DNA of 64,000 bases from Sclerotinia nivalis (Eukaryota > Ascomycota > Leotiomycetes > Helotiales > Sclerotiniaceae). The stretch is from assembly GCA_029531795.1 (NCBI GenBank), contig JAPEIS010000002.1, positions 3,038,001-3,102,000 on the forward strand, written 5' to 3'. Each line of letters begins with the position of its first letter. Positions within the stretch are counted from its first letter, which is position 1. The notes under the pieces are model-generated. The model made no database searches, was not told where the DNA came from, and saw nothing but the letters and a program-made list of their open reading frames with translations. Of the stretch, positions 1 to 64,000 are shown piece by piece. The translations under genes and the position numbers were made by a program.

Positions 1-1040
1 TGGTTTCTTCTTCGAGAGCTACATCGAAGAGATCTGCTTCGTTTGTATTTTCATTGTCGGCGCCTTGACGTTCTGTTGTTTGTTAGTAAAATGTCTATTA
101 GACTACTTTAAAAATGAGGTGTAGCATACTTCTCTTCAAAGTCTTAATCTTATCCAAAGTTTGTTTCCTTTCTTTATCTCTCTCTTGTAATTTGGCGACT
201 TGAACTTGCTTTCCGAACTTCTTCAAATCTCTCTGTTTCCTGGCGTCTGCAGATGCCTTCTTTCCAGCAGCTTCATCGATTAACTTCCTCTTGATCTTCT
301 CCATATGTTCGTCGGCCTTGACCATCTCTGCGAAATAATCGGTAGGTCTAGTAAATAGTACACCTTCCGCCTTCAAGAGTAATCGCGCAGACTTAACGGC
401 CTCGAGCGATTGTGAATAAAATGCCAATTCGCGTTTCAGGTCATCAGAGACATCTTCAATTTCCGTGGGTTTATCAGAGGTAATAGATTGATGCTCAGAG
501 AATGGGAGAGTGGCGATGGGAAGAGAGATACGTTTGAGGGCTGCGGTAAGAGCGATTGTGTTGTTGATGGTGAGACGTTGATGAGGGATCATATCTTCTC
601 TTTCTTCGTCATCAAGATCTTCGAGGTCGGACATAGGAATGTCTTCATCATCTTCATCGTCATCCTCTCCACCGTCCTCATCTCCGCCAACCGAAGAATC
701 ACTGTCACTTTCGTCGATTGCTGCGAAGTCAATCTGCTTGCTGATTAGTACTGGTAAACACTAGATGCGAAAGCGCAAATACCTCAGTAGGACCATTTCC
801 TTCTTCCTCTTCATCCTCACTATCACCTTCTTCAGCATCCTCCTCCTCCTCTTCATCCCCACTCTCTGCCTCAACATCTTCAGATTCCTGCTCGACTTTT
901 CCCTTCTTCGAGCTCTTCTCCTCTCCCTTCACGTCCTTTTCCTTCCTCGCAAGCTTAGCCTGTTTCTTCTGATGTAATTTCGAAAAATCGACTTTCTTAT
1001 CGGCCGCAAGCGCCATCTTCAATTTACTTTTGGTAACCAT
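1..1040 (-). CDS. EBP2: Ebp2, rRNA processing / 60S ribosome biogenesis protein (3' end beyond window)
   Basis: Nucleolar protein needed for 27S pre-rRNA processing and 60S subunit assembly. The start at 1040 gives MVTKSKLKMALAADKK, a typical fungal Ebp2 N-terminus. It is followed by Lys-rich and then long Asp/Glu-rich stretches, and by the conserved Ebp2 core (LKRELAFYSQSLEAVK, RPTDYFAEMVKADEHM, KFGKQVQVAKLQ). I read exons 783-1040, about 130-733 and 1-72. Intron 1 is 734-782 (or 737-782); intron 2 is 73-129 with donor GTATGC and a TACTAAC branch point. Joining exon 3 gives KRKRQG followed by LFDVALEEE, which matches the Ebp2 C-terminal region. The last residues and the stop lie left of base 1. 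The family is secure from the core motifs; the exact acceptor of intron 1 is uncertain by 3 bp. Confidence 0.93.
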
Positions 1041-1496
1041 TTTGACTGTGTTGTGCACTCTCAATTGGGAATCAAGCAGTGTTGGTTTTTGAGCTTCTGA
1101 AATTCAAGAATTATTTTTTGATGCGGGAATCTTTTTTTCGAGCTCGGACCATTATGATTGGCGCTAATGTCTCACCGCCTTGGCATATAATTATGTAGAA
1201 TTATGCAAGCGAGAGCAACATCATGGTAGGGTTGTGGACGTCAGCTTCCTTTACGAACCTCATTATTAGATGGATAGACTTCGTCTCTGAATAGCTTCAC
1301 GTTCTGGGCTGTATGTATGTAATCATATAATAAGATTTTTTCAGCAAAACAAACATCGAGCGCTGTCTCATCACAGATACAAATCCCACCCAAAGATTCT
1401 AACCCTACATCTCAACCACCAATATGTCGTAGCCTTTCCCTTTTCTCGCCATTAGATTGGTGATATCCTTTTCTCTTTGGTGTTCTCGTCAAAGTC
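1041..1496. other. intergenic, upstream of EBP2
   Basis: This 456-bp stretch should contain the EBP2 promoter, read leftwards, and any promoter of the weak gene to the right. I see only AT-rich sequence and a pyrimidine-rich patch around 1380-1490; no RNA gene or repeat. Confidence 0.5.
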
Positions 1497-2072
1497 ATGT
1501 TGAGTGAACATGGCCTCTTCATCCCATCGTCCGAACTATGTTACAACGAGCTTGCATCCTCTTCAGCTCTTGGCCGGCATGCAAGAACAATATCCCAGAG
1601 TCTTCATAGTGCGATACATTTTGTTTTGGGCGTAAGCGAAGGGGAGGATCTCTTCTTCCGGGAATCATCAGTGGACGCATCCTTCGCATCGATGAGAGGC
1701 GACATCAACACCTCGTATCTAGGTATGTATACATCCTCCGGTCCTTGGTTTTCAGCAAATGAGGAGCCAATCCCACATCTACTAAACTCGATGGTAAGCT
1801 AGCCTTTCTGTCTATATATTGGGCCAGCCTATGGCCACCAGCGAGTGTACCCACTCCGTTGAATTAGGGCAGCAGTGCACAGGATGACTGCGTAGTTTGT
1901 GTGATCAGGTCAATCATGGTTGGGGATGTTGAGTCCTTCAGGTTGTATAAATCACCTCATTTCTTCGAATTTTAGCAGGAGTCCTCGGAAGAAGAAAGCG
2001 AAGTAGTGAGTCTGCTCGTTCATCGTCATGGCGATCTCATTGGAATGCATGCTGGAAATAGCCATTAATGCT
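1497..2072 (+). CDS. possible small hypothetical protein, one intron
   Basis: Not recognised. An open frame of about 100 codons starts with ATG at 1497. It can be spliced from a GTAAGC donor at 1794 to a TTTAGCAG acceptor ending at 1978. This continues with a Ser/Glu-rich stretch (ESSEEESEVV) to a TAA near 2072, giving about 129 residues. The 185-bp intron is long for this window and no domain is visible. Alternative reading: non-coding transcript or chance ORF. Support is limited to the plausible splice signals. Confidence 0.25.
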
Positions 2073-2186
2073 TGTTGGCTTGGAAAGTCAATCTTCAAGT
2101 GACCAAGAATAACCTATAAGACTTCCATAAAAACCTTGAAGTGTGCCTTCGTTTGTAAATTAACATTATCATTAAATATGGCATTT

Positions 2187-3257
2187 TCAATCCCCACTAA
2201 TCTTCGCATGCCGAAAGTATTTCATACCAACCCAAGCAACAACTACCCAAACCCAAGCCATTACTGTCGTCAAAATAATCAATGCAGGATAATAACCCAC
2301 AATCGGTAATGTTGGATCATCCTCCAGCTCAGGAGGAGCATAAGGAGTTTCTCCAACATCCCAAGCCCAACTCCATACCCCTAGACATGAACCCATCCCA
2401 GTAACGAACACAATCCATGTTACAATGAGTATAACCCAGCCCCACCATTCAGTTTCCGAGTAATCACATTCTGCATCTGGTAGAGGAAGTGGACTTGCGG
2501 CCAGTCCACCGATGGATAGTGGGGATTTTTGTTTCTGAGATGGTCGCCGACGAACTACGGAGCCAGCGCCGGGCGGAAAGTATGAATCTGAACTAGATGA
2601 TGGCGTTGGTATACGAGCTGCAGCTGGCAGGCTGTGTGATGGAATACTGAGCAGGTCTTCTTCATCCGTAGTGGATGCATAGGTTAAAGTAGGACTTGTA
2701 GCCGTCGTTGGTGATGTGATGGTATGGTCATTAGCCCCCATGGGAAGAGTTTTGATAGGTAGTAGTAAGGTATTATTACTTCGGTTGGCCAGACCTTCCA
2801 TGGAAGGCCGAGGAGTTTCGTCAGATATTCCCAAGCCAAGACCACTGACAGGCCGAATATTTTCCGGTGAAGTAGGACTTAGCAATGCATTGCTAGAGTA
2901 TTGGCTGTGCTGATTGGTATCGTGAGGAATTATTTTGGACTCTTTCCGATCTCGTTGTGCCCCTCGACCAAGTAATGCGGCCTTCCTCAATGAACCTTTC
3001 CTCCTTCTAGTCTTTTGCTGCTGAACTGCAACAGCCATAGCTCTACTGGTTGATCTTTTTGGCGATATTGGTTCATCACGAGGCGGAGACTGTTGACTGC
3101 GGGGCCCCGACAAGAACGATAGTTTGGACATGATACTTCCAGATAGTGTCCTTCTGTGGCCCCCGGACCTGGTTTCGGATTGGATTTCTTCAGGTTCGTG
3201 GACTAGTTCTCCAGAATAGTCATGTAAAATACCGTTTGAACCAACCTCCTTCTCCAT
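2187..3257 (-). CDS. conserved-looking fungal membrane protein with two C-terminal TM segments
   Basis: Function not recognised. The 356-residue, intron-free frame has a long disordered N-terminal half rich in Ser, Pro and basic residues (RRRKGS, RRRPSQKQK). Around residues 268-345 two hydrophobic Trp-rich helices are seen: WWGWVILIVTWIVFVTGMGS and a second ending WVWVVVAWVGMKYF. A short acidic, Pro-rich loop (PPELEDDPTLPIVGYYP) separates them. The pattern, a cytosolic tail plus a helical hairpin with a YYP motif before helix 2, resembles small ER or GPI-synthesis accessory subunits such as PIG-P, but the resemblance is only topological. It is transcribed away from the zinc transporter and shares a 750-bp upstream region with it. 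Confidence 0.7.
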   Translation of the reverse strand: MEKEVGSNGILHDYSGELVHEPEEIQSETRSGGHRRTLSGSIMSKLSFLSGPRSQQSPPRDEPISPKRSTSRAMAVAVQQQKTRRRKGSLRKAALLGRGAQRDRKESKIIPHDTNQHSQYSSNALLSPTSPENIRPVSGLGLGISDETPRPSMEGLANRSNNTLLLPIKTLPMGANDHTITSPTTATSPTLTYASTTDEEDLLSIPSHSLPAAARIPTPSSSSDSYFPPGAGSVVRRRPSQKQKSPLSIGGLAASPLPLPDAECDYSETEWWGWVILIVTWIVFVTGMGSCLGVWSWAWDVGETPYAPPELEDDPTLPIVGYYPALIILTTVMAWVWVVVAWVGMKYFRHAKISGD

Positions 3258-4005
3258 GATTTCGTAGTATTCTTGGAACAGATGTTACGAAGGCGAACTC
3301 ATATTCGAGAAAGTGTGTATAGCGCTTGTAATACCAAGCCTGTACGGAAAATGTCAAGGACCAGAAAGCTCGACCACACTTGTCTGATTGTCGGAGGACA
3401 CGTGTTTTTGCAACTTGGAAAATTCAGACTCGTCTTGAAATATCCCAAAGAAACTCTTCAAAGAAGCACACTTGCTCAGGCCGAATTCGTTGCTCGTACA
3501 AAGGTTGTTGAGCATTCACGCACCTAAGGAAACTAGGTGTTTTGTGTGCAGTGAATGACAGCCTCAGATATCGATAATGATGAAGATACCAGGTATATGA
3601 TATCTCTGTACGTCTGATGATCCAGGATTCAACAAACTTTTGTGTTGAAGGACATTTAGGGATGTGTTCAATCAATCCATTTTTGATGGTTTTGACGGAG
3701 AAAGCTTTGGCTATGGGGTCTAGAGCTTTCTTAATGTCAAATGAGGTTGAAATGAGGTAAAATCTCGCTTACGTAATTCAATAAATCGCATAATGCCTGG
3801 GCGGTGAAACATTTCCCCTGGTCTAAAGATCCAAAAGGGGAAGTAAGTAAATTACAGATCCATTTATATATCACAACCAATTCTACATGACGAATTACGA
3901 AACGTTTCGTGCCAATTGCGCATAATAATAATAGATTTGAGGATATCAGCGACCAATTAATGAACCGTGTTTTCATGAAACCTCAAAATTACTAGATATC
4001 AAACT
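3258..4005. promoter_or_regulatory. divergent promoter region between the two-TM protein and ZRG17
   Basis: This 748-bp region lies between two genes transcribed away from each other, so it should hold both promoters. Short open frames here (e.g. 3424-3675, 3737-3976, minus) have no recognisable protein character. I see no specific binding site I would defend. Confidence 0.4.
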
Positions 4006-5473
4006 ATGGCTTCGAGCCTTCCTATTCCAGCACCTCCGAGGACACCCACTCCACCCACTCCTATTCCACAAGAGCAAGGCAGATTTGCATGGGATCATCA
4101 AGATGACACTTCACGAACCGTGCACTCAGAGATTCTTTTGGATCCAAATGCTCTTTCGCCTGCAATTTCAAGCACAGGTCGATTTGGCTCAATGCGTACC
4201 CCGATGTCTCCTCCTTCAGGTTTCTCAAGTCCAAACCTTCAACCGGATGGAATGATGAGTGTGCCACCTACCAGAGGAGCTGCGAATCCTTTTAACTTTC
4301 AGACTCAAACTATAAAAGATGCGCCAATAGCCAAATCTGTACGCGAACCTCAAACGATCATATTAGATCTTAACTAACACAATGCACCAGAACATTGGCC
4401 AGCGAAGAGGTCATCGATACAAACACAGTAGTGTCTCGACTCAACATCAAATCTTCCTCGAACCACCTCCTCGAGCACCTCTCGCCCTCCCAGCTTCCCT
4501 ACCCATTCCCACATTCAAAGAAGCATGGAGAAGCATGTCCAAAGAACAAACTACTCGAATAGCCTGGTGTCTCTGCCACGCCCTAATATCCGCTTTCGTT
4601 CTTTACAGCGCGCAAGGCTCTCTTGCCCTCACCGCACTATCCCATCTTATATTCTTCGATGCCGTATCAGCAACGATCTGCGTCGTGGTGGATGTATTCT
4701 GCAATTTCGAAGTATGGAAACGCTCCTCCATCCGTCATCCATTCGGACTCGAACGCGCAGAAGTACTAGCAGGATTCGCCATGTCCGTTTTCCTCCTCTT
4801 CATGGGGTTTGATCTCATATCCCATAATCTAAAACATGTCTTGGAAGGACTAGGCGACCATGCTCCTCATCATCCTCATTCTCATCAACGAGTTAGCCCC
4901 GGCTCTGTTGATTCCGCTGCGTTACTCTCAATTGTAGCAACTCTCGTCTCAGCAATCGGACTTAAAAACCACGCACGAATAGGAAAAGCAATGCGTTTTG
5001 CCTACATATCATTCCTCCCCTCCGTCCTCTCCAATCCCTCGCATTTCCTAACTCTGAGCTGCAGCACCATCATGCTTCTCCTTCCTCTTTTAACAATTTC
5101 CCTCTACATCTGGCTCGATCGTCTCCTCTGCACTGCCATTGCCCTTTCCATGTTCCTCCTCGGAATCCGTTTAGCTACCGCTCAGGGGCTCATGCTTTTG
5201 ATGTCCTATTCCGGCGCTGGAGTTTCAGAGGTCATGAAGGAGATCGAATCCGAACCATCAGTATCTACCGTTGAAGAAGCGAGATTTTGGCAAGTACACT
5301 ATGGATTATGTATGGCGAATCTGAAATTGAGAGTCAGGGGAGACGAGGGAAATGTAATAAAATTGAGAGAGAGAATCAAGACGTTGGTTAGGAATAGACT
5401 CGGTGGAGGATATGGAAAAGGTGGAGGGATGAAATGGGAGGTTACGACACAATTGATTGTTGATGGGAAATGA
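4006..5473 (+). CDS. ZRG17: Zrg17-type cation diffusion facilitator (zinc transporter)
   Basis: CDF-family membrane protein; Zrg17 partners with Msc2/Cis4-type CDF proteins to carry Zn2+ into the ER/Golgi in yeasts. CDS join 4006-4338 and 4391-5473, 471 residues. The 52-bp intron 4339-4390 has donor GTACGC, branch CTAAC and acceptor CAG. Splicing restores the family run AKSNIGQRRGHRYKHSS. A Pro-rich disordered N-terminus is followed by about six hydrophobic segments with the conserved stretches WKRSSIRHPFGLERAEVLAGF, a His-rich loop (DHAPHHPHSHQRVSPGSVD) and a C-terminal domain (EEARFWQVHYGLCMANLKLRVRG). Without the intron the frame hits a TAA at 4375, so splicing is required. Family membership is clear; the ER/Golgi role is inferred from homologues. 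Confidence 0.9.
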
Positions 5474-6084
5474 GGTTATTGCTTCGGGCACTGATATGTC
5501 TTATATTTGTTGTACGATTCTATGGTTATGGGTATTGGTCGGGTAGGAAATTCGGCGGGCATCAATGCATATGTATTTATTTCCGCTATCATAGGGTAGC
5601 AAGGCGCATTGGGGAATTATTATGAAAGAGAAGAATCAATCTACAGTGCATATAGCATATAAGACGCACATCACATATATCATCACCTGAATTCATCCAG
5701 CAGTATGTTTTGAAACTCACATGAGCTTGAATCATGAAATGAAATATCTAAGTTCATCTACCACGTCAAACTCAGACATCTCAAAATGTATGTGCAATAA
5801 AAATTCTCGTAGACCCAAATACGGGCATAATATCTATAACAGAAAGAAAGTCGTTGCATTCATCATCATGTAGAGTGGTTAAAATAATATCTCCTCAACA
5901 CTACCACCACGGTGTGACCAACAACCTAAAAAAAAAAGGATATACAATATTTTCGTACTACTCCTCTTCAATCATTCCCTAACGCCGTAATCATAATTGT
6001 TTGCTCTCGCTCGCTTGCTTGCTTGTAATTGTTCATCAATCAATCCAACTTCCCGCTCCATTTACCCTCAAAAGTTTCTACTGA
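5474..6084. other. intergenic, tail-to-tail between ZRG17 and MGM1
   Basis: This 611-bp region lies between two converging genes and should contain only 3' UTRs and polyadenylation signals. It is AT-rich with an A9 run near 5929. No gene seen. Confidence 0.5.
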
Positions 6085-9032
6085 CTAAAACAAACTCCAT
6101 CCACCCCTTCCATTTTCCTTTCCGCCCGGTCCTCTTACTCCCTCTTTTCCATGACTGCCTCTTCCATTCTTCGCTCCTCTTTGTGGTCTTCTCGCTTCCC
6201 CATTATCTAACTCGCGTAAATCTCTCAGCCCCTCCATCTTTCCTAATACCAACTCCAGTAACTCCTTTCTCCTAATAACTTCTAGATGTCTCTCAACCTT
6301 CTTATCCTCTCTTGCAAATCTCTCTACTTCTTCTTTCGTTAATCCTCTTCCTAATCTCTGATCCAATTCCCTAGGGAACTGATAGAAAAATTCGGAGAGG
6401 AGTTCGACGTTTAGGAAGAGAACGGCCGTGGAGGTGAGTTTAGTTGCGACGACGTCAAGGAAGACTTCGGGGCAGTAATATTTGTTTTTGAGGGAGGCAC
6501 ATTGGCCAGATTTGAGAGCCTTGAGACGCATGGCCAGAAGGGCAGCCCGGTCGCGGAGGAAGACTGCTTCACGGCCTGGTGGGATTGTTAGTGTCTGATA
6601 TAAAAACGGCTATAAGAGAAAGATGTGAACATACCTTTCTGCAATAACGCAGAACTGAATCCACCGGCACCACTAGCATCGCCATCAACGATAATCTCGC
6701 CCTTTCTAGCTTTGTCCACAAAGCTCATGACATCTCTCAGCTTCTTTCTTCCACCAACATGTTGCTCCAAGTTCTTTGACGCATCTTCACAAGCTTTGAG
6801 CTCATTCTTTAACACAGAGGTAACGTTCTCTCGACCTCGTGACCATTCGCTATCTTCAACATCAATTTCGAACTTATATGGTTTGATGCAGTTCTCAACT
6901 TGATCACTTGTACTGTAGAACCTTTCATTCAAGATACCAGCTGCAGCATCGGTGATAGCTTGACGAGCGAATGGATGAGTTGCAAAGGTTGATTGAGATA
7001 TGAGACGATCAATATGGGCTTGGATTGCATTGGCCACGACTTGAGTTGCAAGACGACCAATACCAAGTTTGGTGAGGGCGGAAGTAGAGGCATCAAGTTT
7101 ACGGTGCCAGAAGAGGGAGTCAGGATCAGCGGTTGGGAGCTCAGCAAGTGAGTTGGGTTCTGGTGGTGAGGGTGAAAGATCCTGGATAGGTCTGTTCCAG
7201 TAACGTGCTGCTAAGAGATCTAATACTCGTTGATCAAGCTCCTCTTTTAGCATCTCGCGGACTTGTGGCCTTCCAAAAGTTTCAGCAAATTCTTTGAAAG
7301 AATGTTTAAATGCATCGAGACTCTCGGCGAGATAAGATTCTGCAGACAGAGGGCGGTCGTTGTATTGGACCTTAAACTCATAAGTAGCCTCTTCAAGGTC
7401 TTGGTGAATAGCATCACTGGTAGTTTGAAGGCTCGCCGCCATGGTTTGTTCGAGTACATGCATAAGTTTCTTACGGAGGGTTGTAGTGCCAACATTTAAT
7501 CCAGCATCAGGTCCATACTCCATAGGATGAGACGAGAAGAATGCATGTTCATTTTTTATGATAGCTTCCGAGATGCTTTCGCTTCCTGCCTTGAACAATG
7601 ATCTGGTTTGTGATTGCTGTGGTGCTCGTGATACAACACCAACATAACCGAGCCTTAAGGGGTATTTTCTGTCATTGAGGATGGCGGCTCCTCTAGCAGG
7701 ATCGACAAGGTCCATCTTTGTAACAACACCGATTGTTCGTTCACCTCGTGGGTCAACTCTTCGGCTTGCTCGCAAAGCTGTGGAATTGGCTAAATCCACG
7801 TCTGCAGCAGAAATTGCAAGAATGACATTAGGAGGCTGAATATACTTGTCGCACAAATCGGAGATTTTTTGCTTCAATTCCAAAGGCTGATTTTCACCAA
7901 CAACTTGAATATATCCCGGTAGATCGATGAGGGATAAGTCGGGAACATGGGGCGACGAGATGGTCAACTGAATTGGATCATCGGAAACACATTCCGTGTC
8001 AGGAACAGCCAAGTTCAATTCCGTCAGCGTCCTCTGGATGTGGGAGAAATCGGTAATCTTTCCTAGGCCAAGAGCAGGAAACTCTCCATATTCCGCTTGT
8101 GAATCAGGGGTATTAACGAGAGTCAACTCTATGGGCCGTCGTGTAACCATATTCGAACCCTTGGGCAGGAATTCATGACCAACGATTGCCTCTAGTACAG
8201 AGCTTTTCCCCGATGATTGTGAACCAATAACAACGATTGAGGGCAAAGTAAGGGCGTTCGACTGCCCCACAGTTTGCAATATGCTTCTGATCTCGATCAT
8301 TTTCTTAGTCAAAACCATCATTTGGTCATCCCGGGCAGCAACTGCTGGAGACCTGTCGTCTTCCGTATATTGGTCATACCCATAGGCGGCAGCACTCCCT
8401 CCTGCAGCCGCAGCTACCACTCTGCTTTGTTTAGGTGGTTCCCCGCCAGGGCCCCCACCCCCACCTCCACCATTTCCTTCCCCAATCTCCTCATGGATCC
8501 GTAATACTTTTTGCATCCACTCCGGTAATTCAACTGATTCTTTTGTTTTTTCCCATCCTTGTCGTGTTTGACTGGCAATATCTTTTGCGCTGCCAAACAA
8601 ACCTCCTGCTACGCCAGATACAGTATTCGTCGTTTGAGTGAAGATGTCTGCAACGTAATTACCAGCCTCTGCAGATATGTAAAATTAGTCTTGTCTCTAG
8701 ATAAGGGAACGAGTAAACTAACGAGTGGCCTGGTACTGAATATATGCTAGACCACCGACGGTCACTCCAGCGAAAAGTGCGGGTATTCTTGCAAACTTTA
8801 ACAATATATTTGGTAGAATGCGAACAAATGAAGCATTTCGAACAACTACAGCATTCGAGAATGGTGTATGCCCAGCTGGCCATAACCTTCCTCTTGCAAT
8901 ACGAACGGCCGATTCTGATCTGAGAAGACCGCCAGCGGTAGATACCGCCTTATGATGGAAATGCCTGGCAGACTGTGAGTTGATACGTTGAGCCGCGGGC
9001 AGAAGCCTCGCCGATAAGAGCCTCCCACTCAT
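6085..9032 (-). CDS. MGM1: Mgm1/OPA1 mitochondrial inner-membrane dynamin GTPase
   Basis: Large dynamin-related GTPase that fuses mitochondrial inner membranes and shapes cristae. Exons 8723-9032, 6635-8668 and 6085-6575 (introns of 54 and 59 bp) encode 944 residues. The N-terminus is an Arg-rich presequence followed by a hydrophobic anchor (IPALFAGVTVGGLAYIQY). An Ala/Gly-rich stretch (VVAAAAGGSAAAYGYDQY) sits where the rhomboid protease Pcp1 cuts homologues to make the short form. GTPase motifs are visible: GSQSSGKSS (G1), TRRPIELTL (G2), DLPG (G3), TKMD (G4). The C-terminal exon gives the GED-like end (DVVATKLTSTAVLFLNVELLSEFFYQFP). Splice junction 1 gives YQATQAGNY, as in fungal Mgm1. It is head-to-head with DUG3. 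Confidence 0.96.
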
Positions 9033-9768
9033 ACTAGGCAGACTTAAGGTTGTATCAATCCTTTAGAAGACTGTAAAATCATGAAGCAATAAATTTCATT
9101 CTGCTGGTTTTGTTGTCCACTAAAGTATTTGGGTGGTTTGAATTCCACATGTCTTGCATGAATAAAGGTCGAATCAGAAGTGGCGTGCATTATCTGTGGC
9201 TGGTGGATTATGAGTTGTGGCTTGAAAACAGACTTCCATTTTAGCGGACGGCTGAAGAAAGAAAGAGACAATCTGGTGGAGGTGGACGTTGGACCCTTGA
9301 AATGAGATCAAAGAAAAACACCAAAATATCCAGCCTTGATCATGAGGCTATCCAGGCTATCTGACGATAACAACTCCACAATAAATACAACATCTTGTTT
9401 GACCTTTTTCCTTGTGTATATATATACTGTATATCCTGATCATAAATCCCCCTGAATCTACTATAACCCGAATACTATATCAATAACCCGAATACTATCT
9501 TTTCAGAATTATCCAACCTATCGTATTTGTTTTATCCGTTGGGCTTTGATCTTTAATTTATGTCTCAGCACCCAACAAATTACGCCATACCGTTAATTTA
9601 CCTTCAGCCTCGCGGCTTCTCCCTTGAAATAGCAAACAAGTTCCAACACTCTCTCAAACTGTTAGCAATAAATACGACAAAGTAAATATCACTCACATAC
9701 ATTCAATTCTTGAGGGGAACTTTCAAGAGCAGTCAAGCTCAGAACTGTGAATTTCAGCAGAGGACAAG
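9033..9768. promoter_or_regulatory. divergent promoter region MGM1 / DUG3
   Basis: 736 bp between divergent starts. It contains an AT-rich core with two copies of the 15-mer aacccgaatactata-like sequence around 9463-9495 (ataacccgaatactat repeated about 24 bp apart). No ORF of interest. Assignment as promoter is by position only. Confidence 0.45.
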
Positions 9769-11680
9769 ATGTGCCGCTTTCTGGTGAGTCAAACAGCTTC
9801 GCGTTTTGATTTGCAACAGAATACCAATGATAGTAAGGTATATAAAGGCTCAGATGCCATTTTACTGTCCAAAATCATCTTGGATCCTACTCACTCAATT
9901 CTCAATCAATCTTTCGACTCTCGTCTTCGATTAGACATGAGAAGACCTCATAATGGTTAGTAGTTTCTGGTATTCCTATATCTGAGGACACAGTGACTAA
10001 TATTGTTTTGCAGGTGATGGATTTGGCATTGGTTATTACACGGAACCTGAACTTGGACCAGAGCCATGTATCTTCACATCTACCATTCCTGCATGGAATT
10101 GTATCAATCTTCAACGAATTGCCTCAAAGACCGCTTCACCGCTCATATTTGCACACGTACGAGCTACAACCGAGGGCTCCCTTAGCGACGACAACTGTCA
10201 TCCCTTCTCTCATGGAAGTTTATTGTGGATGCACAATGGCGGGTTAGGTGGTTGGAAACATATAAAAAGACGCTTGGGCGAAAGACTGGCCGATAAATGG
10301 TATCTTGGTGTTCATGGAGGTACCGACAGTGAATGGGCATTCGCTTTATATCTGGACACACTTGAGAGAATGGGTCACAATCCTAGTGCTCCACCGGCTC
10401 AGGGATTTGGCCCAACGGTTCTGAGGCATGCCATGCTAGCTACCATCAAGCAGATCAACGATTTTATTGCAGCGATCCCGGAGAAGACAATTGAGGAAGA
10501 AAATCTGGACATCCGAAGTTTGTTGAATTTTGCGATTGCCGATGGCCATAGTGTTGTCTGTACTCGTTATGTTAGTAGCAAGACCGATGAGGCAGCCAGT
10601 CTCTATTACTCTTCTGGTACTACATGGGAGGACAAAGGTAATAAGGGCGAGTACCAAATGGATCGTCGAGACAAGGGTGCTGATATCGTCCTCGTGGCAA
10701 GCGAACCTTTAACATTTGAGAGAGGTAATTATTTCCCCTTGTTTCTTACCTTTGTGCATTTCATTCCCTGCCCCTTCATCTTGCCAAGGACCGAGACAAT
10801 AGACGCTAGACATTCCCGCAAGTCCCATGAAAATCCTTAAACGAGAACCTAGAACTGGAAAATCTTCTTTATGTTGCACGTCAGCAGATAGGCGAAACGC
10901 AGGCGAGGTTCAAAGCCCCATGTATTGTTGCATGTCGATAGATTCGCGAGGTGGCTAGTGTTTTTTAGCTCTCCATACTTTTCTCGCTTGTTTCGAGAGA
11001 GCCCCTCTTCGAAGTTCAGCACATTCCTCATTTCCTCGCTTGTTTGGCAGCATTATTCTTGCATGCCACGTGGACAAAACATTGCTAATACATTTACAGA
11101 AAGTTGGGTGACGGTTCCAACTAATTCCATTTTGACGATTCACAAGCAGACTGTTATGGTGCATCCGATCATTGATGAATACTATAACCACAATCCGTAT
11201 CATTCGCGATCCTCCCAATTTGTTACCGACAAGGGCCTCGTCACCAACGAAAAATCAACGCCAGCTACAACATCAGCTCCCACCACACCTATGTCGCTAC
11301 ATCAATCACTCGCCAAAACACTCAATCCATCATCAGCTATGCTGTCACCGAGAGAAAACTATAACCCCAACATATTGAACAACACATCGTATACACCAGC
11401 AATCTCGGACATTCGACATGCCAATCCAGCACCCTCCCGTCCTGCCATCACTTCCTACAAATCTGGGGAGCAAGGCAACACGAAGAAAAAACGTGCGACT
11501 GCACCTGTCCCTGCGCTGGTACGAATTCCAGCCGATAGCATTAATTACATGGCATCAAGTGGAATTTCAGGGATTGATTACATAGACACACCTGATACAC
11601 CAGAGCTCACAAGGAATTCTGACAGTAGAAATAAGCTAGCACAGTATTTCCCGGAGTTGGATAGTATCAATCGGAATTAA
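9769..11680 (+). CDS. DUG3: Dug3-like class II glutamine amidotransferase (glutathione degradation)
   Basis: In yeast Dug3 joins Dug2 to form the (Dug2-Dug3)2 enzyme that cleaves the gamma-glutamyl bond of glutathione. Exons 9769-9783, 9838-9955, 10014-10724 and 11100-11680 give 474 residues. The protein begins MCRFLVYKG, so the class II nucleophile Cys2 is present. DGFGIGYY spans junction 2. The amidotransferase motifs FAHVRATTEG, NCHPF and WMHNGGLGGW follow. Junction 3 gives ASEPLTFERESWVTVPTNS, the family's C-terminal catalytic-domain end. The last ~150 residues are a Ser/Thr/Pro-rich fungal extension. Intron 3 is 375 bp, far longer than the others (54-58 bp). Its inner part is open in the frame of exon 4 from an ATG at 10925, so an alternative 5' end is possible. 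Confidence 0.92.
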
Positions 11681-12242
11681 GTCAAGGGCTAGCATGGAAT
11701 ATTTCGCATTAATGATTTCACTATTTTAATTTTATTTATGGACTGGAAATTGAGCGCTGTGGATTGGGACTGGCGTCAAAATTAGAATGGTTGGTGCATC
11801 GCTTGCAAATTATTTAGATGAAGCTATTCATAGCATGATATAAGATTCCCCTTTAGTAGTCGCAATTCACGTTGTTTTTGTATATCTTTATTTGTTATAT
11901 GATTCATGAGCCGTTATTATCATGTGTAACTTTGTTCATGCTACATTGGTTTCGAATAGTCGAACGATGGGCGAAATGGGGTGATTGGACGGCATGAAAG
12001 AGAAGTGCTTTACGAAAAATATGACCACTGAATTTAGAAGCGGGACAAAATGCAATGAACAATCGAAGGAACCCATTGATTGACTTTTCATTAAACTCTA
12101 TTGATTTTCCAAAGAAATTAAAATTCCCTTGCAAGTGCATGTACTTAACTACACCGACCACAATCCAATCTGAACGATAAATCAAAATCACACCGCTCAT
12201 CAGCACTCCAACTTCACCAGCCATCTTCCCCAAAAACCCCAA
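11681..12242. other. intergenic, tail-to-tail
   Basis: The 562 bp between DUG3 and the next, converging gene should be 3' UTR. A 112-codon minus frame (11904-12242) runs into it but has no family features and I do not call it a gene. Confidence 0.5.
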
Positions 12243-12995
12243 TCACGCATCTTCTTCCTGCCCAATATTCATAGCATCAACGGATCGCTTCACTTGCATA
12301 TTCCTCTCCTCCCTCAGCTTTCCCAAATTCTCCATAATCGTCTGTACATGCTCTTTATACTCTCCATCTACATCTTCATCTTCATCCCCATCTTCATTTT
12401 TCACATCTCCGCTTTGGAAAATCATATCAGTATCTCCAAGTTCTTGACGAAGTGCTGATAGCAATTGTGCTGCTGCTGCCAAATCGTCGTTTTCGTCAGG
12501 GGAGTCTTCGGATTGTTCGATTTCGGATTGGATGGCTAGTTGTGCGTCTTCGTTTGAGTTTTCGTCCTCGTTTGTACTCGAGTATTTGTGCTTCTTTCCT
12601 GTTGTCATCACGTTATATTGTGTTTCCCTGTCCATATCATAAACCTCTCCCTCCCCTCCCTCATCTCCACCCTCCTCACACTCCAAATGTACTTCCTGCA
12701 CTCTCTCTCCCTCCTCATCCCTATCCCCATCTCCATTCCCATCCTCTCTCTCCTCATCATCCATTACCTCCTCACCCATCCTCATCCACGCTCTACTAGC
12801 CTTCTTCGCAAAATTCTCATTCCTCTCCTCAGCTGCTATCAAACAATCATTACAATCAGCATAGACATATATATGTTTCTTAACTAGATTTGGTGGAGGA
12901 CAAACGAGACGACCGAGTGGATAATTGAGAGCACAGGAATGAACGATCAGCGCGGTGCAGAAACAGGCGTAGTGCGTGTGGGTTGTTTTGCACAT
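12243..12995 (-). CDS. hypothetical acidic protein with Cys-rich N-terminus
   Basis: Function not recognised. The 250-residue intron-free frame starts MCKTTHTHYACFC. It has Cys spaced through the first ~55 residues (MC, CFC, HSC, LVC, CNDC), suggesting a small metal-binding or disulphide fold of the kind seen in many short fungal MC-x-Y-x-C proteins. An Asp/Glu-rich middle follows (VMDDEEREDGNGDGD), then a predicted helical segment (DDLAAAAQLLSALRQELGD) and a basic coiled-coil-like tail. Start chosen because Met-Cys openings recur in this class, and also in the next gene at 14194. Nuclear location is only a guess from composition. Confidence 0.6.
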   Translation of the reverse strand: MCKTTHTHYACFCTALIVHSCALNYPLGRLVCPPPNLVKKHIYVYADCNDCLIAAEERNENFAKKASRAWMRMGEEVMDDEEREDGNGDGDRDEEGERVQEVHLECEEGGDEGGEGEVYDMDRETQYNVMTTGKKHKYSSTNEDENSNEDAQLAIQSEIEQSEDSPDENDDLAAAAQLLSALRQELGDTDMIFQSGDVKNEDGDEDEDVDGEYKEHVQTIMENLGKLREERNMQVKRSVDAMNIGQEEDA

Positions 12996-14193
12996 TTTTT
13001 TTTCTGTGATTGGTAGTTGTGTTGGAGCGTTTTGTTTTTGGCTTTTGGGCGTTGGTGCTTGGGTTTGTCGTGTGGATATTGTGGCTGAGGTGATTCGAGA
13101 GGTCGGGAAGTATGATTGATTTATTGGCGATTATTGAATCGAAGCAGGAGAGAGAATCAAAAGCAAGACTGCAAGAAATAAAGATTAAAGGTGTGTTTTT
13201 GTTCTTGAGATTGAAAGTTCAAGATGCAACTTTGAAGATGGTGAAAAATAAAGCGAATTTATATGAGAGGAAAGGGTTTTGAGTACGGTTATGAAGAAAG
13301 GTGAATTGGGTTCAATTTCTTTTAAAAAAGCCGAGGAGCGGCTAGTGTGTAAGGGAAAGTGAATTTAGAGGGAGGAGGTTCGGATGAATACTTGGGGTGA
13401 TAATTATTGGATAATTGGACGGGTTTGTTGCTATGGGAGACATATGGATTTTGCTTTACTTTAACTTTCAACTTCAAGTGAAGCCTAAACTTCGATTGAG
13501 AATTGAACCTCATTTTAAAGGGGGGTTTAAAATTTTCGCTCGCCAAATGCTAGAGCTCCCGGATATACTTTACAATGGGTTGTGTCTTTTGACGGATTTC
13601 TTATATTTTACATTTCCAAAGGCAGCATTTAAGTTGGCTGTTGCTATGTCTTTTCACGATGATAGTGGCACATCAATGTAAGAGAAATGTCTTTGGAGAA
13701 GAGAAGTATTGGATGTAAGACGGCAGCGCTTGACCTTCTCCTAAAATTAGTACCAATGGTGTGTGTTTCGGTATTACCATCGTAACCACCACTGGCACCG
13801 AAAGCAATAATGCAAAAACAGGTCTTGAACAACTGATCAAAGCTATTCGAGATATGGACCAGATTACAGCTAGACTTTGAGTAGTTGCGAGACAACAGCA
13901 TTGTTCAGAGGTCGTGGGAAAATGTCTTCACCGGTTTAACAAAGAAGCAGATGAGCTTTTCTTTAAACATTCAAACAAGGAAATTAACACCACAGTAAAG
14001 TACAATGCTATTGTTATCTCTATAAGTATCGAAAAGTCGTTTCAGGTTGAGCCCCCCTTTTTTTCTTCTCGTCAGGGAAACTCAACAGTTTGACCCAATC
14101 TAAGCACACACACAAACGATCTATCTACATTTACAACAATTCAGGGTGAAAATTCAGACTTTTTAGCTCTGTCCGAACAAATAATCACTCAAG
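12996..14193. promoter_or_regulatory. divergent intergenic region
   Basis: 1.2 kb between two diverging Met-Cys proteins. Two short open frames (13322-13546 minus, 13415-13681 plus) overlap each other on opposite strands and neither looks like a protein. The segment 14090-14190 upstream of the next start is pyrimidine- and A-rich, as expected for a 5' UTR. No RNA gene seen. Confidence 0.4.
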
Positions 14194-15957
14194 ATGTGTT
14201 TCGCAAACCGATCGTTTTGCAAGGGATGCCGCAAAGAAACCATCAAGTACGTTTCCAAATGCGATCAATACCCCGAGGTCACCACGGAAACTACCACGCA
14301 CGCCATTCGAGGACGACATCGTCGAATCAGAGCCTGCAAGGATTGCAAGCGTAAGGAAACACAACGAGCCGAGGAAGAATCACGAAACATCGCTGTTCAT
14401 CATGGACAAGCCAAGGCAATCCTCGAATGGATGCGATTGGAACGGCCACTTCCATTGACTGATGAGGTGATTGCTGATAAGTATTCTAAACTTTTCCATG
14501 ATCGTGAGAGGCTTCATCCTTATTGTGTCGGGTTTACTAACATGCATGAAGGATTGATTGCAGAGCGCAAAGAATATCTCGCGACCCGTGCCGACCAAAT
14601 TGCGAAAGAATACTTGAAAGTCAAAGGAGTATTGAGTAAAGAAGCCGAAGGAGCAGTCTTGATGATTGTTAACGAGGAAAAGATGATGGATGAAGCTTTC
14701 AAGAGACAAGCCGAAATCGATTCTGGTGTCAGAACCATGACCGAGTCGGACAAAGGATTCTCCCTCCACGAAATCGGCAAGGCGGAAAGCTATCAACATG
14801 CCATGGATTTGATTATGGACGCACAAGAAACAGTCGCACAAGAAACAGTCGGACCAAAATTTGCAGAGTGGGCCGGAAACATTCCAGATCAATTCATCAC
14901 CGAAGATAGAGTCCGTAGAGAGATCAATGGGTTTCTCGATGTCTTGGTCCTGGAAGGATCCGATGAGACCATCGATGAATTCCGCGGCGAGGTCATCCGT
15001 CTGAACGTTCTCGACGAAGAGACCTTCGACTTCGACCCTAACGCCCGCGTCTTGCAAGGTGATACTCCCGCTTGGATCGCAGTAAATATGCCCGAACGCA
15101 TCACGTTCCGCGAGTGGGTGGACGAGTGCGAGAACACGTTGGGACGAATCAGGCCACTTTTTCAACGCTGGTATCGTCTTATTGATGATTATCGAGCCTA
15201 CTTGGCACAGATAGCCTCAGCACAACACACGCTCTTCAACGTCACACGAAACACCATCGCCGCACGCACGTTCCGGGCTCTCACAGGCAGACCCGAAACA
15301 CGCCCAAGGGCACCATCGATCAATTCTCCCCCCAGGTACGGAATTATCTGGGTCCTCGAGGGATCTGAGACCGAGGGATCTGATGATTCTCTCGACGATG
15401 AACTCAGTGGAGCGGACATTCGCATCACACCAATCAGAGAAAGACTTGAGGAATCCATCGCAGGACTCGAATCTTTGCTTTATATATCTAATACCCTCAT
15501 GCGGAATCTTCCCGATCTATTCTTCCGTTCCGTAACAGCATCTCTCATCCCGCCAATCCGCCTCTTAAACAGACAAATAGAAAGCAATACCTGGCCCACA
15601 GAAGACGAATGGAGGATGATTCAACGAAACACGGAAAGCGCCTTGGAGGCACTTGGCGAATTGAACGCCGAACTAAATGTCAGAGTTAGGAGAGCACTCG
15701 AGGAGGAACTGGAACGAGAACGGGAACGAGAACGCCAAGGCCGGAACGAACCAGAACCAGGAATTGAACCCTTTTTCTTTGATCTCACACCTATGCAGGT
15801 TGTGGCCCTCGAACGGGAACCCGAAAACATTGCCTATGCTCGCCGCGCCATCATAGGTCTTTCACCACCACCTCAAGAATTTGATTGGCAGGAAGAAGAT
15901 GGGGATGTTTGGAATGGTGAGTTATTTGAAGAAGATGATGATGATGAGGTGTCTTGA
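14194..15957 (+). CDS. hypothetical 587-residue protein with N-terminal Cys motif
   Basis: Function not recognised. It is intron-free and begins MCFANRSFCKGCRKETIKYVSKC, with a second pair CKDCK near residue 49. These Cys could bind zinc (C-x2-C ... C ... C-x2-C). The rest is mostly helical and charged. There is a repeated run AQETVAQETVGP near residue 210, an acidic patch (GSETEGSDDSLDDELSG), an Arg/Glu coiled-coil segment (EELERERERERQG) near residue 510 and an acidic tail ending EEDDDDEVS. No catalytic motif is visible. The length without stops and the normal codon use support a real gene, probably lineage-restricted. Confidence 0.7.
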   Translation: MCFANRSFCKGCRKETIKYVSKCDQYPEVTTETTTHAIRGRHRRIRACKDCKRKETQRAEEESRNIAVHHGQAKAILEWMRLERPLPLTDEVIADKYSKLFHDRERLHPYCVGFTNMHEGLIAERKEYLATRADQIAKEYLKVKGVLSKEAEGAVLMIVNEEKMMDEAFKRQAEIDSGVRTMTESDKGFSLHEIGKAESYQHAMDLIMDAQETVAQETVGPKFAEWAGNIPDQFITEDRVRREINGFLDVLVLEGSDETIDEFRGEVIRLNVLDEETFDFDPNARVLQGDTPAWIAVNMPERITFREWVDECENTLGRIRPLFQRWYRLIDDYRAYLAQIASAQHTLFNVTRNTIAARTFRALTGRPETRPRAPSINSPPRYGIIWVLEGSETEGSDDSLDDELSGADIRITPIRERLEESIAGLESLLYISNTLMRNLPDLFFRSVTASLIPPIRLLNRQIESNTWPTEDEWRMIQRNTESALEALGELNAELNVRVRRALEEELERERERERQGRNEPEPGIEPFFFDLTPMQVVALEREPENIAYARRAIIGLSPPPQEFDWQEEDGDVWNGELFEEDDDDEVS

Positions 15958-17229
15958 GCTTCTGTTTGTCTATTTCTTTCACTCTTATTGTTATTGTTTT
16001 CTCTTGAAAGGGTTGAAACGGGCTATGAGATATGAAAATTGCTAAAAGTTTTTGTTCTTTTTAGTACGATCTATGATTAAGAATCATGAAATATGAAAGG
16101 AAAGCAGAAATGCTTTGTTGGAATTTGGATTTAGATAGCATCTACGGAAACATATGAATAACACAAAAAATTAAAATAATGAAAAAGACTACCATGCTAA
16201 ATGAGATGTGAAATAACAAACCCAATAAGCCCTGTGAATGAACTATTTACCTACCCATATAAACACAATCCCCCTTTCTCCCCGAAATGAAGAAGCTAAC
16301 GCCAAAATACTATGAAACTCACAGATGTTCGTCCAACTAAGTCACAATCAGTCGTTGCTTCATGAATGTCGAAGGAATTGCTACCCAGCCGTTGATTCCG
16401 AAGAGAATCATCCCCAAACCATCAGTCTCCTCATCCAAATCCCAATGATACTATCACATTACGATAGAAATAAGATGATGCAGTGAGGATATCTAGACTG
16501 GAGAAAAAATAGACAATAGCTGTGGAATAGCAATGAAAAAGCTCCCCCTAGAGTATTTGATAGCCGGTATTAAAGTTTTGGTGCTTGAGATGTCATCTTC
16601 GACTTCACCTTCCCCTTTAATTTAGACGATGATAATATAAACTTCGTAACTGGATAGCATATTTTTTTTTCATCCATTATATACTTTCACTTTAAACTCA
16701 CTTCAATTTCAAAGTATTATCTACCATACCTCAATTGACATAAATGAATGAATGCCATTGGCCAAAAGTGAGTTTCGCCCAATATACCTACCTACTACCT
16801 ACTTACCAGGTAGTAATTTTTTGACAGCTCGGCCTTCGCGCCTTCATTTTATTTTCAACACATGGCCAACTCAACTCAAAATAGTATGCGTGCAAAGTAC
16901 CTCAAATACGATGTATATCTATTTCCACATGAGACTCAATTCATATTTGAAGATTCCCTCAGAAAAATAAGCCCTGGAGTCTGACTACATTAAACGCGGA
17001 CCAGTTGTCTACTTAACTCCCTTCATCACCCTAAGGAACTTCACCCCAGGACTGTGGTATTCATCTCTTTTGTACGAAACAGGAAAATCACAGGTATGTA
17101 CGACCATCAAGCCGCCACTCATGAATTTTCCTGTGAATTTTCTACCTCAAAACTAACATCAATAGTTCAAACCACATCTTCATCCCCAGCTTTCCTCACC
17201 TCTCCAGCACCACCAACTTCAACCAAAAA
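15958..17229. other. intergenic, no gene seen
   Basis: 1.27 kb of AT-rich sequence with several CTACCTA-type motifs near 16788-16812 and a T9 run at 16663. A 72-codon plus frame at 16752 shows no protein character. Confidence 0.45.
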
Positions 17230-17934
17230 ATGACAACCCCCACTCCCTCAAACCCCTTCCCCCCTCCCTCTAGTCCTCCCCAATTCCAACCCATGGACAA
17301 CGACTTCACCTACTACGAAAGCTGTCCCCTCTGCGGCGCCAATAAATCCGCCATAAACAAAAATATCGCCTCCCTAGAACAACGAATCCATCAACTGGAA
17401 TCCGAGCGCACAGCCCTCTCACAGGAAACTAATTCATTACTATCGCAAATAGCCGAACTAAGACGACAATCCCAGTCCACATCCTTACCCACATCCGTAT
17501 CTACATCCGCATCCGCATCCAAGTCTTCATCTCCATTTACTCACCCACCAAACCCGCCATTTCACAATATCAAACCCATGTCTCCAGCAACTGTTAGTGC
17601 GGTGTTTGAACATATGGCAGTCCCCGGAGAAAGTTCATATGTTTCGATTGAGGGGTTTAAATATATGGCAGTCCCCGAAGAAAGCACACATATTTCGAAT
17701 GAGGGATTTGAAAATCGGGGGATGGAAGGGGATATAGAGGGGAGGGAAGAGAGGGTGGGATGGAAGAGGGTGGAGAGGACGTTGTATATTAATGGGATGC
17801 AGATGCAGAGGATTGTTAAGAGGAGGGATGAGAGGAAAAGGCTTAAGGAGAAGGTGAGGAGGTCGGAGAGGGATGAGTGGGATGAGTGGGATGAGGGGGA
17901 TGAGGGGGATGAGGGGGTTGAGAAAGGTGGATGA
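17230..17934 (+). CDS. hypothetical coiled-coil protein with internal 17-residue repeat
   Basis: Function not recognised. 234 residues, intron-free, preceded by an A-rich context at the start. A Pro-rich N-terminus is followed by one C-x2-C pair (CPLCGANKS). A clear coiled coil comes next (IASLEQRIHQLESERTALS, SLLSQIAELRRQ), then a Ser/Thr stretch. Two tandem 17-residue units follow (HMAVPGESSYVSIEGFK and YMAVPEESTHISNEGFE, 51 bp each at 17611-17661 and 17662-17712). The C-terminus is basic then acidic, with a DEWDEWDEGDEGDEG run. The low-complexity end and lack of homology make a young or fast-evolving gene likely. Confidence 0.5.
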   Translation: MTTPTPSNPFPPPSSPPQFQPMDNDFTYYESCPLCGANKSAINKNIASLEQRIHQLESERTALSQETNSLLSQIAELRRQSQSTSLPTSVSTSASASKSSSPFTHPPNPPFHNIKPMSPATVSAVFEHMAVPGESSYVSIEGFKYMAVPEESTHISNEGFENRGMEGDIEGREERVGWKRVERTLYINGMQMQRIVKRRDERKRLKEKVRRSERDEWDEWDEGDEGDEGVEKGG

Positions 17935-20032
17935 TGTGAGGCGAATGGAGGGTGGAAGGGAGATGTATGGCGATAGGATATGTGTTGGAGCTTTGGGAAG
18001 CGGTGGTTGAATGGTTGAGCTGGGTGGTTGCTGATGGTAGAAATTATAGGTGAATGGAAGGTATATATATACACCGTCTAGTGAAGTGCAGAGAGTTTAT
18101 AGACATGCAGGTATTGATGAGGAAGAGAATGGAGCTAATTCAGCTACTAGTGAATATTTGCTAGATGCGGTAGGCAAATGCAATGACTGAGGAAAAGGAA
18201 ACATATCCCAATCTCCCTAGTAGGTATCGGTATCTCATCGTTTCGACCCCCAAAAACAGGCGGATAGGATTAGCTGCTTAAATAAATGTATAGATGTAAC
18301 ATGAATATAGAGCTTCTTCTTCGTCATACATATCCATATGACCACAACAGCTCACTGTGTGCACCTATTATAACTTTCATAGCATCCAACACTTCACACC
18401 CATAGCTCCCAATTTCTAGCTCTCAGCTCAGAGCACATCTGTACCCTCATTCTTACCACTCCCTAATACCCATCCTACCTACCTACCAGTCATTCCCCCA
18501 ATTCATCATCCCTCACAATTCACCAACTTCCACAAATTCCCTATAACAAGAATCCTAATCCCCAATATCAAGATATGACATACAACCGAACCCTCCCCCC
18601 CAAATCCAAATTCCCGCCAATAATCTTCCTATTCTCACCCACAACCTCAATCCTTCACTTTCCACTTCACGCTTCACTTCACGCTTCACTTTCCAAGAAT
18701 TTTAGCCAAATCATTCGTGAACTCACAAATCACCTTTAAGTTTCAAGTTTCAACTTCCAAGTTCTCGCTTGATCAGATTTAATTTCTCGTCTTTCCTCCA
18801 TTTCCTCTTTTTATTCCCTCTTCTTTATTCCTCTCCTCTTAACACAACAACAGTAGCACATATCAACATATCAAAAATCGCAAGCAAGCAAGCAAGCAAA
18901 TAAGCTCAGTAACAAGCGACTATCATCTGAGATACTTGGTTGTTTTCGAGATCAGTACTAGGTATATTCATAAGATTCTCTGTGATAAATATGATAAATA
19001 TGATAAATATGCGGAAATGATGTATATATCGCGTTTTAGATATAAGTGAGAACCTTGAAGGAAGTTAATTATCTGTAGATAAATTCAAAGAGGTTTTGTA
19101 GTCGATGTTAACATCAACACGTTAGCTGAATCATACTTAGCCGACTTGTCGGGTTGTGATTTTTGAAGTCTGGGATTTTTATCCAATGGAGCAGCCAATG
19201 AGTTTCCTGTGCTCTAAAAAAAATCATTCATACCCAGTATGCGTTTTATTTTTCGAACCGATGGCAGACTAGAACCAAAGCTTTTGAAATGATCCCCAGC
19301 AAGATCCCCACAATCCCCCTTTTAAATCCCATCATCCCATCTTGCAATCAAAATGTACCTACCTAGTATCTCTCACTCATACATAGCCGCGCGAATATAA
19401 TACTCCCTCCTATACGTTCTCGACTTCTACTTCTCAAGGAATTTGATCGTGATGAGTATGACTCATAAGTCTTACGACTAATAAGATTGCAGTCCTGAAG
19501 CTGGAGAGTTGATCTCCAAAGCGAATATCGAGGATGAGGAGGCTTCGGGTATATAATGGGATGGTAATGTATAGCGTGATTAGTGCATTGCTTTGGTTGG
19601 TAGAGCGAGTAATCCTAACCAGAACATTCCTTAATCATGAGTTAATCTTCCACGTAATTTCTTAGTGTTGGGTTCTCTCCGGTTTCGAATTGCGTGGACA
19701 CGCGGATCAACTTTTGCATACCAGCACCGAGTGGATAGAAGGATGTTTGTTGCGGATTAATATGGTGTGGTAATGTCGATAGTGACTCGAAGGAACAGTA
19801 TGTATGGTATGAAATCTGGAGATATTAGGTAGCCAGCATACAAAAGCCTCCTCATCTCCAAATCACACAAAAATAACTGCCAATATAAGATGCCTGATGG
19901 CTGTGAGAAAAAAGTAACTTAAAATTGACTGGGTATAAGTGTTGTTAAAACGCTAAGTATCATGCATGTTGTTGAAATGCTAAGAATTAAAAAAAGAGCC
20001 ATCTCCCCCTTTCCCATCCACCCATCCCCTCC
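17935..20032. other. 2.1-kb gene-free region with simple repeats
   Basis: No gene seen. It contains short tandem runs: cacttcacgcttcacttcacg around 18660-18695, (AAGC)n at 18883-18900 and (GATAAATAT)3 at 18983-19010. A strongly pyrimidine-rich block at 18780-18842 is followed by an A/C-rich leader and looks like a transcription start region without an ORF behind it (see findings). Confidence 0.4.
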
Positions 20033-21831
20033 TCACAGCAACCAATCCAAAAACCTTCCCCACGCAGTCGTAGGAACCGGTTCCACAGGAGCACAACTAG
20101 CATCGAATCTACCCGAGAAAAGATCCACATCTTTTGATCTCGAAACGCTTGTCCTCTTGAAAATTTTCCAAAAGACATAAGGAACAATATAAATGACGAT
20201 TCCGATATAACTCGCTATGAAATTTGCCGTGTTCCAATTACCCTTGACGAATACGCCGAAACCGGAGAATATTACTATGATTCCCGAGCCGATGGCACCG
20301 ACATATGCGGCGAGGGGTTGGCAGCGTCCTTTAAAGGGGAGGTTGTCGCGGTTGACACCTTGTGCGAGACAAGCGTGGTGGTAGCGGATATAGCAAATGC
20401 AGAGGGTCATCCAGGCGAGGAGACCAGCGACGGTGCTAAGATTTAATAACCATGTGAAAGCTTGGGCTGCTCCTCCTGAGCCAAGACTTAGATAGGCTAG
20501 AGGACCAAAAGCGAAAGAGACGAGGACGGCATAGTATGGTACACCCCAGCGATTTACCTTGGCGAAACATTGAGGGGCCTGTCGATCTACTGCCATGGCT
20601 ACAATCATTCTTGCACCAATGTAACAATAGCTGTTTCCGGCGGACCAGGCGGAGGTAAGGATACAGGCGTTGATTATGGATGGGAGGACGGAGATGCCGG
20701 AGTTCTTGATGGCGATGACGAAGGGTGAGGAATTTGCGTTACCGCTTCCACTGACAAGACCGGGATCGTTAGATGGAATGATCATTCCAATGAGGAGCGT
20801 ACCGAGGACGTAGAAAAATAGGATTCGATAGGTAACACGCTTGACTGCTTTTGGGATGGATTTATGTGGATTCACAGTTTCGGCGGCGGCGACAACGACA
20901 GTCTCAACACCAATGTATGAGAAACTGGCGTTGATGAACGCACTGAAAAATGCGAGGAAGTTACCAGTATTCCCTGTAATACCATCGAAGGGAACGAATG
21001 GACCCGGATCCTTCCAATATCTAAATCCGATACTCTCGTGATTGGGCGCTCCTCCGGCTGTGATAACCAGAGAAACAATAATCAAGACCAGGAAACAAAG
21101 GATTTTGATAGATGCAGTGATGACTTCGGCTTCACCATAGAATTTGACGTTTGCCATGTTGATGAGGAAGATGGCAACTAGTCCGATGGTAATTACGACG
21201 GCGGGTGTGATATCTGTCCAGTAAGATACTATGATAGCGGCGGCTGAAACTTCTGAGGCGATTGCAATAGTGTAACAATAACCGTAAGAGATAGCAAGAG
21301 TAAAACCGAGAGCAGGATCAACGAATCGAGTAGCGAAATGAGGGAAAGATCCAGCGGTTGGGAACTGAGAATGTAAGTTTAAGTCTGGTGATCAGGTGAT
21401 TAATTTGTGTCAACTTACCAGAGTGGCCAATTCTCCAATTGACTCCATCACACACCAGAGAAGAAGACCGACAACACTATAAGCCCTATAATTTGTTAAT
21501 ACCAAATCATTTCCATGAAACCTCAACTGAGTAAGCTTTCGACTTACAATAGTAAACCCAAAGGTCCAGCATTGGCTAAAGCTGCACCAGTACCGATAAA
21601 AAGACCTGTGCCAATACCACCACCAAAACCAATAAAGGTAACATGTCTCGCCTTCAACCTACGCTGAGTATGTCCCACACCACCCACACCATAAACCGCA
21701 TCGAGATGACCAGAAGCCGAATGAACGACCTCTCCATTAGCAATATCTAGTTTCCCCGGCCCATCCAAAGAGGATTGGGAGGGCGATCCATGGATGGCCA
21801 AATCTTGTGAAGTGTAAGTCTTGTTCGACAT
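20033..21831 (-). CDS. amino-acid permease, YAT/AAT family (APC superfamily)
   Basis: Plasma-membrane proton-coupled amino-acid uptake transporter with about twelve TM helices. Exons 21548-21831, 21419-21485 and 20033-21364 (introns 62 and 54 bp) encode 560 residues. Helix 1 carries the family signature GFGGGIGTGLFIGTGAAL. Other landmarks are LWCVMESIGELATLFPTAGSFPHFATRF across junction 2, FINASFSYIGVETVVVAAAETVNPHKSIPKAVKRV (helix 6 and following loop) and SAWSAGNSYCYIGARMIVAMA (helix 8). The signature loop and overall pattern match yeast-type permeases such as Dip5 or Gap1; substrate cannot be assigned by eye. The N-terminal cytosolic tail is about 65 residues. Confidence 0.92.
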
Positions 21832-22623
21832 GGTGGATACTTTGAATGCAGCTAAGATTCAATTCTCTATTCACCAATACGATATAGACAACCCCAGAAT
21901 GGATGTTGTTGTGGAATAATGAAGAAAAAGTGAAGAAACCCCATTGCGTCTGGATTACCAGACATTTTTATTCCTTGCTGAATAAAAATTCTCCATCCCT
22001 GAAGGAGCACGCCATCATTAAGATAGTTGTCGAATGTGAGAGAGAAATCCCTAGGTATAACCTAGACATCGGGGAACATCCTGTTCTTTTGTTAGTTGCC
22101 ACAAAAAATTGAAATTCTCATGTAATTTTTTCATGTTAGGTTGAAAGCACAGAGGAAAAAGGCAACGGTAAGCATTCAGGGGTTTAGCTTGGCTAAGCTT
22201 AGTACTGGAGGTTCGCTCGCCCAAAAGATGATTTTATGTGTGGGAAATCTTCGGCAATTCGAAAGAAGATTGGGTCAAATTTTACCGATCTTTTTCTTGC
22301 TTTACCCGTTGAACCCTTGCCACTTGTGTTATCGGTGCGCTTCTATTCCGGATTCCTGGAGGACCATCCAAATCATCATTTTAAATCCTCTTATTCGTTC
22401 AAATGAGCCACTTGTCCCACCAAAATCCACCATTGAGTCCCTCTACGCGTCTTCTGGTGGAGTCATGGACACATGGTGGGTGGACTGTCATAAAGAAGCA
22501 ACCTCAAAGTCTAAGCTTTTCGTTCGTGAGAATCTTCAACTGTGACGTGAACAGCTTTGCAAAAATAAAAGATGTTCAGAGATGAAAAAGGTTATCAGTT
22601 GAGGTGGACCTCAACTCGCAGAA
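21832..22623. promoter_or_regulatory. permease upstream region
   Basis: 792 bp containing the permease promoter on the left and the 3' flank of the tRNA on the right. An open frame of 134 codons (22141-22545, plus) begins at a TTG and has no family features, so I do not call it. Confidence 0.4.
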
Positions 22624-22729
22624 TGCGGCTTCTGTGGATCGAACACAGTGCCTCCAGATAAACAGATGGATCTGTTAAGGATCTGAAGTTAACTTCAGTC
22701 TGGCGCTCTCCCAAGTGAGCTAAAGCCGC
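22624..22729 (-). tRNA. tRNA-Phe(GAA): tRNA-Phe (anticodon GAA) with 33-nt intron
   Basis: On the minus strand the sequence folds as a full cloverleaf. The acceptor stem GCGGCTT pairs with AAGCCGC, and the discriminator A is at 22624. The D-arm is GCTC/GAGC and the anticodon stem CCAGA/TCTGG with loop CTGAAG..A. The T-arm is CTGTG-TTCGATC-CACAG. An intron of 33 nt follows position 37 (the G after GAA), the standard place for nuclear tRNA introns. It contains CTTCAG, complementary to loop bases CTGAAG, as expected for intron-anticodon pairing. The mature form is 73 nt without CCA. Confidence 0.97.
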
Positions 22730-23125
22730 TGTGAGATTTGTGTTGTTTGATGCAGGGATAGATATAATGACCGAATATATTGAAAGTTATTCAGCGAAGA
22801 ATTTAAGCTTCAGTATCATTTTTGGTTCCCCAAGAGAGCGTCCGACTCTCGTCATGACCAACAAGTGGCCGTTGTTCTTTTTTATTTCAAGCACTGAGCA
22901 CACAACCATGATTAAAGGTTATAAAGGTATCGATCAATATCAAGAACATATCATGATGCAACGATGCCACTTGGGTTGAAGAATGAGAACCGGTTGACCT
23001 TGCAACCCTCTAAGTAATTTATATTCAACCGCCGATAGCTAACCTTAAAAACCAATACTAATGTCCACCTCTATTTATTATCCAGTCGCTAGGTATCTGT
23101 AATGCCATAAAGAAATGCGTCTTGT
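22730..23125. other. intergenic between tRNA-Phe and cystinosin gene
   Basis: About 400 bp, AT-rich. It holds the tRNA 5' flank and the 3' flank of the cystinosin gene. No further feature seen. Confidence 0.5.
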
Positions 23126-24029
23126 CTAGTCAATTCTCTGCTCCCTATCCGGCTCAAGCAGAGGGTCTTCTTCATTGAATGGTATATCACGCCCATTCCC
23201 TTTGTACAAAACATAATGCTGAACAATGAAAATAACATCGAAGAAGATGCTCACATTGCCCAGCATTAGCTTTACTGGGTTGCCTGCTATTCCTGACCAA
23301 TCTCCCTGTAAATAACTATCAATTCCTAACTGTAAAATCGATAGAACTCCTCCTGAGAAGTCGAGTAATATTCCTCCTATTGCCCAACCAGTCGTGGATC
23401 GATTACGATAATTCGTGAGAATTTGAGGCATATATTTAACCGTCGTGATAATGAGCTTGACGTATGATATGACATAAACCTGTGAAGACGGTATTAGCAC
23501 AAATGTAACAAGATTATGCAGTCTGATTCCAACGTACCACGTCGATCCATGCCCACCCTGTTACAACATCTTCATCCTTTCGCGCAAGGACAATAGTCAC
23601 AGAAGTCGCAACCCCAGCAATACATGCTACGGCCAAACCCAAGATCGATTTGCTAATTCTCGAGCCAGGACCTCTTTTACCACGTTTATCGAATTTCCAG
23701 ATGGATAGATGATATTGCGACATTATGATACAGCACACAAAGAGCGCGTGGGCAGCGAAAGCGAGATCATTGAACTGAACAGTTGGAGTATGGCCATTAT
23801 TTCGTAGAGCATATTCACGTCTGATTTCCGGCGCGTAAAGGAATGAGACTGTAAATACAAAGTATGCAGCAAAGCCTATGACGTTGAGGAAAGGGAAATC
23901 GATTGCTGCCCCAGATGTAGATTTGCGCTTAAAGTTCAAGATTGGTTGGGGATAGAAAGAAAAGGACCAACATGTTGTGTATATCCAACCGAACAAATAG
24001 GAAAGAAACTGAAGGAATGAAGTTGTCAT
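23126..24029 (-). CDS. ERS1: cystinosin / Ers1-like PQ-loop lysosomal (vacuolar) cystine transporter
   Basis: PQ-loop membrane protein; cystinosin exports cystine from the lysosome or vacuole with protons. Exons 23538-24029 and 23126-23479 give 281 residues. The 58-bp intron 23480-23537 has donor GTACGT and acceptor CACAG. Both PQ loops are visible: [16 protein letters not shown] near residue 27 and [17 protein letters not shown] after the junction. About seven hydrophobic segments follow the expected order. The [13 protein letters not shown] run across the splice is typical of cystinosins. The acidic tail ([11 protein letters not shown]) contains a dileucine-like ExxPLL vacuolar sorting motif. 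Confidence 0.92.
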
Positions 24030-24701
24030 TGTGAAGACGATGTCATGAATAGCAGCAATATATAGAAGAGAAGGAGTTGATAATAGAGAAACCTGTTGGA
24101 AGAGAACAATATGCCTGAGATGTCACCCAAATAGTATCTAGACCCATCACATGCGAGCACGCACTAAATTCAGGGTGAGCTGGCGTGCTATAGAGGCAGG
24201 AGGCAGGAATTGAGTCAGGAATTGAGTCAGTAATGATTACGTAATCTCCTATCAGAGCCAGCACTATAAATAATTGTTTCAGTAATAGGTAGGTAGTTAG
24301 CTTTTCAATACCCCTTGAGCGCCAAAGTAAGACAAATACAAGGAGAAAAAGGAACATGTGATGATGTTTTAAACGGTACATTAAAAAAAATCGGAATAGG
24401 AGGATCTTATTTGCAGGCGCTGAAACATTTTGAGGTTACACATGCGACAGTACGTACCAGTAGGCGGACTCCCTGTCTATCAGTAATATCAGTAATTGAT
24501 ATCTTATCAGATGGGTGAGATAAGATCCCCTTCATCCATGTAGGTACCGGTACCGGTATGGTATTAACTTCACAAACCCCACTTCATCTCATTAACATAA
24601 TTCCAACGAGATTCTTCATCAATTGATTCTTTACCATACAAAATCATAACGGCATATCTACAATACTACTTCAAACGTAGGAAAGAAAGTGTATCAAAAC
24701 A
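24030..24701. promoter_or_regulatory. divergent promoter region cystinosin / F-box-like gene
   Basis: 672 bp between divergent starts. It contains a short tandem GGTACC/GGTACCGGTA repeat at 24542-24558 (several overlapping GGTACC palindromes). A 112-codon minus frame (24043-24381) is judged non-coding. Confidence 0.4.
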
Positions 24702-25304
24702 ATGCCGCCACTTACATTTCTTGATCTCCCAGGAGAGATTCGTAATCAAATCTACCATTTACTTCTCGTCATCCGACCCATCTCAATTCCCCGTCCTCTC
24801 TTAACTGACCCACCAATATGTCCACAAATATTATCCGTATGCCGAAAAGTTCACGATGAAGCCGAACAAGTCCTTTACGGTTGCAATGTTTTTATAGCCC
24901 ACGCCAATCTCCTAACGGGCCTGCCACGCCTGCGTTGGCATTATGATCCTATCAGCTCGTCTAGAGTGATATCGATTATTAAGAAATACTACATTGTTGT
25001 GCGGTTGGATTGCGATCCGAATTTCTCTGCGGGGAAAGCCAGGGATGCCTTTAGCGGGATGGAAGAATTGACAATAAGGGTTGAGCAATCTGCATACAGG
25101 GGCTCGGGCTCGGATTACAAGGCGTTGAGACTCTTTGAGGATGTCAGAGGAGTGAAGGAAACGAACGTTTCTGGGAGTGTAACCGGCTTCCCTGTGTATG
25201 TTGAATGGTTGAAGGATGTGATGAAGATGCCAGGAGATGCTCATATTCTTCCATTTGAAGGTAGAAAGATGGAATCATTGAATTTCTCTGGGCTGGGAAT
25301 TTAA
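24702..25304 (+). CDS. short fungal F-box-like (LPxEIRxxIY) protein
   Basis: The 200-residue intron-free protein begins MPPLTFLDLPGEIRNQIYHLLLV, the hallmark of the large fungal family with an N-terminal F-box-like/2EXR-type domain. Then comes ICPQILSVCRKVHDEAEQVLYGCNVF, its conserved second block. The start at 24702 is in a good A-rich context (aaaacaATG). The rest is poorly conserved. In F-box proteins such a domain recruits substrates to SCF ubiquitin ligases; whether this subfamily binds Skp1 is unknown. It lies upstream of two longer related genes (26727, 29987) but is not a close copy of them. Confidence 0.75.
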   Translation: MPPLTFLDLPGEIRNQIYHLLLVIRPISIPRPLLTDPPICPQILSVCRKVHDEAEQVLYGCNVFIAHANLLTGLPRLRWHYDPISSSRVISIIKKYYIVVRLDCDPNFSAGKARDAFSGMEELTIRVEQSAYRGSGSDYKALRLFEDVRGVKETNVSGSVTGFPVYVEWLKDVMKMPGDAHILPFEGRKMESLNFSGLGI

Positions 25305-26726
25305 GAAATTGTGTCCAGTTTGTATTCATTAGAGGTGAATCTGCAAAAGACTTGGGCTGATGGCAGATTACAAATGATCAAACACACAATATGGTACCTT
25401 CACAAAGTACCTGAGCTGGTAGCGCTTCGTTGAGTAATTTTTGCTCATTTTCACGAAAACTTGCGTACGGAAACTTGCATATGGGGACTTGGCAACTTGC
25501 ATACTATCTACATGTCAAGCCAGTCAAACCATGAAGTTTGTTTGGCATCAGTGTGTTGCATCTTCTTCAATCGAGGACCCCATATTCAAGATGTATTGGA
25601 TGAAATATTTATGTTTTTGAGCTTGTGCCAAGTTCATGCAATAGAGGGGTCATGTTGATATCAGTTGATTGAATCTATGGCAGTCTAGTGTGGGATTTCC
25701 AATGGATTTTTAAGGATCAAGGTTTGAAACTTTCAAATATTCATTGTTGGAAGCAGAACACCAGCACGGTATGGCAGCAGGCTTGATGTAATTATTTCTT
25801 TCAATACAAAGATATCTACATAATGTAGCAGTGCTTCAACTTGGTTAATGCAGTTCCTCGCGATAAATACTATTCCGAATATCCAAACCTAACTAAGTTT
25901 CTTGGCTCAAAATGAAGTCAATCTTTCAAATGTATTCAGATTTCTTAAAGAATTGTATTTCACAACTTTCGGATGAATGGTATCTCCAGATAAGTTGAAG
26001 GCTTTTTGATGACATAGCCTTTTGAAGGAGTTGAGCCCCTCAGATAAATTGAATCTTCCAAATGATTTGATCATTCAGATGAGCTTCAGTGTCTAAATTA
26101 CCAAACTTCAAATACAATTCGTTATCACCAAATCCGGAAAATAATTTATCCAACATAAGCACTCCAGACTGGGTGCAATGAATATTTCCCATTCACCTTA
26201 CAAAGTACGATATCAATTGGTTTACTTTTAAAATTACGATTAAATCGGAAATCTCCAGTGATGAGATGGAAAGGGCTCTCAGAATCATTTCCTTCGCTCT
26301 TGCTCTCAAAACTCGGGGTCTTCCTTTCTTCTTTTCAAATCGCCTTTTTGAGTCTTTCCTGGGGAATTATCTCGATTTTTGAATCATCTCCTTGGTTGTT
26401 TTGTGTGGAACTCGGTCTCTGTTTGGATTTCTTTCGATTTCCTGGAGGCTGGTTACACTGTTTTGAGAGGTCTCCTAGATTCTTTCCTGGGAGTTATCTC
26501 TCTTTTTGATCATCTCCTTGATTCCTTCCTGCAGGGCTCTTTCGCAAAATTGTCTGCATAACCACAAACACGACTACTGCAATCAAACTCCTTTCAATCC
26601 ACAAACATCATCCAACGAATCATTCTTCCAAAAAAAAACTAGAAATTGAAAAAGGGGCTTCAGCGTCAGGCCTTTAGTCGCGGGTTATTTCAAATATACT
26701 AATTGGGGCTTAGAAACCACCTAAAG
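25305..26726. other. intergenic, diverged T/C-rich repeat
   Basis: 1.4 kb with no gene seen. Between about 26350 and 26530 a unit like TTTCCTGGGGAATTATCTC followed by TTTTTGAATCATCTCCTTG appears twice in diverged form (26356-26397 and 26483-26521). These T-rich stretches create chance open frames (26258-26561). Confidence 0.4.
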
Positions 26727-28463
26727 ATGGATGCGATCATCAATAAGAAGTGTACCTTTTTGGATGAATTTCCTTTTGAAATAAGGTCCCAGATCTACGA
26801 ATGTTTGCTAGTCAAGAAAATTTTGGGTACGGCACAGTCTGTAACCAAGATATCGCGTTTTGGAGCGGACTTAAAATACGATTTATGCCCAGAGGTATTG
26901 AGACTCTGCCATCAAATTTACGACGAAGCTCTACCTATTTTGTACGGAAAGAATACGTTCTATATCGCGTGCTTTCGAGTGGATAACCACCCTGTTTTCG
27001 ATCACACATTTGATGACGATTCTCAAAAGGATTATGAAAGTGATGGTGTGGTGGGTGGTGCAATGCTCGTTGAAGGTCCTCAGGTGGAGTTGTGTCCTCT
27101 CACAAGATACGAAAACGATAAAACAGTGGTACCATTTCCAGTTCCAGACCTCTGTCATTACATCACCGTGCCTAGGGTCCGAAATTGGCGCGTGGTGGTT
27201 AGCAGACTCAGAAATCCTGGCGGTAACTGGGATCCAACATGGTCCTTGATGGACCTTTGTCTTTCTATTAGTGCCAAACCTCCAACCTCTCTAGAAGTAT
27301 TGATTCTTCCTTGTGGCCTGGACCATAGTCAGGGCGACAATTATGCCTTCTGGGGGTGTGATGGCGTTTTAAGTCCTGTGAGACTGCTCCGCAATCTCCA
27401 AAAATGTGTCATCAAAGAAGCCTATGCAACGGACGTTCCTGATATCATTCGACTTGCTGATGATGAGGTGATGGAGAGTCTAAGGAACGAAGAGGAAGGT
27501 ATTGATTGGGAAATTCCTACAGATTTGAAGACGGAAATAGAAACACTTGTGACGAGTCAGGAACCTATCGATCTACGTCACATGATGCATAAATCTCTCA
27601 CTACTTATGCACAAGCATTCGAGCGATATCGACCATATAAGATGCAAATGGGGTTGAGACGAGAAGATGTCAATCAGATTGACAATAGGGATATAGAGTA
27701 TGGCGAATTTCTCGACGCAAGTGCCTTCAACCCCTTCATTATTCCAACCATGCATCCAGTTGAATATGACCTCCGAATTTGCAAAGAGGCATCGGTTGAC
27801 TTAGAGGAGGAAGAAGACACTTTTAAACCGCACCGTCGAAACGCTCTTACATATCTCGAGCGCCAATGGACCCGGATCGAAAATGCCAATCGTGCAATAA
27901 CAGAATTTATCAAACAAGAAAAAGTCCCCGGCGGATTGTTCGACATAGCTGAAAGAGCAAAAGAACAATCAAAATTCTCCACCAACGCGTTCCAAATCCA
28001 TGATCACGAGAAACAGCATAAACTATGTCTTGCGATGGTCTACCTAGAAGATTACGCGGCATCCTTCAAAAGAGACCTCACCCATACAATCCGCGCGCAA
28101 ATCTTCTCCAACCGTCGTCTCTTCGAAAGCCACTACGATCTCCCACGCGACCGTCTAATCACTCAAATCGCAAGAGAAATCGAAGTGGGCAAAATCCGTT
28201 ACTTTATAAGTAAATTCAGCACGGCAGTTAATATGTGCGATGAACAATATCTCGAGATCCTAACAGCGAGGAAAAAACTCTTCGAATTCGATGGATTGGG
28301 TCAATTAGAATGTGGGGATTTTGATACGAAATTGGGTTTCTCGTTGGATATGATTGATTGGAGTGTTAATGAACCGAATCTTACGCCGTATCGTCGCTTG
28401 TGGTCGGATTCGGATGAGGATGAGGATTATGATGGGGATGGTGATGTTGGTGATGAGATGTGA
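26727..28463 (+). CDS. F-box-like family protein with long helical C-terminal domain
   Basis: 578 residues, intron-free. The first ATG is 26727; the frame upstream has no other ATG. The N-terminus FLDEFPFEIRSQIYECLLVKK and the block LCPEVLRLCHQIYDEALPILYGKNTFYI define the fungal F-box-like/2EXR-type domain (residues ~10-90). Residues ~280-560 form a second, helical domain starting LTTYAQAFERYRPYKMQMG and including YLERQWTRIENANRAITEFI and VDWSVN-like WSVNEPNLTPYRRL, ending in an acidic tail (DSDEDEDYDGDGD). This second domain is shared with the gene at 29987 and the broken copy at 61536-63258. Function unknown. A local duplicated family is likely. Confidence 0.8.
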   Translation: MDAIINKKCTFLDEFPFEIRSQIYECLLVKKILGTAQSVTKISRFGADLKYDLCPEVLRLCHQIYDEALPILYGKNTFYIACFRVDNHPVFDHTFDDDSQKDYESDGVVGGAMLVEGPQVELCPLTRYENDKTVVPFPVPDLCHYITVPRVRNWRVVVSRLRNPGGNWDPTWSLMDLCLSISAKPPTSLEVLILPCGLDHSQGDNYAFWGCDGVLSPVRLLRNLQKCVIKEAYATDVPDIIRLADDEVMESLRNEEEGIDWEIPTDLKTEIETLVTSQEPIDLRHMMHKSLTTYAQAFERYRPYKMQMGLRREDVNQIDNRDIEYGEFLDASAFNPFIIPTMHPVEYDLRICKEASVDLEEEEDTFKPHRRNALTYLERQWTRIENANRAITEFIKQEKVPGGLFDIAERAKEQSKFSTNAFQIHDHEKQHKLCLAMVYLEDYAASFKRDLTHTIRAQIFSNRRLFESHYDLPRDRLITQIAREIEVGKIRYFISKFSTAVNMCDEQYLEILTARKKLFEFDGLGQLECGDFDTKLGFSLDMIDWSVNEPNLTPYRRLWSDSDEDEDYDGDGDVGDEM

Positions 28464-29986
28464 TGTGATGGGTTTGGGGGTTGCTTCTGTGTAGATAGCG
28501 TGGGTTTGGGTCGTGTACTGTACTGGTTTGGATGATTGGTAGTTGTAGAATAAGAATACGAAGCGGATCTGGTTCTTTTTGTGCTCTGCTCTGTTATCTG
28601 CTTTGCTTTGTGTTTGTTCAAGCTATTTTACTCGAGTACATATTTGAAAATCATATTTATTTGCACCTTTCGCACGAATTTCATGGAATTCTGTGGGGGC
28701 AGGGGGACATATGGGAGTGTGATTCTTGATACACGTACGAAAGAATGTGTGATTTGATGTGAGAGTGGGAAATAAATGATGAATGGGGTATCGGATTGAT
28801 ATCTGGAAGTTTGAAATCTTCAAGTGAAGAGCGGTTCAAGTTTATGACATAGACATTGATTTGGAAGCTAATTATACTATTTTTGCGTCAACTCCCCTCC
28901 ACCCCATTTTTCGGGTTAGGTAATCAACCCCGTGTGAGGATTCTACTAAACACAGGTATATTGTCCCTCAACCCTTCCCGCGCCAGCTCGTGCTTCATGG
29001 TAAGTCTTACTTCCATCCACCGCTCTATTTTCTATCTTCCCTTGGGGTTTAGAACGTTTGGTATGCCCCCTGCCCCCCTCTGTTGGTGAAATACCATGTG
29101 TCGTAGGGCTCATAGACTTTGCTTACCTTGCTTTGGCTCTTTTTCTGCTTTGGCTCTTTTTCTTCTTTAGTGTTTGGATTTTTGTTTTGGTGTTCCTTTC
29201 TTCGATTCGGTTTTCTTCGGTTTGGTATTTTTGCTCTGACTCTTGCTTTTATTCAGATAGCCTTTCTTGTCTATTATCGTTCTCTTGCCCCGAAATACCT
29301 GTCTTATCAGCCCCCTGCTCTTTTCCAAACTTCCTCTCTTGCCCAATCCTTTTCTGTTCTTCAATCAAAAGTGTGGCTGCTACTCCCGATAGTTTAAGTA
29401 ATTTTTTCTTTCCAGCTAACCACACATGTCATCCATGCATGATATATGAGCTGATGCTTTATATCTTCTTGTTTTGCAGCTAGCTTTACAGTTATTGTCT
29501 AGCTACTATTTTAGTATACTCACAGAAACTCATGATATCTACTTCATCGGCAGCAAATGAGCTTACCTCAAGTGGGTGGGTAATTAGACGATATTCTAGT
29601 GACCATGAGTGAATAAAACATTGGATATGCAGATGATCAAATGTATGATTCATGGTTGTAAACTGTCTAGCACAACCTACCGATAAATATTCACACGTCT
29701 TTCTAATTCCACTTCTCATTTTGACAAAATGTCCCCTATGATTCACTTTAAAGTCGAATATGCAGGTGTGAATGAGATTATGCTTGGGCGAAGTAAAAAT
29801 CATACATGCAAACACCCCGAAGGTGTGGTCTAGACACATTGAATCTCTGCAAAAAGTCAGAAGGTGGAGAGAGTAATAATCAGCGACATTGAGCTTTCGA
29901 AGTTTTGGGGGAAATGGAATCTCTCTCCTTTTTGCAGAGAGATCTGTAATGCTTCGTTACCGCCAATATCTTTGGGAATTCTCATC
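28464..29986. other. intergenic between family copies; no N-terminal domain found
   Basis: 1.5 kb. I looked here for the F-box-like N-terminal part that the next gene lacks and did not find an LPxEIRxxIY block on the plus strand. The stretch 29105-29400 is T-rich (repeated TTTGGCTCTTTTTC) and gives chance hydrophobic frames, which I reject as genes. From 29864 the frame of the next gene is open but has no ATG until 29987. Confidence 0.4.
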
Positions 29987-31216
29987 ATGTCAGAGGAGGG
30001 AACAGGGGCAATACCCGTTGCAAAACTCTCGAGACATGGAAGGAAGAAGAAGAGATCGGTTGTAGGACTAGTCCAAGTTCTGCGTATTTTGAGAAACGTC
30101 GGCCAATTACGATTCGCTAATGCAAAAGCAGCTGATTGCCTTAAGTTCTATGAAGATCACCCAGATGAAATAACATTCCGCAAGATGGAACATACTCTGG
30201 AGGCCGCTTCCTACCATCCGATTCCTATATCATTGCAGGCTGAACCCAAATCTCTAGTAGCCGGAAACTCTCCAGTTGAGCTGTTATGCAATATGAATCA
30301 GTGTCTACTGAATTATGCTCAAACATACGAACGCTACAAACCTTACAGAGACGACATGGGTATAAATAGTTCCAAATATGAAATAACCCTACACGGTCTC
30401 TCTCAGTTTGGTAGATATTTCCAGGGACAGTCTTATGGCGATCCTCGACCGCCAAGAGAATTTTGGTTGAGCCCATATTGGCCTTATTTTGATGTCTATC
30501 CCGATCATGAGCAGCATCTTGTTGAAAGCGGATTGGACAACTGCAACCAAGCGGTCGATGACAATGATGACACCACTTTCAAAGCAAAACGTCGTCTTGT
30601 TCTGCAATATCTAGAGCGCCAGTACCAACGTATCGTAGAGGTATCGAGAGATATACATCGATTCATCAACATACACAAACGCTCCTGTGGTCTACTCGAT
30701 ATAAATAGGGAGATGAAGGTTATTAAATCTTCGTCCGAGCGAATGTCCGAGCGAATGTCTAACGACACCAAGATGCAAGGATATGCAGCAAAAGGCTGTG
30801 TGCTACTCGAAGCTTACGCCGATGCATTGAAGCACGAGTTGACCCTTTCTGCAAAAGTAACAATCGCAAGAATGCGTTCAGAGTTTGAGGGATATTATAG
30901 TTCCAAGCCGAGAGAAATAGCCATTCAAGCTGTGATTGAGGCTATGACTAACACCCAAGATGGTTGGAATTATGATGTATGGGCGGATAATTTCATCACT
31001 GCTTTTGACGACATGGAGAATCAGCTTGAGGAGATACAGGAAGCTCGTAGGGAGCTTTTCAATTGTGATGTTTTGTCGGATTGGGGTTGTGATTTTGATG
31101 TGAAGCTGGGGCAAACGAACAGAAAACGAGTTGATTGGAGTGTTAATGGGCCTGGTGTGGTGTTTTACAGTCGCATGATGCGGGCCGATAATGATGATGA
31201 TGATGAACCTCTCTAG
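29987..31216 (+). CDS. N-terminally shortened paralogue of the 26727 F-box-like protein
   Basis: Reads from ATG 29987 (MSEEGTGAIPVAKLSRHGRKKKR); 409 residues. From about residue 100 it aligns by eye with the C-terminal domain of the 26727 protein. Compare LLNYAQTYERYKPYRDDMGIN with LTTYAQAFERYRPYKMQMGLR, YLERQYQRIVEVSRDIHRFI with YLERQWTRIENANRAITEFI, and VDWSVNGPGVVFYSRMM with IDWSVNEPNLTPYRRLW. The F-box-like N-terminal domain is absent. The open frame extends upstream to 29864 without an ATG, so an upstream exon could exist; otherwise it is a truncated copy. A small in-frame duplication SERMSERMS occurs near 30738-30760. Function unknown. Confidence 0.6.
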   Translation: MSEEGTGAIPVAKLSRHGRKKKRSVVGLVQVLRILRNVGQLRFANAKAADCLKFYEDHPDEITFRKMEHTLEAASYHPIPISLQAEPKSLVAGNSPVELLCNMNQCLLNYAQTYERYKPYRDDMGINSSKYEITLHGLSQFGRYFQGQSYGDPRPPREFWLSPYWPYFDVYPDHEQHLVESGLDNCNQAVDDNDDTTFKAKRRLVLQYLERQYQRIVEVSRDIHRFINIHKRSCGLLDINREMKVIKSSSERMSERMSNDTKMQGYAAKGCVLLEAYADALKHELTLSAKVTIARMRSEFEGYYSSKPREIAIQAVIEAMTNTQDGWNYDVWADNFITAFDDMENQLEEIQEARRELFNCDVLSDWGCDFDVKLGQTNRKRVDWSVNGPGVVFYSRMMRADNDDDDEPL

Positions 31217-32743
31217 GATAGCAAAGCTATGATATATGCGAGAATTAGGCATACAAGACAGGAAGATTTGACGGTCCTCATCCACATTGTCATTTAATTC
31301 AACACCTTCACTCGCAAACTTCTGCGGAGCAAAGCATGCTATGCAGGTAATAGGAGAGATTAGATGAGAATCAAATATCTCACCTTTGTCTGCACAATAC
31401 ACGAGGGCTTCTAATCCCTTTCACGCTCATCTCCCATAACCGCAATGGCCTTTCCCTCGAGCTAGTATATCGTCATGTGTGTAATCCCGATGCATTGGCA
31501 GTAACGTGTAATCATCGAGCAAAACAGCGTGTTTTTAGAAAGGTGTCACAGCGTAATTTAAGTAGGTGGTTAGCTCTGAAGTCCCTTCTATATTTGAATG
31601 GGCGAATAAGATAGCGATAGCTCCGCCAAATCGGGTTTCCTGGTATCTTATCCTCAAAGTCTCTTTGCTAACTCACGAGATATGTCGACATTTGTAGTTC
31701 AACTTTCGCAAGCGTCGTTTGGTGGAGGCTATTGACCGAGTTTTCCCATGATGCATGGAGAGACTCTAGCCCCGCAGACTTGTTCGAGTGTCGAGAATGG
31801 CTTGCCTCCGATATCGAAGGCTGTTCGTTCAGATCAAAGGCCGTATAAATACATCAACCATGTATACAGATCGAATGAATCGGATAAGTCTCGATTGGCA
31901 ATCACTTCATATAATAATTGACTTCATATGATCAACGGATGTTAGCATTAAACCTCCTCATTCTGCCAAAGCGGTGTAGGCTGATTGATATTCTGCTGCA
32001 AAGGCGGTGGGTGTTTCAACTTTACCTTTTCGGAATAAAATCCACAAATCATCCTTATTCCCAGTCGATGCATTTATCAGAAAGTCAGTCCAGAAGTACG
32101 CTAAAATTCGTCCTTCATCTTCTGTCTGTCCTCAGATGTGCAACATAAACGTTGAAAGAATAACACGTGATAAGTGACCGCTTCGGGCAGAATTATTGGC
32201 ACTTAAGATGGTTTACATAAGCACCGACTCCTCGTTTCCCTCCACCCCTTTTGTTTCTAACATCACATTAGATCGCCCTACAGTGCTAAATATCACCCAA
32301 AGATCCTTCGTCTTTCCGTCAAATAAAATTAGCCCTCCCTGGTAAAAGCTTCCATCATCTGAACTATCGCAAAGCTGCGAACAATGAGAATCTCAAAACC
32401 ACCTTTCCGTTTTCGGAATTTTCACGCGGGAAGCCCTGTGACTGGTTGCGGAAGTTTGTTTCTTTGTCTGCAAACATGCTTATCGTTGATTCTCCTGCCA
32501 TATATTCTTGATGTATAGGCGCTCGAGCTGAGATGAAGCGTCTATTTGTACGTGTGACCCTGTCTGATTAGTTTTTCAAGCTTCTCGTCTCACGCGACGA
32601 ATTTCTCAGTCTATGTTCCATGGAAAAACACTCATATATTGTCGGGATTTGCTACAAGAGTCAGCTATTTTAATGTTGTAGTGCTACATCATATGCGATA
32701 ATTACATCTTTCGCCAGCAGCTTCATTTCACAGCCAACACCCC
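31217..32743. other. intergenic, no gene seen
   Basis: 1.5 kb, mixed composition. The only long frames (30878-31402 minus, 31918-32148 plus) overlap a real gene or lack any protein character. No repeat or RNA gene recognised. Confidence 0.4.
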
Positions 32744-33553
32744 ATGATAACCTACCTCCACCCTGAAACCTTCTACGAAGTTTCCTCCATCTCAACCCGC
32801 AGCCCTATCCACATGAATATTGACCTTCGCTTGTCCCAAACCCCTACACAAACCCCCAACTCCATGACCACCATGCTCGGCAAAATCCTCTACCTCCCCC
32901 TCGAAACTCTAACCCACACACTAATCCAACTCTTCGCCATCCTTCTCTTCTTCGCTCTAATCGTCGTAACCTATCTCTTCTACACCATCCGATTCATCTC
33001 CAATCTCACGGGTCTAACATACCTCCTCTATTATCCCTGGAACCAATTTCCCACCATCCTAAAGCGCAAAGCTGCAATAGTCTACGAAGAACGACGTGAA
33101 CTCCGACGACAAAATGCCGAAGCCAGAACCGAAAAACTCCGCGAAAGAAACGAAGTCGGTGAGCGCGAAAGAGCACAAATGCGCGAAGCGATGCGACGAG
33201 TTGCTTGGAAGAGGGGAGTAGGCAAGATGGATTATGGAACTGATTTAGCTGAAGATGCTAAGAGATATCAATCACGACACGGAGACTCGAAATCGAAGTC
33301 TGAATCAGGAGATAAGGACAAATCTGGGGATAAAGATATTGAAGAATGGATAGAAGATGAAGTTTTCATACAAGATCCGCAGGAACTACAAGAAGAACTT
33401 GAAAGATTGGAAAATCGAGCGGATCATGGGAAAAAAGCGGGATATTGGGATGAAGAGGAACAGACGAAGGCGAGGGAGGCGGCGAAGATTTTGTTGAGGA
33501 ACGGGGAGGTGGAGGCATTTCCTAGGTTTGAGGATATGGATACTAGGATGTGA
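32744..33553 (+). CDS. hypothetical single-pass membrane protein with charged coiled-coil tail
   Basis: Function not recognised. 269 residues, intron-free. One strong hydrophobic segment is seen around residues 57-85 (LIQLFAILLFFALIVVTYLFYTI), possibly with a second short one (LTGLTYLLYYPW). A basic, Arg/Glu-rich coiled coil follows (RRELRRQNAEARTEKLRERNEVGERERAQMREAMRR reads as heptads), then a Lys/Ser/Asp repeat and an acidic end. Later Mets (residues 24 and 41) could be the true start; the TM region would be kept. It may be a membrane-anchored scaffold, but this is only inference from shape. Confidence 0.6.
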   Translation: MITYLHPETFYEVSSISTRSPIHMNIDLRLSQTPTQTPNSMTTMLGKILYLPLETLTHTLIQLFAILLFFALIVVTYLFYTIRFISNLTGLTYLLYYPWNQFPTILKRKAAIVYEERRELRRQNAEARTEKLRERNEVGERERAQMREAMRRVAWKRGVGKMDYGTDLAEDAKRYQSRHGDSKSKSESGDKDKSGDKDIEEWIEDEVFIQDPQELQEELERLENRADHGKKAGYWDEEEQTKAREAAKILLRNGEVEAFPRFEDMDTRM

Positions 33554-34264
33554 GGGAGAAGTTAAGGGCAGGGCATATTTGAGATTGAGGGTATGAATAC
33601 GGTGTGATCGGATTGTTTGGAGAACTTAGCGTCGCGGAAAACAAATTGAGTCCTCTAATTTTAGCATGATAGCATAAAACTTTCTTCTATCTACCAGTCC
33701 AGCGATTCTTATTCTTATTATGATACCTCCTACTCAAAACATTTTGTTGCACATCTACCCAACCCTTGGCATCCCCAGAAGAATCTAGAAGTACCATTTC
33801 CAATAGCAATGACATGCAACACATGCATATCAGCCCATTCCAAGCCTCGGCATTTCTAGCACAAGTATAACAGAAAGAAAATTAGATCGATCACCTACCT
33901 ACTATTTCAAACACTGAAAGAACCCCGCTTCATATTTCAGCAATACTTTAGTTTCTTTGTTCTCGGAATTTATGCTCTCCTTTCTCTACCGGATTAAGAT
34001 TATTCATCTAGCTCGCTCCTCTCTTCATTTCTATTCTCTTTTCTTTGAGTTTGGGATGAAAGTATTGTATCTTGTGTTGTGTTTAATTATCTCTAAATAT
34101 TGATTTTACTCAAGATCTTTGCCTCTTGAGATACTGACTCGACTCGGCTTCATAAAATAACTTAACTTAAGAATTGAACTGTCTCATCTAACCCAAACAC
34201 AACGCAATACCAATTGAAACCGAAACATCCAACCAACGGAGCCACCAACCATACCCGCATCAAA
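33554..34264. promoter_or_regulatory. intergenic, upstream of the 34265 gene
   Basis: 711 bp between genes on the same strand. The stretch 34005-34050 is CT-rich, as in many fungal core promoters, and ends about 200 bp before the ATG. Nothing else seen. Confidence 0.4.
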
Positions 34265-35278
34265 ATGTCTTCTTCCGCATTTTCATCTTCCGTCTCTTCC
34301 TCGTCCTCAATCCCAAATCCCTCCCCAACCTCAATCTCAATCTCAACCTCAACACCCATCCCAACCCCCACAACCCGCCACACAGCCTCTCAATCTCTCT
34401 CCCCCTCTCACATCCCAGCAGACACCCCCTCATCCCCCCTCCTACAACAAGCAACTTCAATCCCTGGTATCCCACCACCATCACCTACCACTATTTCCGG
34501 TACGTTAACCATTAACCCTCTTCTCCCAACTCTCTCTATCTACTACCTTCCTTCCTTCCCCCTAAACCTCCTCTTCACACAACCCCCATCCTCAATTCCA
34601 ATACCCCATCCACTAACCTCCCCCCCTCCTCTCATAGTACTCACGCAACTCCAAAACCTCCTCGACATAACCTCCACACTCCTCGGTCTTTTCTTCGTCT
34701 CCCTCCTCACCATCCTCTTCATCTACTGGTCATCCATCTACATACTACGCAAGACACTTGGAATAAAATCTTCCGAGCGAATCGGTGTATGGGGATCATC
34801 CGTTGACGACCAACGCAAAAGAGCCAGCTCGAATGGAGATAAAGACGACGGAAACCAAGGAACAGAAAAGAGAAAAAAAGAAGTGGCATTTAAAAATCCT
34901 CCCCACCCATCTCCCGACAGCGAATCCAGCAAATATGATAAAAAAGCCCAGGAAATCAAACGGAGACTTTCAAGTGTACAATCTACCCCCTCCCAATCCC
35001 AAACAACCCAATCAGCTCAAACACCCTCAAAAGATCTAGAACCAACCCCCATAGCAGGCCTAGGCGCCAAACCGCTCTCCGAAAAAGAAACAATAGCAAA
35101 AATAGCAACAAGTACAGATTACAACGAGATGGGAGAGGCGACGGGGAGAAACCCAGAGGATATTAGGGCGGATGTGGAGTTGGAGTTTCAGAGGGGGGTG
35201 GCGGATGTGAGGGGGGATGTGGATATGGATGCTGATGCGGTGGAGAGGAGGGGTGGGGGGAGTGTTGGGGTTTTGTGA
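34265..35278 (+). CDS. hypothetical Ser/Pro/Thr-rich single-pass membrane protein
   Basis: Function not recognised. 337 residues from the first ATG (34265, context caaaATG). The N-terminal ~130 residues are almost entirely Ser, Pro, Thr and Ile (SSSSIPNPSPTSISISTST), as in heavily glycosylated or disordered regions. One TM helix follows around residues 150-175 (LLGLFFVSLLTILFIYW). A basic juxtamembrane stretch and a hydrophilic tail with SPDSESSKYDKKAQEIKRRLSS come next. It has the same order (TM then charged tail) as the 32744 gene, but I see no sequence match between them. The open frame and base periodicity suggest it is real. Confidence 0.55.
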   Translation: MSSSAFSSSVSSSSSIPNPSPTSISISTSTPIPTPTTRHTASQSLSPSHIPADTPSSPLLQQATSIPGIPPPSPTTISGTLTINPLLPTLSIYYLPSFPLNLLFTQPPSSIPIPHPLTSPPPLIVLTQLQNLLDITSTLLGLFFVSLLTILFIYWSSIYILRKTLGIKSSERIGVWGSSVDDQRKRASSNGDKDDGNQGTEKRKKEVAFKNPPHPSPDSESSKYDKKAQEIKRRLSSVQSTPSQSQTTQSAQTPSKDLEPTPIAGLGAKPLSEKETIAKIATSTDYNEMGEATGRNPEDIRADVELEFQRGVADVRGDVDMDADAVERRGGGSVGVL

Positions 35279-36255
35279 TGGATGGGTGGGAAAGAAAGAA
35301 GGGGATGGATGTCGTGAGTGGAAAGTAAGAAGGTGGAAATTATAGGATGGGTTATCAATTTGATATTGTTACTATGTCTATATTGTGATATTGAGAGGCA
35401 TAGGGCCGGATGTAACTGCATGTCTGAAATGGTGTAGAGTACTCATATAGTACCCATATAGTGCAAAACTATCGTCAATCATATCAATGATATCAATTAA
35501 TCGATACACACCCTTCCATTGTCTAGGAATATAAACATACCATTCAAAAAACCCCCCAATTCTCCTCCTCCCTTCTCCCCACAGAAAAAAGACTTCACAA
35601 AAAAGACTCAATAATAATAGCCCAAAATCATCCCTTCAACTCTTTATCATCTTTCAGAACTACATTATTCGAGTACATACCAATTGCAAATACAGTCAGT
35701 ACACATCCCAGAGCCAATACAAGGAAGGAATTAAATCCCAGGATCAACATAATTTAACGAAACTAACTGATTGCTCTGATTGATATCTTTATCTTATTTT
35801 AAGAACAAATGCGATACAACACAATATAATGCAATGCAATTCAATAAAATAAAGTAAATTAGATTAAATTCTATACTCGTATCAGGCAGAAAAGAAATTC
35901 TCTAAAAGGACTCAATTTGAGAAGAACATATACCATCCATCCATACACAAATCCAAACATGGCAAACCTGCTTGCATCAATAACTTGTCAAAATTGATGA
36001 GCCAACGCCATATCAAAGAGACTGTAAACCTCCGCGCTTAAAAGAAGTCGCCTTCCGTTCTTCCACCTCTGAAATTAGGAAGTCGAAACTAGTAATAAGA
36101 TAAACGAGATAAATGGCTATCTACCCAGTCATCTAACTATAGTGCTTCAGCAGGCTTTGCTAGCATTACAGCAAGGAATTATAATACATGTACCTTTCGC
36201 TTCCTCATCAATTAAAGCGATTCTAAATTTCACGATTTAGATTTCAACAAATCCC
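35279..36255. other. intergenic, AT-rich
   Basis: About 1 kb, AT-rich from 35780 on, with (aataaaataaagtaaat)-like tracts near 35850. No gene or structured repeat recognised. Confidence 0.4.
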
Positions 36256-37869
36256 CTACGCACCCTCAAGCACACCCCTCCTAGCAAAGACCACCTCCCT
36301 CTTCTCCAAAACCGCCTCCTTCATAAAAGGACTACGCCCTCTAATTTCCTTTCCCCATCTAAAAACCGCAAATGGCGTCGCCACCAATGCCAAGCTCAAG
36401 AATGCCAATAGCGAACTCGCCCATTGAAATTTAAGATCCGTATACATACTCGTACTAGCTAATGGAATAGAAGCCAATGCCGCATTTTCCACCAGGCCAG
36501 CAGCACCTAAAGCGCTGGCTGCATATTTACTATAGGCATCTACGAGATAATTTGCATTACTGATGATGATGGTCGAGGTACCAAAGCCGACAAGTGAGAG
36601 ACCGAGTGTGGGGATCATCCAGTGGATGGTAGAAATGGATGTCCAACCATACAGAAACATTCCGCCCGTAACACCTAAGAAACCGCCAATAACAGAGGGA
36701 TATAAACGTGCTTCAGGGATGGGAGTACCCGGCACCTCTGTATTTCGCGCGGCGGAATCGTAATACCAGGAATTTGTATACATGCAAAGCGCACAACCGA
36801 TACATTCGCCAATAGCGATTGCAAGCTGGACATAACCTGCTTGAAGACTATTTCAACCGTAAAGTTGGGAGTAGACTTGCCCGACGGATTGTGCGAAAAG
36901 GTAAATTGTTCCGAGACTGAAGGCTGCCCAGAGGGTGGCGATGAAAACGACGGATTCGGTGAAGAGCATGTAGAGAGGTCTTTGAATGCTTTTGATGAGA
37001 ATTTGATGGATGGGTGTTTTGTGAAGTTCTTCTGCTGTGTATGCCTCTTTTCCGTCTTTGCGTAATTGTTTCGCTTTGGCAAGTAGAATAGCCGAGCCGC
37101 GACTTTCCGGAAGACAGAATATGAAGAGAGGGAAGAAAGCCGCCGTCCAAATTAGCTCAATATGACCAATCCAACGCCAATCAAGATACTGAAGAATAGC
37201 AGAACCGATAACAGGTCCCATACTCGTTGAAACAAGATATGTAGTCACATACAAACTAATCGGCACACTCCTTTCCCTATCGTCTCGAAAAACATTCGAT
37301 ATGACACCCGCCGCCGCATTACTCAAAAGCTGCACGCAACCTCCACTAAAAAATCTCACCACAACCAGCGTTGCAAAATTCTTTGCAAATCCAATTGGAA
37401 TCAATGAACACACAAACAAAAAGTACGTGCCAAGAAACACAGGTCTAATACCAAAATCCTCCATAACAGGAAACAAGACAAGTGAGAATATTGCGCCTCT
37501 AACTCCCCATGATGCAATTGGCTAATAGGAGTTAGGGAAGTGTGAATCGGAAATGCCAAATTCTTTATTGATGGGGTTATGGGCAACGGATATGATGGTG
37601 CCGTTCATGGAGGAGATGAAGCTGGCGAGGAAGGCGAGGGTTATCACGAGCCATTTCTTACGAAGAGACCAGTTGAATGGATCTTGGGGGCCTAATAGTC
37701 CATTCCAGGTTACAATTGTAGGTTCTGGATTGGGAGATTGTATTGGTTCTGCTATTACTGTTAGTTGAGATTGGTCGAATAATTTTGGGCTCGACTAACG
37801 TTCAGTATGAGAGCCAGCTATCTGTATCTCATTTTCGCCTGTCCTGAGCTCCTCCATTATGATTGACAT
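36256..37869 (-). pseudogene. major facilitator (DHA1-type) transporter gene with two Trp-to-stop changes
   Basis: Reads as a fungal MFS drug/polyamine-type H+ antiporter from ATG 37869 (MSIIMEEL) through a 48-bp intron (37752-37799) to 36256, 521 codons in a single frame except for two stops. Family landmarks: PDPFNWS-like QDPFNWSLRKKW, FGISDSHFPNSY, PVFLGTYFLFV, VRFFSGGC, GPVIGSAILQYLDWRWI and FLYGWTSISTIHWMIP. TAG at 37522-37524 sits where the family has Trp (SHFPNSY-W-PIASWG). TGA at 36853-36855 sits at the Trp of YG-W-N. No intron can remove them without deleting conserved sequence. The first change is CpA-to-TpA on the plus strand, the RIP pattern. It lies about 190 bp from a RIP-damaged transposon. 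Confidence 0.85.
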
Positions 37870-38060
37870 ATTCGAATAGCTGGAAAGAAAGATGAACAAA
37901 TGATACAATGAGAGAGGTCGATGCCAAGGGAAAGCGACTTAGGTAGCTACCTTTCGTCCTACCAAAGGTTTCAAACAAATGAAGTTGATTGCCATTGTTT
38001 TGAATCGAACTCGTAATTAAAACTGTTATATACTCAAATAGGAAGGTAGAAGAATATATA

Positions 38061-38118
38061 ACGTGGTTTATCAGTGTGCGGGTCATATCAGTGTGTGGGT
38101 CACTTTCATCTCAATTCA
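38061..38118 (+). repeat. pogo element terminal inverted repeat, left
   Basis: 58 bp matching the reverse complement of 40957-41014 with two transition mismatches. It contains two direct copies of TATCAGTGTGYGGGTCA, 17 bp each, back to back, which may be transposase binding sites. Confidence 0.9.
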
Positions 38119-38684
38119 CTCTTTCAAACCCATATTATTCAACAACAATTAAATCAATTGATTAAAACTATAAAGATTCTAATAATCTAGGATCTATTAC
38201 ATTATTTTGACAAGTCCTTGTATTATGTCTAGTCTTTCTACATTTACTACAGTATCGACTAGAAGATGTTTCCCCATTAGAATTCCCCCCTTTTTGACAC
38301 TCGTTGTGTTGAATCTGAATATCAATTTCTTGCTGAGATAATATATTGGTAGCCTTTTGTTCAATAAGCACTCCTCCTTGATGTAATTGAGTTTTTTTTG
38401 TATATCGATGTTTGCTTAATGCCTTATTTGCTGCTCGAAGTATACGAATCTCTGTATTTAAAAGTGTATTTTCATGTGCTAATCTTTTTGTACCTTTAGC
38501 TAAAGCTAATACAGTCTCGAATATAGGTATAGGAAAGTTTGATTAATGATGAGCCATTCGAGATCTTACTAAAGTCGATTGTGAAAGAGTTTCAGTTGGG
38601 TTGTGAGGGGTTTGAGAAGTCTATAAATCTTGATCGAAAGAGGGGGGAGTAAGTGTGCGAATTCGAATATCTAGTTTCGAAAGT

Positions 38685-38697
38685 ACAGCTTCAGGAT
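38685..38697. repeat. target-site duplication, copy 1 (nested retroelement)
   Basis: 13-mer ACAGCTTCAGGAT, identical to 39787-39799 on the other side of the nested insertion. Both belong to the split pogo transposase codons for DPEAV. Confidence 0.92.
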
Positions 38698-39786
38698 TGA
38701 TTGATTGATTGATTGATTGATTTAACGTCCACACTGAGTCTAAGACTATCTAGGACGGCTAGGGGCTCTATGAGCTCCTAGTTGATGCTATGGGGAGTTG
38801 TATGCTAGCTAACATACAGTTTGTATAGTTTGGGTTTCTTTTCAACCCTTGAAATGTTGATTGAAGGCAAGTGAAAACTAATACTGGAGAACAAAGCCCG
38901 ATATCTTCATTCTCTAAGACCTTTCCTTCCTCGCTCTCCCTCTACCCCTTACTAATTAAAGCATCCCACTGATATAATCTTCTTTTTCGACCCAATCTGC
39001 TATTCCGATACCACTTCCCACAAAGGTCAAAAGTCATCTCCGTCAAGATTACTTCCAACACAGCAAAAGGGTCCTCATACTAATGAAAAGCAACTGGAAG
39101 GCACCACTCTCTTCAGCTCGAATTCATTCATTAGCTCCTTTGCATGCCTTCCTAGATGTAATGATCTCCAGCTTTGTTTGAATGTAAATAATCGAAACCG
39201 CCGAATGGAATATCGGTCATTTGAATATAATGATAGTGGGGCGTAGCCCTAACCCTACCCACATACACACAAAAAATATTTTCGTAAAATCAAGGAAAAG
39301 GCGTAATATTGTATCGATGCCCAAAGTATAACATTAATTGATAGATGATAGTATTCTCTGTTTCATGATAATCGTAGTGTTAAAATGAATGTATTTTCGA
39401 TAATCGATTATCGAAAAAAGGTATAAAATGCGAATAAAACAATAGTAAATTCCGTATCGAAAAGACCTTTCTAGAATAGAAAGGACTTACTAAACGTATT
39501 ATACCTCGTATTGAGGTAATAATCGATGGCAGATGTTGAATCTAACCAGGGCTTCTGTAGCCATCGTCTGTATTTTGGGTTGATGTTCGTTCATCCTTTC
39601 GAAGATATTGATACTGTAAAATCGTAATAACTCCTCCATCGTGAATATCGTAATCGGGAAACCCTTTCTCTCTCTTCCAATGTATCCGATTCCATCAAAT
39701 AACTCAATCTTAGCTCTGCAGACTCTCAATAGAGAGCTGGAGGTTCGTAGAGGGCACCACGTACAGGTGTTGAGTCTTCGCCCTCC
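38698..39786 (-). mobile_element. nested 1089-bp non-LTR retroelement, non-autonomous, with 5' HDV-like ribozyme and (ATCA)6 tail
   Basis: The insertion interrupts the pogo transposase between the codons for DPEAV and LSKLD. The 13-mer ACAGCTTCAGGAT occurs on both sides (38685-38697 and 39787-39799). Removing one copy plus the insert restores the transposase frame, so this is a target-site duplication. On the minus strand the element begins GGAGGGCGAAGAC and ends GGACGTTAA followed by six ATCA units (38698-38721). A variable-length TSD and a simple-repeat 3' tail are the marks of target-primed reverse transcription. The first 86 nt form an HDV-like ribozyme, so the 5' end appears intact. No reverse transcriptase is encoded, hence non-autonomous. 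A perfect 24-bp palindrome (39394-39417) and a two-unit telomere-like CCCTAACCCTA (39247) lie inside. Confidence 0.85.
39701..39786 (-). ncRNA. HDV-like self-cleaving ribozyme at retroelement 5' end
   Basis: Numbering from 39786 (nt 1) down the minus strand. P1: nt 1-7 GGAGGGC pairs with nt 32-38 GCCCUCU (one G-U). P2: nt 12-17 ACUCAA pairs with nt 80-85 UUGAGU, extendable by a G-U pair. P3: nt 19-21 ACC with nt 29-31 GGU, loop of 7 nt. P1.1: C26-G41 and G27-C40. P4: nt 48-55 CAGCUCUC with nt 60-68 GAGAGUCUG (one bulged U, loop UAUU), extendable by CUC/GAG. J4/2 is CUAAGA, placing the catalytic C at nt 74 (39713) directly before the P2 3' strand. Order and spacing follow the HDV double pseudoknot. 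Cleavage is expected 5' of nt 1, which is exactly the target-duplication junction. Confidence 0.85.
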
Positions 39787-39799
39787 ACAGCTTCAGGAT
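39787..39799. repeat. target-site duplication, copy 2 (nested retroelement)
   Basis: Second copy of ACAGCTTCAGGAT, immediately upstream (minus strand) of the ribozyme's first nucleotide. Confidence 0.92.
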
Positions 39800-40956
39800 C
39801 AAATGGTATTAAATCTGTTTCTCGAAACTTTGATTTCATATTCTGAATTGTAATTGATTTTTAGTATGTAGTTTTAAAAGTTATAAAGAATTCAACTTTC
39901 GAAATATGATTGATATGTGCTTTGATAAACCTATCAATTTGAGTATTATATAAACGTTTCAGACTACTAAAACAGTTAATATCAAATGATTGAATTAAAT
40001 GATTTGAATATGATGGTAATTTTAAATAGATAATATCATTCTCTTTGCAATACGATTGAAAAGGTATTGATTCATAACTTTCATATCTATCTAGTATCAA
40101 TATTCGATATTTGCCCTTTCTTCGATTCTTAGTATGCTTATCGAAGTGTTTCAATTATTCTAAATCTGTTTTATTGTTTGTTCATTTATTAAATGTAGGT
40201 TTAATAGCTCATTCCGTAGGAAAGTCGGTTTCGGTATACCAATTGGAAAGATGAATCTGTCCTTGAACTATTAGAAATGGGGATATAGTTTTACTTTCCC
40301 CATTTCCATATATTATTGTTGTAGCCTATTCTCGATTGTCTGATTGTACTGATTTACTTTTATTGTATCTCTCAGCATTAGTAACAATTATTGCAGTATA
40401 TATAATCCCTATCATAAAGCTTGTTTCGTCGAAATTGTAGAAATCGCTGTCGAGAATACCATATTTCGCTTGCATATTCGAAACCAATCGAAACCACTCT
40501 TCAATAAACTTAAGATCTTCGCAAAAAGCTTTTTGAAAGTTATAAATACAACTAAAATATATCTTTAATTCGATTCGACGCTTTACGAATCGATATACCC
40601 AGAGCTTCCCAATACACTTTGCACCCCTCGATTCAAGAATATGATTCGCTATATCTTCCACATTTCTGAATTTAGATAGAAATCCTCTCATATCCATATC
40701 GAGTATATACTCAGAAATGATATTCTCTTCTAGTTCTGAAAGATTATAAGATTTAGGTCGATATTCGGAGTGAGGAGTAAAACCATTAATTCTACATTGT
40801 AGTATTGTATTCGAGATATTATACATCTTTGCAATTTTTCGAATGTTTATTTTTTTGTCTTTTTGAATAGCTTCGATAGCAAGGAGTATACGGGCTTCTT
40901 GATTATTCGAATTCATTGTAGATTGTTGATAAAACGCGTGTTGAAAGAGAAGAGAT

Positions 40957-41014
40957 TGAATTGAGGTGAAAGTGATCCACACACTGATATGACCCGCACA
41001 CTGATAAACCACGT
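40957..41014 (-). repeat. pogo element terminal inverted repeat, right
   Basis: Mirror of the left terminal repeat; one of its two internal 17-mers carries a G-to-A change (GTGTGGATCA), consistent with RIP. Confidence 0.9.
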
Positions 41015-41016
41015 TA

Positions 41017-43328
41017 GTGCTTATTGTAACTGTTGTTTCCCTGGGGACATCACGAGTTTTATCATCACGTGATAATATAAGGATCCTCCAGTCGAATGCT
41101 CACCAAACGACAGAGCCAGCAACCTAACAAGTATCCCAACTTACCTGAGAAACCACAATAAGATAAGAAATGTCGAACTGCACCCTCCTCATCACCACAC
41201 CACATCACATCACATCAAACATCGCTCTCCCTCCTTCCATACCTTATCCCCCACCTTACAAATTCCATCTAATCCCCCAACCCATTATGCAGAACCCTTA
41301 GTTCTATACCTGTACTTCCATCCCCAACATCCCCTCAAACCATCCCCGCACCCTTCCCTTCAACACTCAATCCAAAACTCCAATTCCTATCCATCACTCA
41401 TCCCACACAATAACATAATCCACTGAATCCTGTGAATCCCCTTATACCTAATGAAACCAAACCAAATCAAATCAAATTCCTCACCCACATCTCATCACAT
41501 CCCATCGCATCCAAGAACTCGGACCCGAGTCAACTCTCACCTCACCTACCCTCCGCAACCTCAACTATAAACTCCCCCATCAAATAGAAAGTACATACAA
41601 CTCCCGAGATCCCAAATCAGAATTATATGTACAGTATACCTAGAACTACTAGGTACACACCATCCAGCATCCACATCCACATCTCCTCTCCATCTCCAAC
41701 TAAAACGAAAAAAAAAGAAGTACAGTAGCGTCGCCCCACCCAACCGAACCGGTAAATCTTCGGCACAAATACTACCCCGCATCCCGTCCTCCGTCCGGGT
41801 TTATCCGCCTATTAGCACCGCCTCATTTTACTTCATACGAAGTAGAGTCATCTCCTATCCTGAAACGTTTTAAGGTTTCTCAAGATCTCACCTAGTAAAC
41901 AGCGCTGGAGCTATCTGTAGTTATTTGCGAAATGGTTTTGTGCTGGTATTTTTGTTTATTAACTATTTTCGAGGGGTGAGTGTGAGGGCGAGGGTGAGAT
42001 TTTATTTACGATACGGGCGATGTAACTTCTATGATTTTAGTGAATATATTTATTTGCGATGCGAGCGGCTGGCGATACCTATGATTTTAGTGAATATATT
42101 TGATGCGGGCGATGTCGCTAAAGATGAAGGGGGTACGTATGGTGGATTGAATGAAGCTTTAGACGTGGCACAGCACACACCAACAGCACAGCAGTACAAT
42201 CAGTAATTTTCAAATATTTTTTTCTCATTGATTTTATTCCATAACATGTATCCATGAATTTCCTCCATTTGATCAGTTCAGGTTCAATACTAAAAAGGAA
42301 AATGTAATATGACTCGATACAATCAATCATAACAGAGACCTTCTTTCCATCCACCAGCCCCTTCACATTCATCCTCTCGGTTCTCTATTTTCGCAAACCA
42401 AGTCCATTCATTGCATCCCACCCAAATCGCGATCAGAAAAAAAAAAAAAATCAAATAACAATCCCCATTTAGCAATCCCCCAATTTCCCTCCCATTCCAT
42501 TGCATCCCATCTAACTCCCTAAAAGCAACCCCAATATTGTAGTGAGACTGTGAGAGTAGAGATGGGCTAGAACAAGAATCGAAACCAAAACCATGAAACC
42601 GAAAATAGACAACTTTCGTAATGAAGACAAAAAACACGCTTTATCATTCAAAAATGATGAACCTTCCTCCGCTGGCATCAAAAATTGAGTTTCCCTCCCA
42701 TTGATACATACGTCAACTACCATATCCACCATACAAACAAGTTGTAAATAAATTTACCACAGGCAAACGGGTCCAGAAATGGAAACTATTCTGCTCGCTG
42801 CAAAGGAGTATCATTGAAACTTGAGGCGATTGGGAACCAATTGAAAGCAGCAAGTTCAAATAAAAAAAGACAAAAGAAAATCATAAGTATGTTCATGTCG
42901 ACCCATTAATCATAATAAAAGGATTGTCGGGATTGTGTAAAAAACGACGAGATGTCTTGAAACGCTCCACCAGGTAAACCAAAGTACAATAATGAAGAAA
43001 AAGAAAACACCTTGCCATTTAACCTAGACAGAGAGAAAGAGCAGTTACGACAAAATGAAGAAGTATGAACGCTTTCTGAATGCTGCGAGGGAAAGTTTGT
43101 TGATCCAGATTGTGACACAAGAAAATGGCGCTGTAAAAGACTTTTGTTCACTATAATTGTGGTGACATTGGTTTCGAAATGCCATCAAAACAATACCAAT
43201 CGCGGGGCAATTGATGAAATTCGATTCATCACCGCTATAAGAAATAACTTTGGGTACAAAATGTAACCGTGGGGTCATTTAATATACTCGAAGTGAAATG
43301 ATCAAGCTGATGGTACAGTGGATGTAGA
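41017..43328. other. 2.3-kb gene-free region right of the transposon
   Basis: C/A-rich low-complexity sequence (repeated CACATCACATC, 41200-41520) is followed by an AT-rich part. A 23-bp unit containing ATGATTTTAGTGAATATATT occurs twice 50 bp apart (42029-42051 and 42079-42101). A 93-codon frame across it (41925) is probably a by-product. No gene called. Confidence 0.4.
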
Positions 43329-45551
43329 TCACCTCTTTCTCTTCTTGCTCTTTTCAAGATTGCTTGCACCACTGGCAGCAAGCGCTGATGGAAAGATTGG
43401 AACTTGAGGAAGCTCATCTTTCTTCACAGGTACTCCCATATGGCGCCCATAACGACCTTTACGACCGTTCCCTTCGTCTTCGCTGACACACTGATCAATG
43501 CTAAGTCCTGCATCTTGACAACGACCACAAGGTCGTTGACGATCGCAACCCTTTTTACTCTTTCTGCAGCGTTGACAACGTGGTTTGGATGAAAGATCCT
43601 CTTCATCATCACCGAGGTGGTGTTGATGAGTTGCCGTAGATGCCACGGAGGTTTTTCGGGATTGCGATGGTAAAGAAGTCGGTGAGATTGGACCTTTGCT
43701 AGAGGCAGAGACACTATTGGCTTTCTTGGGTTTAACAAGAGGCCCTGGTCTGTTTGGTTTGCTAATTCTGCTCACCTTGCTCTTGATAGAAGAAGAGGGT
43801 AGAGGCTTTCTAGCGGCCTTAGCTTTAACAACTTTGGGCTTTGCTAATTCGTTATCAACAGCATCATCCGTTTGCCCTGGCTTGAAGGTTCCATCGTGAC
43901 CATCTTCATAGTCACGCTCATCACTGCTTGGCTCGGTACTATCTGTCGGCAGGTTGTCATCCAGATGTGGAAGGGTTTTTTTCCAAATTCCTGGTGGCAG
44001 GATTGGACTTGGCTCACGCTTGATTCGACGAGCAGGTGGGAGTTCATTTTCACTCTCACTCTCGCTGTCACTAGTAGCGCCAGTGGAAGAAGCGGCATCA
44101 GCACGGCCACTGAATGTGTCATCAAGGGTGGATGCGGATGTGCGACCATGAGAGATGTTTGACATGTCACCAAGTCTCATCAATTGCAGAGCAACATCCT
44201 TATCCTCCTCTGACATGCAACTCCCAACGGTGGGATCTGGAGTAGGTAGTATGCCAGAGCTGTTCCCTGGTGTGCTAATAGATTGACGTCCCATGGGATC
44301 TGATCCGCGCGTTCGGCGACCCTGCGCTGCTGGAGTAGAATACATGTTAGGCTCCCCGAAGCCATTGCCATAGCTCTGGGGGGATTGTAGATTAGGTGGA
44401 TTAGAGAAAGGATTTTGAGAAAATCCCGTGTAAGGAAAACTCGATCGTTGATGTTCCATGCGACGTGCTGGAGAAACGGAAGAATTCGAAGTAGCAGCAG
44501 GCATTTGCGGTGGCGCAAACAAAGGAAGTTCCTGATTGAAAATATAATTAGTATGATTGTTACATGACATCGTCCACCCATGTGCAACCGAGTAACTTAC
44601 AGAACTCTCAAACTTGGCTCTCTTTCGTCGACCTCCTTCCACGATATTATCGAGACTGATCTCGGTATTGCCAAGGTGCTCACTCTTAGCCTTGCTAGTG
44701 ACGGATCCGGCACCTCCATCACCACTGCTGTATCCGTTCAATCCATCGCTATGAAGCTCTTGGAAGCTACCGTGAGTGCTGGACCCACGGCTTTTGAACC
44801 CCGACCGAGATCTACTCTTTTTGGTCGGAAGAGGCGGATTGATACTGGCAGAGGCACTGCGGCGGCCACGTCCATGGCCAGGGGAAGTGCTACGCTTTCG
44901 CGATGTCCTCGAAGTCGGTCTTGATACAGGTTGACCATAATTGAGAGCTTGGTGGGGCGGTAAGTTCTGAGCGTCGCTCGAATAGTAGGCTTGCGGTAAG
45001 CGTGGGGAACCAGCGCTGTATGGTTGTTGGCTATATGCATCAGAAGGTTCTTCTTGAATCACTCTGACATAGACGACCATGTTGTTCCTGAAGTTCTCAT
45101 ATCGTGCGATAAGGGTGTTCCCTTGTTCGTCTTCGAAGCTTACACCTTTCGCACCACCGCCGTCTGCATATAGACCGTAAAAGTTCTTGACAGTAGCGAT
45201 AATTGAATCCGTAGTATCATGAGGGAAGATTTGAACACGCATCGGTAGTCGCGCGCGATGTTGGGGGGATTGTGTAAAGAGGAGTTCGAATGCGACACTC
45301 TTCGGGGTAGGGCTTCCGGTAGGCGAAATGGCACTGGAGTGTGGAGTGTTCATGTTGAATTGGCCACCGGCATAAGAAGGCGCGGGTGGTGTACCTCTTC
45401 GCCCATCTCCATTGTGCATATCCGTTCCGGACATGATTGTTTTTCGGGTTGGGTACGAATTTGGTCGCTGTGGTGGATCGGTAGATTCGGCGTTTCGATT
45501 TGGTGCGTTTGAAGAAGATAATGACCCAGTTATAATGTTGACTAATTTCAT
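43329..45551 (-). CDS. Zn2Cys6 protein with C-terminal zinc cluster and N-terminal ubiquitin/PB1-like region
   Basis: Probable nuclear regulator. Exons 44601-45551 and 43329-44531 (717 residues) are joined across a 69-bp intron (44532-44600) with donor GTAAGT, branch TACTAAT and acceptor CAG. Residues ~90-165 contain a compact conserved block: MRVQIFPHDTTDSIIATVKNFYGLY, then GVSFEDEQGNTLIARYENF and VVYVRV. This resembles a ubiquitin/PB1-like fold by pattern. A long Ser/Pro-rich basic linker follows. Near residue 645 lies CQRCRKSKKGC-5-CGRC-9-C, i.e. C-2-C-6-C-5-C-2-C-9-C, a Zn2Cys6 cluster close to the C-terminus rather than the usual N-terminus. The end is KSKKRKR, a nuclear localisation signal. 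A second in-frame ATG (MSGTDMHNGD, residue 40) could be the start. Confidence 0.82.
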   Translation of the reverse strand: MKLVNIITGSLSSSNAPNRNAESTDPPQRPNSYPTRKTIMSGTDMHNGDGRRGTPPAPSYAGGQFNMNTPHSSAISPTGSPTPKSVAFELLFTQSPQHRARLPMRVQIFPHDTTDSIIATVKNFYGLYADGGGAKGVSFEDEQGNTLIARYENFRNNMVVYVRVIQEEPSDAYSQQPYSAGSPRLPQAYYSSDAQNLPPHQALNYGQPVSRPTSRTSRKRSTSPGHGRGRRSASASINPPLPTKKSRSRSGFKSRGSSTHGSFQELHSDGLNGYSSGDGGAGSVTSKAKSEHLGNTEISLDNIVEGGRRKRAKFESSVSYSVAHGWTMSCNNHTNYIFNQELPLFAPPQMPAATSNSSVSPARRMEHQRSSFPYTGFSQNPFSNPPNLQSPQSYGNGFGEPNMYSTPAAQGRRTRGSDPMGRQSISTPGNSSGILPTPDPTVGSCMSEEDKDVALQLMRLGDMSNISHGRTSASTLDDTFSGRADAASSTGATSDSESESENELPPARRIKREPSPILPPGIWKKTLPHLDDNLPTDSTEPSSDERDYEDGHDGTFKPGQTDDAVDNELAKPKVVKAKAARKPLPSSSIKSKVSRISKPNRPGPLVKPKKANSVSASSKGPISPTSLPSQSRKTSVASTATHQHHLGDDEEDLSSKPRCQRCRKSKKGCDRQRPCGRCQDAGLSIDQCVSEDEGNGRKGRYGRHMGVPVKKDELPQVPIFPSALAASGASNLEKSKKRKR

Positions 45552-48500
45552 TCGTGTGCAGAGAAGTTATTTAGACTCAACTCAGTCGCAAATGTCTGTG
45601 ATTGATTGAAATTATGTATGTTTGGTGTCGGAAATCCTAAATGTTGGGCGGAGTATGCCGTCGCCGTCGCCGTCGCAAGTCAGTCGAGAAGACAGGGACA
45701 GAGGGGAATGGTGGGCAGCGTTCGTTCTGATTAGAAAATACTGTTAGCATTACACATGATAGACTTGAGGAGTACATTGGAGGGATATTTGATGAAGGGG
45801 GGAAGTGAAGTGATGGCATTGTCGTCCAATCTAGCACTGCCGAATATACTCCATCCTTCTGCGACAGTGATTGGGAGGATCGGTTGTAATGGAATGGAGA
45901 CATGAGAGTGATATTGAACCCATTTTTCTCGATCGCATAAAGTGAAAGTAGGATGGAAACTTACTGGTGATGAGAAAGAATGTTGTTGTGAGGCCCTATC
46001 GAGGCATTGGAAATTGTAGTCCTGTCCAAATGTCGTCTCCCACAACCTATGGAAAGAGAATGGTTAGAGAGAGCAGATGGTTAAGAAAATGATATCTCGT
46101 GGTGAGTGACTGGAATACTGTAGAATTAATGAATGAATATTACACTTACTTGAAATTGTATCAAGTCGTATGTTTCTTTTGGTGTCTTGTTCTAATAGTG
46201 AGTGTGTGATGAAATGGAAGAAGTCGATCCTCGTTACTCAGAATATGTTAGTTGCTTGCATAAATATGGCTTGACTTGAATAACTTCTATGCTCAACCAC
46301 ACAATCAAGTATAATGCTTAAAAATCTACATATTTCATCGTCATTCCTATTTTAAATTGTCTCTGATGAAATTGACTATCTAATCATCAACTCACTAATT
46401 CATATAGTTCGAAGAGAAAAGGAGTAGATCCTCACTATGTTCATTTTCATATTTGCATATAAATTCATATATCTACGGCTACTTTCATCGTTGTCTCAAG
46501 CTGACTGCGATTCTGCTTGTTTATATGGCTATGCTCTGTCATTACTCTCCGCTTTTCCCCAATCCTCACACAGGCCATCAGGCCATGCTAGATGAATGCC
46601 ACCGTTGAAAAGAGAAGTAGTGATATGTGGTAGGAGGATCTACGGAGTATTCCAACGTAAAATCCATATCTACAGAGTGGTCAAGTTTCGGCTCTGAATA
46701 TATTAAGACACGATTCGAGTCCGATCCATCCCGTTTCGGGCTGGCTACGTTCAGCAAATCCTTTTATCTTGGAAAGGGAAATACACGGAACCATTCGTAG
46801 ATGTACCCTAAAATAATGAATGATGAGTTATCAAAAAAGTCGCAACGCAACAATCGTGGGAGATGTCCACCACCTTGTGTGCGTAAGTTCATCAAAGTCC
46901 CCGAGCACAAAATACTGCATGCATGCGACTGAAATTAAACAAATTATACCTTGAGAGAACTCCATACATACCTCTATCCCTCCTCCATGCAAACGTACCG
47001 GTAGCTCGATTCAGCTATTACTTTCAAAAATAACCAGTGTGGTCGAGACAACTCACGGGAAGCAAAGGCCAAGTGCTTGAGTAAATCATCATAATCAACC
47101 AATAATATTTATGCGCCAACGTCTAAAAGCAAGGATGATTTGAGGATGATCATGGGTGTGTCCACGGGTTAACGTTCGATTTTCCTATGATCGTAGTTGT
47201 TTGACATTCATTTGTTCTAATATTTCACGAGTTAAAAATGCGATTCGAAATTAGATTGGGTAAAGAGTGTCAAATTGATGATCAAAGTTAATCAAGAGAA
47301 TCGCGCATTTCCCCGTCTTCTTATTTTGGTTATAGATGTTATTTTTTCAATTAAAAGTATGGTTGTCGGTGTAGAAATACATTTTGTTGAATTCTTTTTC
47401 CCCTTCATCGCGAAAGAAAGACTTGCGACCCGGGATCATGGTATGCGCTGGCCACGAGTTTCAAATCGCATTTATGCTCGAAGCTGTTTAGAAGAAAATG
47501 GCTCCTCTACGCTTTACTAAAGTTAGGCCAAATCATACGGGCGCCACTAGAAAATGATCGAGGTACGTTAACGGATTGATGGCGCAAAAGTCAAGAGTAT
47601 TAAGTATATAATTGAGTGAGTTGTGGATTGAAGTCTGGAAGTATACAGGACGGAGTGAAAACATGATTCGTGACAACCTATCAACAGTGCAGAATGTGAA
47701 TGCAAGTTATTTTGTTCTTGTAATGCTGCATATTCTCTTTCAATCGTGTGCGACATAGTTTGGCTCAAAATTTGATTTGAAGCATTGTAACATCATGAAT
47801 CGTCCAGCCATATTAATTTATGATGAGGGGCTTGGAAGAGGCAAAATGCAAAAGGGTGGAGAGTTTCTACATAGTCGGTTAGGTTAATGCTGGAGATGAT
47901 GAATGCTAGACACTTCCATCGCAAACACATCAAATTTTTAGTTTCTTCTTATTAGTATTGGTAGTATGGAGACTGGAGTAGGTACCGGCACAGGACAGAA
48001 CCTTACTAGGTAGGTGTAGGTAGGTAGAGTATTGATTGTATTTGATACCTTGAGAGATAACATTTCAAAGTTCAAACCTAAAGTGACTAAGCAAGTAAGT
48101 ATGTACATTTTGTGCAAGGCGCAATGTGTTGTGCACCTTAATTGACTCTGGTTGGACCTGCGCAATGATATTCCGTATGTCCGTCGCAATCGCAATCCTT
48201 CAATTCATTCCCATAACGCCGTTATTGCGTAGATGAAGATCATCCAATGAGCTCTGCGGAACTCCTCCCATCGCGAAACTGTAGACTTGGCCAGTAGACC
48301 GCAGACCTCGACCTTTGGAAGCACAGCACAACAAGAATCTGGAGTGATTTCTCGAGTAACCATAAACAAAAAACAACATTTCGCGACAAATTCATCTTCA
48401 TTCATCCCGAAAAGTCGCGCGTTGATAGGGAGATAGATGATTCAATAATGTGAGCCTGCGCCATAAGCGCAAAGTTTCCAAGTTGTTTTGATTTTCCCGA

Positions 48501-49808
48501 TGTGGCCCGGCTCGAAATACGAAATCTTTGGCAAATCAAAAAGAATGAAATTGCCCCTCTTAAGTACGAGGTTGGATATTCTGCCCATTGAAACCAATCA
48601 CGGCATTTCGAATTTTGTAGTTTCGAACTTTCAACTCAAAGTGCGTGCGAAGAAAGAGTTCAAAATGGGGTTTTCGTTCATCCGGCATGATTCAATGTGG
48701 AGATATGGAGATATGATTGATAAAAGGTCGACCATCTTTGTATTCGTGGCACCTTCTTCGGCCTTTCACTTTTCTTAAGTCTCTCATCCACCTTTTGAAA
48801 AGGGTTAAGTCTTCCCAACCTAATGCATAGAATGACCAACAAACTTTCGGATAAGCTGCGATGCCCAGCCGAAGCGTTCGAGTATGATTTTGACATGACA
48901 TGGAGGGGTTCGAGGGGTTTCGAGGGGTCTTGAAGGATGATTGACAAATTCTACTTAAGACGTTTGTTTATCACCACGTGATCTGGCGTATTTTAACCGA
49001 TAAGGAGAACATCTCTCAGACAACATCATCATATTTCTATATATGTTGAAAATAATGAGAATGAATGGACGGGAATATTAACAATTGAATGTAGACTTTC
49101 TTCGTGATCGAATGTACCATATTTTATTATGTATTTATTAGAATTTAGTGATATGTTGGTATTCATATAAGAATTTGATTATTTCTCGTGTCTTTGGAAG
49201 ACGTGTAGGAAAAACGCGAATGGTTTGTCTTACCAAAGCAAGATTTCAAGCTAAGCGGAAAGTAGAAAAGTGTAAATAAAGCTAAGAAAATAAAGCAAGG
49301 GCCATGTTATTGTTATGCTTCTTCTACCAATCAAACTGAAAAATCATTTGGTCCCCGCCAACCAAACACAACAATATCAATTTGCATGCACCTTTAAACC
49401 TACCATACAAGAACTTTTGGTCGAGACCAAAACATCAACAACTTCATCTTCGCTCTCCACAAATTCTACCTAGTACCTCACCTTCTTTTCTTCTACCCCA
49501 TATTGTATCCATCTTCATGCTTGAGCCATCATAAATCTGCAGGGACTCTTTTGAACTATTCGATTTCATACATTGCATATCGAAGCAAGATTGGCATATC
49601 TCCAATAATTATTGAATCATTGCACCAGTTGACGCAATCCCTTTCGCACAACAACATTCCTTCTATGACATCTTGGTCGCGATAGCTTCTTCGCCCTTTT
49701 TTTGATCTGCTACACCTTCAATAACAAAAGAATAACAAAAAAGCAATCGCCTACCAGCTTCGGCTTTTGCTATTGTATCCATTGAGGAAACAATAGCTTC
49801 AATCAATC
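45552..49808. other. 4.26-kb gene-free region
   Basis: The longest gap in the window. It should contain the promoters of the Zn2Cys6 gene (left) and the cyclin gene (right). Seen: a short (GCCGTC)n run near 45656-45676, AT-rich sequence, CTAGGTA/GGTAGG motifs at 47979-48021, and a CACGTG at 48975. None of the short open frames has protein character. The part 49340-49800 is CA/CT-rich like a 5' leader. Confidence 0.4.
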
Positions 49809-52100
49809 ATGGACGCTCGAGTAAGTTCTTACCTTCTTCTTGTTGATGTTGTGGTGGTTCGCTCTTTCCTTCTCCTAATCTCAAATTTTAAAATAATTCC
49901 CCAATTTGATTCAATCTTCCTTTAACAATCTCCTCATACTTCGATCTACATTCCAATTCATCACCTTGTCAACTTCATTTCCAAGTTTCATAGATTCTAT
50001 TCAATTGCAGACAAAGCAAACTGACATTAAATGTTTTAATAGCCCCAAAGACCTTTACGATTTACTCATACCAATACCAATGGTGATGAGAATATCGCAC
50101 CTTTAATCACCAAACAACAATCAACTCTACATCAAAAACACAAGTCCACAGGAACCTTAGCCAGTATGTTAGCAGTCGGAGGACTCAAGGCTGCTGCCAA
50201 GAGAACTGCATTCGGAGATGTTAGCAATACCGCAAAGACTTTGAATAATATTCATGACGAGTCTGCTATTAATGGCAAGTCAGTCGAAGTCATTAAGCCT
50301 ATTGCTATTCAGGATAAATCAGCTGCACTTTTAAAACCAGCACAACGACCACCTAACAATGGCCTCAGAGCACCATTAGCTACATCTACCTCCGAACAAG
50401 TTTCTATTGCTCCACTTCCAAAACAAACTCAAACAAATCAAACCAAGCGCAACACTTTGGCCAAGAAGGGTGCGGTATACAAGGACACAGGAATTGAGAA
50501 CATCCAGCCACACACCCAAAAGCCCATTGCCTCAACTGGTTCAGTCCAACAAACCCTCGGCCCTAGACACGCCAAAAGTCAACCTGAGATCAAGGCTGAG
50601 CAACCAGTTCTACGACGAACACAGAGCAAGCAATTGAACAATGTTGTCGACAAGGTTGAACCTGCAATCTATCACAATGCTCCCGAGCATCCTTTGAAGG
50701 AAAACGTCAACGAGTCCCACCTCCGATCTATTAAGGAAAAGGAAGAGTCTGCTGTCGTCGAGAAGTTGAAGTCGCAAAAGCAATTGCCAGCTCTACCACT
50801 TGCCCCCGAACCTGAAGAATATTGGCCGGAGGATGAAGAAGAAGCTTATGATGAGCAAGGCTATACAACTGCCCACTCGTTCCGAGGAGAGAATACTACT
50901 GGAGGAGCAACCACAGTTATTGTTCCAAAGGTCACAAACAAGGTTAAGAAGGAGCTTGAGGATGCCAGAATTCTTGTTGAGTCTATTCGAACCCAGGAAG
51001 ATATTGAAGATGAGATGTGGGACACTAGCATGGTGGCTGAGTATGGTGAAGAGATTTTCTCATACATGCGTGAACTTGAGGTTAGTAATATTATTGTTCA
51101 TTGTTCTGCTTTGGCCAACACGGCGTTGGTGTGTCTCAAATTCAGACCACAACAGCAATCACGCTCGCCGCAATTGTTTGTTACGCAATCATCTGCCTTG
51201 TTTATTTTCATGTATGCCTTGCTGACACATTTTCAATCACAGAACAAGCTTCTACCTGACCCACATTACATGGACACACAAGCAGAGATCCAATGGTCAA
51301 TGCGCTCTGTTCTGATGGATTGGTTGATCCAAGTTCACCAGAGATTCTCTCTTCTTCCCGAGACTCTCTTCCTCTGCGTTAACTACATCGATCGATTCCT
51401 TTCGAAGAAGGTTGTTTCTCTTGGCAAGCTTCAATTGGTTGGTGCTACTGCCATTTTCGTTGCTGCTAAGTACGAAGAAATCAACTGCCCTTCGATTGGT
51501 GAAATCGTCTACATGGTTGATGGTGGTTACAGCAGTGAAGAGATTCTCAAGGCAGAACGATTCATGCTCAGCATGCTTCAATTCGAGTTGGGATGGCCTG
51601 GACCAATGAGTTTCCTGCGCCGCATCAGCAAGGCTGATGATTATGATCTTGAGACGCGAACATTAGCGAAGTACTTCTTGGAGGTCACCATCATGGATGA
51701 GCGATTCGTTGGTAGCCCACCAAGTTTCGTTGCTGCTGCATCTCACGCCGTTGCTAGATTTATGCTCGGCAAAGGAGATTGGTCTCCGGCTCATGTTTAC
51801 TATTCTGGTTATACTTGGAACCAGTTAAAGCCATTGGTATCTTTGGTCATTGAGTGTTGCGAGAATGCTCGGAAGCATCATGCTGCTGTCTTTGAGAAAT
51901 ACTCCGACCGCCGTTACAAGAGAGCTTCCACATACGTCGAGGACCAAATGATCAAGGGATTTCAAATTCCAGGCATCGCTCGCCGTCAACCATCCATCCC
52001 AGCTCCTTTACGCCTCGAACCTCAATACCAAACCGTTGCCTTTGATCCATTGTTGTCCATCGAGGAGAACTCACAGCGAATGATTCAAGCAAGAAGCTAA
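49809..52100 (+). CDS. nimE: B-type mitotic cyclin (NimE/Cdc13/Clb family)
   Basis: Regulatory subunit of Cdk1 that drives entry into mitosis. Exons 49809-49820, 50043-51080 and 51243-52100 give 635 residues. Exon 1 encodes only MDAR; splicing over a 222-bp intron gives MDARPQRPLRFTHTNTNGDEN, as expected for filamentous B cyclins. A destruction-box-like RTAFGDVSN lies near residue 59. The cyclin box starts at EIFSYMRELE-NKLLPDPHYMD and contains MRSVLMDWLIQVHQRF (MRAIL/DWL motif), ETLFLCVNYIDRFLS and KYEEINCPSIGEIVYMVDGGYS. The C-terminal cyclin fold follows. Intron 2 (51081-51242) is 162 bp, a multiple of three with no stop. Without removal it would add 54 residues inside the cyclin box, where none exist in homologues. 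Confidence 0.95.
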
Positions 52101-54418
52101 GAATCCTACTTGCAATAATTCTTTACAACACTACATCACAAAACATTCAATTCTTTGTATTTTATTGGACCAGATACGATCTTGAATCGACTACCATTCC
52201 TTGGGCATTTCGATTTAAACCAACATCTGGATCCACTTTTACCATACCCCTTCAATACCCCTTCAATAGACCATATTGCTTCACAGTGGCGTTGGCGGCG
52301 TTGCATACAAATTCAATTGGTTGCCGTCATCACTTTGCACTGCACATGTTGGTTGGCTTTTATTTTACTATTTTTGTTCTTCTCCTTCCTGGTGTTTCAG
52401 TGAGGGCGAGGGTTTTGCTCAATGATATGGCTTTTCTATCCTCTTCTGGAGTCAAGGCTGATACCATTGCAGCATCACGACTTTCATGATCTGATGATGC
52501 TATGACTTTTTGAGTTATTTCCTTTTACCTGGTGCATAATCGACAATGGATTGAGGGTGCGAAGGATAATCAAACAAAATGGGCAGAAATGTGTCCTTCG
52601 GTCGGATATGTACTGCTTATCATCTTACATCAATATGGGGAGTTTAATGGCAGGGACAATTCTGTATTTTTCTTTTTCCTTATTGCAATTGTTCAACGTC
52701 GGAGTTCTTCTTCCCATCCAAGGAAGGGGTGGAATGGATTGTACTCAAGATACCAGGAGTGAAGTATTAGCATATGATAAAATACTTCATATTAAGAAAT
52801 AAAATTAAGATAATTAAATGTTGATGGAAATGAATTGGATTGTGAGAGAGTGAGGTGTGAAGGTATGAAATGCTACGCTAGATATGAGGTAGAGAACAAT
52901 CATGGTCTAAAGCACAACGAAATCATCCTAAGCATGTGACTATCACCATCACCATAAATGCTAATGTCAACACCAAACACACACATAGGTACCAAGATAT
53001 AAGCCCAAGAGAATTAATCAATGCACTTTAACGTTCAATAGGTACTTGGTATATATCCGTGAATTATCCAGGAAAGGAGAAATTTCTGGATAGCTCGCTT
53101 CTGATGCCTGATGCTCAGGGGCCCTGGGATCTGATCTAGGGTTCTGCACCGTTGGAGGTGGAGTTGGAATTGGAGTCGGGTCCCGGGCGCCGAGATATAT
53201 TCTTCATGGGTGATTGTTTTTTGTCTGTGCTGTGCTTGAGTGGGATGGATGGGTGGATGGGGGGGATGGATGGATAGCTGGATGGGTGAGTGGATGGGTG
53301 GATGGGGATTGATTATTTGATTGTGAGGATGGGGGTTTTGAGGGTTTAATAAGGGTTTAATAAGGGATTAAGGGTTTTAGGGTTGGTGTGGAGATGGATG
53401 GATGGATGGATGGATGGATAGATGGATAGATGGATAGATGGATGGGGATTGTTTGTGATATTGGTGAGGGATATGATATGATAGGATGTGGATTGATTAT
53501 TGATGATTTTTGATAGATGGCGGGATGGATGGATGGATGGGAAGTGATTATGGGTATGATAGTAGATTGATTAGATACAAAGATACAAAGAAATTCCCTC
53601 TGTTTTCAAGTAATTGGGAGGAAAAAGGATTGATGTAACTTACCTATCTATAATCAATCACATGCTCACCATAATTTTACAACTCAAGAAAGTTAATCTG
53701 GATCTTGTTGTCAATGATAAAAAGTGCAGAGATACCCTCGTGAGTCGTGCTCTCATTCTTTGAGAATAGCTGAAATGTTGTTATAGTGAGGTTGTATTCT
53801 GTTGTTTATTTTGTGGTTCCTTATGGGTATAACGTGCATGCGCACGTATCAATTTTCTTCCGTTGTCTTCTCTGCCAAGCAGATTTATGTGCTGCCCGTT
53901 CCGATAATTTCTCTCATTGCAGTAGATAAATTTTTTTTATTTCTCTCAAGTCATACCGTACTTCCCTGAACACTTTCCACCCCCATCTTCCCCAGTGTTT
54001 TATTTCCCTCCGTATTTGAAGTCGTTGAAATCGTGCGGAGCCTATAATAGTTGCCATTGCCTTCCTGGTTGTTTTTGTTTTTGTTTTTGTTTTTTGTTTT
54101 TTTTTATTGAAGTCAATTGAGAGTTGTCATTGAAATTGAGTTTGACGGAGTTTTGCTTGTCTGTCTGCTTACTTGAATTATTTGCATCTGCACGCTCACT
54201 CGCTACACCCGCGCCAAAAAATTATTTCAAGTCTGACGAGGCGGCATTTCAATTCCTATTTGGGTGTGGAAACTCCAACAACTCCACAATTCTCGCAGAC
54301 CTTGCTCCGAAAGTCGGTCATTCATTCGAACGACTCATCCGAAGTAAACAGTATCCATTGGACCGAATTTAAACCCTTTTTATAATCCGCGGAGAGTGGC
54401 AGATTCGAAGCGTCAAAG
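52101..54418. other. intergenic, (GGAT)n and telomere-like low-complexity DNA upstream of AGC1
   Basis: 2.3 kb with no gene seen. It includes three (GGAT)n blocks (listed separately), a stretch of AGGGTTTAATA/TTAGGG-like units at 53331-53386, and T-rich (GTTTTT)n at 54070-54110. Pyrimidine-rich sequence at 53940-54010 suits the AGC1 promoter. Several 66-86-codon frames (52155-52802) are unsupported. Confidence 0.4.
53241..53542. repeat. degenerate (GGAT)n / telomere-like low-complexity tract
   Basis: Three GGAT-rich blocks (about 53241-53309, 53393-53450 and 53522-53542) are separated by G/T-rich sequence. Between the first two, the units AGGGTTTAATA, AGGGATTA and GGGTTTTAGGGTT resemble decayed TTAGGG. 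No element ends recognised. Confidence 0.75.
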
Positions 54419-56668
54419 ATGACAGGGACAGATCTCATAACGGCGAAGGAGGTGGTGAAGGAGTCTTTGTTGGGCTCAACAGTTGCAGAGGATGTTCAAC
54501 TTTCTGCTCAATCGACAGCTACGTTTGAGAAGCATTCGCGGAAGGATGAGTCTGGGGGGGAGGCTTATATGAGTGAGGAAGACTTCGTGAATGCCATTGC
54601 GCCGGAAGGTGAAGACTATGTGAGTGAAGTTACACTTTTGTGCCTTTCCTCCTTTCTAAGGGTCATGACTAACAGAATTGATTTTCTTCTAGCATAAAAT
54701 CAAACGAGAACAATATGCGATCCTGTTCCGTGTAGCTGATCACAGAAATACTGGTAAAATCAGTTTACATGACTGGGGAACTTTCGAAAATCTTCTTGGC
54801 AAACCAGATGCCGAGTATGAGATCGCATTCCGTCTCTTCGATGTCGACCGAACTGGCACTGTCAAATACGAGGATTTAAAGAAGTTGTATGAATTGAACA
54901 AGGGACCAAATACCATACCTTTCGACTGGAATTGTGAATGGGCTACTTTATACAGTGGAGGAAAGAAGAGAAGACATGACTTGACTTATCCACAATTCTC
55001 GCAGATGCTTCGAGGTCTACAAGGAGAGAGGATACGTCAAGCTTTCCACCACTTCGATAAAGATGGAGATGGATATATCGAGCCTGAAGATTTTCAACGA
55101 ATCATCCTCGAAACTGCAAAACACAAGCTCTCGGATCACCTTCTCGAAAATCTACATACTCTTTGCAATATCTCGACTGGTAGCAAAATCTCATATGCAA
55201 ATGTTAGAGCTTTCCAGAATATGATTAGAGAGATGGATTTGGTAGAGATGGTTATCAGACAAGCAACCGCAGAAAGCACTGATGGAAAGATTACCAGAAC
55301 AGATTTCTTGCACGAAGCTGCAAGAATTACTAGATTTTCACTCTTCACCCCTATGGAAGCTGATATCTTATTTCATTTTGCCAGTCTTGATAATCCTTCT
55401 GGCAGACTCGGATTAACTGATTTCGCAAAGGTACTTGATGCATCATGGCGCAATCCTGTGTTCAATGCCTACGAAAAGATTGGTAGTGGCAATGGTGTAA
55501 AAACAGCCACTGGAAGCATTCTCCTTAGCGTTCTCGAATCTGTTCATCATTTTGCATTGGGAAGTTTGGCAGGAGCTTTTGGCGCATTCATGGTATACCC
55601 TATTGATCTCGTCAAGACACGTATGCAAAATCAAAGATCTTCGAGGGTTGGAGAAATGTTATACAAGAATTCTTGGGATTGTGCTAAGAAGGTTGTGCGC
55701 AATGAGGGGTTCAAGGGTTTATATTCTGGTGTTCTACCTCAACTTGTTGGTGTTGCTCCGGAAAAGGCTATTAAGTTGACAGTCAATGATCTTGTTCGTG
55801 GCCACTTCTCTTCTAAGGATGGCAGCATTCTTCTTAAGCATGAACTTATTGCTGGTGGTATGGCTGGTGGATGTCAAGTCGTAAGTTAATATCTAGCTCG
55901 ACCCCATTTTTCAAAGTATACTAAATTCCCGCACAGGTCTTCACTAATCCTCTTGAGATTGTCAAAATTCGTCTACAAGTTCAAGGAGAAGTCGCCAAAA
56001 GTCTCGAAGGCACTCCTCGCCGTTCAGCAATGTGGATCGTCCGTAATCTCGGTCTTGTCGGTCTCTACAAAGGTGCATCTGCTTGTCTCCTCCGTGATGT
56101 TCCTTTCTCGGCGATTTATTTCCCTACATATAATCATTTAAAGCGCGACCTCTTTGGTGAAAGTCAAACCAAGAAACTTGGTGTCTTGCATTTGTTAACT
56201 GCAGGTGCCATTGCCGGTATGCCTGCCGCTTATCTGACTACTCCTTGTGATGTCATCAAAACCAGATTACAAGTCGAAGCCAGAAAGGGTGAATCACAAT
56301 ACACATCCCTGCGTCACGCCGCGAAGACTATCTGGAAAGAAGAAGGCTTCAAAGCATTCTTCAAGGGTGGACCAGCTCGTATCCTTAGATCATCCCCTCA
56401 ATTCGGTTTCACGCTCGCGGCATATGAAGTCCTTCAAAACGTTCTTCCAATGCCTGGTAAAGAAAAGGATGAGAGAACTCATGTGGGTGTATCGGTTGCT
56501 GGTGCATTGCCGGGTCAAGAGGGACCACTTAATTATTTGAGGAGTAGAAATGCGTTGAAGATTATTTTGGATTTGGATGAGGAGTTTGGGAGGGTGAAGA
56601 TTCCTGGTAAGGAAAAGTGGATGGGGTTACCTAGAGCGATGGGCGGAAATGGAGGTGTTAGTTCTTAG
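54419..56668 (+). CDS. AGC1: mitochondrial aspartate/glutamate carrier Agc1 (EF-hand, calcium-binding type)
   Basis: Inner-membrane exchanger of aspartate for glutamate, part of the malate-aspartate shuttle. Exons 54419-54619, 54693-55880 and 55937-56668 (introns 73 and 56 bp) give 706 residues. The N-terminal half has EF-hand loops, best seen as [13 protein letters not shown] and [13 protein letters not shown], as in the Aralar/citrin class. The C-terminal half has the three carrier repeats with signatures [16 protein letters not shown] and PCDVIKTR. Each is followed by the expected [21 protein letters not shown] stretches. The C-terminal tail [23 protein letters not shown] is typical of fungal Agc1. 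Start ATG 54419 is preceded by a leader with a short upstream frame at 54124-54372. Confidence 0.96.
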
Positions 56669-58688
56669 AGAGGATATAGAGGTTGTGAGGTCCCGGAAGA
56701 GGAGTACGAAGGAAGAATGAGAGCAAAAAAGAAAGATGAGCGAAAGAGAAAATTCATGGGCTAGATTTGGATTAATTGGATGGTGTCTGTCTGGGACCTG
56801 CACTTGGGTTTAGAATGAAATGAATAGACATCATGGGATGGAATCGATAGATTCAATGGCTACTTGGTGGATCATCTTTGTGAAAGAATGAAGTATGAAT
56901 GATGAAGGATGAAAGGATGGTAGGGGGTGGGGTGATTAGAAAGATTTCCTTAGATGGAGAGTGGATGGAGATGGGGATGGACGGGGGTTGGGGATCGAGG
57001 GATGGAGGCATGGATGGATGGATGGATGTACATTTAGATGCTTTTAGATCTATTAGATTTCCGGGTTTCTAGATATGGTGGGTTGGTAGGTAGGTAGGTA
57101 GATAAATATTAGGTAAAGAAAGTATACATATATATACACATATGTTTGGAGTACATGTTTAGAGATAGAGGTAGACGTGAGTTTAAAGATAGGTGTGAGT
57201 TGAGATGAGATGTGAGAGGAGATGATTGTTCAATTTTGTATATTGATCATTTAGATGCGTAGGAATGGAAGGAGATGAGATGGGATAAGATGATTCATTT
57301 TCTGTGTTTTAGAACCTCGGAATTAAGTTATTCTTTGAAGATCTTTTCGCTTGGTATTCTGTTTGAATATTCCGTGTTGTATTGTATTGATTATTGTCAT
57401 TATATCATCGTATTGCTTTTTTCGCGTGGGAAGGAGGGGAAGGTTACCTCGTATACCTGAACCTCCCAGCCCAGGACTATCAATATCACAATTGAAAAAT
57501 TTCACAGCACCATCCATCCCCTCCATCCTCCAATCACCAGCCATACAATTCCAAAGATTTACCGAGCCAAATATTTTCAGATCATCTATAATCTGTGATT
57601 CAAATCTTTATACGAAGAACATTGAGTAAGTTGATATATAATCTCTAGGAATTATTATTATATGATTTTGGGGGCGAGGGGGAAGGGTGGAAAGTGGAAA
57701 GTGGAAAGTGGAAAGGGCTAAATAAGGGACGCGGCGGGAGGAGGTTTTGGTGGAAGAGATATTTGATGAGGTTATCTATACGATGTCAGGGTTTGTTAGA
57801 GTTTTGAGTTCGTGAGTAACTAGTGAGTTGTAAGTTGTAAGTTGTAAGTAGTACTCAATGCGGTGATGTTTGATGTTTGATATTTGATGAGGTTATTGAT
57901 GTTTATATGTCACGTGTTTTCTCACTAGTTTTTTGGGGTTTGGAGGGTGTCTTTTGCTTGTCGTTTATTGTTCATTGTTTGTTCATCCTTTATCTTTCAT
58001 CGTTTATGGTTTATGGTTTATTATTCGGCGGCCGGGAAGAACGTTTTTGGAAGCTAGAAGTCTCGGTGTTTTTATGTGTATTGGTTATTGAAGAATTGAG
58101 TATCATCTGGACTCTAATCCATGTTTTATAATTCATGGGATTTAATCTTCATTCTTGTCACACATCTTTCGGTTCGATCTCTAATTTCATTTATTTGGTT
58201 CGGAAGTTGAAGTTTGTGTTGTGGGAAGAAGTAAGAAAGGATTTTGAAAGTTTGAAGAATTGCCGATGGAATTCATTGGAGGGATGGATGTTGGAATGTG
58301 TTTCTTTTGGGTTTGGTTTGTTATGAAAATGCAGGTGGTGTCCCAATAGGGTTCTGATTGAGGGCGGGATAAATAATGCATCCATGGGTTGCTCGGCACC
58401 CTGCAAGCCACAGCGCAAATGCAAAAGTCCCATGCAGTACTTTCAAAGGTACCGTCAAGCGGTGGGATGTTAGTGCAAAAGGACCGCGCATTAAATCGAG
58501 ATGTCAGCAAGGCTGAGGTTCTTGAAAGCTTTGGGTCGGGGTGTATGTATAAAGCCTTTGGCTTCTCCCACGTTTTGAAAATGTCTTCTTTATTCTTCAT
58601 TACTGCAACATTCTTAAGCTTTAACTGGAGTCTTGGATTTCTTCCTCGAAACATTTTAACTTATTTGAGCTGGTGAGAAATCATCAAG
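56669..58688. other. 2.0-kb gene-free region downstream of AGC1
   Basis: G/A-rich with (ATGG)n at 57008-57030, GGTAGGTAGGTAGG at 57085-57099 and repeated GGAAAGTGGAAAGT at 57688-57712. Short frames on both strands (57875-58676) have no family features. The Clr5 gene promoter must lie at the right end. Confidence 0.4.
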
Positions 58689-60453
58689 ATGAATATCGAC
58701 GAATTTCAAGATCCTGTTTTCAGTCTCTTCGGCAACGACGATGATATATCTCGGCAAGAATTTGCAACATCACTTACAGAGGAGCTCAGTTTAGTGGACA
58801 ATTCCAGTTACGATGTTAGACGAACAACATCGGTACCTGAAAATCTCCGCACACCAGTACCTCCCGTGTCTCAATATCCATTACTGCCCTCCGGAATTGT
58901 TCAAGCTATGAATCAGCCACCACCTGATCATACACCACCTATCGCACCTCCAACCAATATTGCTCACAAGAGGCCACCTATAGTCGAGTCTATGTCATCA
59001 CTACCGAAGCCCGCTCGTAGGCCTGCTCTCACTGAGCACTCTGCAGAAGATTGGGAGTGTCAGAGAGCAGCTTTCACCCAACTTTACATGGGACAAGACA
59101 AATGTCTTAAGGAAGTAATGAAAATTATGGAAGATGAACATGGATTCCGTGCAACGTGAGTGTTCCTCATATTGGCAACAGTGCATCACAACACCTAATC
59201 ACTTGCCGATTACAGACCACGGCAATACAAGCGACGAATTGAGCAATGGAAACTGGACAAAAACATCAAGGAAAATGACATGAGGGTTATCCTACGAAAA
59301 GATCTAAAGAGAAAGCGTGAAGGAAAGAAAAGCGAGTTCAGAATTAGTGGCCGAGATGTCGTGCCTCAGAAGATTGAACGCTTCGCACAGAGAAACAAAA
59401 TGACTGAGGAGTCAATCCTTGAGTTTGATACTGGTATGGAAATCCCGAAGGCCCTAATTTTATTACTATCGAATACTGATTGGTGCAGAAACTCCTGGCT
59501 ATATCGCCTGCGATACCCCTGCACCCACAATGGTGGATGAAGGTACGAGGCATCACACAGGAGGGAAAAGCGACATGGAAGATTCGACAGCTGTTCCTCT
59601 AAAAACTGTAGACTCTGAAGAAAAACGCCGAATAAGCACACTCAATTACAAGATTGAAGCCATCAATTCGTTTATTGAGCAGGTGGGCATCGACCCTCCC
59701 CTCGATGCTGATTTCAATGTTGATTTCGATGCGTCGTTCTTCAACTACCCAAATAATTTTGACAATGTTTCGGATGAAGTGTCTAAGGAATTGACTGACT
59801 ATGTATGTTGCCTCCTACGCAAGCATTCGCTGCGATTCTCTTGATGACTAATTCCATGGTAGGCGCTCTTCAAAATCCGTTCTGCAAAATCGGGTATATG
59901 CAGAAGATGCTCTAGTAGCCTCTATATTATCTTATCTCCTGTCCTAAGAGAATTTTGCTTGCGTGATTTTGCGTCCAAGTGCCTTCACTATTGGTTCTGG
60001 CCGTCTCGGTCAGAGGGGAAAATTACACGCAGTATTATCTTGCTCACACAGTATCTTATCGAGCACGTATTTAACGACATTGATGAAGAAGGCCCCAAAA
60101 TCTGTTATACCGCTGTCAAAAATGCATTCTATATCAGTTTTGCATACTTCTGTCTAGAGCAGTGTGAAGCAGCGAGTTTGGAACTGGAATCAACTCCAGA
60201 TGTCTCTCGACACGTAGACTATCGAGAATTTGAAGGGGATGAATATTTTGAATTTCTGTATGCTTCCTCAAAAGACGTAGTGGACATCAGTCTTTGGGAT
60301 TTATTTATTCAAGAGGTAAAAGATCAATGGCAAGAGGTAAAAGATCAATGGCAAGAGCTATTGGATTCCGAAAATAGCCCATTAGGGAAATTCCTAAGAG
60401 AACTTCTAGATTGGTCTGATATAGATCCGTGGATCTCTAGATTGTTCCGATAA
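58689..60453 (+). CDS. Clr5-domain protein, four exons
   Basis: Exons 58689-59155, 59216-59433, 59489-59802 and 59863-60453 (introns 60, 55 and 60 bp) give 529 residues. The Clr5 domain spans junction 1: WECQRAAFTQLYMGQDKCLKEVMKIMEDEHGFRAT-PRQYKRRIEQWKLDKNIKEND. This is a fungal motif named after S. pombe Clr5, a factor in heterochromatin-related silencing. It is followed by a basic linker typical of the family (ILRKDLKRKREGKKSEFRISGRDV). The N-terminus (FSLFGNDD, Pro-rich) and the Cys-containing C-terminal half (SGICRRCSSS) are not recognised. A 21-bp tandem duplication (60310-60330, 60331-60351) makes the in-frame repeat EVKDQWQEVKDQWQE. In filamentous fungi this domain occurs in many proteins of unknown role, so silencing is only a possibility. 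Confidence 0.85.
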
Positions 60454-61255
60454 AGCTTCGTGGATCTGTTGGTGAGGAGGGAGAGGATATAGTATTCCCC
60501 GTATGGGAAATTAATGGCTAGTGCTTCGTTTAGCTAGGATAGAAGTATGTCCTTTGCAGATTCACATTTCTTAAGTTTTCACTTTCTCTATTCAATAATA
60601 TAAGATAGGAGAGTGTGAGTGTGTACCAAGTTTTCTTCTTCAATGACTTGGATAAATTACAGCGATGGATTGAAATTGATGGAACCTCTGTATCTTAGTC
60701 ATAGCGGGATTTTTAATTCTATTTGGAAACTTGGGAACTTGGAAGGAAGTGATCAATTGATTGGTTACTCAATAAACCTAGAATATCCATGTATCTTAAG
60801 GTCTTTGCACTTTTATAGGAAGAATTAATTCAGCAATATATTGGCGTGAAGTCGTTACCCTGGTTAGTTAATTGTTGTATCAATATGAGATTTAGAGTTT
60901 CTCTGTATATTGTTTGTTGTGAAGTATTATGGTATTGTAGTTTTTTGCAAGGTTGAAGGGAGAGTGAGTGAGCGTGGGTTTGGCAAGGAGTTATTGTTAG
61001 AGCTATCGAATATTTGAAAGTTTTGACTGATTTCCTTGAGAGGAAAATATGTAAAGTTAAATGGTCAGTACTATTACTTGTGGAGATATAATGACAGCTA
61101 TTCCTTGAGTTATCTACAGTTGAATTATACAAATCAATCTTTCCTGTTTATCAAGGCCTCTATTGAGGTTTAAGTCATAGTATTCTTCTTATATTTCAAG
61201 AATATATTAGGAAAAAGAAGATTCATCTCAAGGCGCTGTTCAATCAATCTCTTTA
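60454..61255. other. intergenic, no gene seen
   Basis: About 800 bp, AT-rich, downstream of the Clr5 gene. Two short frames (60619-60828 plus, 60830-61132 minus) are not supported. Confidence 0.4.
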
Positions 61256-61260
61256 TCCTC

Positions 61261-61402
61261 TATCTCTATCTCTATCTCTATCTCTATCTCTATCTCTATC
61301 TCTATCTCTATCTCTATCTCTATCTCTATCTCTATCTCTATCTCTATCTCTATCTCTATCTCTATCTCTATCTCTATCTCTATCTCTATCTCTATCTCTA
61401 TC
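61261..61402. repeat. (TATCTC)n hexanucleotide microsatellite
   Basis: About 23-24 near-perfect copies of TATCTC over 142 bp, followed by degenerate units to about 61438. It gives a chance Glu-Ile repeat frame on the minus strand, which is not a gene. Confidence 0.95.
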
Positions 61403-61535
61403 TTTATTTCCATCTTCATCTCTATCTCTATCTCCATCTGCAACTCAACAGGACATTCCTACAACCCCCTTCCCCCCCTATTCTATCATCCTCGAATAAT
61501 CGTTTTCTCGCCTCCCTAATTTTTAAAAATTGCTT

Positions 61536-63258
61536 TTACATATCGTTCTCAGCGATCATATACAATTCCTTGAATCTCATAGCCGCATCATCCAACGACT
61601 CTGGCATATCCACAACCATTTTCTGAAGCTTTCGAATTGCCACTTCTCGCTCCATGATATTATAATGTTGCATCTGATTGTGAATGAGTTTTCTCGAGTC
61701 TCTGGAGTCGTTGGCATCTGCTACTGCTTGCTTGTATTCAGCGGTATCCTTCTCAAGCATCACAATCTTATCCCAGATCCCACCTCTTTTACTTTGCAAA
61801 TCAATAAATTCTCCAAAATTTTTAGATTCACAAACAATACGCATGTATTGTGGCTCCAACAACTCAATCACGACCTGCATCTCTTCTTTCAACGCCGTAA
61901 TATCATATCTTCTCACTGCGGTTGCCGCACGACAAAGATGTCGGTCACCCGGACGAGAGTTTAGGTTATTGTTATGAAGAACAAATGGGTTAGGATTTGG
62001 ACTTTTGGTTTTGTATGAGTTTGGATTGGTCATGTAGAAGATTTGATGAAACCAATTTACTCCCATTTGTTGTTTGAAGGGTCCATATCGTTCGAATGCT
62101 TGGGCGTAGGAAAGAAGGTCGGTGTACATCTCAGCGGGACATTCGACTGGCAAATTATCTTCTTTGGCCGTGACAATTTCTTGAAGAGCTGAATGCTTGG
62201 CTAGTTTCCAAGTTGAGATGTCAGATGGAGTGAGGCCTAGATAAGGTAAATTCCAAACTTCCCACTCCTCGCAACATTTCCAACGGTTTGAGCAATCTCA
62301 GTCTCCTCCTCCGTAGCTATCCGACCTGTATACTCGGACATCAAGGGTACTTCCAATTCATCAGCTTTACTTTGGGTCTGATAATAATCTCTAAAGTATG
62401 TGGAGGCACTTCGCACAGACTAATAAGATGACAAAAAGGCACCAAGCTATACCTCAAAAATGGTCTCAAAAACGATAACATCCCATCCACAATAGTACGT
62501 CTCGCCCCGCCCCCCATTTGGAAGCCTCACTAAATATATGATTTCGATCCCCTGCCGCGCCAAAAGAAGTAGGTACACACGTCCGCCATTCAGAGATAAA
62601 TATCTCGTAGCATTATATTCCCTCGGGTTTCCAATCGAGACGATTGGAAAGTTCCACAGTTCTTTGTTCCGGAGCTCCATACCAACTCACTTCTTCCCTC
62701 CATCGTCGTACTCTATAAAGATATAAACGCGCTTCGGGTAATCCTAAGATCTCGACATTTTCTCCTTAATAGCGCGTTAATGCGCTCCTGCTGATAAAAT
62801 CCGCAAGCGTAAATTCATCCATCCTCGTGCTTTCCATTCCGACTATGTAGAATGTATTGAGGGCGTAGGGAACGGTAGATGCTTCTTTGTGGATTTCTCT
62901 GCGTGTGCTGAGGATGCAGGGGTGAAGGGTGTATTTTTTTTGAGCGCTCGAAATCACTGTTGGAGCTGATGGCTTGGCGGGTTGAGAGGAGTGGGTTGAG
63001 GAGGTTGGCTGTAGATTGGACGCGGACGTCGGTGGGTAGGCGGTGGATGAAGGGGCAGTTGGTATGGGGTGTGGTGTGGTGGTGCTGGAGGAGGGAAGAG
63101 GGCTTGTTGGTGCGGCGTGGATGGAATGTTGTGAGTGGTTGGTGGGTTATTTTTGGGAGTTTGGGAGTGAGTGTTTGGCTTGGTAGATTGATAGGAGGGG
63201 GATTTTTTGTATAGGTTTGGTGTGGTTGGTGGGTTGGTGGATTTTGTTGTTGTGGCAT
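61536..63258 (-). pseudogene. broken copy of the F-box-like family (third member)
   Basis: From ATG 63258 the frame gives a Pro/His/Thr-rich start, then FIHRLPTDVRVQ, the F-box-like block. At a run of eight A (minus strand; 62934-62941) the reading must shift one base to continue as KKYTLHPCILSTRREIHKEASTVPYALNTFYIV, the family's second block. That frame stops at 62766-62768. Family sequence resumes downstream in other frames, e.g. NLPYLGLTPSDISTWKLAKHSALQEIV into LLSYAQAFERYGPFKQQMGVN (ending 61536). This matches the shared C-terminal domain of the 26727 and 29987 genes (LLEPQYMRIVCESKNFGEFI versus YLERQYQRIVEVSRDIHRFI). Some breaks could be unseen introns, but the A8 shift and the multiple stops favour a pseudogene. 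Confidence 0.65.
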
Positions 63259-64000
63259 GATTAGAGCTGTGGTTGAGACCGTGGGTTGATGGGTCTAGAG
63301 GAAGGTGTTAGTAGGAAAGGAAGAAGAAGGTTACAACAGCTGTGAGGTGCGAAGATTACTTGTAGTTTCCTAGGTTGAATGTGATATGAAAGTATTTGCG
63401 TGAGTTTTGATGCTGACGTTGATATTGATATTGATATCAAGCCAAGCTCCAAGATATAATCACCAGAATATCCATCCATAAAAACAAGAACTTCCTAAAG
63501 ACAAGACAATAAGGCATTACCTAGTCCTACCATTCGCATTCCGAATCTTCATGAATCTTCACTAGCTAGATATCGAAGATAAAAAGTGATTATGAGAATA
63601 AATATACTAGGTAGGTATACTATAACATGATTCACGTAACGCAATCAGCAAGTCAAATTTTCTGATTCTGTCAAAATATTTTGTTGAAGACAGGGTACTT
63701 GATATTCACATGTATATGAGTATACGAGTAAGGTTATGAATTAGCTCTTATTTAAGTAGAAGACGAAAATGGGGAAGAGATGTTAAACTGTCTTCGACTT
63801 ACCTACTCTAAAGCACAACTATACAGTTTATTCTCCCGACGAGAGCAGGTATTTTATAATTATGAATTCTAGGTATTGACCAAGAAAAATGCGATGTCGT
63901 TCCAGAAACGTTCTCACCAGTCCTCTGCGATGATAGAAATCAATCTCTGAAAATTTTTCTCGTGCGAAATTGTGGTTGCGATTGTGATATACTACTTGCT
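63259..64000. other. right edge, no gene seen
   Basis: 742 bp, AT-rich, with CTAGGTAGGTATA at 63609-63621 and GATATTGATATTGATATC near 63420. Nothing else recognised before the window ends. Confidence 0.4.

Follow-up and report, generated by a model that had tools for sequence, protein, structure and literature searches.

The 64,000-nt stretch of Sclerotinia nivalis DNA analysed here (the window; contig JAPEIS010000002.1, positions 3,038,001 to 3,102,000) contains a short insertion whose first 86 nt had been read by eye, in a first-pass annotation, as a hepatitis delta virus (HDV)-like self-cleaving ribozyme, which raises the question of whether an RNA of this class sets the 5′ end of a fungal retroelement. 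From the sequence of the site, the 5′ ends of its genomic copies and the covariation of its stems, we consider it probable (roughly 0.86) that these 86 nt form an HDV-class self-cleaving ribozyme and that it defines the 5′ end of a non-coding SINE-like retroposon.

The element and its candidate ribozyme

The insertion, which we number from its own 5′ end, has the traits of a SINE-like element mobilized by a LINE, being non-coding (no ATG-initiated open reading frame (ORF) of at least 50 amino acids on its own strand), flanked by target duplications and provided with the 3′ end of a LINE from the same genome. It lies in a DNA transposon, presumably of the Fot1/pogo-like class, whose weak HTH_psq match falls just below the cut-off of that family. 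The features of the locus are as follows.

38044–41031, minus strand: host DNA transposon with inverted ends of 79 nt each (38044–38122 and 40953–41031), 87% complementary
38698–39786, minus strand: non-coding SINE-like element of 1,089 nt, nt 1 at 39786 (sequence read, genome copies)
38698–38722, minus strand: (TCAA)n tail of the element (sequence)
38698–38769, minus strand: 3′ end common to the element and the coding LINE A, 93% over 72 nt
39787–39799, no strand: target site duplication, 5′ copy, a perfect 13 bp, ATCCTGAAGCTGT, ending at nt −1
38685–38697, no strand: target site duplication, 3′ copy, the second occurrence of ATCCTGAAGCTGT
39701–39786, minus strand: putative HDV-like ribozyme, cut predicted between 39787 and 39786 (descriptor, covariation, exact 5′ end of copies)
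39780–39786, minus strand: P1 5′ strand GGAGGGC, pairing with 39749–39755 (four pairs with two-sided change across subfamilies)
39749–39755, minus strand: P1 3′ strand GCCCUCU (same covariation and pairing evidence as the 5′ strand)
39770–39776, minus strand: P2 5′ strand GACUCAA, pairing with 39701–39707 (pseudoknot)
39701–39707, minus strand: P2 3′ strand UUGAGUU (covariation in the alignment of copies)
39756–39768, minus strand: P3 (ACC/GGU) with L3 UGUACGU, 3 bp and a 7-nt loop (sequence)
39714–39742, minus strand: P4 hairpin with UAUU loop, base-paired in two possible registers (double-sided changes)
39708–39713, minus strand: J4/2 CUAAGA with the candidate catalytic C at 39713 (sequence; C in each subfamily)

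We read the fold by the generally known layout rules of HDV ribozymes. The order of the nested double pseudoknot P1-P2-P3-P1.1-P4 is right, and 95.4% of the alignment cells are paired. P1 joins nt 1–7 to nt 32–38 in 7 bp, the first pair, at the predicted cut, being G-U, and GAA forms J1/2 between P1 and P2. The first-pass annotation had given P2 6 bp; it extends to 7 bp (GACUCAA/UUGAGUU), with one G-U pair in the window copy and UUGAGUC as the 3′ strand of the commonest copy. A single extra C (nt 18), present in every aligned copy, separates P2 from P3. P1.1 consists of two pairs, G23-C40 and U24-A39, in which nt 2–3 of L3 pair with 39747–39748, the two nt that follow P1. The C-N-R-A rule for the candidate catalytic C reads C39713-U-A-A in the window, and the commonest copy of each subfamily has CUAAG or CCAAG at this place. 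The remaining parts of the earlier reading, namely the 7-bp P1 from nt 1, the 3-bp P3 with its 7-nt loop, the 2-bp P1.1, the UAUU loop of P4 and CUAAGA in J4/2 with its C at 39713, were all found directly in the sequence.

For a search by structure we used a strict descriptor (7-bp P1 with ≤2 G-U pairs, 3-bp P3, L3 of 6–9 nt starting with U, P1.1, the base of P4, C-N-R-A and P2 of at least 5 bp), which was drawn up after the site had been seen and therefore favours it. The descriptor gave a single match in the two strands of the window, at 39786–39701; 60 dinucleotide-shuffled windows gave 15 matches, corresponding to about 2 per million start positions or about 0.25 per window, and none of 20,000 shuffled versions of the 86-mer matched. 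The minimum free energy of the site was unremarkable (z −0.76). Its most stable nested fold, in which nt 1–5 pair with CCUCC (−25.1 kcal/mol), competes with the HDV fold, for which P1, P3 and P4 together yield −24.6 kcal/mol before P2 adds about −6.0. The first-pass annotation had proposed a scan with Rfam HDV models, and this came back empty: at the gathering threshold the HDV families had no match in the site, the window or the copies scanned, and the site had none at E values up to 10. The Rfam HDV models are narrow, and serve as a library aid and not as a defining trait. Exact matches to the core pattern numbered 0 in the viral and prokaryote collections.

Genome copies, their 5′ ends and the covariation of the stems

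Searches were run over the 50.3-Mb genome (31 contigs). A query that carried 114 nt of flank, so that nt 1 lay at query position 115, gave 41 matches (40 of 280 candidates scored), of which one was the window itself and one matched the flank only; the remaining 39 begin at query positions 112–116. With the whole element as the query, nt 1 was the start of 42 of the 44 matches (scoring covered the best 40 of 439 candidates, which under-represents truncated copies). We extracted 30 full-length loci, no two of which have the same upstream flank. Target duplications were found in 29 of them, reaching nt −1 in 20 loci and ending one base short of it in 9, and are 11–16 bp long except at L038, where a 21-nt match takes in the tail of the preceding copy; in the thirtieth locus (L018) the duplication, read by eye, is followed by six extra bases before nt 1. 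Two expectations of the first-pass annotation, that the predicted cut falls exactly at the boundary between target duplication and element and that the ends of other copies coincide with nt 1, are thus borne out, the former by the 13-bp duplication that ends at nt −1 in the window and the latter by the 29 duplications that end 0–1 nt before nt 1.

An exact pattern for 5′ ends of the window type gave 76 matches in the genome and its reversed control 0, and 184 places matched a looser core pattern in which up to 3 mismatches were allowed, again with 0 in the control. Other subfamilies were sought with the looser pattern among the matches listed of these 184, a search that misses any head whose L3 or J1.1/4 differs. 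At the catalytic position, U replaces C in copies L044, L050 and L103. Two window-type elements, L024 and L038, stand in tandem (G000 C4:623452-625636), with an identical stretch of 14 bases in front of each, which suggests either two insertions into a single site or the duplication of one insertion.

The fold is retained in four subfamilies, among which P1, P2 and P4 differ by paired changes, so that the compensatory changes for which the first-pass annotation had proposed to look are present. The changes in P1 affect four adjacent pairs, each altered on both sides across subfamilies. The core patterns leave the 5′ strand of P1 unconstrained and, in its 3′ strand, specify no more than the two terminal bases, and 28 of the 29 copies fetched with them form all seven P1 pairs (best of four nearby registers), by way of three main helices, GGAGGGC/GCCCUCU, GGGAUGC/GCAUCCU and GGAGGAC/GUCCUCU. 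The pair at the predicted cut is G-U in 36 of 38 distinct rows and A-U in 2. P1 was demanded by the pattern or by the best-hit rule for most window-type copies, and its overall pairing of 99.6% is therefore inflated. Compared with R3, L118 (R4) has a P1 altered in both of its strands, with a largely unchanged, R1/R3-like core.

The model-fitted alignment contained 41 matches, 38 of them distinct; in the better P4 register 10 of its 30 pairs were double-changed, compared with 0–3 when the partners were slid by 1–3 columns, and the double-changed cells numbered 49 versus 0–9 with slid partners; the other P4 register gave 9 double-changed pairs. P4 itself has double-sided changes at five pairs in the better register and at four in the other. 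When 16 copies of the window type and of R2 were aligned with MAFFT, without model fitting, 8 of 31 pairs were double-changed versus 0–2. In a shuffling control, the double-changed cells and the covariation score exceeded all 500 shuffles in all three analyses, at least as many double-changed pairs as observed arose in 23 of 500 (better register), 57 of 500 (other register) and 92 of 500 (MAFFT), and pair types were no more numerous than in the shuffles. Because the rows of the alignments are related, independent events are fewer than the counts of double changes. P2 shows a double change from C-G to U-A at one pair, the same pair being broken in 13 of 38 rows, and the tip of P4 is broken in several rows; P3 and P1.1 have no double changes in the alignments and so carry no covariation support. 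Many of the changes in the copies are C-to-T or G-to-A, as would be expected for decaying fungal repeats. Together, the compensatory P1 changes between subfamilies, in copies of which most keep the core intact, suggest that the fold was under selection in the source elements.

Candidate ribozyme heads on different bodies

The same head begins a second SINE-like family (R3) and a 1.2-kb non-coding module (R2) that is joined to LINE bodies. R3, seen at L111, is about 0.87 kb long, has its own target duplication and has in common with the window element a 5′ end of about 115–123 nt (82%) and a 3′ end of about 200 nt (75%); no match was found between their middle parts. The LINE A 3′ end spans 95 nt at 85% in R3, next to 72 nt at 93% in the window element. 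The base before nt 1 in 13 R3 copies (L103-L104, L108-L117, L120) is A in 9 and T in 4, and window-type copies have all four bases at this position.

LINE A is coding, with endonuclease, reverse transcriptase (RT) and RNase H domains, and six of its copies start at the same 5′ point as L069. The LINE A, B and C set was given to the model except for L074, L076, L082, L086-L088 and L090, and it found no ribozyme in these loci. The strict descriptor, applied to 19 LINE 5′ regions, gave one match only (L082), which is antisense, AT-rich and chance-like, and within L069-L071 its sole match was the L070 head. LINEs A, B and C were therefore rejected as ribozyme carriers, neither model nor descriptor having given a credible head in the loci examined. 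The earlier proposal of an HDV-like ribozyme on a fungal retroelement stands, supported by the ends and the covariation, with its carrier refined to a non-coding SINE-like passenger that has a LINE 3′ end, no ribozyme having been found on that LINE.

The R2 head belongs to the 1.2-kb module, which lacks a long ORF and of which 23 of 43 genome matches cover the whole length. At L070 the module is joined to LINE B within ORF1, and a 13-bp duplication surrounds the whole chimera; this is the sole locus at which both junction and duplication were read. We considered L070 as a ribozyme-headed autonomous LINE and rejected this: its 3′ part is LINE B (99.7%), and other LINE B copies have a different 5′ end without a ribozyme, which makes L070 a chimera. 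The distance from the module end to a LINE B-type ORF2 is 440 nt in L070 versus 1,186 nt at C5:2227291, and that to the RT is 1,928 nt in L070 versus 134 nt at C16:802546, values that come from the coordinates of a few loci and assume no later insertions. At C2:678182 the body near the head comes from another family that resembles LINE B, at 54% amino-acid identity.

LINE B copies L084-L090 and L107 have a common 5′ end without a ribozyme. Copies free of stops lie on C8 and C6, with an ORF2 99% identical to that of the L070 copy, so LINE B has probably been active recently. L071 (G000 C9:2634000-2643500) contains a third LINE, with a 1265-aa ORF at 1580-5374 on the minus strand, and, on the opposite strand to the LINE, the start of an 18S rRNA gene at 7957-8509 (plus strand). 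RT matches that score the same as the L071 LINE lie on the small contigs C19-C22 and C26. This LINE may live in the rDNA spacer.

Proposed mechanism and relation to known systems

The putative ribozyme and the shared LINE 3′ end allow us to propose a route for the window element. It would be carried in transcripts that start upstream in host DNA; the ribozyme would fold during transcription and cut just before G1, so that the RNA always begins at nt 1, as the fold and the ends of the copies suggest. The LINE A machinery may then recognize the common 3′ end and the (TCAA)n tail in trans, and the RNA would be copied by target-primed reverse transcription, which is consistent with the shared 3′ end and the duplications. 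Because the cDNA would end at nt 1, new copies would abut the target duplication and carry the whole ribozyme. The heads of the R3 family and of the 1.2-kb module were probably passed on by template switching. A non-coding passenger would need no cap, so that a 5′-OH end should cost it little, and this would fit our finding a ribozyme head on passengers but on none of the three coding LINEs examined, a small sample.

A fixed start would also be explained by an internal promoter that initiates at nt 1, in which case the 5′ 86 nt would owe their conservation mainly to acting as a promoter or as a binding site for protein, and the RNA fold would be secondary or one of two functions, as in the trypanosomatid Pr77, which is both a promoter and an HDV-like ribozyme (PMC4035085). 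We regard this as unlikely. A promoter does not predict changes paired between two strands in P1, P2 and P4, nor a catalytic core in register with them, and a simple scan of the window element for an RNA polymerase III promoter gave one A-box-like match and no B-box-like match. That a chance fold happens to lie at the end of an ordinary SINE seems very improbable indeed: shuffled windows do yield occasional descriptor matches and the folding energy does not stand out, but the match begins at nt 1 of the element, fails to recur in shuffles of the 86-mer and is found again, with covarying stems, at the 5′ ends of R2, R3 and R4. Self-cleavage by an HDV-class ribozyme is the reading we retain.

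Fungi are already known to have HDV-type ribozymes, and animals and trypanosomes to have non-LTR elements headed by ribozymes. Li & Breaker (2017) describe 230 HDV variants in 26 fungal species, with cleavage at the base of P1 shown for two of them, note 11 earlier fungal examples and call the gene associations of the fungal variants widely variable (PMC5640933); the words retrotransposon and transpos- are absent from the main text of that paper. The candidate ribozyme resembles these variants, as that text describes them, in its HDV architecture and in the additional nucleotide that separates P2 from P3, which in theirs is mostly C, whereas theirs typically have C-G at the cut site in place of the G-U of the window type, and an E-loop that replaces part of P4, of which we recognized none by eye here, the comparison being by description only (PMC5640933).

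Among trypanosomatids, L1Tc/NARTc, ingi/RIME and SIDER elements with Pr77 likewise have a 5′ HDV-like ribozyme that also occurs on non-coding passengers; Pr77 is described there as common to LINEs and passengers, whereas our searches gave no ribozyme on the LINE with the common 3′ end, and the bodies that carry the head are unrelated (PMC4035085). The arthropod R2 ribozyme is similar in cleaving a non-LTR element at its 5′ junction or close to it (here the cut is predicted), and the short elements propagated by R2 are similar in being non-autonomous and moved by non-LTR machinery, as we propose here; by the account in PMC3774820, however, R2 is site-specific in 28S rDNA, whereas the window element has 30 different flanks at 30 loci, and, unlike the short R2 elements, it does not derive from any ribozyme-bearing LINE identified here. 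In Magnaporthe, MINE consists of a full-length WEIRD RNA and a 5′-truncated MGL, attributed to template switching (PMC2104539). This 1.1-kb full-length non-coding head on a 5′-truncated LINE, with its duplications, resembles the R2-type module, and Mg-SINE is like the window element in having a 3′ end in common with its LINE (PMC2104539). The word ribozyme is absent from the main text of the MINE paper, and WEIRD is likened here by description, not by sequence (PMC2104539). A paper on Botrytis retrotransposons (PMC8365987) has 0 occurrences of the word.

Our literature search gave no paper that joins HDV-like ribozymes to fungal retroelements; most subscription papers lie outside that search, and priority is not certain. 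As far as our searches show, what is new is the joining of the two and the modular use of the ribozyme by non-coding passengers. This suggests a role for fungal HDV-type ribozymes, namely setting the 5′ end of retroelement RNA. More tentatively, and with some doubt on our part, fungal HDV-type ribozymes might be mainly the 5′ heads of non-coding retroposons, as modules repeatedly fused by template switching to different LINE 3′ ends and so spreading independently of any one LINE, and the Magnaporthe WEIRD RNA and the published fungal variants might be the same. This genome pairs ribozyme-bearing passengers with coding LINEs on which no ribozyme was found, so that whether the ribozyme replaces a promoter can be asked directly, and in the same genome it can be asked whether ribozyme heads swap between elements by template switching.

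Elsewhere in the window, a major-facilitator transporter gene (36256-37521) has an in-frame stop between two open stretches of the same frame, possibly a sign of a pseudogene or an intron. In line with a host from the Sclerotiniaceae, a Zn2-Cys6 protein of the window is 89% identical to that of Ciborinia camelliae, 88% to Monilinia laxa, 87% to Botrytis fragariae and 86% to Sclerotinia borealis, and 94% to a metagenome protein.
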